NCBI RefSeq assembly: GCF_020866905.1
Contig: NZ_JAIVCC010000017.1
Coordinates: 173,761 to 237,760, forward strand
Direction: 5' to 3'
DNA length: 64,000 bases
From: Salinimicrobium sediminilitoris
GTDB lineage: Bacteria > Bacteroidota > Bacteroidia > Flavobacteriales > Flavobacteriaceae
Shown: positions 1-64,000 of the stretch, piece by piece
Layout: each line of letters starts with the position of its first letter
Position numbering within the stretch: position 1 is the first letter of the stretch
Translations under genes and position numbers: made by a program
The notes under the pieces: model-generated
Told to the model about the DNA's origin: nothing
Databases searched by the model: none
The model's input: only the letters and a program-made list of their open reading frames with translations

Positions 1-116
1 TGGTGCTTGTAATTTGAATTTTACCCGAAGGGTATAGAATCCCAATTACATCCGGCGCTGGAAATACAAAAGCTCTGCCGGCTTCGCCGTCAGCTTTTCT
101 TGTTTTCGTCGCTACT

Positions 117-175
117 GCAAAGCAAGCTTTGCGCAGCTCCTTAAACAAGAAAAGCGATGCTTTCGCATCGCTTTT
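117..175 (-). terminator. Hairpins downstream of tRNA-Pro(GGG)
   Basis: Two perfect inverted repeats lie just past the 3' end of the leftward tRNA. The nearer has ten-base arms (150-159 and 166-175) around CTTTCG, rich in A/T at the base of the stem, as in an intrinsic terminator. The farther (117-123 with 126-132, arms GCAAAGC/GCTTTGC) has a two-base loop. A third, imperfect hairpin can be drawn at 68-97. I read the first as the tRNA terminator; the others are structure of unknown role. Confidence 0.55.
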
Positions 176-182
176 GTGCTTG

Positions 183-256
183 TCGGGATGACAGGATTTG
201 AACCTGCGACCCTACGCCCCCCAGACGTATACGCTACCGGACTGCGCCACATCCCG
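183..256 (-). tRNA. tRNA-Pro (anticodon GGG)
   Basis: The reverse complement folds as a 74-base cloverleaf. The acceptor stem CGGGATG pairs with CATCCCG with discriminator A, the T arm contains GGTTCAAATCC, and the anticodon stem TACGT/GCGTA encloses the loop CTGGGGG, giving anticodon GGG, which reads proline codons CCC and CCU. The 3' CCA is not encoded. A second proline tRNA with anticodon UGG lies near 48.5 kb. Confidence 0.95.
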
Positions 257-503
257 AAATGAGAGTGCAAATTAAGCAGCTTATTTCTAATTTTCAAAGG
301 GAAATATGCCTTTTTCCGGCCTTTCTCTTTTTCCTAATTTATGTCTGTCGCAAAATAACAGGAAATCAGAGGTCTAAAGGATTTCTGTAAAAACGCTAAT
401 CCCATAGTTTTAATAAAATCAATATGGGTTTAAGATACTTTTTTGAATAGCTATCCATTTTTTGCCTTAGTTTAGCCTCTGCACCTAAAACAGCTAACCA
501 AAA

Positions 504-2210
504 ATGAAGAAATATTTTATTTTTTTCTTTCTAATTCTTCTTCAGCAATCCTGCAAAATTCCTACTGAACCAAAAATCTACCCCTCTCTTTCTGAACGTG
601 GGCTTGTTGCAGAACATGCAATGGTGGTATCGGCAAGAAAAGAAGCTTCAAAAATTGGTTTAGAGATCCTTAAAAAGGGAGGCAATGCATTTGATGCAAT
701 GGTAGCTACAGAGATGGCCCTGGCCGTGGTTTATCCTTATGCCGGCAATTTAGGTGGCGGTGGATTCATGGTGTACAGGCTTAACACAGGCGAAACCGGC
801 GCTCTTGATTACCGGGAAAAAGCACCGCTTGGGGCACATCGTGACATGTACCTCGACAGTTTGGGAAATGCAGATCCTAAAAAAAGCAGGTTTGGAGGCC
901 TGGCAGTAGGAGTTCCGGGCACTGTAGCCGGTATTTTTGCTGTCCACGAAAAATTTGGAAGTATGTCCATGGAAAAGATCCTGGCTCCTGTCATTGCTCT
1001 GGCCCAGCAAGGATTTATAGTCACCAAAAATCAGGCAGCCTCACTTAAAAAACACAGAAGTGCGATTATTAAAGCCAACGGAGAGGAAGTCTTATTTGCA
1101 GAAGCTCATGAACCCGGGGACACCCTTAAGAACCATGCTTTAGCAGCGACTCTGGTAAAGCTTGCAACCAGGGGCAGGAACGAATTTTATTCGGGAGGGA
1201 CTGCAGAAAGACTGGTAAGATTCATTCAAGATAATGGAGGAATAATTTCAATGGAAGACCTGGCTACTTACGAGGCGCAATGGCGGGATCCTATTTCTTT
1301 CACTTACGACGACTTGAGGATCATCTCAATGTCTCCGCCATCGAGCGGCGGAATTGTAATGGGCCAAATTATGAAAATGATCGAAGCCTATCCCCTGGGC
1401 GAATATGGCCATAATTCGGTAAAGTCGATCCAGGTGATCACCGAAGCCGAAAGAAGAGCGTACGCCGATCGCGGCCACTACCTAGGTGACCCCGATTTTG
1501 TGGAAATTCCGACGCAAAAATTACTCAGCGATGAATATTTGGAGGATCGTATGCACAACTTCAGCTTTGACAGCGCCACTCCCTCCTCTGCCATTAGTCA
1601 CGGCAGCATTCCAGGCTATGAAAGCATGGAAACCACCCACTACTCTATTGTGGATTCCGAAGGAAATGCGGTCTCGGTGACTACCACACTTAATGGAGCT
1701 TATGGATCCAAACTTTATGTGGAGGAATTAGGTTTTTTCCTAAACAACGAAATGGATGACTTTAGTGCCAAACCCGGAGTTCCCAACATGTTTGGACTCA
1801 TAGGAGGCGAAGCCAATGCTATTGAGCCCGGAAAAAGAATGTTGAGTTCAATGACTCCTTCAATTGTAGAAAAGGAAGGAGAGCTTTGGATGGTTCTGGG
1901 TTCCCCGGGTGGATCCACTATAATCACTTCCGTGATGCAAACTATCTTAAATGTTGCCGAATACAGAATGGGAATGCAACAGGCTGTGAGCGCCCCCAGG
2001 TTTCACCATCAATGGTTACCCGACGAAGTACTTTTTGAACCCGATTCTTTTGCTGAAGCTACCCTGGATTCCCTGCAATTAAAAGGTTATGAGGTCTCTG
2101 TGGGAGAATCCACCATATTAGGAAAAGTTAACGCTATTCTGGTCCTTCCCAGCGGAAAACTGGAAGGAGGCGCCGATCCCCGGGGAGATGACGCTGCGGC
2201 AGGATATTAG
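504..2210 (+). CDS. ggt: Gamma-glutamyltransferase, lipoprotein
   Basis: Transfers or hydrolyses the gamma-glutamyl group of glutathione in the periplasm or at the surface. The 568-residue product is full length for the family and is made as one precursor that cleaves itself. The motif TTHYSIVD at about residue 377 supplies the threonine that becomes the N-terminal nucleophile of the small subunit. The downstream SSMTPS and GSPGGS motifs of the small subunit, and the glycine-rich GNLGGGG of the large subunit, are present. The N-terminus is a hydrophobic signal ending in a loose lipobox with Cys17, so it is probably a lipoprotein. It stands alone between a tRNA and a membrane protein of unknown function, and no promoter could be assigned with confidence. 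The family call is secure; preferred acceptor and physiological role cannot be told from sequence. Confidence 0.95.
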   Translation: MKKYFIFFFLILLQQSCKIPTEPKIYPSLSERGLVAEHAMVVSARKEASKIGLEILKKGGNAFDAMVATEMALAVVYPYAGNLGGGGFMVYRLNTGETGALDYREKAPLGAHRDMYLDSLGNADPKKSRFGGLAVGVPGTVAGIFAVHEKFGSMSMEKILAPVIALAQQGFIVTKNQAASLKKHRSAIIKANGEEVLFAEAHEPGDTLKNHALAATLVKLATRGRNEFYSGGTAERLVRFIQDNGGIISMEDLATYEAQWRDPISFTYDDLRIISMSPPSSGGIVMGQIMKMIEAYPLGEYGHNSVKSIQVITEAERRAYADRGHYLGDPDFVEIPTQKLLSDEYLEDRMHNFSFDSATPSSAISHGSIPGYESMETTHYSIVDSEGNAVSVTTTLNGAYGSKLYVEELGFFLNNEMDDFSAKPGVPNMFGLIGGEANAIEPGKRMLSSMTPSIVEKEGELWMVLGSPGGSTIITSVMQTILNVAEYRMGMQQAVSAPRFHHQWLPDEVLFEPDSFAEATLDSLQLKGYEVSVGESTILGKVNAILVLPSGKLEGGADPRGDDAAAGY

Positions 2211-2518
2211 TCGTGGTAAAATTGTGATCAATAATTAGCTTAAGGGAGGAATGGTGTACCATAAAATTTTATTCCTGCTTTTCTCATTTCTTCAGATAGG
2301 CTGAAAGGTTTCAAAAAATCTGCCTTTGATGTACATTTTAGATGCCTTTACAATTCTCTATTCACACTTTTATTGGAAGAGGCTTTGACCAATAAAAAAA
2401 CCAACTAAACAGAGTGAATTTCGATATATGGATCCGTATTAAATGAGCAGAAAGAATTATCTTTAAGAAGAGCTTTTTTGAAGCATTACTCCCGGCACAC
2501 CCCTTTTAAGATAAGGCT
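2211..2518. other. Intergenic stretch without a recognised gene
   Basis: This 308-base AT-rich stretch separates ggt from the next membrane protein gene. I see no ORF or RNA gene. Short palindromes occur near 2247-2272 (GGTGTACC and ATAAAATTTTAT inside AGGAAT/ATTCCT arms), which could act as a weak terminator for ggt. A TATCTTTA at 2458-2465 resembles a -7 element but lacks a good -33 partner. Confidence 0.4.
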
Positions 2519-3139
2519 TTGAACGGAATAAAGAACCTTTTAAAGAAAATGCTCTTCCCGGTGACCCCGGTAGTTGTTCTTGCCGGAATGTTTTTCTTCA
2601 TATTCATCTGGACCCTTATTGAAATATTTTCTACAACCCAAGCTTCTTCATTCCTTGCCGCGATAGCGGTTCCAATTTCTCTGTTTGTTTTTGTTCTTTA
2701 TGGGGTCGAAAGGTTTATCGTTAGAAAAATTAATTATAGAATACTTTTTATTGGAGAACTTGTCCTTTTGCTAATTGTACCAATATCCTTTTACTATTCA
2801 GTAAGTATGATCGATCTAAATGTGACTACTGAAAAAAGTTACTTTGTAGTACTCTTTGTCTCAAAGAAAAATCCGTTAACTGACTTTAAAAGAAAAGGTT
2901 TATTTGAAAAAGAGTTATCTGTATCTGATCATATTATCCATTTGGACAGTAGCCTGTACAACAATGAGGACCTAAGAATAAGAGTGCCCGAAAACTGGCG
3001 GGAGATCTCTTACTCTAATGGAGAAATAATGCTTTCGGGGAAATTGACCCGTTACAGATTGTATTCCACAGAGGAGAATTTGAATATTACTGTTGATGAA
3101 CTGCTGGGGGAGCTTGAAAAAGAGACTTTAGAGAGATAG
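2519..3139 (+). CDS. Membrane protein of unknown function
   Basis: I do not recognise the family. The 206-residue product has three hydrophobic segments, at about residues 14-35, 44-62 and 73-95, followed by a polar C-terminal domain of about 110 residues with alternating hydrophobic residues suggestive of beta structure. The translated start is TTG; an ATG ten codons later (2549) is equally possible and would shorten the N-terminus before the first membrane segment. The gene is isolated, with more than 240 bases on each side and no operon partner. No cysteines or catalytic motifs stand out. Coding is supported by the hydrophobic pattern and the long open frame, not by family membership. Confidence 0.6.
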   Translation: MNGIKNLLKKMLFPVTPVVVLAGMFFFIFIWTLIEIFSTTQASSFLAAIAVPISLFVFVLYGVERFIVRKINYRILFIGELVLLLIVPISFYYSVSMIDLNVTTEKSYFVVLFVSKKNPLTDFKRKGLFEKELSVSDHIIHLDSSLYNNEDLRIRVPENWREISYSNGEIMLSGKLTRYRLYSTEENLNITVDELLGELEKETLER

Positions 3140-3384
3140 AATAGGTTTAGAAGAAGTAGCTTGAATAATTCCGGTCCCACACATATTTTGCTATTCTATG
3201 GGTGGTTTTCCACCTTATTATAATAGAATACTTTTAGAAGCTGTTAACTTCACTGCAATCTTTGGTCACATCACGGAAATTGCCTAATTTTTAGTCTCTC
3301 CCGTTCTTAAATAGAAGACGCCCCCACCTCGAAAAAAGTTTGCATAAAGAAGCTTTTATTATTCGTACAACTGAAAAATGCGTT

Positions 3385-3561
3385 ATGGAAAATTACAAAG
3401 ATTTTGAAAAATTTGAAAAGCGACTTAACAGCCTTGATGATGATATAAGATCACGGGCGCTGCAGTACGCTTCGGAATTCTATGCCGATCACGATCTTAG
3501 CCGCGAAGAAGCCCTGGAAAAAGGCATTTCCAAAGCCGAACTGAAGAAAAGGGATCTGTAA
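3385..3561 (+). CDS. Small acidic helical protein, unknown function
   Basis: Encodes 58 residues when started at the ATG at 3385; the frame can be extended upstream to a TTG at 3340, but those residues look unlike coding sequence. The peptide is strongly charged and predicted mainly helical, ending in SREEALEKGISKAELKKRDL. There is no signal peptide or membrane segment, so it should be cytosolic. It converges on a small secreted-protein gene that ends eight bases away. No function can be assigned, but codon use and the regular amphipathic pattern favour a real gene. Confidence 0.55.
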   Translation: MENYKDFEKFEKRLNSLDDDIRSRALQYASEFYADHDLSREEALEKGISKAELKKRDL

Positions 3562-3569
3562 ACAGCAAA

Positions 3570-3755
3570 CTATCCCATTTGGGTAGTTTTGTACTGGTAG
3601 TTTATCCCGGGACGACTATGCATTTCAACACGATCCCAAGGGGTAGAGGAGTGAGCTTCTCCTTTGGCTCCGCATTTAAGATCGCTCTCCTGGGCTTTTG
3701 AACCAAAAATGGAACATAAAATAGCGGTAACGACAGCAACAATAACTTTTTCCAT
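3570..3755 (-). CDS. Small secreted protein, unknown function
   Basis: From the ATG at 3755 the product is 61 residues with a signal peptide (MEKVIVAVVTAILCSIFGSKA, cleaved after about residue 20) and a mature part of about 40 polar residues with one cysteine. An upstream in-frame ATG at 3806 would add 17 residues before the signal and is less likely. It lies downstream of the esterase-like gene on the same strand, separated by 178 bases that contain terminator-like hairpins. I do not recognise it; the signal peptide is the only support. Confidence 0.45.
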   Translation of the reverse strand: MEKVIVAVVTAILCSIFGSKAQESDLKCGAKGEAHSSTPWDRVEMHSRPGINYQYKTTQMG

Positions 3756-3841
3756 TATTCTTAATGATTTGGGTTTTGATGTAGTTGCCTTAGGGAAGCG
3801 GGCCAAATGTAATAATTAACTTTTATTTAGGAAAAAGAAAT

Positions 3842-3871
3842 GTGCAGAAAACTGCACCTCATATAAGGTGC
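3842..3871 (-). terminator. Two overlapping hairpins after the hydrolase gene
   Basis: GTGCAG/CTGCAC (3842-3847 with 3852-3857) and GCACCT/AGGTGC (3854-3859 with 3866-3871) share four bases, so the two stems cannot form fully together. Read on the minus strand, the GCACCT stem comes first and the GTGCAG stem second, followed by the T-rich ATTTCTTTTTCC. It may simply be the terminator of the hydrolase gene, or a read-through switch for the small gene beyond. Confidence 0.45.
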
Positions 3872-3933
3872 TGAAAATGCCATTTTTAAGACGGACTATT
3901 TAAGCTTTTGTGAACTGGATCTGTTGAATATTA

Positions 3934-4932
3934 TTACTCCTCCCCTTCTTCAGTAATCTGCTCTTTGATAAATTCAATTACCTCCCCATTGATCTCCGGG
4001 GTAGACCAATGCCCAACTTTTTCATAGGTATGGAATTCTGCATTTACGCCTTCGTTTTTATAAATATTTTGACAGGTCTCCCAACGCTTTGGTTGCATTT
4101 GTTCCCCAACAGTCGCATATACAACCGTACGCTCTTCTTCATTATAAGCATCGTCATATAGCACTGCATCATTGTCATCCAGTTGGCCCATAAAAATAAA
4201 CTGCGGCACCTTTTTATAAACTTCAAGATCTATTTCACTACCCGAGATCTCCCGCAGGTCATTGATCCCCAAAGGATAATTAAGCGTATAATTATTCATC
4301 TCTTTTAGTGGCAACATGAGGATACCATTCAAGCCACCGGTGACTACGGCCCGAAGTTTTTCCGGATGCAGAAATGTAAAACGGTTGACAAAACTACCGG
4401 ATGCCGAGAAGCCAGTCATTACTACTTTTTCCTCTACCGGAATCCCCAGATCCTGTAATCTTCGCCTGGCATCCCTAATCATCGCCAGCAACTGCAAGTC
4501 TATACGTTTGATCTCCTCATTTTGGGAGAGCATGGCATCTCTGTCCAGAGCGTGGGTGTATACGAGATTTTCCTTTCTAGTCCTGGGAAAAACCGGCACA
4601 AGTAACGGCAGGTGAAGTTCGGTGGCAACGATATTCCCTATAGATCTTTTTGTAGCCACAAAAATTGCCCCTTCCCGATGTAGTTCAATGGAATCTGATG
4701 TGAAACCGGTATTATTCGGTTCGACAGCCAGGAAGATTGTTTCAGCTTTTGTAGTTCCTTTTGGGATCATCAGTAAATATTCATGTGAAAAACCGGCAGC
4801 GGGATCGGCTTCAATGGAAATGAGCGTATCCTTAAGAAAGGACCCTGATCTGCTTTCGGAAAATGAGTTTTGGGAAAAACAATTTAAGAATGTCAGAATT
4901 AACGCAAGGCTAAGAAATAACTTCATAACCAT
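3934..4932 (-). CDS. Secreted alpha/beta-hydrolase, esterase-like
   Basis: A 332-residue exported enzyme with the alpha/beta-hydrolase layout. The signal peptide ends near residue 20 (NCFSQ). The nucleophile elbow is GFSASGS at residues 174-180, with Ser176 the probable nucleophile. The candidate acid is within GQLDDND (about 249-255) and the candidate base is His308 in KVGHWS. This spacing matches polyhydroxybutyrate-depolymerase or esterase-like families, but the substrate is not evident. Translation could also begin two codons later at 4926, which gives a cleaner signal peptide. It is flanked by an arsenite methyltransferase on the opposite strand and a small secreted protein downstream; neither suggests a substrate. 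Confidence 0.75.
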   Translation of the reverse strand: MVMKLFLSLALILTFLNCFSQNSFSESRSGSFLKDTLISIEADPAAGFSHEYLLMIPKGTTKAETIFLAVEPNNTGFTSDSIELHREGAIFVATKRSIGNIVATELHLPLLVPVFPRTRKENLVYTHALDRDAMLSQNEEIKRIDLQLLAMIRDARRRLQDLGIPVEEKVVMTGFSASGSFVNRFTFLHPEKLRAVVTGGLNGILMLPLKEMNNYTLNYPLGINDLREISGSEIDLEVYKKVPQFIFMGQLDDNDAVLYDDAYNEEERTVVYATVGEQMQPKRWETCQNIYKNEGVNAEFHTYEKVGHWSTPEINGEVIEFIKEQITEEGEE

Positions 4933-5129
4933 TTTTTTAGTAGACGAACCGTCTGAAGTTTAGCACTAATAAAATTAAAAAAATACTCTAAAAAAAACTC
5001 ACTTCAGAAGGTTACTTTAAACACAAAAAATATTTAAATGAAAAACAACCGGACATTTTTTACTGTTATTTTATTATCGTAATATTACAATGATTAATAA
5101 TGTTATTTGTTTTACACAAACTTTCAAAG

Positions 5130-6020
5130 ATGAAAACAGAACAAGAACTTAAAGATTCGGTTAAAGAGCGGTATTCTAAGATCGCGGAGCAGGGGAAGAT
5201 AGAAAATGCTGCTTCCTGCTGCGGTGCCACTACCCCTTCCAACAAGGTATATAATATTATGATGGACGATTACACCGGCACAGATGGTTATTTGGAAGAT
5301 GCCGACCTGGGTCTGGGTTGTGGTCTCCCTACTCAATATGCAGGAATAAAAAAAGGTGACACCGTTATAGATCTGGGGTCTGGTGCAGGTAATGATTGCT
5401 TTGTAGCCCGTCATGAAACCGGTGCGGAAGGTAAAGTGATAGGGATTGATTTTACCCCCACAATGATCAATAAAGCACGGACAAATGCTGAAAAGCTCGG
5501 GTTCAACAATGTGGAATTCCGCGAAGGAGATATTGATGAGATGCCTGTAAATGACAATAGTGCAGATGTCATTGTGAGCAACTGTGTACTTAACCTTGTG
5601 CCCAATAAGCAAAAAGTGATAAATGAGATCTTCAGGGTTCTCAAACCCGGAGGACACTTCAGTATTTCTGATATTGTTTTGGTAGGGAAACTTCCCGAAG
5701 CTTTACGCGAAGACGCGGAAATGTATGCAGGATGTGTGGCAGGAGCCATTCAAAAAGGGGATTACTTGCAGCACATTAAAGATGCAGGTTTTCAAAACCT
5801 TATCCTTCAGAAGGAAAAAACTATCACCATCCCAGATGATATTCTTGAGAAGTACCTTTCAGAACAAGAAATAGAAGAGTTTAAAAAAGGAGAAACGGGC
5901 ATTTTCAGTATCACAGTTTATGGGGAAAAGCCCGGCACAAAGAAAGATAAGCCGAAACTTATAATGTCAAATTTACAAGACCAGGGAGCATGTTGCACCC
6001 CGGATTCCGGATGCTGTTAG
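5130..6020 (+). CDS. arsM: Arsenite S-adenosylmethionine methyltransferase
   Basis: Adds methyl groups from S-adenosylmethionine to trivalent arsenic, a detoxification route that ends in volatile or less reactive methylarsenicals. From the ATG at 5130 it has 296 residues; a start ten codons upstream (5100) is possible. The SAM-binding motif VIDLGSGAGND is at about residues 79-89. Conserved family cysteines are visible at Cys64 (GLGCG), Cys152 (SNCVLN) and Cys202 (AGCVAG), together with the N-terminal CCG pair at 30-31. The last residues, GACCTPDSGCC, form an extra cysteine-rich tail common in bacterial ArsM and probably arsenic-binding. There is no arsR, arsB or arsC beside it, and no ArsR-like operator was recognised, so it appears to be a lone resistance gene with its own terminator. 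Confidence 0.93.
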   Translation: MKTEQELKDSVKERYSKIAEQGKIENAASCCGATTPSNKVYNIMMDDYTGTDGYLEDADLGLGCGLPTQYAGIKKGDTVIDLGSGAGNDCFVARHETGAEGKVIGIDFTPTMINKARTNAEKLGFNNVEFREGDIDEMPVNDNSADVIVSNCVLNLVPNKQKVINEIFRVLKPGGHFSISDIVLVGKLPEALREDAEMYAGCVAGAIQKGDYLQHIKDAGFQNLILQKEKTITIPDDILEKYLSEQEIEEFKKGETGIFSITVYGEKPGTKKDKPKLIMSNLQDQGACCTPDSGCC

Positions 6021-6058
6021 AGGAAAACAGAGGCATTTATTGCCATATTAATGACAAA

Positions 6059-6090
6059 AATACCTGCTCCTATTAGGGCAGGTATTTTTT
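6059..6090 (+). terminator. Terminator of arsM
   Basis: AATACCTGC (6059-6067) pairs with GCAGGTATT (6078-6086), with a further CCT/AGG pairing in the loop, followed by a T run to 6090. It is a standard intrinsic terminator 39 bases past the arsM stop. Confidence 0.85.
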
Positions 6091-6362
6091 ATTAAACGGC
6101 TAAATCTTTTAGCCAGTCTGCCTAATTGAACATTTTTCAATAGGTTAATGTCATTAATGAATTTTTAATGTTATAAATTCTTAACAAAATTATTCTCGTC
6201 TTTTAAGAAAATTTTTAGATTTACAATCTGATAATATTCCGGCTTCTTCCCTACCATTAGCCAGAACAAGTAAACCAATTCTTCTATAGGTATTTTATTA
6301 AGATTAATAGATAATACTTAAGTATCTACCAATTTAATAGGAGAGATAACAGCATTGCCCAT
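6091..6362. other. Leader region upstream of the ELWxxDGT protein
   Basis: This AT-rich stretch lies between the arsM terminator and the next start. It holds two small perfect hairpins, GGCTAAA/TTTAGCC (6098-6114) and ATTGAA/TTCAAT (6125-6141). AGGAGA lies about 20 bases upstream of the ATG, too far for a normal ribosome site. No clear TAnnTTTG promoter was found. Confidence 0.35.
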
Positions 6363-9300
6363 ATGAAACAAATTTACCTTCTCGTCCTCATTCTATCCCT
6401 GTTTAACATCAAAATTTCTTTTAGCCAAAATTTTGATGCCAGTTTAATTGAGCTGTATTTTGCCAATGACAGTTATCCCAGTGAGTTTATAAAATCTGAT
6501 TCTGGTTTTTATTTCACCGCTACAGATCGCCATAACGGAAGAGAACTATGGTTTACTGACGGAACTCTTAAAAATACCCGAATAGTTAAAGACATAGCCG
6601 AAGGTGACAGAGATTCAGATGTTATTCCATTGGTGGTAATGGGAGATTTATTGTTTTTCCAGGCCAGTATTAATTGGTGGTCAGATCCTCAACTCTGGGT
6701 TAGTGATGGGACTGAAGATGGCACCTATCCTATTAAAGACATTCCTGTTTATGAAATGTTCTTATTTCAGGGAAAAGCTTTTTTTCAATCTTCCGGGGAA
6801 GCCGCAGGAAACGAATTGTGGGTAAGCGACGGCACCTCTGAAGGAACTAAGCTCTTTAAGGATATTAATGAGGGGCTGAATGGCAGTCATCCTGCAGGAT
6901 TTTTTGAATTAAATAACCATCTATATTTTACAGCTAATGATGGAAAATCTGGTAGAGAAATATGGAAAACTGATGGAACCTCTGTGGGCACTACTTTACT
7001 AAAAGATATTCATGCTGTTCATGGTGCATTCTACAACAATACTAATTTCTTAGAATTTGATGATCAATTTTATTTTATGGCCGAAGATGGTCAGAATGGA
7101 ATTGAGCTTTATAAAAGCGATGGAACTGAAGAAGGCACTGTCATGGTAAAAGATATTAATCCTAACGGCAATGCTGCAACCCACCTGATTGGTACGGTGA
7201 CTCCACAAGGAATTTATTTTATAGCGAAAGATGGGCAAAACGGATATGAACTATGGAAAAGCGATGGAACCGAAAATGGAACTGTAATGGTCAAAAATAT
7301 CACCCAGCAGGGGGATACCTTCAGTTTTAACAGTTCTTCTGATAGTTTTGCTACTTCAGGTAATACCGTCTTTTTTGTCGGTAATGATGACATTAATGGA
7401 GCCGAACTATGGAAAACCGACGGATCTGAGGAAGGAACCTTGATCGTAAAAAACATTAGCCCCGGTAGTAACTCGACCTATATAAGACATTTAAAAAGTT
7501 TCGGAGATAGAGTTCTTTTTGTGGCTTCTTCAAATAACCTGGAAATTTCTCAGCTTTGGACAAGTGATGGTACAGAGAACGGTACCCTGCCACTACACGA
7601 AGTAGATATAACTACCAATCTTTCCACCTTTAATTTTGAATTTATTGAATTTAATAACAAAGTTTATTTTGTTGCAAACTCCATAATTCACGGTCACGAA
7701 TTATGGGTAACCGATGGAACAGCAGACGGCACAAAACTTTTTAAGGATTTTAATCACTGGTGGAGTAGCAACGCCCAGAACTTCCTTGACATTGATGGAT
7801 TGTTATATTTTAGTGCTAGAAAATATTCCCATGGAAATAATTTATTTATAAGTAATGGAACCCTTGAAGGCACAAAAAGAGTAAAAGAGATCAATTCAGA
7901 CTATATGTCCATAGACGAAAATTCTGAAATGATTGAGATGAATGGCAAGCTATATTTTAGTGCTATAGATGCAGAGTATGGCTATGAACTGTGGGTAAGT
8001 GATGGCACCGACAGTGGTACTCAAATGATAAAAGATATAGCACCGGGATCCAGAAGTAGTATGACCAGTGAAGGTTACAGTAAAACTTTTTCTATTGTTG
8101 GAGACAAGTTATTTTTTAGAGCCAATGATGGAGTCCATGGTAATGAATTATGGATGAGTGATGGAACTCCTTCAGGAACAAAATTAGTTAAGGATCTATA
8201 TCCCGGAGCCCCAAGTGGTGATGCTTCTAACATTGTGTCTTTGAACAACGCCATCTATTTTAGAGGTGCTGACAATACAGGACCTGCCTTATGGAAATCT
8301 GACGGAACATCCGGTGGTACTGTGAAGGTAAAAAACCTTCAGGATCTCCGGCAAATTAGAGTGGTCAATGATAAACTTATTCTTACCGCCGATCTTCAAA
8401 ATAGCACCTACGGTGCTCATGATCTTTTTTCTTCGGACGGAACTGCCGAGGGAACTATACATCTGAAAGCTTTTGGAGGTAATCTTGATGGAGATATACA
8501 ATTCATGACCATACTAAATGATGAATTATATTTTGTTGCCAAAAATCCTGAAACTTTTAGAGTTTCTGTTTATAAAACTGACGGAACCTTGGAAGGTACA
8601 AAGCTAATGGTCGACGGTGGAAAAATTGGAATTCATCCGGATATTAACGTTATCACCACCTGTGGGGATTATGTCTATTTCATTGCCGAGAAAGAAAATA
8701 ATTACAATGGAACTGAATTATGGAGAACTGCAGGTTCACCTGAAACCACCATCAGGTTGACCAAAACAACCGAAGGAATTTATAATTATATAAGTTCTCT
8801 GGCCTGTTTTCAAGACAATATTTATTTTAAGGATGCATATAATAATAAGGAAATCTGGCGAACAGATGGAAGCCCAGAGAATACGGATTTGATTTCTTAT
8901 ACCGTCAACGGAGGTGTTCCAACAGATGACTTAATGATCAATAAACTTGTCGCCGGTAAGAATGTTCTCTACTTCCTGGGAAGCACCAGTGAAAGCGGGG
9001 AGGAACTCTACGCCATCCAAAATGGTGAAATAGCCGCTCTTCCTGTAGATGAACCCCCCTCGGAAAATATATCGACAGATCTATTTTCAATTGAAATTAG
9101 CAATGAGACCTGTGCAGGTAAAGACAACGGGAATCTTTTTATTGAAGCTTCAGAAGAACATCCTTTTGTTGTCGAAATAGATGGAAAAGCTTATAGTTTT
9201 ACTAAAGAATTAATGCTTGGGGATCTTAAACCAGGCGATTATACTATTTGTATAACTATTGAATCCCGTACAGATTTCCGGCAGTGTTTCGAATTTAAGG

Positions 9301-9776
9301 TAGAATCCGGTGGTTCCCTTGAAGGCGCGATGCAGTCGATAACCCGTCCCACTGGAAATTTTGTGAATGTCTATATTGAAAATGGCACAGCTCCTTTTAT
9401 AGCCACGCTGGACGGAAAACTGATTGGCACTTACGCTTCTTCTAAGTTTTCTGTATTAACCAATGGTAAAGGAACGTTGGAGATTTCCTCTGGAAACGCC
9501 TGCGAAGGAAAGTTAGCCTTCAATGTTGAAGGAAATTACTCAATGGTAGCTTTTCCTAATCCAACTACTGCAGAACTACATATTGCAATTCCCACAGGTG
9601 ATCTCAGAAAACTTCCGGTGCATCTCTACAATGGATCCGGCCAGCTTATTTCTTCAGCTTCTTATAGTATCAAGAACCATCTGCTAACAATCGATGTTGA
9701 AGATCTGAAACCCGGTGTTTATTACGCCATATTAAAATTAAAAACTCCTCACACCATTCAATTTGTGAAAAAATGA
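6363..9776 (+). CDS. ELWxxDGT-repeat surface protein with T9SS type A sorting domain
   Basis: A 1137-residue secreted protein. A signal peptide ends near residue 22 (ISFSQN). About seventeen repeats of roughly 45-55 residues follow to about residue 890, each with a core like ELWVSDGTSEGT; a few degenerate to DGS, NGT or AGS. Such repeats are known as hyper-conserved ELWxxDGT modules and most likely build beta-propeller blades. Residues 910-1060 hold beta-sandwich-like sequence. The C-terminal about 75 residues (from FPNPTTAEL to QFVKK) match a type A sorting domain, which directs export and surface attachment by the type IX system. The stop overlaps the start of the next gene (ATGA), so both are probably translated together. 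The ligand is unknown; adhesion is the usual guess. Confidence 0.88.
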   Translation: MKQIYLLVLILSLFNIKISFSQNFDASLIELYFANDSYPSEFIKSDSGFYFTATDRHNGRELWFTDGTLKNTRIVKDIAEGDRDSDVIPLVVMGDLLFFQASINWWSDPQLWVSDGTEDGTYPIKDIPVYEMFLFQGKAFFQSSGEAAGNELWVSDGTSEGTKLFKDINEGLNGSHPAGFFELNNHLYFTANDGKSGREIWKTDGTSVGTTLLKDIHAVHGAFYNNTNFLEFDDQFYFMAEDGQNGIELYKSDGTEEGTVMVKDINPNGNAATHLIGTVTPQGIYFIAKDGQNGYELWKSDGTENGTVMVKNITQQGDTFSFNSSSDSFATSGNTVFFVGNDDINGAELWKTDGSEEGTLIVKNISPGSNSTYIRHLKSFGDRVLFVASSNNLEISQLWTSDGTENGTLPLHEVDITTNLSTFNFEFIEFNNKVYFVANSIIHGHELWVTDGTADGTKLFKDFNHWWSSNAQNFLDIDGLLYFSARKYSHGNNLFISNGTLEGTKRVKEINSDYMSIDENSEMIEMNGKLYFSAIDAEYGYELWVSDGTDSGTQMIKDIAPGSRSSMTSEGYSKTFSIVGDKLFFRANDGVHGNELWMSDGTPSGTKLVKDLYPGAPSGDASNIVSLNNAIYFRGADNTGPALWKSDGTSGGTVKVKNLQDLRQIRVVNDKLILTADLQNSTYGAHDLFSSDGTAEGTIHLKAFGGNLDGDIQFMTILNDELYFVAKNPETFRVSVYKTDGTLEGTKLMVDGGKIGIHPDINVITTCGDYVYFIAEKENNYNGTELWRTAGSPETTIRLTKTTEGIYNYISSLACFQDNIYFKDAYNNKEIWRTDGSPENTDLISYTVNGGVPTDDLMINKLVAGKNVLYFLGSTSESGEELYAIQNGEIAALPVDEPPSENISTDLFSIEISNETCAGKDNGNLFIEASEEHPFVVEIDGKAYSFTKELMLGDLKPGDYTICITIESRTDFRQCFEFKVESGGSLEGAMQSITRPTGNFVNVYIENGTAPFIATLDGKLIGTYASSKFSVLTNGKGTLEISSGNACEGKLAFNVEGNYSMVAFPNPTTAELHIAIPTGDLRKLPVHLYNGSGQLISSASYSIKNHLLTIDVEDLKPGVYYAILKLKTPHTIQFVKK

Positions 9777-10459
9777 AAAATTTCAAATTAATTATTCTCT
9801 GCTTTCTGGTCTTCGCATGCTCTTCTGACTCTGAGCCACCAGATGAAAACGAAAAACAAAATAAAGCTCCGGAAGCACCCATCTTATTAACTCCTGAAGA
9901 CAACCTCTTCTGTGTAGATAATGAGCTGGAATTTAGCTGGTTATCCGCAACAGACCCTGAAGGTGACAATGTTTCCTACTTATTCGAGATTTCTACTTCA
10001 AGTGATTTTTCGGAGATGTACTATAGAAAAGAACTCACTTCCTTGATTATGAATAAACAATTCGATAAAGGTATGACTTACTACTGGAGGGTGGTAGCTA
10101 AGGATAGCAAAGGCCATACCGGTGCCTATTCAGCTGTTCGCAACTTTTTTACTGAAGAAGCACCCAGCACAAATTCATTGCCGTCTGTTCCGAAAAAATT
10201 AAGTCCTGAAGAATATAAAATATACGGTTCAGAAGTAGAGTTAGCCTGGGAATCTATAGATCTGGATGATGACGAACTGAAGTATGATCTTTACTTTGGC
10301 ACCTCTGAAAACCCTCCTTTATTGAAAGAAAATCTATCAACCTACGCCTTTGTAGTTAACAATTTAGAAGCCGGGACAATTTACCATTGGAAGATTGTGG
10401 CAATGGACGGAAAAGGTGGTAAATCTATAGGACAAGTCTGGAGTTTTAAAACAAACTAA
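9773..10459 (+). CDS. Lipoprotein with two FN3-like domains
   Basis: A 228-residue lipoprotein: the signal ends at VFACSSDSE, making Cys16 the lipid-bearing residue, and the acidic serine-rich stretch after it is typical of surface-exposed lipoproteins in this phylum. The mature part has two similar domains of about 95 residues (about 38-125 and 135-228). Each starts with P-x-x-P-x-x-L-x-P-E and contains a core such as TYYWRVVAKD or IYHWKIVAMD, the pattern of fibronectin type III folds. Its ATG overlaps the stop of the ELWxxDGT protein by four bases, so the two are translationally coupled and probably work together at the cell surface. No enzymatic motif is visible. Confidence 0.8.
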   Translation: MKNFKLIILCFLVFACSSDSEPPDENEKQNKAPEAPILLTPEDNLFCVDNELEFSWLSATDPEGDNVSYLFEISTSSDFSEMYYRKELTSLIMNKQFDKGMTYYWRVVAKDSKGHTGAYSAVRNFFTEEAPSTNSLPSVPKKLSPEEYKIYGSEVELAWESIDLDDDELKYDLYFGTSENPPLLKENLSTYAFVVNNLEAGTIYHWKIVAMDGKGGKSIGQVWSFKTN

Positions 10460-10653
10460 TGGAAGCTGAAGCTTTACTACTGAGTCTTTAACTTAAAAAC
10501 AAAAGAATATAATACAGATTTAAAAAAATCATCTATTAGCATGGGCAGGTTAATAAGGACTATTTTAAATTAATCCTCATCCCAATTTTTCCAGGTTCTT
10601 CTCTTTAAGGAATGGGACAAGAAAAGATCCACTGCTAATTGAAAAAATATAAA

Positions 10654-10687
10654 TAGCTGCTTAAGAACAGGACATTTTAAGCAGCTA
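10654..10687. terminator. Bidirectional terminator between convergent genes
   Basis: TAGCTGCTTAA (10654-10664) pairs perfectly with TTAAGCAGCTA (10677-10687). A- or T-rich sequence lies on both sides. It sits between the convergent FN3 lipoprotein and cupin genes and can serve both. Confidence 0.75.
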
Positions 10688-10721
10688 CTTAATTTAAATC
10701 ATTTTTTATAGTAAGGTATTT

Positions 10722-11066
10722 TTAGGAACCTTCAGCTACGCCTTTCACCCTCTCGGCAGAATCTGATTTTGACAGGGACAAACGAACAATACTGTCTTCT
10801 TCTGCTTTAAGATCATGAGGTATATTTCCTTCAAGAGATAACATATCCCCTTTTTCTATTTTGTGTACCTGTCCATTAACTCCAAACGATATTATTCCTT
10901 CAAATAATTCTACAACAATAGGATAAGGCGTTTTATGTTCTTTCATCACCTGTCCTTTCTTCATTGCTATTCGTATTTCTTTACTGCTATCGGTATCCAT
11001 TAAGACCTGGACGGCAGGTTTGGTATCATTATATTCGAGGTTCTTTAATAAAGAAGCGGTTTTCAT
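10722..11066 (-). CDS. Small cupin-domain protein
   Basis: A 114-residue single-domain cupin without signal peptide, so cytosolic. The second cupin motif is clear (GDMLSLEGNIPHDL, about residues 74-87, with one histidine). The first is weaker (KEHKTPYPIVVELFEG, about 43-58) and has a single histidine, so the usual metal site may be incomplete. Related small cupins bind sugars or act in stress responses, but I cannot name a substrate. The gene is monocistronic, with its own terminator downstream and an upstream region that also contains the terminator of the oppositely placed PUL. Confidence 0.75.
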   Translation of the reverse strand: MKTASLLKNLEYNDTKPAVQVLMDTDSSKEIRIAMKKGQVMKEHKTPYPIVVELFEGIISFGVNGQVHKIEKGDMLSLEGNIPHDLKAEEDSIVRLSLSKSDSAERVKGVAEGS

Positions 11067-11200
11067 AAATTATTTTTTAAGTTTCGATTTAAAGTACAAA
11101 AACTTCAGGAGAATAGGGATGTTTCAGCTAAATCCTAACAAAGGTTTTAGAATATTTAATTTGATCTGGTTTGTTGAAGCTTCACAAAAACACATAAAAA

Positions 11201-11231
11201 AACCGCCCGAAAATGCTATTTTCAGGCGGTT
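11201..11231 (-). terminator. Terminator of the dextran-type PUL operon
   Basis: AACCGCC-C-GAAAAT pairs with ATTTTC-A-GGCGGTT around GCT, with one C/A mismatch. On the minus strand it is followed by TTTTTTATG. It lies 22 bases past the GH97 stop and closes the operon. Confidence 0.85.
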
Positions 11232-11253
11232 AATATTAAAAATGTTCTTCAGC

Positions 11254-15922
<4,669 letters not shown>

Positions 15923-15940
15923 GGTAGTCTTTTTAAAAAG

Positions 15941-15978
15941 TTATTTCCGGGAATTCCTCAAAGGTTTTCCCGGAATAA
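15941..15978 (-). other. Intercistronic hairpin before GH31
   Basis: TTATTTCCGGGAA (15941-15953) pairs with TTCCCGGAATAA (15967-15978), allowing one bulged base. It lies between the PKD/SusE gene and GH31 on the same strand. No U run follows, so it is more likely an mRNA-stabilising or processing element, or a weak attenuator, than a full terminator. Confidence 0.55.
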
Positions 15979-16011
15979 CACCCTTAAAACCAAATGTCAA
16001 GTAGGGATTAC

Positions 16012-17283
16012 TTATTTGGCTTCGAAATGTATAGTTTCAATGTAAAAGTCCACTGTAATCAGATAATCGCCTTCGGTTTCTGAAGTCACCCTCCACTTAT
16101 TGTCGGGGTCATCACAACTATTTCTCACATAATATTCAGAAGCATTAACTATATCTGCATCAGCTTGGGGCGCGTTGATCCAGACGCCATCACACCATTC
16201 CCCCTTAAAAGTTGAAAATTTCAACTCTCCGGGACTCAAATGGGCTTCATAAGTAAAAATGAAAGGATCGACTGCATCCTGCACAAAGGCCTCAGAAGGA
16301 TTTAGAGGAGCCCAGCCATTTGGAGCGGCGTCACCTATTGCATATAGTTCTGAATAAGGCGCATTGAGCTTTTCAAAACTTACATTTTCCTGCTCAAGGT
16401 CAATAGTAATATTATAACGACCCCTGGTTTCATCTGTCACCGTCCATTGATTGTCCGGTCCGTCGCAGCCGTTGGTCACGATATAACCGCTAGTTCCGGT
16501 AACAGGGACTGTTGTTTCGGTAGCATTGAGCCACTGCCCGTCACAGAAGCCCCCGGTAAAAGTGGAGAACTTGATGTTTCCGGTGTTTAGGACTCCGTTG
16601 TAGGTGAAGATGAAAGGATTTGTTTCACTTTGTTTAAAAGCTACAGGAGCACCAATGTTCCAGCCACTTTCCGAAGCATCTCCTACAATGTAAATTGCAT
16701 TAAAAGCAGGCTGTGCATCTTTTACTTCGACCTGTTGAGTGGTTTCTACAGTTCCTCCTGCACCTGTTACAGTAAGAGTTACAGGATATGTCCCTGCTTC
16801 GGTATAAGTGTAGGTCGGGTTTTCTTCGGAAGAAACACCGGTTCCATCTCCAAAATCCCATTCATAGCTGTCCACGTTCTGGCTTAAGTTTGTAAAGCTA
16901 ATAGTGAAGCTGTTATCCTGAGCTGCTGCATAACTGAAGTCGGCCGTAGGGGTGCCCACAACAGTTATGTCCCGGGAAACTGTATTTTCAACTTCTCCGG
17001 TGGTAGCAGTCAGACTAACAGTGTAAATTCCTGCATTTTCATACAGGTGAGTAGGGTGCTTTTGAGTTGAACCTTCAGATTCATCTCCAAAATCCCAAAA
17101 GAATTCTTCGGCATCGGTGCCAAGGTTTGTAAAACTGATGAGCTGGGGATTATCGGGAACCGCTTCAGAAGTAAAGTCGGCTGTTGGTTCGGGAGTGACT
17201 TCCGTGATATCATCATCAGAACTACAGGCCGTAAGCCCGAGGACGAAAAGGAAAAGAGTCGATATAACTTTGATATTTTTCAT
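16012..17283 (-). CDS. PKD-domain/SusE-type glycan-binding lipoprotein
   Basis: A 423-residue surface lipoprotein (GLTACSSDDD, Cys20 followed by an acidic run). After it come two PKD domains, about residues 32-110 and 112-190, each with the WDFGD core (FFWDFGDES and YEWDFGDGT). Two SusE/SusF-type binding repeats follow, about 196-305 and 310-423, beginning IYIVGDAS and LYAIGDAA and containing KFSTF and cysteine pairs. These C-terminal repeats closely resemble those of the SusE-like protein three kilobases upstream, so the gene looks like a duplicate whose N-terminal domain was replaced by PKD modules. It probably binds the same alpha-glucan at the surface. It is 18 bases downstream of the GH66 gene. 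Confidence 0.85.
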   Translation of the reverse strand: MKNIKVISTLFLFVLGLTACSSDDDITEVTPEPTADFTSEAVPDNPQLISFTNLGTDAEEFFWDFGDESEGSTQKHPTHLYENAGIYTVSLTATTGEVENTVSRDITVVGTPTADFSYAAAQDNSFTISFTNLSQNVDSYEWDFGDGTGVSSEENPTYTYTEAGTYPVTLTVTGAGGTVETTQQVEVKDAQPAFNAIYIVGDASESGWNIGAPVAFKQSETNPFIFTYNGVLNTGNIKFSTFTGGFCDGQWLNATETTVPVTGTSGYIVTNGCDGPDNQWTVTDETRGRYNITIDLEQENVSFEKLNAPYSELYAIGDAAPNGWAPLNPSEAFVQDAVDPFIFTYEAHLSPGELKFSTFKGEWCDGVWINAPQADADIVNASEYYVRNSCDDPDNKWRVTSETEGDYLITVDFYIETIHFEAK

Positions 17284-17301
17284 AATGTTCTTTTTTCCTG
17301 G

Positions 17302-19056
17302 TTAGTATTCGAGCACAAGCATGCTCCAGAATTTTAAGTAAGGCACTTCAAGCGTGATCTGGTTACCACTCTGAGTAAATTCGAGTTCCTGGGAAGCCCC
17401 TCCGTTAATATCGGGAGAGGCAAACCACACTTTAGAAACATTTCTACCTGCCTCTGCAGTGATACTAAAATTATCCTTAACCAAAGGTTCTCTCTGAATT
17501 TTGCTATCATCTCTCCATTGCAGGGTAGAAACGCCGTCGTAGTTCAACAAGTGAAGCACCTGACTGTTCTCCAATTGTTTTCCAACCACAGCAGCCTGCC
17601 CAACAACCGGAGGCCAGCTGTTCAGTTTCACATCTACATCCTGAGATTGTACTGCAGGGAAATTGAAGCTTCCGCCGTCACGTAAAAGGTTCTGATAAGC
17701 AGTGTGGAAATCGTAATACTCTCTAACGTTATTACGCAAATCCATGCTCATATCTAATTTATCATTAGGGAAATATTCACTGGACAACATGTGTTCACCC
17801 AATTCAAGATGTGCACCTCCAAAGGTGAAGATCACAGCATCGGTCATCAGGACAGCAGGAGTATTGAAATTTCCATCCTGGGCGTTATAGTTCATATATG
17901 CTGCCAGTACTGTATTGAGCTCTCCATTGGAATATTCATAATTCTCGAGGATCACCCGTGCAAGATCCTGATACTGATACCTGCTCCATATTTCTGAATA
18001 GGCAAAATCTACCGGAGCTTCAAGGATCTCTTCCTGCTCGTATTGGTCAACGGCATTAAGAACCAGCTTCTTATTTGGGAAACGATTCTCTAAAGAAATA
18101 AGAAAATCCTTATAAGCCTCTCCCAGATCAATCTTATAACCTTCATAGTTGTAAACCGTACCGCGGTTTCCCAGTTGATCAAGGTGCCAGCCATCAAATT
18201 CCAAATTTTCATAGACAGTAGCTGTCTCTCCAAAAATGTGCTCCTGCCATTCATCATTAGCAGGATCTGTCAACTGAATGTCTCCAAACCCTGAAAGTAT
18301 ATGACGATTAATATCGTTGTGATTGCGGTCGTTATACATTAACCACTCTACAGGCACGGGCTGTACTTCATCCTTTTTCCAGGCTCCAAAAAGTAGATTA
18401 TAGAACATGGAAGCCATATTACGCTCCTGCGCCTGTTCAATAAATCCTTCTACAGTTCCCAGGTAGATCTCCCGGTTAAAAAGATCGCTCCAGGTCTCTG
18501 CCGGCTCACCATTTTCATCAAGAGGCAGAGGTCTTTGGTGCTCAAAATGCCAGTCGTAATACTGTAGCCCGTTTATGTGGTAATCCTTCAGGTTATTAAG
18601 AACGTCTGCTCTTTGGGAAGCTGAAATATTACCAAACTGCGAAAGAAAACCATAGCGGGGAAATTTGGTCCAGTCTGAAGAGACATCAACAGCCACCGTT
18701 CCAATTACTGTTTCCTCTCCGTCGGTTTCTTTTACAAGCTCAACCATGTAGCCTCTAAAGTCTTCGGAAGGAGGTTCCCAGGTCCAGGAAGTGCCGGTAA
18801 GTGGCGCCTCTTCTATCACTTCGCCCAAATATTTGTATCGTACTGTAGTGTTCTGGTGAGTCCCGTTCACACTGAAGTTCACTTCCTCACCCGGATTGTA
18901 TTTTGCTTTGTCCTTTTTAAAATTGAGGACTTCGCTGTAGCTCATGTTCACCCCTTCATCAATGGGGCTTAACAGGGCGTCATCGTCGTTATTACAACTC
19001 ACTAACGCCATGAACAATGCCAGTGGCGCGAGGAGCAAAAATTTTCTTTTTTTCAT
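17302..19056 (-). CDS. GH66 endo-dextranase, surface lipoprotein
   Basis: Predicted to cut alpha-1,6 linkages inside dextran; the characterised GH66 enzymes act on alpha-1,6-glucan. The 584-residue product has a lipobox (ALVSCNNDDD, Cys21) with acidic residues after it, placing it on the cell surface. The barrel carries GLQYYDWHFEH early on. The likely nucleophile is Asp293 in GWHLDQLGN, and the likely acid/base is Glu355 in DFAYSEIWSRY. The large carbohydrate-binding insertion of cyclo-isomaltooligosaccharide glucanotransferases does not fit in this length, so a plain dextranase is favoured. It follows susC, susD and the SusE-like gene and precedes the PKD lipoprotein. This is the gene that sets the substrate prediction for the locus. 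Confidence 0.88.
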   Translation of the reverse strand: MKKRKFLLLAPLALFMALVSCNNDDDALLSPIDEGVNMSYSEVLNFKKDKAKYNPGEEVNFSVNGTHQNTTVRYKYLGEVIEEAPLTGTSWTWEPPSEDFRGYMVELVKETDGEETVIGTVAVDVSSDWTKFPRYGFLSQFGNISASQRADVLNNLKDYHINGLQYYDWHFEHQRPLPLDENGEPAETWSDLFNREIYLGTVEGFIEQAQERNMASMFYNLLFGAWKKDEVQPVPVEWLMYNDRNHNDINRHILSGFGDIQLTDPANDEWQEHIFGETATVYENLEFDGWHLDQLGNRGTVYNYEGYKIDLGEAYKDFLISLENRFPNKKLVLNAVDQYEQEEILEAPVDFAYSEIWSRYQYQDLARVILENYEYSNGELNTVLAAYMNYNAQDGNFNTPAVLMTDAVIFTFGGAHLELGEHMLSSEYFPNDKLDMSMDLRNNVREYYDFHTAYQNLLRDGGSFNFPAVQSQDVDVKLNSWPPVVGQAAVVGKQLENSQVLHLLNYDGVSTLQWRDDSKIQREPLVKDNFSITAEAGRNVSKVWFASPDINGGASQELEFTQSGNQITLEVPYLKFWSMLVLEY

Positions 19057-19070
19057 GTTTTTATTTTTGA

Positions 19071-19094
19071 ACCTCCTGCCCGAAAACAGGAGGT
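19071..19094 (-). other. Intercistronic hairpin between SusE-like and GH66 genes
   Basis: ACCTCCTG (19071-19078) and CAGGAGGT (19087-19094) form a perfect eight-pair stem with an eight-base loop. No long U run follows on the minus strand. The position, after the outer-membrane uptake genes and before the first enzyme, suggests differential mRNA stability or partial termination. Confidence 0.55.
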
Positions 19095-19117
19095 GTTAAA
19101 AATCTCTTTTTTAAGGC

Positions 19118-20611
19118 CTAGAGTTTCGTAATGGTCATGTTATCTGTATCCAGATTGATCCTGATCTCATAAGTACCGGCGTCGCCTTCCTGCAGTTTCC
19201 ATTTATTGTCCGGGCCTACACAACCTATCGCAGTGATATGCTCCGGATTGGTTACCGCCTGACCATTCTCGGCACTTACGATCCATTCACCGTTACACCA
19301 GTCTCCCACAGATTTGGAAAACTTGAATTCTCCGGTTGGATTGATAGCTCCCAATTCCCCGTTAAAGACAAAATCGCCATTATCATAAGTAAGCGGCATT
19401 GGAGTGTTGATATTCCAATCGCTTGGGCTACCGTCTCCTACAATGTAAAGACCCATAGGAGTGAATTTGATCGTGTTGTTCCCGGTGTTCAGGCTAACCC
19501 TGTATCTACCCGCAGTTTCTTCGGTCACCGTCCAGTTGTAATCGGGCTCACAGCCTGCTCTTTGTTCTACAGAACCGTCAACAGGCGCCTGGCCATTTTC
19601 TAATGGTCTGTACCACTCTCCGCAGAAATCTCCTGTTTCTCCTGCAAGGATCTTAAAGCTCCCGGGATTGAAATTTCCTTCATAAGTGAATACGAAAGGA
19701 TCCTCCTCACTTCTCTCAAAGGCTGCAGGATTGTTGATATCCCATCCGCTTTTAGTAGCATCCCCAACGATCCAAAGTCGGTCGAAAGGTGAGTCTTCTA
19801 TAGGATTTATGTCAATTGTTTTGTTTAGCAGATCAACTCTCAGCCTGTAATTACCTTCTTCTGTAACTGTCCACTGGATATCTTCTCCGCTACCACCTTC
19901 ATTGTACACTATCTTATTATCATCATCGGCATCTTTTGTGTAAAAGTCCTGGCAGAAACAATCATCCTGACTTACTGCAAATTTGAAATTTCCTTCAGTA
20001 AGTTTTCCTTCATATATAAAAACCCCACGTTGATTTGCTGCAGTCAGTTTAGTCGCATTAGAGATATCCCATCCATTTGGACTTGCATCCCCTACAATAA
20101 ACAACTTGCTTGAAACAGGTTTATAAGTAGCTACCGAAAATGCCTTTTTTGACACTTGATCTTCAACAGCAGGATCTGCAACTTCAGCCGTTAATCTTGC
20201 TTCAAGATCGTAAACCGTTCCGGCATCAAGTCCGCTGTTAAGCAATCTGTGATTGAGGGTTCCATGATCTATAGAAGCCAGATACCTATTCTTCTCACCT
20301 TCCACAAGGGTAATTAAGGGATCTGAAAAATCGCTTCCTGCAAGATCTATTTCAAGGGTATACATAATGGCAGCCCCGGTGCCCCGGTTTGTCCCTGTAG
20401 ACCAGGTAAAGCCAAGTTCATTCCCCATAAAACGTTCTTCCAGTTCCAGGTTTTCTTCAGAAACTGTGAGAGCCAATTCATTATTAACATTTTCAATGGA
20501 AGGATCTTCCAGTTCATCAGTTTCACAGGAACCGCTTATCACTCCCAGGACAAGGACGAGCGTAATTACGTAAAATCGCTTCAGGTTTAAAATTGAATTC
20601 ATATTTCTCAT
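19118..20611 (-). CDS. SusE/SusF-like outer membrane glycan-binding lipoprotein
   Basis: A 497-residue surface lipoprotein (VISGSCETDELED, Cys29). Residues about 40-165 form the N-terminal SusE-type beta domain, with the typical FTWSTG and YTLEIDLAG stretches. Three starch-binding-like repeats follow, starting at about 170 (LFIVGDASPNGW), 278 (LWIVGDATKSGW) and 393 (LYIVGDGSPSDW), each carrying conserved aromatic residues and KF or FK strands. SusE and SusF use such repeats to hold starch; here the target is probably dextran, judged from GH66. It starts three bases after susD stops. The repeats are close relatives of those in the PKD-containing lipoprotein encoded downstream. Confidence 0.88.
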   Translation of the reverse strand: MRNMNSILNLKRFYVITLVLVLGVISGSCETDELEDPSIENVNNELALTVSEENLELEERFMGNELGFTWSTGTNRGTGAAIMYTLEIDLAGSDFSDPLITLVEGEKNRYLASIDHGTLNHRLLNSGLDAGTVYDLEARLTAEVADPAVEDQVSKKAFSVATYKPVSSKLFIVGDASPNGWDISNATKLTAANQRGVFIYEGKLTEGNFKFAVSQDDCFCQDFYTKDADDDNKIVYNEGGSGEDIQWTVTEEGNYRLRVDLLNKTIDINPIEDSPFDRLWIVGDATKSGWDINNPAAFERSEEDPFVFTYEGNFNPGSFKILAGETGDFCGEWYRPLENGQAPVDGSVEQRAGCEPDYNWTVTEETAGRYRVSLNTGNNTIKFTPMGLYIVGDGSPSDWNINTPMPLTYDNGDFVFNGELGAINPTGEFKFSKSVGDWCNGEWIVSAENGQAVTNPEHITAIGCVGPDNKWKLQEGDAGTYEIRINLDTDNMTITKL

Positions 20612-20614
20612 TTT

Positions 20615-22090
20615 TTAGTAACCGGGGTTTTGAACCAGGTTAGGATTCCTGTCTAATTCTATTTGAGGGATAGGAAATAACAAGTGCTTTTGTGAAGCAT
20701 TGTTCCTCCCAATGGATCTAAGGAAGTTAAGACCATATTCGCCATCATTAACACGAATGAGGTCAAACCATCTTTGGCCTTCAAAAGCGAGTTCGATTCT
20801 ACGCTCATGTAAAACTGCATTTCTAAAATCGGCCTGGCTAAGATTTTCAATATCATCAAGCCCTGCACGGTTACGTACCATGTTCAGGTAATCTTCGGCA
20901 AGTTCTGTTTGTCCCAATTCATTTAAAGCTTCAGCTTTCATAAGCAGCACATCTGCAAATCTTAGAATAGGAAAGTTCATTGGGCTGTTGTCATAAGCAG
21001 AAACCTGGCTTAATGGCACTAAAAACTTTCTGGTGTTATAACCTGTAAAAGAGAAACGGCTTTCATATTCCTTTCCGTCAAATTCCGGTCCGCCTTCGTA
21101 AAGTACTGTGGCATCCTTTCGCTCATCTCCTTCTTCATAAGCGTTTACAAATTCTTCAGTAGGCTGATTCCAACCGTAACCACCGGCAACAAAGTTGGCA
21201 CCTCTTGGCCCCATAAAAGGACTTGCCCATGAAGCCTGATTTTCATTGCTCCAGAAATCATATCCTCCATTAGAAGCGTACTGCACTTCAAACAGGGATT
21301 CTACAGAATTTTCATTTGTAATGGAGAAATTATCAGCGTAATTCTCGTTTAGGGCATATCCCAGACTCTCAACTTCGTTAGCGTATTGCACTACTTCCTG
21401 ATAATTTCCCAGAGTAAGATGCACCTTCGCCAGCAAACCATAGGCAGCTCCTTTTGATACTCTTCCTTTATTTTCCGAACCGTAAGAAGATTTAGGAGGT
21501 AAAAGTTCCGCAGCAGCATTAAGATCACTAATAATGAGCTCATAAACCTGAGCAACAGGATCACGTGGAGGGAATAGATCACTGTCTGAGCTTTGCGGCT
21601 CGGTGATCAAAGGCACATCTCCAAAGAATCTTGCAAGAATGAAATAGTAATGAGCTCTTAGAAAATGTGCTTCTCCCATGCTTCTTTTCCTTATGTCTTC
21701 ATCAATGTCCATTTGCGGAGCTGCATCTAGAACGATGTTTGACATAAGGATCCCCGGCCATGGGCCTCTCCATAGATCCAGTACTCCGGCGTTATCTGTA
21801 TTGGTTACAAAGTTTGCCATATCCTGGGTCTCGATTCCGTCAGATCCTCCCCCGGCACCAACAATACTGTTACCGGCCATGATATCTGTACTCCACATCC
21901 TTAAATTGTAAAGCTTTGGCCATTGTAATGGCTGGTAAGCTCCATTCACCACAGTCACCAACTCTTCGGCGGTGGTGGGATAATTCTCCGTGTTTATGGT
22001 GTCCAGCGGTTGCCTGTCAAGAAAGTCGTCGCTACAGCTCATAAGGAGCAGGGCAACCAGGGACATGATGTATATTTTAAAGTGTTTCAT
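20615..22090 (-). CDS. susD: SusD/RagB-family glycan-binding lipoprotein
   Basis: Forms the lid of the SusC transporter and captures the glycan at the surface. The 491-residue protein begins with a lipoprotein signal (LLLMSCSDDFLDRQPLD, Cys19), the usual SusD start. It has the helical TPR-like core (MGEAHFLRAHYYFILARFFGDVPLI, split here by the normal SusD motifs R-A-x-x-Y and F-G-D-V-P) and the C-terminal RWFDLIR and HLLFPIP motifs that mark the family. It follows susC by nine bases and overlaps nothing. As SusD sequence does not reveal the ligand, the alpha-glucan target is inferred from the enzymes. Confidence 0.96.
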   Translation of the reverse strand: MKHFKIYIMSLVALLLMSCSDDFLDRQPLDTINTENYPTTAEELVTVVNGAYQPLQWPKLYNLRMWSTDIMAGNSIVGAGGGSDGIETQDMANFVTNTDNAGVLDLWRGPWPGILMSNIVLDAAPQMDIDEDIRKRSMGEAHFLRAHYYFILARFFGDVPLITEPQSSDSDLFPPRDPVAQVYELIISDLNAAAELLPPKSSYGSENKGRVSKGAAYGLLAKVHLTLGNYQEVVQYANEVESLGYALNENYADNFSITNENSVESLFEVQYASNGGYDFWSNENQASWASPFMGPRGANFVAGGYGWNQPTEEFVNAYEEGDERKDATVLYEGGPEFDGKEYESRFSFTGYNTRKFLVPLSQVSAYDNSPMNFPILRFADVLLMKAEALNELGQTELAEDYLNMVRNRAGLDDIENLSQADFRNAVLHERRIELAFEGQRWFDLIRVNDGEYGLNFLRSIGRNNASQKHLLFPIPQIELDRNPNLVQNPGY

Positions 22091-22099
22091 CGCTATTTT

Positions 22100-25000
22100 T
22101 TAAAATCCTAGATTAATTCCTACTGTGAAGTTGCGGGTCACAGGATATATGTTATTGTCAATTCCATTAGGTCCTACTTCAGGATCAAATCCTGAGTAAT
22201 CGGTGATGGTGAACAGGTTTTGTCCGGCGAGATAAACTTTAGCTGAACTAAAAACATTATCTCCAAATTTCTCTACAGGTAAATTATATCCAAGGTTCAC
22301 ATTTCTGAGCCTCAGGTAAGAACCATCTTCTATATAACGCGTAGAAGGACGGGTGTTGTTGTTAGGGTCACCAAACACTGCTCTTGGCATATCATTACTC
22401 GTTCCCGGACCTCTCCATCTGTCCAGTACAGCTACTGATTGGTTTGTGGTAACCGACATACTTTCAGTATAAAGCCTGTTGGCGTTGAAAATATCATTCC
22501 CATAAACTCCCTGGAAGAAGATACTCAGGTCAAAATTCTTATACCTCAAGGTGTTGTTAAGGGAAAAAGTAAAATCTGGGTTTGGATTACCAATAAAGGT
22601 ACGGTCATCATCTGTGATTCTTCCGTCGTTGTTAAGATCCTTAAACCTGATATCTCCCGGCGCTGTACTGGTCGCGGGATTCGTTCCCGGAGATTGTACT
22701 GCCGCATTATCAACTTCGGCCTGAGTCTGGAAAATTCCCTCCTGAACAAATCCGTAGAAAACATTGATTGGATATCCCGGCTGAATACGTGCCAGGTTAT
22801 AGTTAAGTCCAATTCCACCTGTAGTAAGAGGGGTATCACTGTTGATATTGATCACCTCGTTATCATTGTAGGTGAATACATAATCTGTACTCCAGCTAAA
22901 ATCCTCTCTGGCAAAGTTGTAGGTAGTCACTATGGCTTCAACACCCTGGTTTCTAATTGATCCTGCATTTATGAAAGGCACATAGATATCTGAGTACCCT
23001 GAAGTCACTGGCACCGATTGTGGTACCAACATATCTTCGGTATCCTTACGATACAGGTCGATCTTGAAATCTACAGCCCTGTCAAAAAGAGTGGCATCAA
23101 GACCAATATTGTATTGTTTCTGCGATTCCCACTGCACATTTGTATTTGGCAATGTGGTTGGAACAGCAGCAGTTACAAAATTACCATTGAAGTTATAAAC
23201 ATTGGTGTTGTAAGCAGAAGCAAAGGCGTAGTTCCCAATCTCCTGGTTTCCTGTCACCCCATACCCAAGCCTAAGTTTTAGCTCATTAATGGTATTCGAT
23301 TCTCTAAGGAAATCCTCATCTGAAATTCTCCATGCAGCCGAAGCCGAAGGGAAGGTTCCGTACTTATTACCGGCACCAAATCGAGAAGATCCGTCTCTTC
23401 TAACGGTTCCGGTTAGGTAATACTTGTCCAGGTAATCGAGCTGCACCCTGGCGAAGTATGAAAAGATCGCCCATTCTGATCCGCTTCCGTTAATCGTTGG
23501 CAATTCAATTCCGTTATTGATCTGCTGAGTAGATTCACTTGGGAAATTCTGAACAGACCCACTAAGGTATTTGAAATCATTCTCCTGGGCACTGGTTCCC
23601 ACCACCGCTGTAACAGAAGAACCATTGTCAAATTCCTTGTTGTAAGTTAAGATGTTATCCCAAAGAATGGTTACGCTTCGGTTTGATGACTCAAATAAAA
23701 ATGCGTTTGGTGAAATATCGGTATCCCAGCTATAAGCGGGGCTCCACGTTCTTTCATACCAGAAATTCGCTTCGGCTCCAAAAAGGGATTTGAAAGTAAA
23801 ATTCCTGAAAAGATCCAGTTCCCCAAATACATTCCCTTGAAGATTATAACCTGTAGTAGTTTGATCAACTATAGTCGCTTTACCTATTGGGTTTTCAACG
23901 TCTCCTGAATAGATAGGCTGACCAATGGGACCGGAAAAGTCTCCGTTTTCACGGTAGATAGGTTGGGTTGGAAGAGAAAGAATGGCTCCGTTAATGTTCA
24001 TTTCCCCCTGCTCCTTGATGTCATGGTTCACCTTCAAAGAGTTCCCGAAGCGAAGTCGATCATTAACATCTGTATCACTGTTCAACTGAAAAATATACCG
24101 GCGATAATTATTGTTGATAATCACTCCTGACTGATCAAAAAAGTTGAGGGAGGTATATACATTCGAGTCCTCATTCCCATTACTGTATGCGAGGGTCACA
24201 TTGTTTTGATGGCCTGTGGTAAAAAGGGCATCAAGCCAATCTGTCCCTGCTCCAAGAGCAATAGGATCGGCAAAAGCGGGATTTGTAGTAAATCCACCTG
24301 CGGCGAGCATCTCATTACTAAGTAGTGCAAATTGTTGCGCATTCAGAACATCGATCATGTCTGTTGGCTCCTGTATTCCGGAAAATATATCCAGGGTTAA
24401 CTGTCCAACTCCGGCTTTTCCTCTTTTAGTGGTAACGATTACAACCCCGTTAGCTCCGCGTGATCCATATATAGCAGTAGCCGATGCATCTTTTAAGATC
24501 TGCATGGAAGCCACATCCTGCATGTTAACCTGGTTGAGCCCTCCATTCAGCGGTACTCCGTCTACAACAATAAGTGGATCATTATTACCAATAGTACCAA
24601 TTCCCCGAATTCTTATCGTAGGATTGTTACCCGGTTGTCCCGAAGTGATAACCTGAACCCCGGCAGCACGTCCCTGTAAAGCTTCTCCAATGTTGGAGGC
24701 GGGTTGGGATTCAATATCATCTAAATCGATTGCGGATACAGACCCGGTAAGATCTCTCTGTCGCGATTGACCGTAACCTATAACCACCACCTCATCAAGT
24801 GCAGCTGCATCGGTATTTAATGTGACCGTCATAAAATCTGCCGCTGCTTCAATCGTTTTCGTTTCATAGCCCATATAACTTATCGTGAGCATAGAAGAAA
24901 TAGAGGGAACCTCTATTGTAAAATTTCCATCAAAATCTGTGACCACTCCATTGGTAGTCCCTGTTTCAATGATGGTTGCTCCTGGAAGCGGAAGGTCTGT

Positions 25001-25138
25001 GTCATCAAGAACCTGCCCCTGTACTTTTACCTGGGCATTAACTTCCTGGGCTGTTAACATAATACCGATAAAGAAGAAAAGCAGCATGAGGCCCTCTTTC
25101 ATTTTTTTACCAGAATTTAATAGCGTTTTGTTCTGCAT
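22100..25138 (-). CDS. susC: SusC-family TonB-dependent outer membrane transporter
   Basis: Imports oligosaccharides across the outer membrane with energy from TonB. The 1012-residue product has, in order, a signal peptide (to EVNAQ, about residue 35), a carboxypeptidase-regulatory-like domain (VKVQGQVLDDTDLPLPG onward, about 36-115), the plug with VVIGYG, IRIRGIGT and LIVVDGVPL (about 117-235), and a beta-barrel ending in phenylalanine (VGINLGF). This is the standard SusC order and length. It is the first gene of the PUL operon and starts 216 bases after the stop of the SusR-like regulator. The upstream gap shows no convincing TAnnTTTG with a spaced -33, so expression probably depends on the regulator. 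Confidence 0.96.
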   Translation of the reverse strand: MQNKTLLNSGKKMKEGLMLLFFFIGIMLTAQEVNAQVKVQGQVLDDTDLPLPGATIIETGTTNGVVTDFDGNFTIEVPSISSMLTISYMGYETKTIEAAADFMTVTLNTDAAALDEVVVIGYGQSRQRDLTGSVSAIDLDDIESQPASNIGEALQGRAAGVQVITSGQPGNNPTIRIRGIGTIGNNDPLIVVDGVPLNGGLNQVNMQDVASMQILKDASATAIYGSRGANGVVIVTTKRGKAGVGQLTLDIFSGIQEPTDMIDVLNAQQFALLSNEMLAAGGFTTNPAFADPIALGAGTDWLDALFTTGHQNNVTLAYSNGNEDSNVYTSLNFFDQSGVIINNNYRRYIFQLNSDTDVNDRLRFGNSLKVNHDIKEQGEMNINGAILSLPTQPIYRENGDFSGPIGQPIYSGDVENPIGKATIVDQTTTGYNLQGNVFGELDLFRNFTFKSLFGAEANFWYERTWSPAYSWDTDISPNAFLFESSNRSVTILWDNILTYNKEFDNGSSVTAVVGTSAQENDFKYLSGSVQNFPSESTQQINNGIELPTINGSGSEWAIFSYFARVQLDYLDKYYLTGTVRRDGSSRFGAGNKYGTFPSASAAWRISDEDFLRESNTINELKLRLGYGVTGNQEIGNYAFASAYNTNVYNFNGNFVTAAVPTTLPNTNVQWESQKQYNIGLDATLFDRAVDFKIDLYRKDTEDMLVPQSVPVTSGYSDIYVPFINAGSIRNQGVEAIVTTYNFAREDFSWSTDYVFTYNDNEVININSDTPLTTGGIGLNYNLARIQPGYPINVFYGFVQEGIFQTQAEVDNAAVQSPGTNPATSTAPGDIRFKDLNNDGRITDDDRTFIGNPNPDFTFSLNNTLRYKNFDLSIFFQGVYGNDIFNANRLYTESMSVTTNQSVAVLDRWRGPGTSNDMPRAVFGDPNNNTRPSTRYIEDGSYLRLRNVNLGYNLPVEKFGDNVFSSAKVYLAGQNLFTITDYSGFDPEVGPNGIDNNIYPVTRNFTVGINLGF

Positions 25139-25354
25139 TTATATTTTTTTTGATAAACAAACATTGCCAACCGGAAACCGGGTGGATTAATGAACACTTC
25201 AAACTTCCTAAATAAAAAGACTCCTATGACCTTTTTTAGAAAGCATATAGAAATAAAGATGGTTCAATTACGGTTAAACACCTGTAATTACAATACTTAA
25301 ACAAAAAAGTAGACGCTGTTTTATATAGAAAATATTAAAGAAATATCGACTATT

Positions 25355-27043
25355 TTATAACTTTAGGGTAGTGTTTTCGAATAATTTCTGGTCAAAATCC
25401 TTCTTATCAAGCCAGGATTTATTTCTCAATTTGGTCTTGTAGGCATAAATGGAATTCACAGAGTATCCCAGGATCTGGGCAATGATTTCATTGTGGGTGA
25501 TTCCCAACCTTATAAGCGCAAAAATCCTGAGTTCTTTATTCAAAATCTTGCCCTTTTTAATATAGATCTGTTCCTCGGGCCTCAGGAGCGAATTGAATTC
25601 TTCAATAAAATTAGGGAAGAGCTTAATAAAGGCTTCATCAAAATTACGAAGCAGTTTTTCCTTTTCCTTTTTAAGATCGTATGTACTTAATAAGTACTTT
25701 ACCTTGTCGAGTTTTCCCTCTTCGGCAGTGACCTCTACCCTGGATTTGAAGTCCCTGAATTTTTCAAAAATATCTGCATCCTGTGTGAAGAAAAATCCAA
25801 TATATTCTTCCTTAATCTTATTTGCCTCCAGGAGTAAATGATTCACCCTGTTCAATTCAAGGTTATTCAAATTTATTTTTTCATTGACGGCGGTAAGCTC
25901 ACGGTTTATGATCTTTAAATTTTCATGAGCTTCTTCAATCACCTTCCTTGCCCTTTTAAGTTTCCTAACCTGGAAAAGGATCACTACCGCGAGTGCAATT
26001 ACAAATATGAGTAGAAAACCCATAACCACATTCTGGGTAAGCAGCCGTGATCTCTGCCTTTCAATACGGTCGATTATTTGTTCTTCAATGAGAGGAAGAA
26101 TTGCTCCTACCCTGATCTTTCTTTGTTGGGCACCATAGAAGGAAGCATCTTCATTGGCCTTATGGATATAAACAGAAGCTAGCCTGGTGTTTCCTTTTTC
26201 AAACATTATTTCGGAAAGTCTTATCACGGCCAGGTTCTCCTTTGCAGAAGTTTCAATATCGGCCATTGCGGCCACTGCCAGGTGGGGTATGGCTTTTTGT
26301 TTTTCACCCATCTCCACATAGATCTCTCCCAGAATAAAACTTGTAAGTGCCAGTTCCCGGGAATTTAGCTCCCGTCCCAGTAACTTTAAAAAACCCTTTC
26401 GGGCTCGCTCAAGATTACCTTCCTTAAATTGAATATAACTCTGAAGAAAAACATTAAAAAAAGTTCCCTCGTCTGTGAGCGCAAGTGCCTTTTCTCTATA
26501 CTCTCTGGCAAGACGATTATATTTTTCTGAAAATTGCTTTAAGTTGCTGTATTCGGCCATTTCGCTATAACAGCGTCCCATTAAACCGTAATACAGGGAT
26601 CTAAGATTCTCCGGAAGTCCTTCGGGTTCTATTAGGGAAAGATATTCCAGTGCTTCCTTATACATTCCTGCTGAAACACTTATATCGGCAAGATTGATGA
26701 CAGCTGCGGCAATCAATTCATTATCCTGCAGCTTTTCTGCCAGTTCCCGGGTCCTTAAACCATAATAAAACGCCGAGTCCTGTTTAAAGACCCGGTATTC
26801 ATTCAGCAATTCCTGATTAAGATGGTGTCTAAGCCTTAGATCCTCCTGTGGTGCCGAATCCAATTGCCTGCGGAAACTGCCTATTTTTTGCCATTTTTGA
26901 GCATCATATTGAGGCGCCTTTTCAATAAAAACTTCCAGTTCCTTCAATAGAGCTTCCTCCTGTCCCCAGGTCTTTGATAAACCCGAAATAAGGAAAAGAA
27001 GTAGGAAGAAAAGAAAGCGAGGGCTTTGAATAATCTTGAACAT
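25355..27043 (-). CDS. SusR-like membrane-bound transcription regulator (TPR, TM, DUF6377/HTH)
   Basis: A 562-residue sensor-regulator that likely senses glycan fragments in the periplasm and controls the adjacent susC operon. A signal peptide (to about residue 27, KTWGQ) is followed by TPR-like helical repeats (about 85-300). A membrane segment lies at about 336-357 (VVMGFLLIFVIALAVVILF), then a coiled coil rich in E, N and L. The cytoplasmic C-terminus carries a LuxR-like helix-turn-helix: EIIAQILGYSVNSIYAYKTK. This is the layout of SusR and related DUF6377 proteins. It lies directly upstream of susC on the same strand, which supports the pairing. The exact inducer is unknown; isomaltose-type oligosaccharides are a reasonable inference. 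Confidence 0.88.
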   Translation of the reverse strand: MFKIIQSPRFLFFLLLFLISGLSKTWGQEEALLKELEVFIEKAPQYDAQKWQKIGSFRRQLDSAPQEDLRLRHHLNQELLNEYRVFKQDSAFYYGLRTRELAEKLQDNELIAAAVINLADISVSAGMYKEALEYLSLIEPEGLPENLRSLYYGLMGRCYSEMAEYSNLKQFSEKYNRLAREYREKALALTDEGTFFNVFLQSYIQFKEGNLERARKGFLKLLGRELNSRELALTSFILGEIYVEMGEKQKAIPHLAVAAMADIETSAKENLAVIRLSEIMFEKGNTRLASVYIHKANEDASFYGAQQRKIRVGAILPLIEEQIIDRIERQRSRLLTQNVVMGFLLIFVIALAVVILFQVRKLKRARKVIEEAHENLKIINRELTAVNEKINLNNLELNRVNHLLLEANKIKEEYIGFFFTQDADIFEKFRDFKSRVEVTAEEGKLDKVKYLLSTYDLKKEKEKLLRNFDEAFIKLFPNFIEEFNSLLRPEEQIYIKKGKILNKELRIFALIRLGITHNEIIAQILGYSVNSIYAYKTKLRNKSWLDKKDFDQKLFENTTLKL

Positions 27044-27224
27044 TAATTCTTTTGCAGCTTTACAATTATCAGATAATAGTCTGTGCTAATGAAGATTAAC
27101 CAGAAGTCATCTGGAGCCGCAAGATAGGCAAATTTAAATTTTTATAAATGCCCGTCAACTTCTCCCGTTCAAATTTTATCCGCTCCTCAAAAATATTCAG
27201 TTTAGTAAAGTTCTAATGCCGGTA

Positions 27225-28496
27225 TTAGAGTGCAGTGACCTCAGGTTTGGTATAGCTAAACAACTTAGGGCTAAAGCTAAGCATCACCCAGGCCCAATTT
27301 TGAGTTGCATCTTTATCTCCTCCTTTCAGGATCTCAAGAGATTCACTTCCGAACATCTGCGAATAGCCAACATTGACCTGAAGGTCCTTCCGGAATTTGT
27401 AACCGGCTGCCAGGTCTATTTCTGTTCCCAGGTAATTGTCCTGTTCATTTCCGGCAGCATCAACAATATTCGCGGAAGATGAAAACACGTGCGGCATTAC
27501 AGAAAAGTCAAATTTTGAGGTGGTATAAGAAAATTTACCATAGATATCTAATAGTCCAACAGAGTTCTGGTGGTTGCCCACATAGAAGTAATCCATATGC
27601 CCGTTAAAACCGTGATTTGTTCCAAAAAGTGGAGTGAAGGATTTAATCTCTCCCGAAGTATCATCCATATCTGTCCCCGAAAAATATTCAGCTCCCAATC
27701 CTGCTATCCAGGTTGAAGAAAGCTTATAATTTAGATTTAGACCGGTGTACCAGGCAGAAACATCACGGTTGTTTCGGCTACCGGCCTGCCCGTAAGCTCC
27801 CACATTTCCTGAAAAATCGCCGGAGACAAAGTTGTGAAAAGCACCAAAGGTTTGGATATAATCAACTTCCCTGTCCTGTAAAGCCGTATCAAATTCATAA
27901 CCTGTATTCATAAATAAAAAGCTGAATCCCACATTATTAACATCCATGTGGTACCAGGCCATTTGCAGGTTTTGATAGGAATTTACCAGGTATGGCGCCT
28001 CAATTAGAGTCTCTGCTTCGGCGTTATAAGCCGCAGCAACATCAAGCCTGTGGTTTGCAGCAGGTTTCCAGGATATAAGAGCCGCATCATGACTTTGCCC
28101 CTGCTGAGCCCAACCTACTTCTCCCAGAATTCTCTGGTTGTCGTAAGAAAGTACCTGTCTCCCCACGCGGAACAGGAAGTTTGGACTGGTTTGATACTGG
28201 CCATAAGCCTCAAAAAGGGAAAAAGTATTGTTGTCTTCCAGTCGCATAGTTGGAGAATCTCCCCAAACAGTTATACTTTGACCAGAAAATTTCACTTTCA
28301 GGGATTCATCCCCGTAACCAAGGATAAGACGGGTACGTTGAGAAGTGTGAGAAGCAGGATCTGCATTTTCCGGTAAAAGTGTTTTATAACCATTCCTGAA
28401 TTCAAACCTTGGCCGCACCTGAAGATCGGCTTCAAAGGTCTGAGCAAATAAGGTTGAAGAAAAAAGAAGAGCGAAGAGAAGGTAAATTGTTTTCAT
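27225..28496 (-). CDS. Outer membrane porin, alginate-export (AlgE-like) family
   Basis: A 423-residue beta-barrel protein. The signal peptide ends near residue 18 (TLFAQ), and the mature part alternates polar and hydrophobic residues throughout, with family-like stretches such as RVGRQVLSYDNQRILG and FEADLQVRPRFEFRNGY. The family is named for alginate export, but in Bacteroidota many members are general or anion-selective porins, and there is no alginate gene here. It lies upstream of the SusR-like gene on the same strand with a gap of 181 bases. Its own promoter (28517-28560) carries the same dyad geometry as the PFOR, KOR and nuo promoters, so it may respond to the same Crp/Fnr-type regulator rather than to glycans. 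Confidence 0.82.
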   Translation of the reverse strand: MKTIYLLFALLFSSTLFAQTFEADLQVRPRFEFRNGYKTLLPENADPASHTSQRTRLILGYGDESLKVKFSGQSITVWGDSPTMRLEDNNTFSLFEAYGQYQTSPNFLFRVGRQVLSYDNQRILGEVGWAQQGQSHDAALISWKPAANHRLDVAAAYNAEAETLIEAPYLVNSYQNLQMAWYHMDVNNVGFSFLFMNTGYEFDTALQDREVDYIQTFGAFHNFVSGDFSGNVGAYGQAGSRNNRDVSAWYTGLNLNYKLSSTWIAGLGAEYFSGTDMDDTSGEIKSFTPLFGTNHGFNGHMDYFYVGNHQNSVGLLDIYGKFSYTTSKFDFSVMPHVFSSSANIVDAAGNEQDNYLGTEIDLAAGYKFRKDLQVNVGYSQMFGSESLEILKGGDKDATQNWAWVMLSFSPKLFSYTKPEVTAL

Positions 28497-28516
28497 TTAA
28501 AAGAAGTTTTCGGGTA

Positions 28517-28560
28517 CAAAAAAACCTATTCCATGAATAAAAAAACATGATTTCTCTCAT
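28517..28560 (-). promoter_or_regulatory. Porin promoter with TGA-N6-TCA operator
   Basis: On the minus strand ATGA-GAGAAA-TCAT (28560 to 28547), one base, TTTT (28545-28542), 17 bases, then TTTTTTTG (28524-28517), which matches TAnnTTTG at five of six fixed positions. The start codon at 28496 gives a leader of roughly 16 bases. The spacing is identical to that of the other dyad promoters in this window. The operator dyad is perfect over its four-base arms. Confidence 0.6.
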
Positions 28561-28629
28561 ACTTGTTAAAATAGAAAGAACATTTCTCCAAATTGAAAGT
28601 CAATATGGAGAGGTGATATGAAAAACGAA

Positions 28630-28654
28630 AAACCCTGCCGTACAGACAGGGTTT
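28630..28654 (-). terminator. Terminator after the 125-residue gene
   Basis: AAACCCTG and CAGGGTTT (28630-28637 and 28647-28654) form a perfect stem with a nine-base loop. On the minus strand it is followed by TTTTTCGTTTTT, a good intrinsic terminator, 24 bases past the stop at 28679. Confidence 0.85.
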
Positions 28655-28678
28655 AAATTTTTAAATCTTTTCAACCTT

Positions 28679-29056
28679 TTACTGAAGCACCTTCTCCCGA
28701 CGCAGGAAAGAGTCCATTTTATCGGCAATCTCAAAACACTTGCTCACTTTTACAGTATCACTGCAAGAACGGGCGTCGGGTCTATACCCTTTGCAGGAAA
28801 AATCCTTTAGATCGATTTCCCGGAACTTTTCATCTATCGCAACACATTTTTTATACAGCGTATTAATATTTTCATTCCCCGTAAGTTCAAGGTTATTAGT
28901 CAGCAGGTATCCTATCATAAAATTTTCGATGGCGTACTGGGAGTTCTTGCAAACCAGGTAGGATACAACATCCTCCTCGGGCTTGCAAAGTTCTTCATTG
29001 GCTTCCCGAAGCTTCTTAACAGCTTCAATAAAGAGACCGGGTGCTTTGCTTTCCAT
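28679..29056 (-). CDS. Cysteine-containing helical protein, unknown function
   Basis: A 125-residue cytosolic protein that I cannot place. It is predicted almost wholly helical; the middle (YAIENFMIGYLLTNN) vaguely recalls HEPN-like four-helix folds, without the catalytic R-x4-H motif of HEPN nucleases. It has six cysteines, at LCKP, VCKN, KKCVA, FSCKG, RSCSD and SKCFE. They are not in a CxxC array, so an iron-sulfur cluster is possible but not indicated. It lies 71 bases downstream of the pyruvate:ferredoxin oxidoreductase gene on the same strand and is separated from it by a long hairpin. Some transcripts may therefore include it, and a role near redox metabolism is only a guess. Confidence 0.65.
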   Translation of the reverse strand: MESKAPGLFIEAVKKLREANEELCKPEEDVVSYLVCKNSQYAIENFMIGYLLTNNLELTGNENINTLYKKCVAIDEKFREIDLKDFSCKGYRPDARSCSDTVKVSKCFEIADKMDSFLRREKVLQ

Positions 29057-29081
29057 AATTATTCATTTAAATTGTATTAAA

Positions 29082-29116
29082 GCTTTTCCGACAGGAGTAC
29101 TACCTGCCGAAAAAGC
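29082..29116 (-). terminator. Long hairpin between nifJ and the next gene
   Basis: GCTTTTCCGACAGG (29082-29095) pairs over fourteen positions with CCTGCCGAAAAAGC (29103-29116), including two G-U type pairs on the minus strand, with a seven-base loop. On the minus strand CTTTAATAC follows, only a weak T tract, so this may be a partial terminator that lowers expression of the small gene beyond. Confidence 0.6.
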
Positions 29117-29127
29117 CATTTTCAAAG

Positions 29128-32100
29128 TTACATATCCCTGTAGAGTTCCAGTCTTTCCCACTTGCTTTCCACTTCATCCTGGGCTTGCTTTAAAAGGCTT
29201 GCACCAATTTCGGCATTCTCTTTAGCCACTCGTGTAAAGCGGGTTTCATTATACATAAACTCTTTAAGGGGAGCCTGCGGAGGTTTCGAATCAAGTTTAA
29301 AACGCTTGCCTTTGTCTTTGGAAGGATCAAACCTAAAGAGCGGCCAATAACCGGTCTCCACAGCCTTCTCCTGTTGTCTTGGTCCATGCTTAAGGTCATA
29401 TCCGTGTTCTCCACAGTGTGAGTAAGCAATAATAATTGAAGGCCCGGGATAAGCCGCAGCTTCTTCAATAGCTTTAAGAGTTTGCATATCTTTGGCACCA
29501 ATGGCCACCTGGGCGACATAGACGTTCTGGTAAGAAACTGCCTGTAGCGCCAGACTCTTCTTAGACGTTCTTTTGCCTGAAACCGCGAACTTGGCACTGG
29601 CTCCCAGTGGGGTGGCCTTAGACATTTGTCCACCGGTATTGGAATAGACTTCGGTATCCATCACCAGGATATTGATGTCTTCTCCCGATGCCAGAACATG
29701 ATCGACGCCGCCGTAGCCTATATCATAAGCCCAGCCGTCACCACCCAGAATCCAAACCGCTTTTTTGCGCAGGTATTCTGCAAGCTCATTCAGTTTAAGA
29801 GCTTCAGGAGTACCAACGGTGGAAAGAATGTTTTTCAACTCGTCAATGTCGGCGTGTTTTTGCTTTTTCTGAACCTCATTTGTTTCCGGATTATTCAGGA
29901 TAGCGTTTACAAGTTCAGAACCAATCACCGGCTCCAGTTCCTTCAAAAGGTCAACTGCTATTTCCTGCTTTTTAGTAAGCGCCAGTCTCATTCCCAGACC
30001 AAATTCTGCGTTGTCTTCGAACAGGGAGTTAGCCCATGCCGGACCTCTGCCGAACTCATTCTTCTTATAAGGCGTGGTTGGAAGGTTACCACCGTAGATA
30101 GACGAACATCCTGTGGCATTTGCGATCATAATGCTGTCGCCGTAAAGCTGGGTCAACATCTTGATATACGGAGTTTCCCCACATCCCGAACATGCGCCCG
30201 AAAATTCGAACAAAGGCTCAAGGAACTGTGATCCTTTTACATTGGTGATCTGTAGCTCTGTACGATCATAGTATGGAAGCTGGGTGAAATAATCCCAGTT
30301 CTTGTTTTCGGCTTCAGCAACATCCAGTTTACTGCGCATGTTGATCGCCTTGAAGTTATCCACTTCCTTGCTTTGTGCAGGACATACCGCCACACAAAGA
30401 TCACAACCTGTACAATCTTCAGGAGAGACCTGGAGGATGTAAGAATCAGTTCCGGAGAAAGGTCTTCCTTTAGCAGGAACAGTGGTAAGGCTTGCAGGTG
30501 CGTCGGCAAGATCTGTAGTAGGAACTACTTTTGCACGAATTGCGGCGTGCGGACAAATAGCCACACATTTGTTACACTGGGTACAAAGATCTGCTCCATC
30601 CCAAACCGGCACAAAATCGGCAATACCGCGTTTCTCATACTGAGTGGTACCCGTAGGGAAAGTGCCATCAACAGGGAATGCGCTCACGGGAAGTTCATCT
30701 CCCTGTCCCGCCAGGATCTTACCTAGCACATCTTTCACAAATGGATCGGCCTCGCCGGTCATCATTGGCTTAAGATGCTTGTTGCTGGTAATTTGCTTCG
30801 GATAATTCACTTTTTGGAGGTATTCCAAAGATTTATCAACCGCATTGAAGTTCATTTGCACGATCTTTTCTCCTTTGTGCGAGTAAGATTTTACAATAGC
30901 ATCTTTGATCTTTTGAATGGCTTCATCTTCAGGAAGAACCCCGGATATCGCAAAGAAACAGGTTTGAAGAACGGTGTTAGTTCGTTTTCCAAGCTTGGCT
31001 TCAAAAGCCACTTTTGTAGCATCTACAACATAGAATTTAAGTTCCTTCTCTACTATATCTTCCTGCATTTTCTTCGGAAGCATATCCCAAACCTCTTCAT
31101 TGGAGAAAGGAGCATTCAGAAGGAAAGTACCGCCTTTTTTTATCTTTTTCAGCAGGTCATATTTCTCAACAAAATTGAACTGGTGACAAGCAATAAAGTC
31201 GGCTGTATTGATCAGATAACTGGAGAAAATTGGCTGCGGACCAAAGCGCAGGTGGGAAACAGTTTGTGAACCTGCCTTTTTAGAGTCATAAACAAAATAA
31301 CCCTGTACATAATTATCTGTAGTCTCCCCAATGATCTTGATGGAGTTTTTATTAGCACCTACAGTACCATCAGATCCCAAACCATAGAACATACAGTTAA
31401 AGGTATTCTTCTTAGTCTTGAAAACCGGATTGTAAAGCAAGCTGCTAAAGGAAACATCGTCATTAATACCTATTGTAAAATGGTTTTTTGGCTGAGGCTT
31501 CTGTAGCTCATCAAAGATCCCTTTTACCATGGCAGGATTAAATTCTTTTGAAGAAAGCCCATAACGGCCGGCTATGATCTGCGGAATATTTCCACCTGTC
31601 TCGGCAAAAGCAGTCACTACATCCAGATAAAGCGGATCTCCGGTACTTCCGGGCTCTTTGGTCCTGTCAAGAACAGCTATCTTTTTCACTGTTTTTGGCA
31701 CCCTTGCAATAAAGTCTTTGATTGAGAAGGGCCTGTAAAGACGAACGATCAAAACTCCCACTTTTTCATCAGAATTCAGAAGCGTGTCAACGGTTTCCCT
31801 TACGGCACCTTCTCCCGATCCCATGATGACCACTACCCTTTCAGCTTCAGGATGTCCTTCGTAGTCGAAAAGATTGTACCTGCGGCCGGTGTGCATGTAA
31901 AACTCATCCATGATCTCCTGCACGATCTCCGGCACCCTTTGATAATAAAGGTTGGCAGCTTCCCGTGCCTGGAAGAAAACATCGGGGTTTTGAGAAGTAC
32001 CGCGAATTACCGGACTATCGGGATCTAAAGAGCGTTTTTTGTGCTCCATGATCTTATCTTCGGGCATCATTGCCTTAATGATCTCATCCGGAATGCCATC

Positions 32101-32655
32101 GATTTTAGATATTTCATGAGAGGTTCTGAAACCGTCAAAAATATTCAGAAAAGGAACTCTTGATCTTAAAGTAGCTACTTGTGAAATAAGAGCGAAATCC
32201 TGAGCTTCCTGTACTGAGCCGCCAAAGAGCATAGAAAAGCCCGTTTGCCGGGCTGCCATAACATCTGAATGATCACCGAAAATTGAAAGTGCATGAGTTG
32301 CAATTGTACGCGCAGCGACATGTATCACATTGGGCAGCAATTCCCCTGCTATCTTATACATGTTCGGGATCATTAAAAGTAATCCCTGCGAGGCCGTAAA
32401 CGTTGTAGTAAGCGCTCCGGCTTGAAGTGAGCCATGAACAGCACCCGCAGCGCCACCTTCACTCTGCATTTCTACGATCTTTGGAACATTATTCCAAATA
32501 TTCTTTTTGCCTTTTGAACTATACACATCCACATGCTCTCCCATAGGAGAAGCCGGGGTGATAGGATAAATGGCACATACTTCATTCGTTTTATGTGCTA
32601 CACGGGCCACAGCTTCGTTGGCATCACAAATGAGCTTTGGAAAGTTTTTCACCAT
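29128..32655 (-). CDS. nifJ: Pyruvate:ferredoxin (flavodoxin) oxidoreductase
   Basis: Oxidises pyruvate with CoA to acetyl-CoA and CO2, reducing ferredoxin in the cytosol. Started at the ATG at 32655 it has 1175 residues, the usual length of the one-chain homodimeric enzyme. Domains in order are the pyruvate-binding N-terminus (AIYPITPASPMGEH), the gamma-type domain in the middle, two [4Fe-4S] motifs (CTQCNKCVAICP and CTGCDLCVAVCP, near residues 690-760), and the C-terminal thiamine diphosphate domain (GDGWAYDIGYGGVDH with SNTGGQ). Extra cluster cysteines are present (SGACSGCGE, NATGCSS). The longer frame to 32700 overlaps the ferredoxin gene and is not needed. It follows that ferredoxin by 26 bases, forming an operon. 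The enzyme is oxygen-sensitive in most hosts, so activity at low oxygen is likely. Confidence 0.97.
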   Translation of the reverse strand: MVKNFPKLICDANEAVARVAHKTNEVCAIYPITPASPMGEHVDVYSSKGKKNIWNNVPKIVEMQSEGGAAGAVHGSLQAGALTTTFTASQGLLLMIPNMYKIAGELLPNVIHVAARTIATHALSIFGDHSDVMAARQTGFSMLFGGSVQEAQDFALISQVATLRSRVPFLNIFDGFRTSHEISKIDGIPDEIIKAMMPEDKIMEHKKRSLDPDSPVIRGTSQNPDVFFQAREAANLYYQRVPEIVQEIMDEFYMHTGRRYNLFDYEGHPEAERVVVIMGSGEGAVRETVDTLLNSDEKVGVLIVRLYRPFSIKDFIARVPKTVKKIAVLDRTKEPGSTGDPLYLDVVTAFAETGGNIPQIIAGRYGLSSKEFNPAMVKGIFDELQKPQPKNHFTIGINDDVSFSSLLYNPVFKTKKNTFNCMFYGLGSDGTVGANKNSIKIIGETTDNYVQGYFVYDSKKAGSQTVSHLRFGPQPIFSSYLINTADFIACHQFNFVEKYDLLKKIKKGGTFLLNAPFSNEEVWDMLPKKMQEDIVEKELKFYVVDATKVAFEAKLGKRTNTVLQTCFFAISGVLPEDEAIQKIKDAIVKSYSHKGEKIVQMNFNAVDKSLEYLQKVNYPKQITSNKHLKPMMTGEADPFVKDVLGKILAGQGDELPVSAFPVDGTFPTGTTQYEKRGIADFVPVWDGADLCTQCNKCVAICPHAAIRAKVVPTTDLADAPASLTTVPAKGRPFSGTDSYILQVSPEDCTGCDLCVAVCPAQSKEVDNFKAINMRSKLDVAEAENKNWDYFTQLPYYDRTELQITNVKGSQFLEPLFEFSGACSGCGETPYIKMLTQLYGDSIMIANATGCSSIYGGNLPTTPYKKNEFGRGPAWANSLFEDNAEFGLGMRLALTKKQEIAVDLLKELEPVIGSELVNAILNNPETNEVQKKQKHADIDELKNILSTVGTPEALKLNELAEYLRKKAVWILGGDGWAYDIGYGGVDHVLASGEDINILVMDTEVYSNTGGQMSKATPLGASAKFAVSGKRTSKKSLALQAVSYQNVYVAQVAIGAKDMQTLKAIEEAAAYPGPSIIIAYSHCGEHGYDLKHGPRQQEKAVETGYWPLFRFDPSKDKGKRFKLDSKPPQAPLKEFMYNETRFTRVAKENAEIGASLLKQAQDEVESKWERLELYRDM

Positions 32656-32681
32656 GATATTTCCGGTTGTTGGTTCACTTA

Positions 32682-33032
32682 TTAAGCTCCATGAAGCCAC
32701 ACTTTTTTCTCTAACAATTGCTCTTCACTCTCTTCCATGTCTTCCCTCGGGTGAATACAGTCTACAGGACACACAGAAACACACTGCGGATTATCATGGA
32801 AGCCTTTACACTCGGTACATTTATCGGCTACAATAAAGTAGAATTCATCAGATAATGCTTCCTGTTGTTCATTTGCATCCATTTCTTCACCACGGGGAGT
32901 GGTTACAATTCCTTCAAGTGCAGTTTCATCTGCCAATGACCATTCCTGATCTGGTTCGTAAATAGCATTATTCGGACATTCCGAAATACATGCGTCGCAG
33001 TTGATACATTCGTCTGTTATAAAAAGAGCCAT
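32682..33032 (-). CDS. Ferredoxin, 2[4Fe-4S] type
   Basis: A 116-residue electron carrier, probably the acceptor of the oxidoreductase encoded next. The first cluster motif is CINCDACISECP (Cys9, 12, 15, 19). The second, CTECKGFHDNPQCVSVCP, has the long C-x8-C spacing of Alvin-type (YfhL-like) ferredoxins, which have very low redox potential. A region of about 45 residues with acidic character separates the two motifs, longer than in the shortest ferredoxins. Translation from the ATG at 33032 removes twelve weak upstream codons and gives the usual MALFITDEC start. It is the first gene of the leftward operon, with its promoter at 33069-33112. Confidence 0.93.
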   Translation of the reverse strand: MALFITDECINCDACISECPNNAIYEPDQEWSLADETALEGIVTTPRGEEMDANEQQEALSDEFYFIVADKCTECKGFHDNPQCVSVCPVDCIHPREDMEESEEQLLEKKVWLHGA

Positions 33033-33068
33033 AACTAAAGGTTTTAAATTATTACTTGATTTTCCCAA

Positions 33069-33112
33069 TAAAAGTATTGTGGCTTTACCTGCTCAAACAT
33101 GACGGTCGTCAT
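33069..33112 (-). promoter_or_regulatory. Promoter of the ferredoxin-nifJ operon with operator
   Basis: On the minus strand ATGACG-AC-CGTCAT (33112 to 33099), one base, TTTG (33097-33094), 17 bases, TACTTTTA (33076-33069), matching TAnnTTTG at five of six fixed bases. A start near 33064 leaves a leader of about 32 bases and puts the dyad centre at about -41.5. The dyad has perfect six-base arms. The geometry mirrors the KOR promoter on the other strand exactly. Confidence 0.7.
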
Positions 33113-33124
33113 ATTTTATTTAAC

Positions 33125-33139
33125 TAAGAATTATTCTTA
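33125..33139. promoter_or_regulatory. Central dyad between the two divergent promoters
   Basis: TAAGAA-TTA-TTCTTA is a perfect six-base-arm palindrome near the middle of the divergent promoter region, between the two TGA-N6-TCA operators. It is AT-rich and unlike them in sequence. It could bind a second regulator, or be chance in AT-rich DNA. Confidence 0.35.
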
Positions 33140-33161
33140 ATAAGCTCATTTTAAAAACAAT

Positions 33162-33205
33162 ATGACCTGCATCATATTTCCTGCTGCCGAATAAAAATAC
33201 ATTTG
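33162..33205 (+). promoter_or_regulatory. Promoter of the KOR-complex I block with operator
   Basis: ATGA-CCTGCA-TCAT (33162-33175), one base, TTTC (33177-33180), 17 bases, then a perfect TACATTTG -7 element (33198-33205). A start near 33210 leaves a leader of about 48 bases, and the dyad centre lies near -41.5. The arms can be extended to ATATGA/TCATAT. The arrangement is the mirror image of the ferredoxin promoter 100 bases away. Confidence 0.72.
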
Positions 33206-33257
33206 AGACAACATCTGCACCTTTTGGTCTATCCGGAAGGTCTCTAAACTAAAATGT

Positions 33258-35114
33258 ATGATAGCAGCAGAAAAACCCAGATCCGAGGCTGAAGCTCTGG
33301 AGGCCGTAGTGATCCGCTTTGTGGGAGATTCCGGTGACGGAATGCAGCTCACGGGAACTCAATTTTCTGATACCTCGGCCATGTTTGGCAATGACGTGGC
33401 AACTTTCCCTAATTACCCTTCTGAAATACGGGCTCCCCAGGGTAGTCTCTATGGGGTTTCAGGATTCCAGGTCCACATTGGTAGTGTGGAGATCAGCACA
33501 CCGGGTGACAATGTAGACCTGCTGGTAGCGATGAACCCTGCAGGCCTTAAGACAAACCTTTATGCGGTAAAACCGGGGCAGACGATTATTGTAGATGCAG
33601 ATTCCTTTACAAAAAAGAACCTGGAGAAGGCGCAGTACGCCACTAATCCTCTGGAAGACGGAAGTCTCTCCAATTACAGGGTGATCCAGGTGCCAATGTC
33701 TTCTTTGACCAAAGAAGCGTTAAAAAACATTGAAGGTCTTGATCAAAAGATGATCACCCGCAGCAAAAATATGTTTGCTCTCGGAATGGTTTACTGGCTT
33801 TACAGCCGTTCTCCTGAACATACTATAGAATTCTTCAACAAGAAGTTTAAAACAAAACCTCATCTTATTGAGGCAAATACAAAGGTTCTCAATGCCGGTT
33901 ATTTCTATGCTGAAACTATTGAGCTAATCCCTAACTCCTATAGTGTATCGCCTGCAAAGATGCAGAGTGGCACATACAGGATCATTATGGGAAATACAGC
34001 CACAGCATGGGGATTTCTGGCCGCAGCTGAAAAATCGGGGCTGGAGCTATTTTTAGGATCCTATCCAATTACTCCCGCAACCGATATCCTGCATGAGCTG
34101 GTAAAGCATAAGCATTTCGGTGTAAAAGCCTTCCAGGCCGAAGATGAGATCGCCGGGATCACCTCGGCAATCGGTGCATCTTTCGCCGGAGATCTGGCTA
34201 TCACCACCACCTCAGGTCCCGGACTTGCTCTTAAAGGAGAAGCTTTAGGCCTTGCAATGATGATCGAGTTACCGCTGGTTGTAGTAAACGTGCAGCGTGG
34301 AGGACCATCAACAGGTTTACCAACTAAAACCGAACAATCTGACCTGCTACAAGCGATGTACGGCCGTAACGGGGAAAGCCCGGTGATCGTGATCGCCGCA
34401 AGTACTCCGGCGAACTGTTTTACTTACGCATATCAGGCAGCCAAACTGGCCCTGGAGCATATGACTCCGGTGGTACTATTGACCGACGGTTATATCGCTA
34501 ACGGTTCAGCTCCATGGAGGATCAGAAAAGTAGAAGATCTGCCCGAGATTAAAACCAGGAAAGTTACTGAGGTAAAAGAAAACTGGCATCCCTACAACAG
34601 GGACGAAATAACCTTAGCCAGGGATTGGGCTGTTCCCGGCACCCCCGAACTTGAACATCGCGTTGGAGGCCTTGAAAAAGATCAAAAGACCGGAAACGTT
34701 TCCCACGTGCCCGAAAACCATGAAGTAATGACTCAGGTAAGGGCCGAAAAAGTGAAAAGGGTACAGAGTTTCATTCCTGATCTCATTCCCGAATTTGCTT
34801 CAGAAGGTGATCTGCTTATCGTAGGATGGGGCGGCACATATGGTTCTCTTCACACCGCTGCCAAACAACTTTATGACGAAGGCTCCAGAAATATTGGATT
34901 CGCTCATTTCAACTATATCAATCCGCTTCCGCGAAACACGGAGGAAGTGTTCAAAAAGTTCAAAAAGATAGTTGTGTGTGAATTGAACAGTGGTCAATTC
35001 GCCAGCATTCTCAGGATGAACTTTAGCAGGGAATTCCTTCAGTATAATAAGGTCCAGGGACTTCCATTTGCCAATACCGAGCTTATAGAGAAATTCAAAC
35101 AAATTGTAGAATAA
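33258..35114 (+). CDS. korA: 2-oxoacid:ferredoxin oxidoreductase, gamma-alpha fusion subunit
   Basis: With the beta subunit encoded next it oxidises a 2-oxoacid, most likely 2-oxoglutarate, to its CoA ester and reduces ferredoxin. The 618-residue chain joins a gamma domain (about 18-200, IRFVGDSGDGMQLTG) to an alpha domain (about 235-618, LFLGSYPITPATDILHEL and TTSGPGLALKGEALG). This fusion is the normal form in Bacteroidota and actinobacteria. The start at ATG 33258 follows the dyad promoter. The beta gene begins one base after the stop. Together they offer a ferredoxin-linked bypass of 2-oxoglutarate dehydrogenase in the TCA cycle. Substrate is inferred from family resemblance, not proven by residues. 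Confidence 0.93.
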   Translation: MIAAEKPRSEAEALEAVVIRFVGDSGDGMQLTGTQFSDTSAMFGNDVATFPNYPSEIRAPQGSLYGVSGFQVHIGSVEISTPGDNVDLLVAMNPAGLKTNLYAVKPGQTIIVDADSFTKKNLEKAQYATNPLEDGSLSNYRVIQVPMSSLTKEALKNIEGLDQKMITRSKNMFALGMVYWLYSRSPEHTIEFFNKKFKTKPHLIEANTKVLNAGYFYAETIELIPNSYSVSPAKMQSGTYRIIMGNTATAWGFLAAAEKSGLELFLGSYPITPATDILHELVKHKHFGVKAFQAEDEIAGITSAIGASFAGDLAITTTSGPGLALKGEALGLAMMIELPLVVVNVQRGGPSTGLPTKTEQSDLLQAMYGRNGESPVIVIAASTPANCFTYAYQAAKLALEHMTPVVLLTDGYIANGSAPWRIRKVEDLPEIKTRKVTEVKENWHPYNRDEITLARDWAVPGTPELEHRVGGLEKDQKTGNVSHVPENHEVMTQVRAEKVKRVQSFIPDLIPEFASEGDLLIVGWGGTYGSLHTAAKQLYDEGSRNIGFAHFNYINPLPRNTEEVFKKFKKIVVCELNSGQFASILRMNFSREFLQYNKVQGLPFANTELIEKFKQIVE

Positions 35115-35115
35115 C

Positions 35116-36129
35116 ATGGAAACAGTAACTGCAAATAAGTACACTTATAAGGATTTTGCAAATGACCAGGAGGTAAGATGGTGTCCCGGCTGTGACGACT
35201 ATGTTATTCTAAGGTCTGTACAAAAAGCCCTGCCCGAAATGGGTGTCAAAAAGGAGGATGTGGTGTTCATTTCAGGAATTGGCTGCTCATCCCGCTTCCC
35301 CTATTACATGGGAACTTACGGGATGCACGGAATTCACGGAAGGGCTCCGGCAATTGCTTCGGGAGTGAAATTAGCCAATCCAAACCTCAGCGTTTGGGTG
35401 ATCACCGGTGATGGTGACAGCATGGCTATTGGTGGAAATCATTTCATCCACGTCTTGAGAAGGAATATTGACCTCAACATCATCCTGTTCAACAACGAGA
35501 TCTACGGGTTAACAAAAGGACAATTCTCCCCTACCTCGCTGGTAGGTCAAAAAACCAAATCTTCTCCTTTTGGAAACACTCAGCCACCATTCTCCCCGGG
35601 AGAACTGGCCATAGGTGCACAGGCAAGGTTCTTTGCCCGGATTGGTGGAAATGCTCCAAAAGAGATGACCGATATCTTCATTGAAGCTGAAAAGTTTAAG
35701 GGCACTTCTTTAGTAGAGGTCCTGCAAAACTGCGTGATCTTCAATGACGGGTGTTACGTTAAGTACACAGACAAGTCAGTAAGAGAAGATAAGCAGTTGT
35801 TCGTGGAGCATGGAAGGCCAATGATCTTCGGAAAAGAGCGCAACAAAGGACTAGTGCTAAATAAGCTGAAGCTGGAGGTAGTAACTATTGGAGAAAATGG
35901 CGTGACTGAAGAAGATATTCTTGTACACGACGCCAAAGAAAAAGATCCTACCATGCACCAAATGCTGGTGAGATTGGAATATCCTTTAGTAACAGGAATT
36001 ATAAGGAGTTATGACGATGTTACCCTGGAAGAGAGAGAAGATGCGCTCACAGCGCAGATAAAGTCAAAGTCAAAATTTAAACAGACAGATGACCTTTTCT
36101 TTTCGGGAGAAACCTATGAAGTAAAGTAG
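35116..36129 (+). CDS. korB: 2-oxoacid:ferredoxin oxidoreductase, beta subunit
   Basis: Binds thiamine diphosphate and one [4Fe-4S] cluster. The 337-residue protein has the thiamine motif VITGDGDSMAIGGNH (about residues 95-109) and NNEIYGLTKGQ, plus cluster cysteines in WCPGC (Cys18 and 21), GIGCSS and a later GCYVKYT. HGIHGRAPAIASG is typical of KorB. It starts one base after korA, so they are translated as a pair. A gap of 74 bases with its own dyad promoter separates it from nuoA, the first complex I gene, and the order kor then nuo suggests that the reduced ferredoxin made here is used there. Confidence 0.93.
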   Translation: METVTANKYTYKDFANDQEVRWCPGCDDYVILRSVQKALPEMGVKKEDVVFISGIGCSSRFPYYMGTYGMHGIHGRAPAIASGVKLANPNLSVWVITGDGDSMAIGGNHFIHVLRRNIDLNIILFNNEIYGLTKGQFSPTSLVGQKTKSSPFGNTQPPFSPGELAIGAQARFFARIGGNAPKEMTDIFIEAEKFKGTSLVEVLQNCVIFNDGCYVKYTDKSVREDKQLFVEHGRPMIFGKERNKGLVLNKLKLEVVTIGENGVTEEDILVHDAKEKDPTMHQMLVRLEYPLVTGIIRSYDDVTLEEREDALTAQIKSKSKFKQTDDLFFSGETYEVK

Positions 36130-36132
36130 CGT

Positions 36133-36180
36133 AGAACTGATCTTCATCAGTTCTTACCTGCAACTGAAACGTTAATTTTA
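36133..36180 (+). promoter_or_regulatory. Promoter of the nuo operon with operator dyad
   Basis: CTGA-TCTTCA-TCAG (36137-36150) inside a longer perfect repeat AGAACTGAT-CTTC-ATCAGTTCT (36133-36154), then TCTT at the -33 place (36152-36155), 17 bases, and TAATTTTA (36173-36180), five of six fixed -7 positions. The spacing equals that of the KOR, ferredoxin, porin and YceI promoters. The same repeat could fold in the korB-nuoA transcript as a hairpin. A second small stem GTTAAT/ATTAAC is at 36171-36185. Confidence 0.5.
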
Positions 36181-36203
36181 TTAACAAATAAACCTGTATT
36201 AAA

Positions 36204-36554
36204 ATGGGTTCAGAAGCAATCATCGTTTTTCTTATCGCGGGGATCGTATTGGTCGCCGGCGCTAACTTTCTCTCCAACCTCATCTCTCCAAAATCTGACA
36301 ACCCAGCCAAGAGGGAACCCTATGAAAGTGGAATGACCACTATAGGTCCCACCTGGGTTCAGTTTAAAGTAGGCTACTACCTCTTTGCCATTCTCTTTCT
36401 CATTTTTGATGTGGAAGTTGCCTTTTTGGTGCCGTGGGCAGTAGTATTTGGAGAAATGGGAAGTATTGCCCTGGTAGAGATCCTCATCTTCCTCTTCATC
36501 CTGGGATTGGGATTAGCATATGCATGGAAAAAAGGAGCATTAAAATGGGAATAG
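36204..36554 (+). CDS. nuoA: Complex I subunit A
   Basis: A small membrane subunit of respiratory complex I that helps build the quinone chamber. The 116-residue protein has three hydrophobic segments, at about 5-25, 62-82 and 88-108, and the family motif KREPYESG in the first loop, followed by RVGYYLF-like [19 protein letters not shown]. It is the first gene of an eleven-gene nuo operon without nuoE, nuoF or nuoG. Its stop overlaps the start of nuoB by ten bases, so translation of the two is coupled. Confidence 0.96.
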
Positions 36555-37126
36555 TAAACAATAAAGAACAGGCTGCCCAAAAAGGCGAAATTCCGGCAGA
36601 TTTTCCGGGAGACGTAATTCCTGCAGGAAACGGTGGGAATATCCTGGTCACTTCTCTTGATAAAGTAATTAACTGGGGGCGTGCCAACTCTCTTTGGTCG
36701 CTCTATTTCGGCACCAGTTGTTGTGCCATTGAGATGATGCAGACCGGTGCTGCACGTCATGATTATTCCCGCTTTGGTTTTGAAGTTGCACGCCCGTCCC
36801 CCAGGCAAGCCGACCTTATCATTATTGCGGGAACTATTACCACAAAAATGGCTCCTGTACTACGGCGTTTGTACGACCAGATGGCCGAGCCAAAATATGT
36901 AATAGCCATGGGTGCCTGCGCCATTAGCGGCGGACCATTCTTTTACAATTCCTATTCGGTAGTAAAAGGTGCAGACCACGTGATCCCGGTAGATGTTTAC
37001 GTACCCGGCTGTCCGCCAAGGCCTGAAGCTCTTCTTGACGGAATGATCATGCTACAGCAAAAGATCCTGAAGGAGAAAAGACTGGAAAAACCGAATCCAA
37101 TAGACGGTTTTGATGAAGGAAATTAA
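36545..37126 (+). CDS. nuoB: Complex I subunit B, N2 cluster
   Basis: Holds cluster N2, the last iron-sulfur centre before quinone. The 193-residue protein started at ATG 36545 has the family cysteines Cys59 and Cys60 (TSCCAIEMM), Cys125 (GACAISGG) and Cys156 (PGCPPRPE). A longer frame from 36434 overlaps nuoA and is not the gene. It overlaps nuoA by ten bases and precedes nuoC by six. Without nuoEFG, electrons must enter through NuoI and reach N2 in this subunit. Confidence 0.96.
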
Positions 37127-37132
37127 AATGTA

Positions 37133-37615
37133 ATGGCCATGACCAACGAAGCACTGCAACAAACCATTTTAAGCTGGTTTCCGGATCCCGAATTCACTCA
37201 GCCACAATTCTCTGAAGAAGGCTCTCAATATCTTACCGTTAATACTGAACCCGAACAGCTGCACGAACTCATGCAACTGCTCAAAAATAATCCCGAAACC
37301 CATTTTGATTACCTGTTCTGCCTCACAGGGGTAGATTATGGAAAAGAATTAGGAGTAGTATATCATCTGGAGTCCACTGTTCACAGGCACATGCTGGTAG
37401 TAAAAGTACAGACAGAGGAACGTGAAAATCCTGTCTTAGAAAGTGTACAGGATCTTTGGGCTACCGCCAATTATCACGAACGGGAGGTTTATGATTTCTT
37501 CGGAATAATATTCAGAAACCATCCCAATTTAAAACGACTTTTCCTTACTGAAGACTGGGAAGGTTACCCACTACGAAAGGATTATGTGGATGAAATGAAC
37601 ATGGTTGTAAAATAG
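37133..37615 (+). CDS. nuoC: Complex I subunit C
   Basis: Peripheral-arm subunit next to NuoD. The 160-residue product carries the 30-kDa signature ERE(V)YDFFGI(I)F (TANYHEREVYDFFGI) and HPNLKRLFLTEDWEGYPLRKDY near its end. It is separate from nuoD here, unlike the fused nuoCD of E. coli. Starts at 37133 or two codons later at 37139 are possible. It begins six bases after nuoB and ends five bases before nuoD. Confidence 0.94.
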   Translation: MAMTNEALQQTILSWFPDPEFTQPQFSEEGSQYLTVNTEPEQLHELMQLLKNNPETHFDYLFCLTGVDYGKELGVVYHLESTVHRHMLVVKVQTEERENPVLESVQDLWATANYHEREVYDFFGIIFRNHPNLKRLFLTEDWEGYPLRKDYVDEMNMVVK

Positions 37616-37620
37616 GAATT

Positions 37621-38757
37621 ATGGAAACAGCTATAAAAGAACCCACGACATCAAAATCGAACTTCAAGTCCGAAGAATATTTCATTAACATGGGGCCGCA
37701 GCACCCTGCGACCCACGGAGTATTACGACTGCTGCTTACTATTGATGGAGAGATCATAAAAAAGGTAGATCCGGATCTCGGTTATATCCACCGCTCCATA
37801 GAGAAAATGTGTGAGAAAAACAGCTATCAGCAGATCGTTCACCTAACAGACCGGCTTGATTACCTATCGTCTCACATCAACAACGAAGCAGTTTGTCTCT
37901 GCGTTGAAAATGCGTTGGAACTGGAAGTGCCCGAAAGGGTAAAAGTGATCCGAACCATTTTAGGTGAGCTTACCCGCATCGCCTCTCATACCTTATGGTG
38001 GGGCGTAATGGGAATGGACGTAGGGGCGCTTACCTCCTACTTCTACGGCTTCAGGGATCGCGAAATGATCAACGACATCTTTGAAGAAACCTGCGGTGCC
38101 CGCCTTACCATGAATTACAATATTCCCGGCGGACTTATGCAGGACATCCATCCTAATTTTGTAAAAAGGGTAAAGGAATTCATCCCTCACTTCAGGTCTA
38201 AGCTTCCTGAATATGACCGACTGCTCACCGGCAATATCATCTTTCAGAAAAGAACAAAAGGAGTAGGCATTTTAACCAAAGAAGATGCAATCAACTTTGG
38301 TGCATCAGGACCAGTAGCACGAGCTTCAGGTTACTCCTGTGACGTGAGAAAGCACCACCCATACAGCGCCCTTGACAGAGTAAACTTCACTGAAGCGCTT
38401 GATACTACAGGAGATTCCTTCGCAAGATACCAGGTAAGAATTGCCGAGATGTGGGAATCTCTAAACATTATTGAACAACTTATAGATAACATTCCTGAAG
38501 GCGATTTCAAGGTTGCTACTAACGCAGTGATCAAGCTTCCAAAAGGAGATTTTTACCAAAAAGTTGAGACCGCCAGAGGGGAATTTGGAGTCTACATCAT
38601 TAGTACCGGAACAAAGAATCCGTACCGGGTGAAGTTTCGTTCTCCGGGGCTATCGAACCTTTCCCTGCTCAACCACATTACAGTGGGCGGGAAAATTGGG
38701 GACCTGGTCGCCACCATGGCCACTATAGATATTGTTGTACCAGATATTGATCGTTAA
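37621..38757 (+). CDS. nuoD: Complex I subunit D
   Basis: Forms the quinone-reducing site together with NuoB. The 378-residue 49-kDa subunit has the quinone-pocket motif [12 protein letters not shown] (about residues 22-35) and YIHRSIEKM shortly after, plus GPVARASG and [10 protein letters not shown] near the end. Length is near the family norm. Ten bases separate it from nuoH, the place where nuoE, nuoF and nuoG stand in fourteen-gene operons. There is no remnant of them. Confidence 0.95.
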
Positions 38758-38767
38758 CCTGAAAACA

Positions 38768-39802
38768 ATGAACAGCATTTCTCACATAATTGATTGGTTT
38801 ATAAATACAGAGGTGTTGAATATGGCCATGATCGCCCTAATCTACCTTACTGTCTTTGCCGTGCTGGGATTGTTCCTGGTTTTGCTGGAAAGAAAGGTAG
38901 CTGCATGGTTTCAGCTGCGGATAGGCCCCAACCGTGTGGGTTACCTGGGATTGTTCCAAACAATTGCCGATGCTTTAAAACTGGTTTCCAAAGAACTTAC
39001 CGGAACTGAAAAAGCCGACAAATTTCTTTACAACCTCGCACCCTATTTTGTCATCGTCACCTCATTAATGGCTTTAGCTGTTTTTCCATTCACCAAAGAC
39101 CTGCAGGCATTTGACATTAATATCGGGATTTTCTTTCTAATCGCTATTTCCTCTATTGGAGTTATAGGAATTCTTTTGGGAGGATGGAGCAGCAATAACA
39201 AGTTTGCTCTTATTGGCGCTATGCGAAGCGGAGTTCAAACTGTAAGTTATGAACTTTCCGTTGGGCTTTCTTTACTGACAATGGTGATCCTGACCGGCAG
39301 CCTTCAGCTTTCTGAGATCATTGAAGTACAAAAGGGTGGCTGGTTGATCGTACAGGGACATATTCCTGCCATCATTGCTTTTATGATCTATATGATCTCA
39401 GGTACAGCCGAAACCAATCGTGCTCCTTTCGACATGGTGGAAGCAGAATCTGAACTTGGAGCAGGATACCATACGGAATATTCCGGGATGAAGTTCGCTT
39501 ACTTCTTCCTGGCAGAGTTTATCAATATGTTCATCATAGCTGCCATCGCCACAACGGTGTTTTTCGGAGGCTGGTTGTCTCCTTTCGGGATCACAGAGTC
39601 CCTGCCATGGATGGGCCTCTTCTGGTTTCTCGCGAAAACGTTTGTGCTGGTGTTTCTAATGATGTGGTTCCGCTGGACTTTTCCGAGGCTTAGGATAGAT
39701 CAGCTGTTAACGCTTGAGTGGAAATATCTACTCCCAATCAACCTGGTGAACCTGGTGCTAATGGCCGTAATCGTATGGCTTAACCTTACCATTCAAATCT
39801 AA
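38768..39802 (+). CDS. nuoH: Complex I subunit H
   Basis: Membrane subunit that joins the quinone site to the proton-pumping arm. From ATG 38768 it has 344 residues with eight or so hydrophobic segments. Hallmarks include [20 protein letters not shown] near the start and the acidic E-x4-E loop [25 protein letters not shown], given here by its parts AETNRAPFD and [15 protein letters not shown]. An upstream in-frame start at 38732 lies inside nuoD and is unlikely. It begins ten bases after nuoD. Confidence 0.95.
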
Positions 39803-39807
39803 TTGCT

Positions 39808-40284
39808 ATGGGTTATTTCTCTAACATATACTACGGAATTGGAACCCTTCTCACAGGAATGAGGGTCACCGGAAAGTATTTCATAAATGCCCGAAAGGGT
39901 GCTATTACTCAGCAATATCCCGATAACCGTGACACATTAAAGATGTTCGAACGCTTCCGTGGGGAAGTGGTCATGCCGCACGATGAGAACAACGAACACA
40001 GCTGTACCGGCTGCCAGAAGTGTGAAATTGCCTGCCCTAACGGAAGTATCGAGATCATTTGGGACCGGGTAATCGATCCCGAAACCGGAAAAAAGAAGAA
40101 AGCAATAGATCAACACATCTACCACTTCGGAATGTGCACCCAGTGCGGACTCTGTGTCGATGCCTGCCCTTCGGATGCAATAAAATGGGCGCAGAACTTC
40201 GAGAACTCTGTCTATGACAGGACTCAGCTTACGAGAATTTTAAATAAACCCGGTTCGAAGGTGAGAGCCGGAGTAGAAGAATAA
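39808..40284 (+). CDS. nuoI: Complex I subunit I, 2[4Fe-4S]
   Basis: Carries clusters N6a and N6b that pass electrons to N2 in NuoB. The 158-residue protein has CTGCQKCEIACP (Cys66, 69, 72, 76) and CTQCGLCVDACP (Cys110, 113, 116, 120). In an eleven-subunit complex without the NADH module, NuoI is the most exposed cluster subunit and thus the likely docking site for reduced ferredoxin, as in photosynthetic and archaeal relatives. The residues do not by themselves prove that. It lies five bases after nuoH and three before nuoJ. Confidence 0.95.
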   Translation: MGYFSNIYYGIGTLLTGMRVTGKYFINARKGAITQQYPDNRDTLKMFERFRGEVVMPHDENNEHSCTGCQKCEIACPNGSIEIIWDRVIDPETGKKKKAIDQHIYHFGMCTQCGLCVDACPSDAIKWAQNFENSVYDRTQLTRILNKPGSKVRAGVEE

Positions 40285-40287
40285 GCC

Positions 40288-40890
40288 ATGGAAAAAGTAA
40301 TTTTTTACATCCTTGCAATTATAATGGTGGCTTCGGCCATTGCCGCGGTGAGTAGCCGAAAAATGCTTCGGTCGGTGGTGTATCTGCTTTTTGTCCTGAT
40401 AGGGGCCGCCGGTCTCTATTTTCAAATGGACTACAACTTCCTGGCTGCCATTCAGCTAACGGTTTATGCGGGAGGGGTTGTGGTACTTATCATCTTTTCA
40501 GTCCTGCTCATTCAGCATATTGAAATGCAACTGGAAGTAGCAAGAAAATCACGCCGGGCAATCTCGGCTTTATTGTGCCTGTTGGGATTGAGCGTTTTCC
40601 TGGCTACCATCTATGCACATCCTTTTGAAGCAGCAGGAGTGACTACAACTACAACGACTGCTGAAATTGGTAGAGCGCTGCTCAGCTTCGAAAAACAAGG
40701 GTTTATACTTCCGTTTGAAGTAATTAGTGTCCTGCTGCTTTCAGCAATGATAGGAGCTATAGTGATCGCCAAAGGCGGAAGACAGATCAAGCAGCCACCC
40801 TTCGAGAAATTGGATCCGGAAAAGATCCTTCAGGGGATATCGAAAGAAGTCAATGAAGAAAAAGTTCCTGAAGAAGAAATAGGTGTCTAA
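40288..40890 (+). CDS. nuoJ: Complex I subunit J
   Basis: Membrane subunit of the pump arm, 200 residues, with five hydrophobic segments (about 2-22, 28-48, 54-73, 92-110 and 145-165). The conserved YLLFVLIGAAGLYF and QLTVYAGGVVVLIIF stretches are present. A charged C-terminal tail of about 30 residues is somewhat long. It is followed by 62 bases that include a small CGGCA/TGCCG hairpin before nuoK, the widest gap within the nuo operon. Confidence 0.94.
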   Translation: MEKVIFYILAIIMVASAIAAVSSRKMLRSVVYLLFVLIGAAGLYFQMDYNFLAAIQLTVYAGGVVVLIIFSVLLIQHIEMQLEVARKSRRAISALLCLLGLSVFLATIYAHPFEAAGVTTTTTTAEIGRALLSFEKQGFILPFEVISVLLLSAMIGAIVIAKGGRQIKQPPFEKLDPEKILQGISKEVNEEKVPEEEIGV

Positions 40891-40952
40891 AATGACATTT
40901 TTGAACCAAAATATTTAAACACATCCGGCAGTTGCCGATAAATATAAAATCT

Positions 40953-41270
40953 ATGATCCCGGGCGTAAGCATAAACGAAATCCTCACCCTCACTTCTATC
41001 CTGTTCTTTATAGGAGTGTACGGTTTTATTACCCGAAAGAACCTCATCTCCATCCTCATCTCGGTGGAACTCATTCTGAATTCTTCGGTCATAAATTTTG
41101 TGGTGATCAATAAATACCTCTATCCCGAGCTCCTGCAGGGAATGGTGTATTCGATCTTCATCATAGCCGTAGCTGCAGCCGAAACTGCTTTGGCGGTGGC
41201 GATCATTATTAACATTTACAGGCGAACAGGCTCTGTAGAAGTGAGCGAAACTGAAACCATGAAGCATTAA
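40953..41270 (+). CDS. nuoK: Complex I subunit K
   Basis: Antiporter-like small subunit with three membrane segments in 105 residues, when read from ATG 40953; a TTG seven codons upstream (40932) is less likely. The family glutamates in the second and third helices are present (SVELILNS and AAAETALAVAI). It sits between nuoJ and nuoL with twelve bases to nuoL. Confidence 0.94.
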   Translation: MIPGVSINEILTLTSILFFIGVYGFITRKNLISILISVELILNSSVINFVVINKYLYPELLQGMVYSIFIIAVAAAETALAVAIIINIYRRTGSVEVSETETMKH

Positions 41271-41282
41271 TCTGTAAAAGAA

Positions 41283-43202
41283 ATGAACCTCATCAACCTT
41301 CTTTTAATTCCTGCAATTCCTCTGGCTGTTTTCCTGATCCTGGGAATCTTCAGCCATAAGATCAAGCCGGCAGCATCGGGCGTAATTGGTGTGGCAGGTC
41401 TGGCTACCTCCACCCTGCTCTCCTACTATACTGCCTGGCAGTACTTCTTTGTCTCAGGAAAGGTAAATGGCGTCTTCCAAACCTTTGTTGAAAAGACGGT
41501 ATGGATAAGATTTACTGAAACGCTCCACATTGATATGGGCGTACTTGTGGACCCTATCTCGGTAATGATGCTTATCGTAGTCTCCACAGTTTCGCTGATG
41601 GTGCACATTTACAGTAGGGGCTACATGAAAGGGGATGACGGATATACGCGTTTCTTCGCCTACCTGTCTCTGTTCACTTTTTCAATGTATGGATTAGTCC
41701 TTGCGACAAATCTCTTCCAAATCTACATTTTCTGGGAGCTGGTGGGAGTTTCTTCCTTCCTGCTCATTGGCTTTTATTACACTAAAACCTCGGCCATTGC
41801 AGCTGCCAAAAAAGCTTTTATTGTTACCCGTTTTGCCGATTTCGGATTTTTGATCGGGATCTTTATCATCGGCTTTTATACTAACACTTTTGACTTTCAA
41901 CTGCTGAATGATCCACAGGGACCGGCGATCCTTACCTGGGCCTCTACTTCCTTTATGGGACTTTCGGTGATCACCTGGGCACTAATTCTCATATTTATTG
42001 GCGGTGCGGGAAAATCAGCCATGTTCCCGCTACATATCTGGTTGCCCGATGCCATGGAGGGTCCCACACCTGTTTCAGCATTAATACATGCTGCAACTAT
42101 GGTTGTAGCCGGAGTCTACCTGGTGGCACGTTTCTTCCCGATGTTCTATATGGTTGAAGATGGATTTGTTTTGCAGATCGTTACGTACGTCGGAGCATTT
42201 TCTGCTCTATTTGCTGCTGTTATAGCCATTACCCAAACAGATATTAAAAGAGTCCTTGCCTTCTCGACCATGTCACAACTTGGTTATATGATGATGGCTT
42301 TAGGAGTTTCCGGGCTGGAGGGATATGAAGGAGTAGGATATATGGCTTCCATGTTCCACCTCTTCACCCACGCCATGTTCAAAGCTTTACTCTTCCTGGG
42401 GGCAGGATCTGTGATCCATGCCGTCCACAGCAATCTGCTACAGGAAATGGGCGGATTGCGAAAATTTATGCCGGTAACCCATTTCACTTTTCTTATTGCT
42501 GCCCTGGCCATTGCAGGAATTCCTCCCCTGGCCGGATTCTGGAGTAAAGACGAGATTCTGGTTGCAGCTTATGAAAACAGCCGGTTCATCTATGGAGTTG
42601 GGGTCTTCGTTGCAGGCTTGACCGCATTCTATATGTTCAGGCTTTACTTCGGAATCTTCTGGGGTAAGGACAGGCAGTATAAACATACTCCGCATGAATC
42701 TCCCGCTTCCATGACCATTCCTCTTATCGTATTGGCGGTGCTGACAGTGACAGCAGGCTTTGTTCCCTTCAGTGAATTAGTGACCGCAGATAAAGCAGGA
42801 TTTGAAGCTCATTTAAATTTACCTCTTGCAGCCATAGCAGTAGCGGTGGGTGCTTTGGGAATCTTCCTTGCATGGATCTTCTATAAAAAAGAAAACGATC
42901 TGGCTTTCCGATTTGCAACCGCATTTGGATCGCTTTACAAGTGGACCTCCCATAAATTCTATTTTGATGAGATCTATCTCTTCGTAGCCAGAAATATCTT
43001 CTTTAAAAATGTCGCCGCTCCTATAGCGAAGTTCGATAAAAAGATCGTAGACGGTACCATGGAAGGTATAGGCAACCAGACGGTAGTCCTCTCCCGGAAG
43101 ATAAAGGGCTGGCAATCGGGAAAAGTTCAGGATTATGCCTTTGGATTCATGGGAGGTTTGGTGGTACTCATCCTGGTCTTCATTTACATTTTTAATAACT
43201 AA
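41283..43202 (+). CDS. nuoL: Complex I subunit L
   Basis: The distal proton-pumping subunit, 639 residues with about sixteen membrane helices, related to Mrp antiporters. Family landmarks are WELVGVSSFLLIGFYY, the lysine-bearing GKSAMFPLHIWLPDAMEGPTP (cited as its halves GKSAMFPLHIWL and PDAMEGPTPVSA) and HAATMVVAGVYL. The long amphipathic lateral helix is accommodated in the C-terminal 100 residues. It starts 12 bases after nuoK and ends six bases before nuoM. Confidence 0.96.
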   Translation: MNLINLLLIPAIPLAVFLILGIFSHKIKPAASGVIGVAGLATSTLLSYYTAWQYFFVSGKVNGVFQTFVEKTVWIRFTETLHIDMGVLVDPISVMMLIVVSTVSLMVHIYSRGYMKGDDGYTRFFAYLSLFTFSMYGLVLATNLFQIYIFWELVGVSSFLLIGFYYTKTSAIAAAKKAFIVTRFADFGFLIGIFIIGFYTNTFDFQLLNDPQGPAILTWASTSFMGLSVITWALILIFIGGAGKSAMFPLHIWLPDAMEGPTPVSALIHAATMVVAGVYLVARFFPMFYMVEDGFVLQIVTYVGAFSALFAAVIAITQTDIKRVLAFSTMSQLGYMMMALGVSGLEGYEGVGYMASMFHLFTHAMFKALLFLGAGSVIHAVHSNLLQEMGGLRKFMPVTHFTFLIAALAIAGIPPLAGFWSKDEILVAAYENSRFIYGVGVFVAGLTAFYMFRLYFGIFWGKDRQYKHTPHESPASMTIPLIVLAVLTVTAGFVPFSELVTADKAGFEAHLNLPLAAIAVAVGALGIFLAWIFYKKENDLAFRFATAFGSLYKWTSHKFYFDEIYLFVARNIFFKNVAAPIAKFDKKIVDGTMEGIGNQTVVLSRKIKGWQSGKVQDYAFGFMGGLVVLILVFIYIFNN

Positions 43203-43208
43203 GGTGCT

Positions 43209-44696
43209 ATGGATATTTTAACTCTATTTGTCGTTGTTCCGGTACTGGTGATCCTGGCACTGGTTTTCACCAAAGATCTTAGACAGGCAAGGGTCATTTC
43301 CATGATTGGCGGTTTGGTCCAGCTGGGTATGGCAATAAATCTTTTGTTCGCCTACTTCAGGGAAAGAGCAGTCAATGATGCTATCATGCTCTTCACCCGC
43401 GACCTTGTTTGGTTTGAACAATTCAACATCCATTATAACATTGGAGTCGACGGAATTTCGGTTTCCCTGATCCTGCTAACTTCTATTATCGTTCTTGCAG
43501 GTGTTTTCATTTCCTGGAAGATGGAAGAACTACCTAAGGAGTTTTTCATTTCCCTGATCGTGCTGGCCACAGGCGTTTACGGATTTTTTATATCTATAGA
43601 TCTCTTCACCATGTTCGTTTTCTATGAGATCGCAGTGATCCCAATGTATCTGCTTATCGGGATTTGGGGTTCGGGAAACAAGGAATACTCAGCTATGAAG
43701 CTAACCCTGATGTTGATGGGAGCATCGGCAGTTCTCATGGTAGGAATTCTTGGGATCTACTTCAACTCAAATGCCGATGGCGGAGCACTTACTTTTAATA
43801 TCCTTGAGATCGCAAAAGTGAATATTCCTTTTGAAGCTCAAAAGTTGTTCTTCCCTTTAACCTTTATCGGATTTGCCATTTTAGGAGCTCTATTTCCTTT
43901 CCATACCTGGTCACCTGACGGACATGCCTCTGCACCTACTGCAGTCTCCATGCTGCACGCCGGAGTTTTAATGAAGCTTGGAGGCTACGGAATTTTCAGA
44001 GTAGCTATGTTCCTGCTTCCTGCCGGAGCATTAGAATGGAGTTGGTTCTTCATCATCCTTTCGGCTACCGGAGTGATCTATGGCGCCTTTGCTGCCCTGC
44101 GTCAAACCGATCTAAAATACATTAATGCCTACGCATCTGTCAGCCACCTCGGGATGGTGACCTTTGCGCTGCTCATGCTAAACAAAACAGCATGGAATGG
44201 TGCCATTTTACAATCTCTGTCTCACGGATTCATGACGGCCCTTTTCTTTGCTTTGATCGGAATGATCTATGGTAGAACCCATACCCGGGACATTACAAAA
44301 CTTGGTGGGTTGCTTAAAGTTATCCCTTTTATTTCAGTAGTGTATGTTATTGCCGGAATGGCTTTACTGGGTCTTCCCGGCTTCAGCGGATTCGTAGCCG
44401 AAATGAACATCTTTATGGGTGCATTTCAGCAGGACAGCATGTTCTACAGGATCGCTACCATTGTCTCTATTTCAGCAATAGTCGTAACTGCGGTATATGT
44501 ACTGCGGGTGGTTGGAATAATGCTCATGGGACCGGTGAAGAATGAAGCTTATAACCATCTGGAAGGAACAACCTGGTACGAGAAAACCGGAATTATGCTA
44601 TTGTTGATCCCTATAATAGGAATTGGTATAGCTCCATTGTGGATAAGCAATTTAATTATGGAAAGCCTTCAGCCTTTCATCCAGGGAGTGCTATAA
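43209..44696 (+). CDS. nuoM: Complex I subunit M
   Basis: Second antiporter-like proton-pumping subunit, 495 residues, about fourteen membrane helices. Key stretches are FYEIAVIPMYLLIGIWG with the essential glutamate, FPFHTWSPDGHASAPTAVSM (the lysine helix region) and GGYGIFRVAMFLLP. The gene is in the normal order between L and N, with short gaps on both sides. Confidence 0.96.
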   Translation: MDILTLFVVVPVLVILALVFTKDLRQARVISMIGGLVQLGMAINLLFAYFRERAVNDAIMLFTRDLVWFEQFNIHYNIGVDGISVSLILLTSIIVLAGVFISWKMEELPKEFFISLIVLATGVYGFFISIDLFTMFVFYEIAVIPMYLLIGIWGSGNKEYSAMKLTLMLMGASAVLMVGILGIYFNSNADGGALTFNILEIAKVNIPFEAQKLFFPLTFIGFAILGALFPFHTWSPDGHASAPTAVSMLHAGVLMKLGGYGIFRVAMFLLPAGALEWSWFFIILSATGVIYGAFAALRQTDLKYINAYASVSHLGMVTFALLMLNKTAWNGAILQSLSHGFMTALFFALIGMIYGRTHTRDITKLGGLLKVIPFISVVYVIAGMALLGLPGFSGFVAEMNIFMGAFQQDSMFYRIATIVSISAIVVTAVYVLRVVGIMLMGPVKNEAYNHLEGTTWYEKTGIMLLLIPIIGIGIAPLWISNLIMESLQPFIQGVL

Positions 44697-44712
44697 ATTA
44701 AAAGAATAGAAA

Positions 44713-46140
44713 ATGGAACTGAGTAGTTTTTTACTAATGCGGCACGAGATCTCCCTACTGGCGATCATCCTGCTTCTCATCATTGCCGAGATCGCCATTC
44801 CCGATCATAAAAAGAGCAGTATTCTGCACCTGGCCTTGCTTTTCTTCGGAATTCACACTGCTGTAGGTTTCCTGCCGCTGGCAGAAAGTTTCCTGTTTGG
44901 AGGCATGTTCAGGAGTAATGACATGATCCACTTTTTTAAAGGTGTGCTAAATATCGGTGTTTTCACCCTCTTACTTCAATCAGCGGAATGGGTGGAAAAG
45001 AATATGCTGAGTCAGGAAAGAGGAACTGAATTTTTCATCCTTCTGTTCGCTTCCCTGTTGGGTATGTACTTTATGATCTCTGCCGGAGATTTCCTTATGT
45101 TCTTTATTGGGATGGAACTTTCCACTCTTCCCGTCGCTGCACTTGCCGCCTTTGAGATCATCAAAAGGGAATCGGGCGAGGCAGGAATTAAATTTATTCT
45201 TTCCGCAGCTTTGGCTTCGGGAGTATCGCTGTTCGGGATTACGATGTTATATGCCACCAATGGCTCTATCTATTTTGAGGATATTGTGACTACTCTGAAT
45301 GCGGAAAATCTTACGCTCCTGGGTTTCATACTGTTCTTTACCGGACTTGCATTTAAGATTTCCCTCGTGCCTTTCCACTTTTGGACTGCCGATGTTTACG
45401 AGGGAGCTCCTATCGGCATCGCTTCATACCTTTCGGTAATATCCAAAGGTGCTGCAGCATTTATCCTAATGATCCTGTTATTCACTGTCCTTAAACCTTT
45501 GATGCACATTTGGGAGCCTATGCTTTATGTGCTGGCAGTGGCCACCATGTTCATTGGAAATATCTTTGCCTTACGCCAGGAGAACATGAAACGTTTCCTC
45601 GCCTACTCCTCCATTGCCCAGGCAGGTTTTATTTTGCTGGGGCTCATGACCGGTAGTCAATTGGGAACTGCTACAGTGGTTTATTTCATCACTATTTACA
45701 TCTTCTCGAATCTTGCAGCCTTTGGAGTGGTACAGGCTATTTCCACGAAAACCGGAAAGGAGAATATGAAGGATTACGAAGGTTTATACCGCACAAATCC
45801 GAAGCTAAGCCTGGTGATGATGCTGGCACTTTTCTCTTTAGCGGGAATTCCGCCGGTTGCCGGTTTCTTTGGAAAATTCTTCCTCTTCACGGCGGCAGCC
45901 AGTGAAGGCTTCTACCTACTGGTATTTTTGGCTGTGGTGAACGTTACCATTTCACTGTACTATTACCTGCTGGTGATAAGAGCCATGTTCGTTCGAAAAG
46001 GGGAAGCTCCAATCCCATTTTTTGAGAACAAATTGTACATGAGACTGGGTCTTTTGATCACTGTTATCGGGATTGTGGTTCTTGGTCTATACAGTCCGTT
46101 GTACGAATACATATATCAATTAAGTGCAGGTTTAAATTAG
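44713..46140 (+). CDS. nuoN: Complex I subunit N
   Basis: Third antiporter-like subunit, 475 residues, about fourteen helices. GMELSTLPVAALAAFE has the conserved glutamate, and FKISLVPFHFWTADVYEGAP marks the family, as does LFSLAGIPPVAGFFGKFFLF. It ends the nuo genes proper. Six bases later an unrecognised small gene starts in the same operon. Confidence 0.96.
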   Translation: MELSSFLLMRHEISLLAIILLLIIAEIAIPDHKKSSILHLALLFFGIHTAVGFLPLAESFLFGGMFRSNDMIHFFKGVLNIGVFTLLLQSAEWVEKNMLSQERGTEFFILLFASLLGMYFMISAGDFLMFFIGMELSTLPVAALAAFEIIKRESGEAGIKFILSAALASGVSLFGITMLYATNGSIYFEDIVTTLNAENLTLLGFILFFTGLAFKISLVPFHFWTADVYEGAPIGIASYLSVISKGAAAFILMILLFTVLKPLMHIWEPMLYVLAVATMFIGNIFALRQENMKRFLAYSSIAQAGFILLGLMTGSQLGTATVVYFITIYIFSNLAAFGVVQAISTKTGKENMKDYEGLYRTNPKLSLVMMLALFSLAGIPPVAGFFGKFFLFTAAASEGFYLLVFLAVVNVTISLYYYLLVIRAMFVRKGEAPIPFFENKLYMRLGLLITVIGIVVLGLYSPLYEYIYQLSAGLN

Positions 46141-46146
46141 CAGGTC

Positions 46147-46464
46147 ATGGCATTAGAAGGAAAACATAGCTTCGGAAGCATTGGAGAAACAAGAGTGAGT
46201 TTCATTGAGAAGAAAATTGATGAAGACCGGAAGGAGTTCCTCACCCGACTTCTCGAGCATAACGATTTTCAGGTTATAGTCGAGGAAGAAAAGAAGAAAA
46301 AACCTGAAGACCCCCAGCTGTATACAGTTGCCGTGACAGATATCACTTTTAATCCTGTAATTGGAGTGTTCGAAAGAAAATTAAGAACATTTGACGGTCG
46401 TAAAGTAACGCCGGGATACTGGAACCAGCTTACCGAGGACACCAAACCGCAATACTGGAAATAG
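46147..46464 (+). CDS. Unrecognised small protein at the end of the nuo operon
   Basis: A 105-residue soluble protein that starts six bases after nuoN stops and ends just before the operon terminator, so it is co-transcribed with complex I. I do not recognise it. It has no signal peptide, membrane segment or cysteine, so it holds no iron-sulfur cluster. The N-terminal half looks helical and is highly charged (DRKEFLTRLLEHNDFQVI, then EEEKKKKPED). The C-terminal half looks like beta strands with aromatic residues (LYTVAVTDITFNPVIGVFERK, cited in parts: LYTVAVTDITF, VIGVFERKLRT, GYWNQLTED). Position makes it a candidate accessory or assembly subunit, possibly for donor docking in place of NuoEFG; that is conjecture. 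Confidence 0.75.
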   Translation: MALEGKHSFGSIGETRVSFIEKKIDEDRKEFLTRLLEHNDFQVIVEEEKKKKPEDPQLYTVAVTDITFNPVIGVFERKLRTFDGRKVTPGYWNQLTEDTKPQYWK

Positions 46465-46504
46465 TTTAATCTTTTTATGTTTAAGTTGGCCGGAGATGGT
46501 CAGG

Positions 46505-46533
46505 GGGCTCTGCAGAAACAGGGCCCTTTTTTT
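46505..46533 (+). terminator. Terminator of the nuo operon
   Basis: GGGCTCTG (46505-46512) pairs with CAGGGCCC (46519-46526), with one G-U pair and a six-base loop, followed by seven T. It closes the rightward kor-nuo block 40 bases after the last gene. Confidence 0.88.
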
Positions 46534-46562
46534 ACTATAGAAGTGTGGACTAACTTAGCACC

Positions 46563-47459
46563 TTAAGGTGTCAAAAATGTGAAAACTGCTCTGCGATTTT
46601 TTACCTTTATTTCTTCCTCCCGGTAATCTTCAATGATCTCATCATCGATATGTGCGTCCTTACCTTTCCACTTCAGGCGAATCTCACTCACCTTACGCAG
46701 ATCTGCAAAATCCTCTAATCTTTTTCGCGAATCTCTTTCGTTGAGATGGTCTTGTATATAAGATTTAAGCATTTCTCTCATTTCCTCCCGCACAATTACC
46801 AATTCAAAATTTCCGTCCCCGGTTTCAGCATTTGGAGCAAGTTCTATATTAGGTCCTATGTATCTAATATTCATAAGTTCTACCAGAAGGAATTTCCCGG
46901 TTATTTCCTGGTTATCTGCAATAATAATGGCCTCCTGCGCTTCATAAAAATCAATGATCTTCAGCAATTCCCTGAGAGATCTGGTGATCTCATCCTTTTT
47001 TTCCTCACCATCCAGAGTCTTCATGACTCTCACAAGCTTTGGAAAAATACCACATCCTATACCTTCAATAAAAAAAGCTGCCTCTTCTACACCCTCTACT
47101 ACCCCGATATCAAAACCGGTTTTCTTAGTGGATTCCCTGATGAACTTTTCGGGAGATCCAATTTTGAAAGTTGTAGCAATATTATTGGCTGTACCATAGG
47201 GAAAAACCTGCACCGGTACCTGCAGTAATTTATTTTTTTTGGCTTCAATCATTACCTGAGCAAACTTTTGCACTGTTCCATCACCCCCGGCCACAAATAT
47301 TATATCTGCATCCTTTTTAACAAATCGATCCCAGAATGGATCATTGGTTGAGAAATAGGAGAATTCAAAACCGGCTTCTTTTAATTGCCTTGTTAGTTCT
47401 TCCTTATCATGATTTCCAGTGCCGGCTGTGGGATTATGAATAAGAATAGCTTTTTTCAT
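46563..47459 (-). CDS. Diacylglycerol kinase-family lipid kinase
   Basis: A 298-residue soluble ATP-dependent kinase of the DAGK_cat family (YegS/BmrU/LcbA type). The ATP site motif VAGGDGTVQK is at about residues 56-65, after the N-terminal IHNPTAGTGNHDKE loop. A C-terminal beta-sandwich completes the fold. Members phosphorylate diacylglycerol, sphingoid bases or related lipids; the substrate here is open. It is alone on the minus strand, convergent with the nuo operon. No membrane segment is present, as usual. Confidence 0.88.
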   Translation of the reverse strand: MKKAILIHNPTAGTGNHDKEELTRQLKEAGFEFSYFSTNDPFWDRFVKKDADIIFVAGGDGTVQKFAQVMIEAKKNKLLQVPVQVFPYGTANNIATTFKIGSPEKFIRESTKKTGFDIGVVEGVEEAAFFIEGIGCGIFPKLVRVMKTLDGEEKKDEITRSLRELLKIIDFYEAQEAIIIADNQEITGKFLLVELMNIRYIGPNIELAPNAETGDGNFELVIVREEMREMLKSYIQDHLNERDSRKRLEDFADLRKVSEIRLKWKGKDAHIDDEIIEDYREEEIKVKNRRAVFTFLTP

Positions 47460-47598
47460 TTCGGATGGTTTTTAATAAAAATAAGCAGCAAAAAACTTTT
47501 CTCAGCCCTTCTTAACACAGACTTATAATTCTCCCGTTTTATCTTATGCTAAAGTTTCGTAATTTCAAGAAACAAGAAAATAAAAATAAAAAAGCACT

Positions 47599-48333
47599 AT
47601 GAAAATACTGGTAACCAACGATGACGGAATATACAGTCCCGGCCTTTCCTGCCTGGCAAAATGTGCCTCAAAATACGGCGAAGTGATAGTTATGGCGCCC
47701 GATGTAGAACAATCATCCATGGGACAGGCCATAACCTCGGCCAGGCCCATAACCTATAAAAAATCTCCTATCCATTTCGAAGGAATGGAAGCATACAGGG
47801 TAAGCGGTACTCCTGCCGATTGTGTAGCACTGGGAACTCACTTATTTGATGATATTGATATCGTGCTATCGGGAATAAATATTGGGTCCAATCTGGGAAA
47901 TTCGGCCTGGCATTCAGGAACTTTGTCTGCTGCCCGGCAGGCTGTACTCTTTGGCATTCGCGGAATTGCCCTTAGTGTATCTGTCGGAGAGAATGAGCCC
48001 GATTTTGATGCGTTAGAGTCCTTTGTTGTAGATTCCCTGAAAGAAGTGATGCACGAATCCTCAATGGAACTTCTCAACATCAACTTTCCCCGGGAACCTG
48101 AAGGTGATATTGTATGGACCTGCCAGTCAATACGGCATTACGACGGAAAAGTGATCCAACAGGAAGACCCAATGGGCCGCGAACATTACTGGTTCACCGT
48201 ATTCCCTATTGAAGAAGTAGAGGAAGGAACAGACAGATGGGCAGTAAAACACGGCAAGACAAGTATTACTCCGATGATCCTGGACCTTACCGACAAAAAG
48301 GTTTATGAAGAAAAGAATAGCATATCCAAATAA
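47599..48333 (+). CDS. surE: 5'/3'-nucleotidase SurE
   Basis: Removes phosphate from nucleoside monophosphates and short polyphosphate, and helps stationary-phase survival in E. coli. The 244-residue protein has the SurE metal ligands: NDDG with Asp8 and Asp9, QSSMG with Ser39/40, and SGINIGSNLG with Asn94. PDVEQSSMGQAIT is also typical. The flavobacterial protein is monofunctional in this annotation and stands next to tRNA-Pro; the usual partner genes (pcm, rpoS) are absent. It is transcribed divergently from the lipid kinase gene with about 140 bases between. Confidence 0.95.
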   Translation: MKILVTNDDGIYSPGLSCLAKCASKYGEVIVMAPDVEQSSMGQAITSARPITYKKSPIHFEGMEAYRVSGTPADCVALGTHLFDDIDIVLSGINIGSNLGNSAWHSGTLSAARQAVLFGIRGIALSVSVGENEPDFDALESFVVDSLKEVMHESSMELLNINFPREPEGDIVWTCQSIRHYDGKVIQQEDPMGREHYWFTVFPIEEVEEGTDRWAVKHGKTSITPMILDLTDKKVYEEKNSISK

Positions 48334-48461
48334 AGCCGGTTTGGTTACGGGAGACCATAACTGAAGAAATATTCACCTTTTCAAGAATATTTGAATAGTC
48401 CACAACTTTTGGTCTTGATCACCTTCGACCTCGAACAAGTTCGGGTGTCGGTTAAAACAAA

Positions 48462-48489
48462 AAAGCCCTGCACTTTCGTGCAGGGCTTT
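48462..48489 (-). terminator. Terminator of tRNA-Pro(UGG)
   Basis: AAAGCCCTGCAC (48462-48473) pairs perfectly with GTGCAGGGCTTT (48478-48489) around TTTC. On the minus strand T-rich sequence follows (TTTTGTTTT). It starts six bases past the tRNA and may also stop surE transcription from the other side. Confidence 0.9.
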
Positions 48490-48495
48490 ACTTCG

Positions 48496-48570
48496 TCGGG
48501 GTGGCAGGATTCGAACCTGCGGCCTCCTGCTCCCAAAGCAGGCGCGATAACCGGGCTACGCTACACCCCG
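48496..48570 (-). tRNA. tRNA-Pro (anticodon UGG)
   Basis: The reverse complement folds as a 75-base cloverleaf. The acceptor stem CGGGGTG pairs with CACCCCG, with discriminator A. The anticodon stem CCTGC/GCAGG holds the loop TTTGGGA, giving UGG. The T arm has GGTTCGAATCC. CCA is not encoded. It reads CCN proline codons, complementing the GGG tRNA near the left end. Confidence 0.95.
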
Positions 48571-48677
48571 AGATCAACTAACGCTGATGAGTTACATTAA
48601 CTTGTAAGCGGCTGCAAATATAAGAAAGAACTTTAGTTTCCGGTTCAATTCTACTTATTTTTTGAAATTTTATTTAC

Positions 48678-50450
48678 CTATTCTACAGTGAAGGTCTTTC
48701 TTATCAAAACAGGTTTACCGCTCGGAGTAAATCCCTCCAGTACCACTTCAAAATCTCCATCAACATCTGATGTGAAAAATTCAATTTTCCCACCGTTCTC
48801 TTCGACGTAAACCATAGGTTGCCATAAAAGCTGGTAACGGTAATCGGGAATACGATTGTTTTTGTTCTCCGCGTTATATACCTGTTTAAAATATCTTTTT
48901 GGGATTTCCGGTTGCACCAACTCCACATTTTCAGCATAAGGAGCAGTGTGAAAATCAGGAAAATCTCCATTGATGGTTTCCACCAGAATAGCCCCCTGGT
49001 AAATCTCAGGTCCAAGATAGATTTTATCTCTAATGATCTTTATCGTCTGAATTCTATTAGAATCCAAATTTACAAGTGAAGAATGATCCTGAACAAGAAT
49101 TCCGTCCACCATAACCAATGGACGAACTCCCATGTTTAGATGGCCCAAAAGCCCCCTCACCTCAAAAACATAAGTATTATCCTTCTCTTTTATTACCCGG
49201 GCAGATTTAATGATCTCTAAAAACGTCTCCTGCACACCTTCAAATCTTGTGTAATCATCCAGATTGTAAGTTTCAACCAGGCTCTTTGGAAATATAATTT
49301 CTTCCTGCACCGGAACAAGTGTGTCGGGCTTAAGTGAAAAATAGGCATTTTCTATTTGATTGTACAGGCTACGCTGTATGATCTCCTGTTCCATTTCAGA
49401 ATTAATTGTATAATCAATAAATTTAAGGTCTTTAGTTGTTATGCCTTCCTCTTCGTCTAATTGTATCTGAAAATTCCCTTGTACATTACCTACTATTTCA
49501 ATTACTGCGCTTTCGTCCCGAAGACCGCTGTCAAGGTTAAAAAAGAACTGTCCATTTTCCTTAGTTATAGCAAACTGAGCAAATCCTTCATATGAGGGAA
49601 TAGACAAAGCAACTCTCCTATTTCCGGGAGAAACTTCACTTTCCCCGGAAAAGACACGGCCACTCACTATCTGCCCTCGTAATTCGGGCAGAAAAAGCAT
49701 AGGGGAACCAGAATCTTTAGAAGAATTCTCTTGTTTAGTAAGTACTTGAGAAGGTTCAACTTCAACGGGAGCAGGCAGACCTCCTATTTTGCGTACGGAA
49801 AGAGAGTAATTTCCTGCAGCTGCGTCCGGTTCCATTCCCTGGATTGTTATTTGTACCTGTTCTCTTTTTCCAAAACTCTTTTTGCTCAATTCGAGATCTA
49901 AAAAATCTTTTTGCTCTATAGGTTCTCTACGACCTTTCTTTAAAGCTACACCTGTAGATAAATCAATTTCTTTCGCAACTTCAGTATCTTGAAACAACTT
50001 CTTCTGATCGCCTTGATATGGATTGATCACTACCAGATCCCCCTCAAAAAAGGCATTTTTAAAGTTCTTCATCCAGTTTGTATAGGCAATTAACTTATAG
50101 CTGCCCGAGGGTGTATTAGTGGGAACAAAGAAATCTGCGCTACCTCTTCCATTCTTCAGTTCTATTTTTTGCTTAAAGATGACACTATCATCTTTCCCTA
50201 TCATTTCTACATAAGCTATTTTGCTAAAGTTTGATACCTCACCGTTATCTTCTTCAACGTTATACACGCTGTAAAGAAGATATTCTCCCGGAAACAGAAG
50301 AGACGTATTATAATCCACATAGATCTTCTCATGCGGAATATTTTCAGTCAAATCATCAACCACCAAAGATCTGTCTATTGTTTGTCCCTGCATTTCCTGA
50401 GATAGGAAAATACCAAGGACTATGAACATTGCTAATATTATTTTCATCAT
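48678..50450 (-). CDS. Secreted MG2-domain protein with TonB-plug-like region
   Basis: A secreted protein of about 590 residues when started at ATG 50450 or 50447; the longer frame from 50495 runs into the DUF4249 gene. The signal ends at EMQGQ. An MG2 (macroglobulin-like) domain follows, seen from HEKIYVDYNTSLLFPGEY to GSYKLIAYTNWM, about residues 40-130 of the short form. Later, PLVMVDGILVQDHSSL and YQGAILVETINGDF resemble a TonB-receptor plug (compare LIVVDGVPL and GANGVVIVTT in SusC). It has no barrel, so it cannot be a transporter. It is the last gene of a four-gene operon with a TonB receptor and a DUF4249 lipoprotein, a combination common in this phylum. Its role is unknown; binding of a peptide or protease-related ligand is one guess. 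Confidence 0.75.
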   Translation of the reverse strand: MMKIILAMFIVLGIFLSQEMQGQTIDRSLVVDDLTENIPHEKIYVDYNTSLLFPGEYLLYSVYNVEEDNGEVSNFSKIAYVEMIGKDDSVIFKQKIELKNGRGSADFFVPTNTPSGSYKLIAYTNWMKNFKNAFFEGDLVVINPYQGDQKKLFQDTEVAKEIDLSTGVALKKGRREPIEQKDFLDLELSKKSFGKREQVQITIQGMEPDAAAGNYSLSVRKIGGLPAPVEVEPSQVLTKQENSSKDSGSPMLFLPELRGQIVSGRVFSGESEVSPGNRRVALSIPSYEGFAQFAITKENGQFFFNLDSGLRDESAVIEIVGNVQGNFQIQLDEEEGITTKDLKFIDYTINSEMEQEIIQRSLYNQIENAYFSLKPDTLVPVQEEIIFPKSLVETYNLDDYTRFEGVQETFLEIIKSARVIKEKDNTYVFEVRGLLGHLNMGVRPLVMVDGILVQDHSSLVNLDSNRIQTIKIIRDKIYLGPEIYQGAILVETINGDFPDFHTAPYAENVELVQPEIPKRYFKQVYNAENKNNRIPDYRYQLLWQPMVYVEENGGKIEFFTSDVDGDFEVVLEGFTPSGKPVLIRKTFTVE

Positions 50451-50457
50451 ACTATTT

Positions 50458-51639
50458 CTATTCTTCCCAAAATTCGGGAGGTACATTCGTTCCAAAAACC
50501 GTACAATCTATACAGGCAGCTCTAACGAATCTATACCCTTTTTGAACATCAAAACCAAGATATTTTAATCTTCCCGTTGCTAAAGACTCCCTTAATACCT
50601 CCCTGTCGGCCGCTGTTCCTGTTGGCGGAAATACAGCTTCACATTCCTTCACGTGAGCATCGGGACGAAAATCATTGCGGTTGTAGAAGTCTTCAAAATC
50701 AAAAAAGATCCTCTGCACGGTTACCGCAGCAAGTGAAAATACTCCCACCACTGCTTCATCAGGATCACTTTGAGAAATAATGTTTCCATTGATCAAACCG
50801 AGCTGATTTTGAGTGAATAAGCTTTCAGATTCCGAAAAATCCTGAAGAGTCTCATAATAAGAATATGCTTCCTCAGAAAGAGAAAGCTGTTTAACAAGAA
50901 TGCTGTATCTATGGGCAGTTTTAAAGCTTTCCTTATCCATGAACTTGATCAAAAGTCTATCAATATTATTTTGCGCCTGTTCATTGGTATTTGCCAGGAT
51001 AATCTCACTTGACCCCTCTGTAACATAACATGTTGTTTCCTCTTTGGTCTTTATAACTTGTACAAGTTCATCGTCAATCACGTAAAGATCTCTCATGGAT
51101 GTAAAGGGAGATACGATCTTATAGGTTTCCTGATAATTATATTTGAAAAATCCCGAACTCCCTTCAGGGCCATTTACATCAGCTAAAATGGCAAGTCCCT
51201 CTTCCCCTTCTATAGTTACTTTCTGCGCATACAGTGAACTTATTTCTGAACTTTCAGGTAATTTTTCTATTTCCGAAGAATATTGTCTTCCATTGGAGGT
51301 GTTAATTTCCAGTCTGTATTCAACATTTTGCAGTGCCTTAAAAGGCTGAACAGAAACATATTTACCCGGCTCGGTTTCTTGAAATTCATGAACATCGGAG
51401 TTACTTACCACTCTAATCTGGGCGTTACTTTCTTTCGCAGGACCTTTCTCTTCAAGAGAGTATGTACGGCTTAGAAAAATTTCCTGATAAGACAGTTCAT
51501 TAGTGATCGTTCCTTCAACAACCAGAGCATTTTCATATGTATCGGCCTCAATATCGATCGGTTTAACGCACCCGGAGGCAAAACCAATTAAAATAACAGC
51601 TATCAAAAACTTACACAAAGTATCTATTTTGGCAATCAT
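50458..51639 (-). CDS. DUF4249 lipoprotein
   Basis: A 393-residue outer-membrane lipoprotein: signal ending FASGC, Cys24 lipidated, then VKPIDIEADTYENALVVEGT, the typical opening of DUF4249 with a beta-sandwich (cited motifs: VVEGTITNE, FLSRTY, YRLEI). Near the C-terminus CIDCTVFG contains a cysteine pair, perhaps a disulfide. DUF4249 genes regularly follow STN-type TonB receptors and may form the surface lid or partner of the receptor, as SusD does for SusC; that is inference. It starts 11 bases after the receptor and ends just before the MG2 gene. Confidence 0.85.
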   Translation of the reverse strand: MIAKIDTLCKFLIAVILIGFASGCVKPIDIEADTYENALVVEGTITNELSYQEIFLSRTYSLEEKGPAKESNAQIRVVSNSDVHEFQETEPGKYVSVQPFKALQNVEYRLEINTSNGRQYSSEIEKLPESSEISSLYAQKVTIEGEEGLAILADVNGPEGSSGFFKYNYQETYKIVSPFTSMRDLYVIDDELVQVIKTKEETTCYVTEGSSEIILANTNEQAQNNIDRLLIKFMDKESFKTAHRYSILVKQLSLSEEAYSYYETLQDFSESESLFTQNQLGLINGNIISQSDPDEAVVGVFSLAAVTVQRIFFDFEDFYNRNDFRPDAHVKECEAVFPPTGTAADREVLRESLATGRLKYLGFDVQKGYRFVRAACIDCTVFGTNVPPEFWEE

Positions 51640-51650
51640 CTTCTGCTGCT

Positions 51651-54404
51651 TTAAAATTTAAAATTATAGGTTATTGTAGGAACGGGAATAGCGAAAATTG
51701 AGGTTTTATAAGCTTTGACCTTTTCATTCTCGGTCACAAAAAATACAGAATAGGGATTATTTCTCCCCAAGACATTATAAATCGAAATATTCCAGAAACT
51801 ATGGGCAAGCTTTTCAATCTTATGATTCCCCTCAATGTTTAAACTAAGATCCAGCCTGTAATAGTCGGGGATCCTGAATTCATTACGGTCACTGTACATG
51901 ACATACTCTGCCCCATTATAGGTATACTTTCCTACAGGATATGTAATTGGTCTACCTGTTTGATAAACAAAATTGGCCGACAAACTAAAGCGTTTAGTGA
52001 ATTTATAGTTGGCTACCAATGAAAAGTCATGAGGTTTGTCAAAGTTTGACGGGAAGTAATCTCCACCATTTACTATTTCTTCTTTAAATTCTCCTGCCAG
52101 TTTAACAAAGGATCGTGAATAGCTATAGCTCAACCAACCGTTAAGATCTCCTTTGGTCTTTTTTAGCAGAAACTCTCCGCCATATGACTCTCCCTCTCCC
52201 TGCAAGATTTCAGTCTCAATAGTTTCATTAAGAAAAAGCTGAGCTCCTACTTTATAATCCAATATGTCATTTGATTTTTTGTAATAACCTTCTACACTTA
52301 CTTCATACATGTTATTAAAGAAATTCTTGTACAGCCCCAGGGAATATTGATTTGCTCTTTGGGGTTTTATTATAGCATCAGATAATTTGTAAGTATCTGT
52401 AGGCGATGCAGTAGTATTCGTAGACAGGGTATGAATATATTGATATGTACTATTATAGCTAGCCTTTACCGAAAGATCTTCCTGCAGCAAATATCTTCCC
52501 GAAACCCTTATTTCGGGACCTCCATAGGTCTCAATTACTTCGTTATTTTCATAATCAACTCTGTCAATGACCGAACTTTCCCTCCGTGGAGCCCCTTCCT
52601 GATATATTCTTTCTACGCCTTCTCCCAAAGCGGCAAACATAGAAAACCTGAGCCCGGCACTTAGGAGTAGCTTTTTAGTTACTTCATAATCATCTCCTAT
52701 AAAAACGGCTGCTTCCAGTCCTTTTTCCTGTGCCACTTCTCTTGGCTCAATAGCCGATTCACCACGAGGTTCAATTTCTCCGGGATTTACCAGGTAAAGT
52801 TTTCCTGAAACCCCATAGTCCCACCTATGCCTGTCATTCAATTTATATTTGAAGTGGGTCTTGATGCCGGTCTCATTTATCCCATATCCAGAACGGAAAT
52901 CATTGGTGAATTCTCCCGCATAATCTATATTAAAGGTGTAATCTGAATTTGTGACCTGTAAATTTCCCTGGTGCCGGTTGTTGAACCTGTGAACCAGATC
53001 AAGAGAAAGCAATCTGTTACTGTAGCCGTAAAGGGAGTCGGGGGTTATATTGAATTTATCATTGCTATAATACCCCATCAAATCGAGATCTGTGTCATCA
53101 CCAAATTTGTGATTGTACTTTGCCACCACATCATAAAAAGAAGCTTCATTATCTTTTAGGGATTCTTCATCCAAAGATCTTAAAATCCAATCTGAATACG
53201 TGCTTCTAAAACCAACCAGGACTCCAGATTTCCCTTCTACAACAGGCACTTCTAAAGTGAGATTTCCAGTCACGGGACCTATAGCACCTTCTCCGGCAAA
53301 TTCATCTACATTGGCATCTTTCGTTCTAATATCAAAAACTGAGGACAACCTGCCTCCAAAATGTGCCGGCATGTGACCTTTATAAATATCAACTGCTCCG
53401 GTTGTAAACGGATTCAAGGCCGAAAAAATCCCGAAGAAATGTGCCGGATTGTAAATTACTGCATTGTCCAGAAGTATAAGGTTTTGGTCTGCCCTTCCCC
53501 CACGAACATTAAAGCCGGCTGCACCTTCCCCTGCCGAAGATATTCCCGGAAGGGTCGCACTTACTTTAAGGATATCTCTTTCCCCCAGAACCAGTGGAAT
53601 ATTTTTTATCTCTTCTACATTTATCTCCTCTTTACCCCCGCCTGCATCACTTACGTTACTATCTGGATTTGATTCAAGTAATACCTCTCCAAGTTGTTGA
53701 AAGTCTTCTTTAAGACTAAAATCCAGTTCACCGTCATTGTAGATCACTACTCTTTTAGCAAGGTCTTCATTCCCCAGGGATCGGGTTTCCACTATGTTCA
53801 CCCCCGGCGGCAGTCTCAATTTATAATAACCATTTTCATCGGTTACTGTTCCAATTTCGCTATTCCTCACAGAAATTGCCAGGTTAGGAATTGGCTGCCC
53901 GTCTTCGGCACTGGTAACCCTTCCGGTAAGGCTAAGTCTTTTCTTTCCCGCTGATCTTTCGGCACGACCAATGTTCACCGTTTCTAAAGGTGTCTCCGAC
54001 GTTTTCTTTATACCTTCAAAGAAAACAGGATTGTAGGTTTCCTCTTGCTCCTGTTCAACCACCTGGACATCCCTATTTCCAAAGAAATTATCTGGCAACT
54101 CTTCGTAAAGAACACTACTTTGAGTTAGGATGATCCTCTCATTGAGAAAATGGAAATTCAACAATGTGTTGTCAAGGAGATCTTTCAACAACTCCTCAAG
54201 ACTTATATTCCTGTAATTACCTGAAACAGGTTGCTGCGGAAGCCAGGCTTCGTTGTAGTAAAATTTAAAATTAGTCTTCGTCTCTATCTGAAGCAGAACT
54301 TCCTTAAGCGGAAGATTGGAGAACTGGAGATCTATTTTCTCTTGGTTCTGTGCATCAACTGTAAAAACAATTAAAAAGAACAAACAGGTAAACCAGTTTC
54401 TCAT
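51651..54404 (-). CDS. TonB-dependent outer membrane receptor with STN domain
   Basis: Outer-membrane active transporter of 917 residues. Order: signal peptide (to about 18, TVDAQ), a secretin/TonB N-terminal STN domain (about 22-95, with IDLQFSNLPLKEVLLQIE in two halves and YYNEAW), a carboxypeptidase-regulatory-like domain (about 153-235, LTGRVTSAEDGQPIPN), the plug (about 255-375, with VRGGRADQNLILLDNAVIY in part) and a 22-strand barrel ending in FKF. STN domains normally signal to a FecR-type anti-sigma factor, but no fecI or fecR is near. Its start overlaps the stop of the 249-residue gene by four bases. Substrate unknown. Confidence 0.92.
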   Translation of the reverse strand: MRNWFTCLFFLIVFTVDAQNQEKIDLQFSNLPLKEVLLQIETKTNFKFYYNEAWLPQQPVSGNYRNISLEELLKDLLDNTLLNFHFLNERIILTQSSVLYEELPDNFFGNRDVQVVEQEQEETYNPVFFEGIKKTSETPLETVNIGRAERSAGKKRLSLTGRVTSAEDGQPIPNLAISVRNSEIGTVTDENGYYKLRLPPGVNIVETRSLGNEDLAKRVVIYNDGELDFSLKEDFQQLGEVLLESNPDSNVSDAGGGKEEINVEEIKNIPLVLGERDILKVSATLPGISSAGEGAAGFNVRGGRADQNLILLDNAVIYNPAHFFGIFSALNPFTTGAVDIYKGHMPAHFGGRLSSVFDIRTKDANVDEFAGEGAIGPVTGNLTLEVPVVEGKSGVLVGFRSTYSDWILRSLDEESLKDNEASFYDVVAKYNHKFGDDTDLDLMGYYSNDKFNITPDSLYGYSNRLLSLDLVHRFNNRHQGNLQVTNSDYTFNIDYAGEFTNDFRSGYGINETGIKTHFKYKLNDRHRWDYGVSGKLYLVNPGEIEPRGESAIEPREVAQEKGLEAAVFIGDDYEVTKKLLLSAGLRFSMFAALGEGVERIYQEGAPRRESSVIDRVDYENNEVIETYGGPEIRVSGRYLLQEDLSVKASYNSTYQYIHTLSTNTTASPTDTYKLSDAIIKPQRANQYSLGLYKNFFNNMYEVSVEGYYKKSNDILDYKVGAQLFLNETIETEILQGEGESYGGEFLLKKTKGDLNGWLSYSYSRSFVKLAGEFKEEIVNGGDYFPSNFDKPHDFSLVANYKFTKRFSLSANFVYQTGRPITYPVGKYTYNGAEYVMYSDRNEFRIPDYYRLDLSLNIEGNHKIEKLAHSFWNISIYNVLGRNNPYSVFFVTENEKVKAYKTSIFAIPVPTITYNFKF

Positions 54405-55150
54405 TGGGCAATATCATTTGAAAGTTCAGATAAATTTTGGAACATGGCTACCAATGCCCCATCCCGATTATCTTTTTGTTGTTTTCTGTATTTTCTGTAT
54501 TGCTCTCTCACCGCTGCTTTATGATTGGGAAACAGCTCAAGAAGATTTTTTCGGGAAAGCTCATAATAGTCGTCCCTATATTTAACATAATAATCGGGAG
54601 ACTGTGGATTAAATTCATAATGAACCAGTTCCCGCCCGGAAATTTTTTGCTGTGACAGCTTGTGTTTTTTGAGCACCTGCATATTGGGACCGTCATAAAT
54701 TACTTGAAAAATCCCCGAAAGACCGGACTCCCCTTCGTAGATATTTTTAAAATAGATTGAATTTAATTTAAAACCATCAAGACGATTAGGAAGTAATTTA
54801 AAAACTGTCGCTCCCCGTTGACTGGGGAGTTTTACCAGGAGGGCATCATCAAAAATATTATATTTGGCTTCAACATTAAAGTAAGGTTGATCCTCGTATA
54901 ATACTGTCATAGGCACAAATTCATTGAGCCAAAAAAATTTATGCTTTTCATTGATCATCCTGTGATTCTCAATATATTCAACTCCTGTAAAAATGCGGGT
55001 GTTTTGGATCCCTATGGTTTTATCGAGATTAAAATAGGCTTCCTGAAGATTTAATGGCAGAACCTTTTTTTGACTCCACATGGTATTTCCAATAAAAAGA
55101 AGGACGAGTAAAGCTGAAATTTTATAGGGGTTGATCATGTAGTTCTTCAA
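54401..55150 (-). CDS. Secreted protein of unknown function, first gene of the TonB cluster
   Basis: A 249-residue exported protein with a signal peptide ending near residue 27 (NTMWSQ). The mature part mixes beta-like strands with a charged, helical, basic C-terminus (KAAVREQYRKYRKQQKDN). I do not recognise it. It lies first in a tight operon with the STN receptor, overlapping it by four bases (ATGA), so it is part of the same system, perhaps a periplasmic partner. The promoter lies at 55192-55220. Confidence 0.75.
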   Translation of the reverse strand: MKNYMINPYKISALLVLLFIGNTMWSQKKVLPLNLQEAYFNLDKTIGIQNTRIFTGVEYIENHRMINEKHKFFWLNEFVPMTVLYEDQPYFNVEAKYNIFDDALLVKLPSQRGATVFKLLPNRLDGFKLNSIYFKNIYEGESGLSGIFQVIYDGPNMQVLKKHKLSQQKISGRELVHYEFNPQSPDYYVKYRDDYYELSRKNLLELFPNHKAAVREQYRKYRKQQKDNRDGALVAMFQNLSELSNDIAQ

Positions 55151-55191
55151 TAAAAAAAATTATAATATTTTCTTAAAATAATAAAGAATTC

Positions 55192-55220
55192 CAAAAATAC
55201 ACAAAAACATAAAACTCAAA
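55192..55220 (-). promoter_or_regulatory. Promoter of the TonB/DUF4249 cluster
   Basis: On the minus strand TTTG (55220-55217), 17 bases, TATTTTTG (55199-55192): a perfect Bacteroidetes -33/-7 pair with the same 17-base spacing as the dyad promoters but without a TGA-N6-TCA operator. The leader is about 37 bases. It serves as an internal control for the promoter geometry. Confidence 0.7.
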
Positions 55221-55355
55221 ATTTTTGAACCCTTTTAAATTCAGAATTTCCACAGTCAATCCTGTAGACTTATATAAGCTAAATCTTTGAGCTACGCACC
55301 CTTAACACATTAATAAACTCACCATTCATCATCCGAAATTTGCATTAAAAACAAA

Positions 55356-55377
55356 AAGCCCCGCAATTGCGGGGCTT
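55356..55377 (-). terminator. Terminator of the YceI/DsbA operon
   Basis: AAGCCCCGC (55356-55364) and GCGGGGCTT (55369-55377) form a perfect stem around AATT. On the minus strand TTTGTTTTTA follows. It is 36 bases past the stop of the secreted YceI gene. Confidence 0.9.
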
Positions 55378-55413
55378 CAAAATGTTATTTTAAACACACA
55401 ATTTTATTAAAAT

Positions 55414-55983
55414 TTATTGCTTCTTAAACTCAGCGTCAACGTCGATAACTACCTTGTCGCTCAAGACAGCTTCAGGGAATTTTGGCCCCAGGTTAAAATC
55501 CGATCTATTTACATCTCCAGTAATCGCGAACCCCGAAATTAATTCTCCATTTTGATTTGTAATTGTGCCCCGATGCCAAACATCAAGAGTTACAGGTTTA
55601 GTGATTCCATGGAAAGTTAGATCTCCCTTTACTTTAAATTTCCCTTCTCCCACTTTTTCTGAAGAAGTACTCACAAATGTCATTTTTGGATACTTTTCAG
55701 CATCAAAAAAGTCGGCACTTTTTAAGTGACTGTCTCTTTTCTCAACTCCGGTGTCAATAGAAGGCACCTGAATTTCTACAGTATATTTAGCATCACTAAG
55801 ATCTTCATTTGAAGTTTCTATAGTAGCATCAAATTCGTTGAAACGACCTTCCACTTCCGAAATGCCAAGGTGAGTGATGCCGAAAGAAACCTGAGAGTGG
55901 GCCTTATCGGCTTTCCAGGTGGTTTGAGCAGAAATAGTTGTGCTTAAAAAAGCGATAAATAGAAAAGCAAATATTTGTTTCAT
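55414..55983 (-). CDS. Secreted YceI-family lipid-binding protein
   Basis: A 189-residue exported lipocalin-like beta-barrel of the YceI family, thought to bind polyprenoid or other amphiphilic molecules in the periplasm. The signal ends at ISAQ (about residue 19). Family motifs are W-x-D-x-x-H-S-Q-V-x-F (WKADKAHSQVSFGI), RDSHLKSADFFD and GDLTFHGITKPVTL. It is the last of four genes; the first gene of the operon encodes a cytosolic YceI relative. Ligand unknown. Confidence 0.92.
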   Translation of the reverse strand: MKQIFAFLFIAFLSTTISAQTTWKADKAHSQVSFGITHLGISEVEGRFNEFDATIETSNEDLSDAKYTVEIQVPSIDTGVEKRDSHLKSADFFDAEKYPKMTFVSTSSEKVGEGKFKVKGDLTFHGITKPVTLDVWHRGTITNQNGELISGFAITGDVNRSDFNLGPKFPEAVLSDKVVIDVDAEFKKQ

Positions 55984-56009
55984 TTTGTTGGTTTTAATTG
56001 TTAATGGAT

Positions 56010-56648
56010 TTATTGTTTGTCATTCATTGCCTTTTCAAGGGTCTGCAAAAAAGCTTCTGTGGGTTGTGCTCCCGAAACAGCGTATCGATCATCAAAGACA
56101 AAGAAAGGAACGCCCGTTACCCCAATATTTCTCGCCTCCATTTCATCCTGCTTAACCTCATAATTAAAATCATCAGATTCAAGCATCTGTTTCACTTCAG
56201 CAGCATCCATCCCAATAGAAGCAGCTATTTCAACCAGAACTTCGGGATAATCAATATTTTTTGCATCTTCAAAATGTGCTTTAAACAAAGCTTCTTCTAT
56301 TTCGTCGCCCAAACCTTCAGATTTAGCCATCTGGATCAACTTATGCGCTCTAAAAGAATTTGCCAGCACAGAATCTTCGAGGTTAAAATCCAGCCCCACT
56401 TCCTTAGCCATTTGAGTAGCCCGGCTAAACATTTGCCTTGCCTGCTCTTTGGAAACACCTTTTGCTTCGACGAAATAATCGATAGAATTCATGTCTGCAC
56501 GCGTTTCCAGCGTTGGGTCTAACTGAAAACTTTTCCAGGTGATCTTTACCTTATCTTTTTCCGGAAATTGCTCCAGCGCAGCCTCAAATTTTCTTTTGCC
56601 AATGTAACAGAAAGGACATCTAACGTCCGACCAAATTTTTACTTCCAT
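56010..56648 (-). CDS. DsbA-family thiol oxidoreductase, FrnE-like
   Basis: A 212-residue cytosolic protein of the thioredoxin/DsbA fold with an active site CPFC (Cys11 and 14 in RCPFCYIGKRKFE) and an inserted helical domain, as in the FrnE branch rather than exported DsbA. The cis-proline loop is GVTGVPFFVFDD. No signal peptide. FrnE proteins act as disulfide oxidoreductases or isomerases and are linked to oxidative or polyketide redox work. It lies two bases after the Rossmann-type gene and 26 before the secreted YceI gene. Confidence 0.9.
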   Translation of the reverse strand: MEVKIWSDVRCPFCYIGKRKFEAALEQFPEKDKVKITWKSFQLDPTLETRADMNSIDYFVEAKGVSKEQARQMFSRATQMAKEVGLDFNLEDSVLANSFRAHKLIQMAKSEGLGDEIEEALFKAHFEDAKNIDYPEVLVEIAASIGMDAAEVKQMLESDDFNYEVKQDEMEARNIGVTGVPFFVFDDRYAVSGAQPTEAFLQTLEKAMNDKQ

Positions 56649-56650
56649 AA

Positions 56651-57127
56651 TTACTCTTTTTGATGATAACCTGCAGCTTTAAAAAAGTTCTGCACGATTT
56701 CTTTTGCTTCTTTATTCCTCCCAAAAATATGAAAATCTGAACCTTTTATTTCCAACTCCACTATTCTGGAGTAAGGAAGCAGGTCCTGAAAGCAAAATTC
56801 TTTGTTTTTTAACTTCCCGGGATGAAAAATTACCAGAACAATTTTTTGAGTGGAAACCTGCTTTATCCTATCCAGCAGCTTTGGTTCGATCTCCTCTGGT
56901 TGGATAAAAGCGATAGCATCTGCCTCCCAGCAACCATCTTTCTCACAAGTTGTGAATTCAACTTCGGCCGGTACATCCAGATCCCCCAGCCGCTTCTCTA
57001 ATATTGATTTTTTCGTTTCATCGCGGGAGATGAACAGCAGGCGCAAGTCCTGCTGCACAGCTGCCATTGCCAAAGCAGGACAAAATTCCCCACTTTCTCC
57101 AATAATTGCTACTGTCTTCTTTCCCAT
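56651..57127 (-). CDS. Rossmann-fold protein, NAD(P)-binding-like
   Basis: A 158-residue protein starting with MGKKTVAIIGESGEFCPAL, an atypical dinucleotide-binding start (GESGEF instead of GxGxxG). The alternating strand-helix pattern continues (RLLFISRDETKKS, ADAIAFIQPEE, KIVLVIFHPG). This resembles F420-dependent or NADP oxidoreductases that act as dehydrogenase-like binders, but the missing glycine leaves cofactor binding uncertain. It is cotranscribed with the two YceI genes and a DsbA-like gene. No clear function. Confidence 0.65.
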   Translation of the reverse strand: MGKKTVAIIGESGEFCPALAMAAVQQDLRLLFISRDETKKSILEKRLGDLDVPAEVEFTTCEKDGCWEADAIAFIQPEEIEPKLLDRIKQVSTQKIVLVIFHPGKLKNKEFCFQDLLPYSRIVELEIKGSDFHIFGRNKEAKEIVQNFFKAAGYHQKE

Positions 57128-57175
57128 CTTACTAATTACTTTCAGAAATAAGTTTTCTCCCTTTGCGATGTGAGC

Positions 57176-57703
57176 TTATGCTACTTTTACGAACTGTACC
57201 TCAACATTTATTTTAATCTGGTCTCCCAAAACCACATTTCCTGCTTCGGTAACTGCATGATAGGTCAAACCGAATTCTTTTCGGCTAATTTTCCCCGATA
57301 CAGTAAGTCCGGCTTTGGTTTGTCCGTAAGGATCTACAACTTCCCCTCCATATTCAACATCAAAAGAGACAGTTTTTGTTACGTCCTTAATTGTAAGCTG
57401 TCCTTCAACTGTATCGTCATTCACATTGAAACTGTCGGCTTTAAAAACAAGGTAAGGATGGTTTTCCACCTCAAAGAAATCACCAGATCTAAGGTGCTCA
57501 TCTCTTTGATCATTGCTGGTGTCTATAGATTTTACATCTGCCTTAAACTCAATGTCATTAACCTTTTTAAATTCCTCTCCTTCACTCTCGGCCGCTCCTT
57601 CAAAAACCTTGAATTTCCCGGTAACGGTTGAGATCATAAGGTGCTTTACTTTAAAAGTCACTTCACTGTGTGTTGGATCAATGTTCCATTTTGTACTTGC
57701 CAT
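57176..57703 (-). CDS. YceI-family protein, without signal peptide
   Basis: A 175-residue YceI-fold protein. Unlike the secreted copy at 55.4-56.0 kb it starts directly with MASTKWNIDPTHSEVTFKV and has no export signal, so it should be cytosolic. RDEHLRSGDFFEVENHP and GQLTIKDVTKTVSF are family motifs. It is the first gene of the yceI-rossmann-dsbA-yceI operon, and its promoter (57740-57807) has two candidate Crp/Fnr sites. Confidence 0.92.
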   Translation of the reverse strand: MASTKWNIDPTHSEVTFKVKHLMISTVTGKFKVFEGAAESEGEEFKKVNDIEFKADVKSIDTSNDQRDEHLRSGDFFEVENHPYLVFKADSFNVNDDTVEGQLTIKDVTKTVSFDVEYGGEVVDPYGQTKAGLTVSGKISRKEFGLTYHAVTEAGNVVLGDQIKINVEVQFVKVA

Positions 57704-57739
57704 ATTTTTTATTTTATATGTTAATGATTAATTACAGCA

Positions 57740-57807
57740 CAAATTTACAGGCACAGTTTCCCGTGACCAATGACCTATGATAATAAATGGATGTGATCTA
57801 TGTCACA
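57740..57807 (-). promoter_or_regulatory. Promoter of the YceI operon with Crp-like operators
   Basis: On the minus strand a perfect TAAATTTG -7 element (57747-57740) is preceded by 17 bases and GGTC at the -33 place (57768-57765). One base away, at 57770-57783, is a half-conserved dyad (TGACCTATGATA on the plus strand), at about -41.5. Centred 23 bp further, at 57792-57807, TGTGA-TCTATG-TCACA is a perfect Crp-consensus palindrome, at about -64.5. The Crp/Fnr gene lies immediately beyond. Confidence 0.65.
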
Positions 57808-57890
57808 GTTTTAATAAAAATCACTGATATACAACAGTTTGGTATTTCTTCGGAAGAAGATTTGCCAAAAATGACCTTCTAGAGAGGTAT

Positions 57891-58472
57891 TTACGAACCC
57901 GAAGTGATCTGGCTGCGAATACGACTAAGGGTTTCCCGTGTCACCCCAAGATAAGAAGCGATCATATGAAGCGGCACCCGCTGAATAACATCGGGGAATT
58001 CCTTCAGCATTTTTTGATAACGCTCCTCGGCCGTTGTACTAAAGGTGCCCATCAGTCGCCGCTGGGTGGCGATAAGGTTATTCTGAATGAGGATACGGAA
58101 ATAACGTTCAAAGGCAGGAACTTCTTTCAGCAGTTGATCCCAGGACTCTTTGGTAATGAGCAGCAATTCACTATCCTCCAAAGCTTCAATATTATATTCT
58201 GAAGGTTCTCCCGTTAAAAAACTGTAGAGATCCCCACTCCACCAGCCCTGCATGGCAAACTGCAAAATGTGCTCACTTCCCTTTTCATCAATTGTATAGC
58301 TCCTTAGAAGACCTTTTTCGACAAAAGTGGTATAAATACAAGGTTCCCCCTCTTCAAATAAAAAACGTCTTTTTCGTAGTTTCTTCGGAAGGAACAGCGT
58401 TTTGGCATATTCAAATTCCTCCTCACTAATTGAGATAGTTTCATTGACTTTTTGCTGCAGAAAATCGAACAT
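57891..58472 (-). CDS. Crp/Fnr-family transcription regulator
   Basis: A 193-residue regulator. The N-terminal two thirds form a cyclic-nucleotide-binding-like beta-roll (FLFEEGEPCIYTTFVEKGLL to EPSEYNIEALEDSELLLI). A dimerisation helix and a C-terminal winged helix-turn-helix follow (IASYLGVTRETLSRIRSQI, about 172-190). The recognition helix TRETLSRIR keeps R-E-x3-R as in Crp, residues that read TGTGA or TGA half-sites. There is a single cysteine, so no Fnr-type iron-sulfur cluster. The effector is unknown. It stands directly upstream of the YceI operon, whose promoter has a perfect TGTGA-N6-TCACA site, which makes it a plausible regulator of that operon and of the dyad promoters of the PFOR and KOR/nuo block (inference). 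Confidence 0.9.
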   Translation of the reverse strand: MFDFLQQKVNETISISEEEFEYAKTLFLPKKLRKRRFLFEEGEPCIYTTFVEKGLLRSYTIDEKGSEHILQFAMQGWWSGDLYSFLTGEPSEYNIEALEDSELLLITKESWDQLLKEVPAFERYFRILIQNNLIATQRRLMGTFSTTAEERYQKMLKEFPDVIQRVPLHMIASYLGVTRETLSRIRSQITSGS

Positions 58473-58818
58473 GGAAAAAGAAAAATTTAGATCATAAAGA
58501 TAGATATTATTACTGAAGCCTTTTAACCCGCCTATCTCTTCCTCTTATTGCAGAATAAGCTTCTCAAATGATTTTTTAAAAATTCTCTGCACTTTAAAAC
58601 TAGACCAACACTAAGATTTTTTCAGTTTTCATTTCCCCCTTCCCGGAAGCTGTGGCGGAAAAAAACCTGTATTTTGGTTTTTGTGTCGGTACCACGTGCT
58701 ACAACCTGAAGGCCTGATTCTTTTCCCGGACTTTGACAATTAAGAATCTTCATTAAATTCTTATTATCTTTGAATTTCCCTTTTTGCGAGGGTCTCAATC
58801 CATGATAACATTTTTAAG
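58473..58818. promoter_or_regulatory. Divergent intergenic region with a -7 element
   Basis: These 346 bases lie between the Crp/Fnr gene (leftward) and the glucose/sorbosone dehydrogenase gene (rightward). A perfect TATCTTTG -7 element is at 58765-58772, about 40 bases before the ATG at 58819, but the spaced -33 is poor (GAAT), and there is no TGA-N6-TCA operator. I see no small gene or structured RNA in the rest. Confidence 0.45.
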
Positions 58819-59997
58819 ATGAAAAAACTTTTTATACTTAGTCTCGGCCTTAGCCTTGTCGCCTGCGGAGAAAATGGCAAACAAGCCGAAAATATCGAAC
58901 AGGTAACAGAAAACGATACTGTAGTACAAAATTCTCCTGTTACCATTCCCGAAGAGGAATTGACCACAGAAGAATACGAATATGAAGTCGTAGTTCCCGA
59001 TCTTGACATCGCATGGGGGATGGACTTCCTGCCCGATGGCAGCATGCTTATTACAGAGAAAAACGGAGATCTTATCCACTTTCACAACGGTCAAAAGCAA
59101 CTGGTAAAAGGAGCTCCTCAGGTATACAACCGTGGCCAGGGAGGATTTCTTGATGTAGCCGTAGGTCCTAATTATGAGAGCGACGGCTGGATATATTTTA
59201 CTTACGCTTCTGAAGAAGGCGAAGGCGAAGGAGGAAACACTGCTTTAATGCGTGCAAAACTGGAGAACAATCAACTTACTAGTAAAGAAGTTCTTTATAA
59301 AGCCACTCCCAACACCACCCGCGGACAACATTTTGGTTCCCGGATTTCTTTTGACGGGCAGGGGCATTTATTCTTTAGTATTGGGGACCGTGGGGACCGC
59401 GATGTGAATCCACAGGACCTCACCCGTGACGGCGGAAAAGTTTACAGACTCAACCTTGACGGCAGCATCCCACAGGACAATCCTTTTGTGGGAAGGGAAA
59501 ATGCAGTAGAAGCAGTTTATTCATACGGCCACAGGAATCCGCAGGGGATGATCTACAATGAAGAGACCGGCGAGGTATGGGTGCATGAACATGGTCCACA
59601 GGGAGGTGACGAGATCAATGCTGTAAAAAAAGGAGCAAACTATGGCTGGCCATTGGTAAGCTACGGAATTAACTATGATGGAACTTCCTTTACAGATGAA
59701 ACTTCAGGACCAGATTTTGAAGATCCGCTTTATTATTGGGTTCCTTCTATTGCTCCAAGTGGTTTTGTACATGTAACATCAAATAAATATCCCGAGCTGC
59801 AGGGAGATCTTTTGGTTGGCTCGCTTAAGTTCCAGTACGTGGAACATTTAAAGCTTGACGGAAAAACTGTAATTGCACGGGAAAAGATCCTGGAACAAAT
59901 TGGCCGCGTACGTGATATAATTCAGTCGCCTGCCGGGGACATTTATGTTTCAGTTGAAGGTAAAGGTATAGTTAGAATACTTCCGAAGCAGTCGTAA
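58819..59997 (+). CDS. Glucose/sorbosone dehydrogenase-like lipoprotein (PQQ-type fold)
   Basis: A 392-residue lipoprotein (SLVACGENG, Cys16) with the six-bladed propeller of the GSDH family, which holds pyrroloquinoline quinone in soluble glucose and aldose sugar dehydrogenases. Seen motifs are IAWGMDFLPDGSML, RGQHFGSRISF, YSYGHRNPQGM, VWVHEHGPQGGDEIN and GANYGWP. These cover most cofactor-binding parts of the family. A cytochrome c lipoprotein gene overlaps its stop by one base, so the electron route is probably sugar to PQQ enzyme to cytochrome. Whether the organism makes PQQ cannot be told here; some relatives use other cofactors or have other substrates. Confidence 0.85.
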   Translation: MKKLFILSLGLSLVACGENGKQAENIEQVTENDTVVQNSPVTIPEEELTTEEYEYEVVVPDLDIAWGMDFLPDGSMLITEKNGDLIHFHNGQKQLVKGAPQVYNRGQGGFLDVAVGPNYESDGWIYFTYASEEGEGEGGNTALMRAKLENNQLTSKEVLYKATPNTTRGQHFGSRISFDGQGHLFFSIGDRGDRDVNPQDLTRDGGKVYRLNLDGSIPQDNPFVGRENAVEAVYSYGHRNPQGMIYNEETGEVWVHEHGPQGGDEINAVKKGANYGWPLVSYGINYDGTSFTDETSGPDFEDPLYYWVPSIAPSGFVHVTSNKYPELQGDLLVGSLKFQYVEHLKLDGKTVIAREKILEQIGRVRDIIQSPAGDIYVSVEGKGIVRILPKQS

Positions 59998-60431
59998 TGA
60001 AGAAACTTTTAATGACTTGCCTGCTCGTAGTGGTTTTGAGCTGCAAGAATAATTCAGAAGAAAAAACAACTGCGATCTCACAGCAGGAATTTACACCCGA
60101 AATGAAAGAGAGTATTTCCAGGGGGGCACAACTCTATAACAACTTTTGCGCCTCCTGCCATCTATCGAGTGGCGAAGGAATTCAAGGCGTATTTCCACCC
60201 CTTCAGAACTCCGACTGGCTGGTAGAAAAGCGGAAAGAATCCATCCATGCCGTTAAATTTGGTCTTCGCGGTCCAATTGAAGTTAACGGGGTGGAATATG
60301 ATAACCTCATGCCTCAATTGGGGCTTAGCGATCGTGAGGTTGCAGATGTTATGAACTACATCAACAATGCCTGGGGTAATAACGTGAGAGAGCCTGTGAC
60401 AGAAGAAGAAGTGGCTGCCATAAAAAAATAA
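59997..60431 (+). CDS. Class I cytochrome c lipoprotein
   Basis: A 144-residue lipoprotein (VVVLSCKNN, Cys16) with one heme c site, CASCH (Cys51, Cys54, His55). The likely axial methionine is in NLMPQLGLSD. The domain is small, as in other single-heme class I cytochromes. Its ATG shares one base with the stop of the dehydrogenase gene (TAATG), so the pair is translationally coupled and the cytochrome is the probable electron acceptor. Confidence 0.9.
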   Translation: MKKLLMTCLLVVVLSCKNNSEEKTTAISQQEFTPEMKESISRGAQLYNNFCASCHLSSGEGIQGVFPPLQNSDWLVEKRKESIHAVKFGLRGPIEVNGVEYDNLMPQLGLSDREVADVMNYINNAWGNNVREPVTEEEVAAIKK

Positions 60432-60481
60432 AACATACTTTTTACAACGGTAAATAATTACCTTTGCCGAAAATTTAGAAT

Positions 60482-61090
60482 ATGTTGATCATTGGAATCG
60501 CCGGTGGCACCGGTAGCGGAAAAACAACTGTAGTTAATCAGATCATCGAAGAGCTGAAGAACGAAGAAGTGGACGTCATATCCCAGGATTCTTACTACCA
60601 GGACACCAGCCATCTCACCTATGAGCAGCGTACTAAAATAAATTTTGACCACCCTAAATCGATAGATTTTGATCTTCTGGTATCCCACCTAAAAGATCTA
60701 AAGGCGGGAAAGAATATTCAGCAGCCGGTTTACTCGTTTAAGCAGCACAACCGCACTTCAGAAACTATTACCATTGAACCGCGCAAAGTGATCATAGTGG
60801 AAGGAATTCTTATCCTTACCCATCCCGATATTAGGGAAATGTTTGACATTAAGATCTACGTGCATGCCGATAGTGATGAGCGGCTCATTCGTCGCCTCAA
60901 ACGCGACATCGCCGAAAGAGGTCGCGATCTGGAAGAGGTTCTAAACCGCTACCAAACTACCTTAAAACCCATGCATCAGCAGTTCATCGAACCAACAAAG
61001 GAGTTTGCCGATATCATTATTCCTACAAATCGTTACAACACAGTGGCTGTTGATATTGTTCAAACGATCATTCGCCAGCGTTTACTCTAA
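60482..61090 (+). CDS. udk: Uridine kinase
   Basis: Phosphorylates uridine and cytidine in pyrimidine salvage, using ATP or GTP. The 202-residue enzyme has the Walker A loop GIAGGTGSGKTT near the N-terminus (about 5-16) and the nucleoside-binding YYQD, NFDHPKSIDF and RRLKRDIAERGRD motifs. It is 50 bases after the cytochrome gene and precedes the division gene by 18. Confidence 0.95.
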   Translation: MLIIGIAGGTGSGKTTVVNQIIEELKNEEVDVISQDSYYQDTSHLTYEQRTKINFDHPKSIDFDLLVSHLKDLKAGKNIQQPVYSFKQHNRTSETITIEPRKVIIVEGILILTHPDIREMFDIKIYVHADSDERLIRRLKRDIAERGRDLEEVLNRYQTTLKPMHQQFIEPTKEFADIIIPTNRYNTVAVDIVQTIIRQRLL

Positions 61091-61108
61091 TTTTGTATAT
61101 TTCGGGAT

Positions 61109-61426
61109 ATGAAATGGAAAGACATCCGCAATAATAGATGGGTACGCATCATCGCCAACAAATATACATTGGTGCTGCTGGCCTTTAGTTTTTGGATGCT
61201 CTTCCTGGACAGCAACTCCTGGCTTATTCACCGTGAACTCGATCTTGAGATCGAAGATCTGAACAAAAACAGGGAATATTACCTCAACGAGATCTCGGGT
61301 GACCAGGCCATTATGGAAAATCTCAACGATTCCCTTGAACTTGAGAAATTTGCCCGGCGCGAGTACTTTATGAAGAGGGATAATGAAGAGATCTTTATCA
61401 TTGAGTATAAGGAGGCAGAAGAGTAG
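61109..61426 (+). CDS. Septum formation initiator, FtsB/DivIC family
   Basis: A 105-residue bitopic membrane protein: a short basic N-terminus, one membrane helix (about 19-36, YTLVLLAFSFWMLFLDS) and a coiled coil from about 44 to 80 (LDLEIEDLNKNREYYLNEI), then EKFARREYFMKRDNEE, a motif of FtsB. It probably acts with FtsL and FtsQ in the divisome. It lies 18 bases after udk. Confidence 0.88.
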   Translation: MKWKDIRNNRWVRIIANKYTLVLLAFSFWMLFLDSNSWLIHRELDLEIEDLNKNREYYLNEISGDQAIMENLNDSLELEKFARREYFMKRDNEEIFIIEYKEAEE

Positions 61427-61462
61427 TTTCTAAAAATTCGGTTTTGAGGTCCTTTTAATTTT

Positions 61463-62863
61463 ATGAAAATGACAGAGAATTTATTCAAAGAATTTGAAGA
61501 AGTATCGGCCAAACAGTGGAAACAGAAGATACAATACGACCTAAAAGGTGCCGATTATAATGAAACTCTGGTTTGGAAATCGCTTGACGGGATCAACGTA
61601 AAACCTTTTTACCACCCCGATGAATCTCCCGAACCAGTACAGTTAAGCACTCCGCTTAAATGGAATATCACCGAGCAGATCTATGTTACTTCTGCTGAAA
61701 AAGCAAATAAAAAAGCTCTTGATGCTCTTAAGAAAGGTGCCGAAAGCATTTGGTTTATTCTTCCGTCGGAAGATGTTGATGTAAAAGGCCTTTTTTCGAA
61801 CCTTGATCTTTCCAGTTTTCCTGTCTACCTGAAGCCTGAATTTGCTTCGGAAGAATTTTTTTTTCGACTGGATGAACAGCTAACTCCGGAATCCCGGGTT
61901 TTTCTTCAGTTTGATATTGTAGGAAACCTTGCCCGCAGCGGAAACTGGTATAAAGATCTGAAAGAAGATCACAGGGTGCTCGATTCACTGCTCCAAAAGT
62001 GTCAAAATTTGAAGTCTTTTCTTTCAGTTGACATGGCACTTTATCAAAATGCCGGGGCGACCATTCCGCAGCAACTGGCCTACGCATTAGCACATGTAAA
62101 TGAGTACTTCAATCACATTCACGAAAAACCTGAAGTGTCAAAAAGGGCAAAATTTCAGTTTGTTGTTTCGGTGGGGGCAAATTACTTTTTCGAGATCGCC
62201 AAACTTCGAGCCCTTAGGCTACTGTTTTCTACTTTAAGCAGCGAGTACAACCTTAAAACCGACTGTGATATACTTGCACAGCCTTCCCGTCGTAACAAAA
62301 CCTTATACGATTATAATGTCAATCTGCTGCGCACCACTACCGAATGTATGAGTGCGGTACTTGGCGGCGCAAACAGCGTATGTAATATGGCCTACGATGC
62401 CATTTACCATAAGAACAACGACTTTGGAAGCCGCGTTGCCCGTAACCAACTGCTGGTACTTAAGCATGAAAGTTATTTTGAAAAAGTGGCAAACCCGGCT
62501 GAGGGCAGTTATTATATCGAAACGCTTACCCACGAAATGGCCGACAAGGCTTTAGACATTTTCAAGAATATTGAAAATGGTGGAGGATTTGTTACTCAGT
62601 TAAAGGAAGGAATCATTCAGAAGAAGATTTCTGAAAGCGCTGCGAGGGAACAGGAAGAATTTGATGCCGGGAAGCTGGTGCTGGTTGGCACAAACAAATA
62701 TCCAAATCCACAGGACAGGATGAAGGAGGAGCTGGAGCTGTATCCTTTCGTAAAGCAAAAGCCGCGAAAGACTTTGCTACAGCCTGTGATAGAAAAACGT
62801 TTATCAGAAAAAACCGAACAGGAAAGACTTAAGGAAGAGGAAAGTATTAACAGCGAAAAATAG
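61463..62863 (+). CDS. mutA: Methylmalonyl-CoA mutase, small subunit
   Basis: Heterodimer partner of MutB that stabilises the enzyme converting succinyl-CoA and (R)-methylmalonyl-CoA; it carries no active cobalamin itself. The 466-residue protein is shorter than actinobacterial MutA (about 600), which keeps a B12-like domain at its C-terminus; flavobacterial MutA commonly lacks it. The barrel part matches (LLRTTTECMSAVLGGANSVC, in parts, and NPAEGSYYIE). It is followed by mutB three bases later. Confidence 0.93.
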   Translation: MKMTENLFKEFEEVSAKQWKQKIQYDLKGADYNETLVWKSLDGINVKPFYHPDESPEPVQLSTPLKWNITEQIYVTSAEKANKKALDALKKGAESIWFILPSEDVDVKGLFSNLDLSSFPVYLKPEFASEEFFFRLDEQLTPESRVFLQFDIVGNLARSGNWYKDLKEDHRVLDSLLQKCQNLKSFLSVDMALYQNAGATIPQQLAYALAHVNEYFNHIHEKPEVSKRAKFQFVVSVGANYFFEIAKLRALRLLFSTLSSEYNLKTDCDILAQPSRRNKTLYDYNVNLLRTTTECMSAVLGGANSVCNMAYDAIYHKNNDFGSRVARNQLLVLKHESYFEKVANPAEGSYYIETLTHEMADKALDIFKNIENGGGFVTQLKEGIIQKKISESAAREQEEFDAGKLVLVGTNKYPNPQDRMKEELELYPFVKQKPRKTLLQPVIEKRLSEKTEQERLKEEESINSEK

Positions 62864-62866
62864 AAT

Positions 62867-64000
62867 ATGAGAAGAAAGGATCTTCAGCATTTAAAGCTAA
62901 AAACTAAGGTAGAAAACGCAGTTAAACCTGAAAATTCTTATGCCTTTCAAGATCTGCCTCATTTAAAATTTGCTGCAGGTATTCCTCCATATTTACGGGG
63001 GCCATACAGTACCATGTATGTTACCCGCCCCTGGACCATTCGCCAGTACGCCGGATTCTCAACTGCTGAAGAAAGCAACGCCTTCTACCGCAGGAATCTT
63101 GCTGCCGGTCAAAAAGGACTTTCTGTTGCCTTCGACCTTCCCACTCACAGAGGTTATGACAGTGACCATGACCGGGTAGTAGGAGACGTGGGAAAAGCAG
63201 GAGTTGCAATAGATTCGGTGGAAGACATGAAGATCCTGTTCGACCAGATCCCGCTGGACAAGATGTCGGTTTCCATGACCATGAACGGTGCCGTACTGCC
63301 TATTTTGGCTTTTTATATTGTTGCAGCTGAAGAACAGGGTGTAAAACCCGAACAACTTTCAGGAACCATTCAAAATGACATTTTGAAGGAGTTTATGGTA
63401 CGAAACACCTACATCTACCCTCCTACTCCTTCTATGAAGATCATTTCGGACATTTTTGAGTATACTTCCAGGAACATGCCTCGCTTCAATAGCATAAGTA
63501 TTTCGGGATATCACATGCAGGAAGCGGGTGCCACTAGCGAAATAGAACTGGCATATACCCTGGCAGACGGCCTGGAATATATTCGCAAAGGCCTTAAAGC
63601 CGGAATGGACATTGACAGCTTCGCACCAAGACTTTCTTTTTTCTGGGGAATAGGCCTGGATCATTTCGCTGAAATCGCAAAAATGCGAGCTGCAAGAGCG
63701 CTTTGGGCAAAAATGGTAAAGCAGTTCAATCCCAAGAATGAAAAATCTCTCGCACTAAGGACCCACTGCCAAACCAGTGGCTGGAGCCTTACCGAGCAGG
63801 ATCCTTTCAACAACGTAGCCCGCACCTCGATTGAAGCCGCAGCCGCAGCCTTTGGAGGAACACAAAGTTTACACACGAATGCATTAGATGAAGCCATTGC
63901 TTTACCAACAGATTTCTCTGCCAGAATCGCAAGAAATACGCAGTTACACCTGCAACAGGAAACCCAGATCACAAAAACTGTGGATCCATGGGCAGGAAGT
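62867..64000 (+). CDS. mutB: Methylmalonyl-CoA mutase, large subunit (partial)
   Basis: The catalytic cobalamin-dependent subunit. 378 codons are visible; the frame stays open to the window end, so the C-terminal B12-binding domain is missing from view. Family motifs include [52 protein letters not shown] (cited in parts), [15 protein letters not shown] and [18 protein letters not shown]. The start at 62867 is four bases after the mutA stop. The pair serves propionate or odd-chain metabolism, or the reverse in succinate-to-propionate fermentation. Confidence 0.95.

Follow-up and report, generated by a model that had tools for sequence, protein, structure and literature searches.

Operator dyads at a predicted class II position in the divergent ferredoxin-nifJ and korAB promoters of Salinimicrobium sediminilitoris, and a receiver-Crp protein as candidate regulator

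The analysed stretch of Salinimicrobium sediminilitoris DNA (64,000 nucleotides, hereafter the window) harbours two sets of oxidoreductase genes facing away from each other. On the minus strand, a ferredoxin-like 2[4Fe-4S] protein, named from its cysteine motifs (32682..33032, ATG at 33032), is encoded next to nifJ for pyruvate:ferredoxin oxidoreductase (29128..32700; TIGR02176, 1743 bits). The plus strand carries korA and korB for the alpha (33258..35114; TIGR03710, above cut-off) and beta subunits (35116..36129; TIGR02177, 243 bits and below the cut-off of 261.9) of a 2-oxoacid:acceptor oxidoreductase, followed by nuoA (36204..36554; PF00507) as first gene of an NADH dehydrogenase run. The closest KorA in genome_contigs, with 99% identity, belongs to Salinimicrobium sp. 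TH3. Two proline tRNA genes (182-256 and 48495-48570, anticodons ggg and tgg) are also present in the window.

Between the two ATGs, positions 33069-33205 hold one promoter for each direction. The ferredoxin-nifJ promoter (minus strand) consists of the operator dyad ATGACGACCGTCAT (33112-33099), a TTTG as -33 element (33097-33094) and the -7 box TACTTTTA (33076-33069), and the korAB promoter (plus strand) of the dyad ATGACCTGCATCAT (33162-33175), a TTTC (33177-33180) and the box TACATTTG (33198-33205). On both strands, direct reading and a pattern search yield the same order of a 14-base dyad, 1 base, TTTG or TTTC, 17 bases and a TAnnTTT(G/A) box, i.e., a TGA-N6-TCA dyad placed 22 bases (counted from TCAT) upstream of a TAnnTTTG-type box, as the sequence-only reading had stated. 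The predicted transcription starts at 33064 (minus) and 33210 (plus) lie 32 and 48 bases before the ATGs at 33032 and 33258. In Flavobacterium psychrophilum, TAnnTTTG occupies -12 to -5 (PMC9723704, in excerpt); given this value and the fixed gap, both dyads are predicted to be centred at -41.5.

A third operator, CTGATCTTCATCAG (36137..36150, plus strand), was found by the genome scan between korB and nuoA, at the same gap from a -7 box TAATTTTA (36173..36180, predicted start 36185), which would bring the NADH dehydrogenase genes under this control as well. An exact site is present in 26 of the 67 relatives' loci in which nuoA was found by tblastn.

The suspicion that identical spacing on both strands is hard to explain by chance proved justified. 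The spaced pattern matches twice in the 64-kb window, whereas 100 dinucleotide shuffles gave no match. A genome scan for a -7 box combined with a TGAY-N4-RTCA dyad, with all gaps between 13 and 33 allowed (21 in total), yields 41 pairs, compared with 5 for the reversed pattern; 26 of the 41 have one and the same gap, 23 from TCA (22 from TCAT), and the other 15 are spread over 11 of the 20 remaining gaps. The T at -35 (the last base of TCAT), which is outside the search pattern, is retained in 24 of these 26 exact-gap sites. Totals over 100 Flavobacteriaceae genomes amount to 1504 exact-gap sites versus 55 matches of the reversed pattern, and a class-wide scan read by eye detected the site in 169 of 197 Bacteroidia genomes. 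Despite the degenerate -7 box, a chance origin of the shared spacing in an AT-rich genome can be discarded with near certainty, being excluded by the shuffle and gap counts, the totals over the 100 genomes and the conservation of the site before kor genes. The -33 element fared less well: TTTG or TTTC is present in both promoters, but is weak among the 26 exact-gap sites of the genome, as may be expected of promoters leaning on an activator.

The same spaced element recurs in other Flavobacteriaceae. For the kor genes, the best 80 of 233 loci (L021-L100) were compared, with L084 left out for too little upstream sequence. In 75 of the resulting 79 relatives the exact kor site is present, and in 43 of the 79 an exact site also faces ferredoxin-nifJ; on the latter side, 19 further matches are one base shorter than the standard gap. 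The exact kor site is absent from L051, L070, L090 and L098, the last three of which still keep the dyad core. The designation as mirror image needs qualification: the arrangement is one of two separate sites for two divergent genes, as is evident from kor-side (75/79) and two-sided (43/79) conservation in this set. Likewise, ATGA-N6-TCAT describes the dyads of both promoters but is too narrow as full consensus, since GTGA-N6-TCAT precedes kor in Lutibacter and others and CTGA-N6-TCAG precedes nuoA.

Besides ferredoxin-nifJ, korAB and nuoA in the window, exact sites precede a number of genes elsewhere in the genome: those for universal stress proteins (Usp; L101, L102, L112 and L126, assigned by Pfam, and presumably also L140), CcoNO, a radical SAM protein which we take to be HemN, a NapC/NrfH-type cytochrome, hemerythrin, formate-tetrahydrofolate ligase, malic enzyme, citrate synthase, a Rrf2-type regulator, a ferric-reductase-like protein and an Asp/Glu racemase. 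One of the Usp genes with a site is followed by genes for ScdA/RIC and NorB. Two more sites with imperfect boxes are located before a heavy-metal P-type ATPase gene, presumably ccoI, and upstream of a molybdopterin reductase cluster. Downstream of the exact sites L132 and L133, no gene that would fit was found. The exact site L128 (G000:C12:365912-365954) lies between enolase-like and citrate-synthase-like genes and faces the latter. A protein of 599 residues lacking a Pfam match (L106:5185-7055) is associated with the dyad CTGATCTAAATCAT, which the standard gap separates from CATCTTTG. Collectively, the predicted targets look like an FNR-type regulon, and low oxygen as signal would fit them; oxygen limitation raises cbb3 oxidase and heme synthesis in F. 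psychrophilum (PMC9723704, in excerpt).

That an activator of the Crp/Fnr type acts from the class II position of both promoters, the core of the sequence-only reading, is strongly supported by the fixed spacing, in this genome and in relatives, and by site numbers that follow two Crp/Fnr-type proteins (see below), but the protein it named is not borne out as regulator. This Crp-type protein (57891..58472, minus strand) is encoded in the same window as the sites and possesses a cNMP domain together with a partial match to HTH_Crp_2 below cut-off; in the class-wide sample, read by eye, the genes of two relatives of this protein (G096, G174) are closely followed by a site. Its presence is nevertheless unrelated to site number in 100 Flavobacteriaceae genomes (median 14 with, 12 without; p = 0.32, relatedness ignored), and none of the 20 loci of its relatives examined has an exact site. 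Individual genomes agree: G200, of the same genus, has 24 sites yet a weak match (E 1.1e-7), G244 has 31 sites and no match, while G228 and G263 lack sites despite strong matches. On these grounds of co-occurrence and gene order the protein was set aside, and binding of both sites by it appears highly unlikely; the regulator is very probably a different member of the Crp/Fnr superfamily.

Nine cNMP-domain matches are present in the window's genome, two of which represent fusions of a receiver domain to cNMP and HTH_Crp_2 domains (REC-Crp). The two REC-Crp genes, at C10:689.7 kb and C11:454.8 kb, are not part of the window, and both products match PF00027 and PF13545 above cut-off, the cNMP-type and HTH_Crp domains that define the Crp/Fnr superfamily. 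Among the 60 matches listed of 282, no PDB chain covers both the receiver and the Crp part of REC-Crp. A close Fnr was not found in this genome, the best match being REC-Crp itself (2.6e-28, from residue 31 on). The N-terminal cysteine cluster characteristic of FNR is absent from all 9 Crp-type proteins of the genome; it is not conserved in REC-Crp, which has 0-2 cysteines behind the receiver.

Many Flavobacteriaceae possess a cysteine-bearing Fnr, which allows site numbers to be set against both proteins in the 100 genomes (presence defined by E up to 1e-30 for REC-Crp and up to 1e-60 for Fnr). Genomes with neither protein (n = 14) have a median of 1 site (range 0-2), those with Fnr only (n = 34) of 10 (2-31), those with REC-Crp only (n = 25) of 18 (6-37) and those with both (n = 27) of 25 (9-53); each regulator-bearing group differs from the neither-group with p below 1e-6, in tests which ignore relatedness and use E-value cut-offs set after the tables had been seen. 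Eight of the 14 genomes with neither protein are under 3 Mb, and the six of 3.0-3.5 Mb have 0, 0, 0, 1, 1 and 2 sites. G211 and G231, both scored as Fnr-negative, display a partial match in which the N-terminal part is missing; their site numbers are 1 and 2. The co-occurrence of the sites with Fnr and REC-Crp suggests that the promoters may be activated by a bound Crp/Fnr protein.

Gene order points in the same direction. An exact site is present in 29 of 30 REC-Crp loci listed, in 28 of them directly behind the REC-Crp gene, as compared to 0/20 loci for relatives of the protein encoded at 57891-58472 (Fisher p = 4e-13). The larger loci read have the order kinase, REC-Crp, site and Usp-like gene, with the cysteine-bearing Fnr coming next in four of them (L179-L182). 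Each of the cysteines 4, 7, 29, 53, 59 and 106 is conserved in eight or more of the nine Fnr proteins read. The E. coli Fnr model matches the Flavobacteriaceae Fnr with 98.8 bits (below the cut-off of 228), residues 3-223 aligning to 19-241, so that cysteines 4, 7 and 106 would fall on C20, C23 and C122, known ligands in E. coli Fnr; the third N-terminal ligand is without clear counterpart.

One could also imagine that the sites are read, with or without REC-Crp taking part, by another Crp paralogue, e.g., the type represented by L103, which has the recognition helix VETVIR and is encoded beside a gene that we take to be haemoglobin-like (no family was assigned to it by Pfam or NCBIfam). This helix resembles those of REC-Crp and Fnr, and a site lies behind the gene in the window's genome (L103:5579) and in 6 of 20 loci of this type (L254-L273), from which it follows that a further Crp protein may share the sites. 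As main regulator the L103 type was rejected for want of any association with site number: it occurs in 24 of the 100 genomes, medians are 14 sites with and 12.5 without it (p = 0.99, relatedness ignored), and G262 has the gene yet only 2 sites. We regard the involvement of such a paralogue as improbable.

With REC-Crp as the preferred candidate, the adjacent sensor kinase deserves attention. In 28 of 32 REC-Crp loci read at length, an adjacent kinase was recognised by pattern; L183 has a visible kinase that the pattern missed, L102 (second REC-Crp of the window's genome) and L188 have none adjoining, and the remaining locus is L215. The two kinases scanned have the architecture PAS-HisKA-HATPase, and the best PDB match of the PAS domain is FixL (8.7e-13), followed by the multi-sensor kinase 10jx and by DosP. 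In FixL, a histidine of this domain binds heme and an arginine contacts the heme ligand. The former aligns with a histidine in 28 of 28 kinases and the latter with an arginine in 26 of 28. The kinase type combines the features that define FixL, namely a PAS domain with the heme-ligand histidine, HisKA and HATPase. Among 24 PAS_9 matches in the window's genome, 23 are alignable, and the neighbour of REC-Crp is the sole kinase with both residues; none of the other 22 aligned PAS domains has the FixL-type histidine. From these residues, the kinase would be predicted to bind heme and to be inhibited by oxygen.

REC-Crp may, however, be the activator and yet obey another signal, i.e., nitric oxide, redox state or a different PAS ligand in place of oxygen on heme. 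Genes for NorB, ScdA/RIC, hemerythrin and NapC/NrfH-type proteins behind or near the sites would agree with this, and the ligand is not fixed by residue conservation alone. Against it speak the top PDB matches found with the PAS domain, among them FixL and DosP, there called oxygen sensors, the cbb3 oxidase and HemN-like genes among the targets, and the above-mentioned response of such functions to oxygen limitation in F. psychrophilum. A signal other than oxygen is conceivable, though rather unlikely.

The preferred reading, which we consider probable, is that both dyads act as class II activator sites, centred at -41.5 in promoters of the TAnnTTTG type, and belong to one regulon of about 26 exact-gap sites, read most likely by the REC-Crp pair under the FixL-like kinase. 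The kinase neighbouring the first REC-Crp, whose PAS domain keeps the heme histidine and the aligned arginine of FixL, would act as sensor. Loss of oxygen from the heme would lead it to phosphorylate REC-Crp, which would then bind NTGAY-N4-RTCAT (N mostly A or C), recruit RNA polymerase and turn on the genes for ferredoxin-nifJ, korAB, nuo, cbb3 oxidase, Usp and nitrogen-oxide metabolism. In related genomes, the cysteine-bearing Fnr may serve the same sites, alone or with REC-Crp. In short, the best reading is that a FixL-like kinase drives a fusion resembling FixJ and FixK, and that this fusion serves an Fnr-type regulon.

FixJ is a receiver fused to a LuxR-type HTH, different from a Crp output. 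REC-Crp, with its receiver fused to cNMP and HTH_Crp_2, lacks such a HTH and is also distinct from FixK, a stand-alone Crp protein (62.3 bits with the NCBIfam FixK model versus a cut-off of 300). FNR of E. coli and its relatives likewise belongs to the Crp/Fnr superfamily and has a TGA-N6-TCA core (half-site TTGAT), class II placement and similar targets, but REC-Crp differs from it by the receiver and by lacking a conserved N-terminal cysteine cluster. The cysteine-bearing Fnr of Flavobacteriaceae (225 aa, e.g., L177) shares the sites and has a similar helix (TESAIR versus the TES/TIR type); it has six conserved cysteines and no receiver, was not found in the window's genome, and its gene adjoins ccoI-like and cbb3 genes.

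Judging from excerpts of PMC9104804 and PMC8534201, the nearest described system is the FixLJ-FixK2 cascade of Bradyrhizobium. Both systems have a FixL-kind heme-PAS kinase (heme being predicted here), a receiver domain and a Crp-type DNA-binding protein, as well as a 14-base palindrome before cbb3 oxidase genes. In Bradyrhizobium, FixJ switches on the gene of a separate FixK2, which binds TTGA/C-N6-T/GCAA (PMC9104804, PMC8534201), whereas receiver and Crp are united here in one protein, and the sites are NTGAY-N4-RTCAT. In searches of open-access PMC papers by particular words, no listed title or abstract beginning pointed to this regulon or to a receiver-Crp system in Bacteroidota, which is weak evidence of absence. 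A different reading is given for Crp/Fnr homologues of a Flavobacteriales MAG, located near MalR and predicted to function in carbon sensing (PMC8510549, in excerpt).

On balance, we lean towards the view that a condensed FixL-FixJ-FixK system, i.e., a heme-PAS kinase plus a receiver-Crp fusion directly reading the Fnr operator, came to stand beside the cysteine-bearing Fnr of Flavobacteriaceae and took its place in some lineages, leaving the operators and their placement at -41.5 unchanged. If so, oxygen sensing would have shifted from the activator itself to a kinase, with no rewiring of the regulon. For Flavobacteriaceae, this provides a low-oxygen regulon that is open to testing, with the promoter layout given exactly and both the operator and the candidate regulators named. 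The 100 genomes also offer a natural exchange of sensors, the operators being kept in 25 genomes with REC-Crp and without Fnr, in 34 with Fnr and without REC-Crp and in 27 with both, which allows one set of target genes to be compared between two types of sensor.
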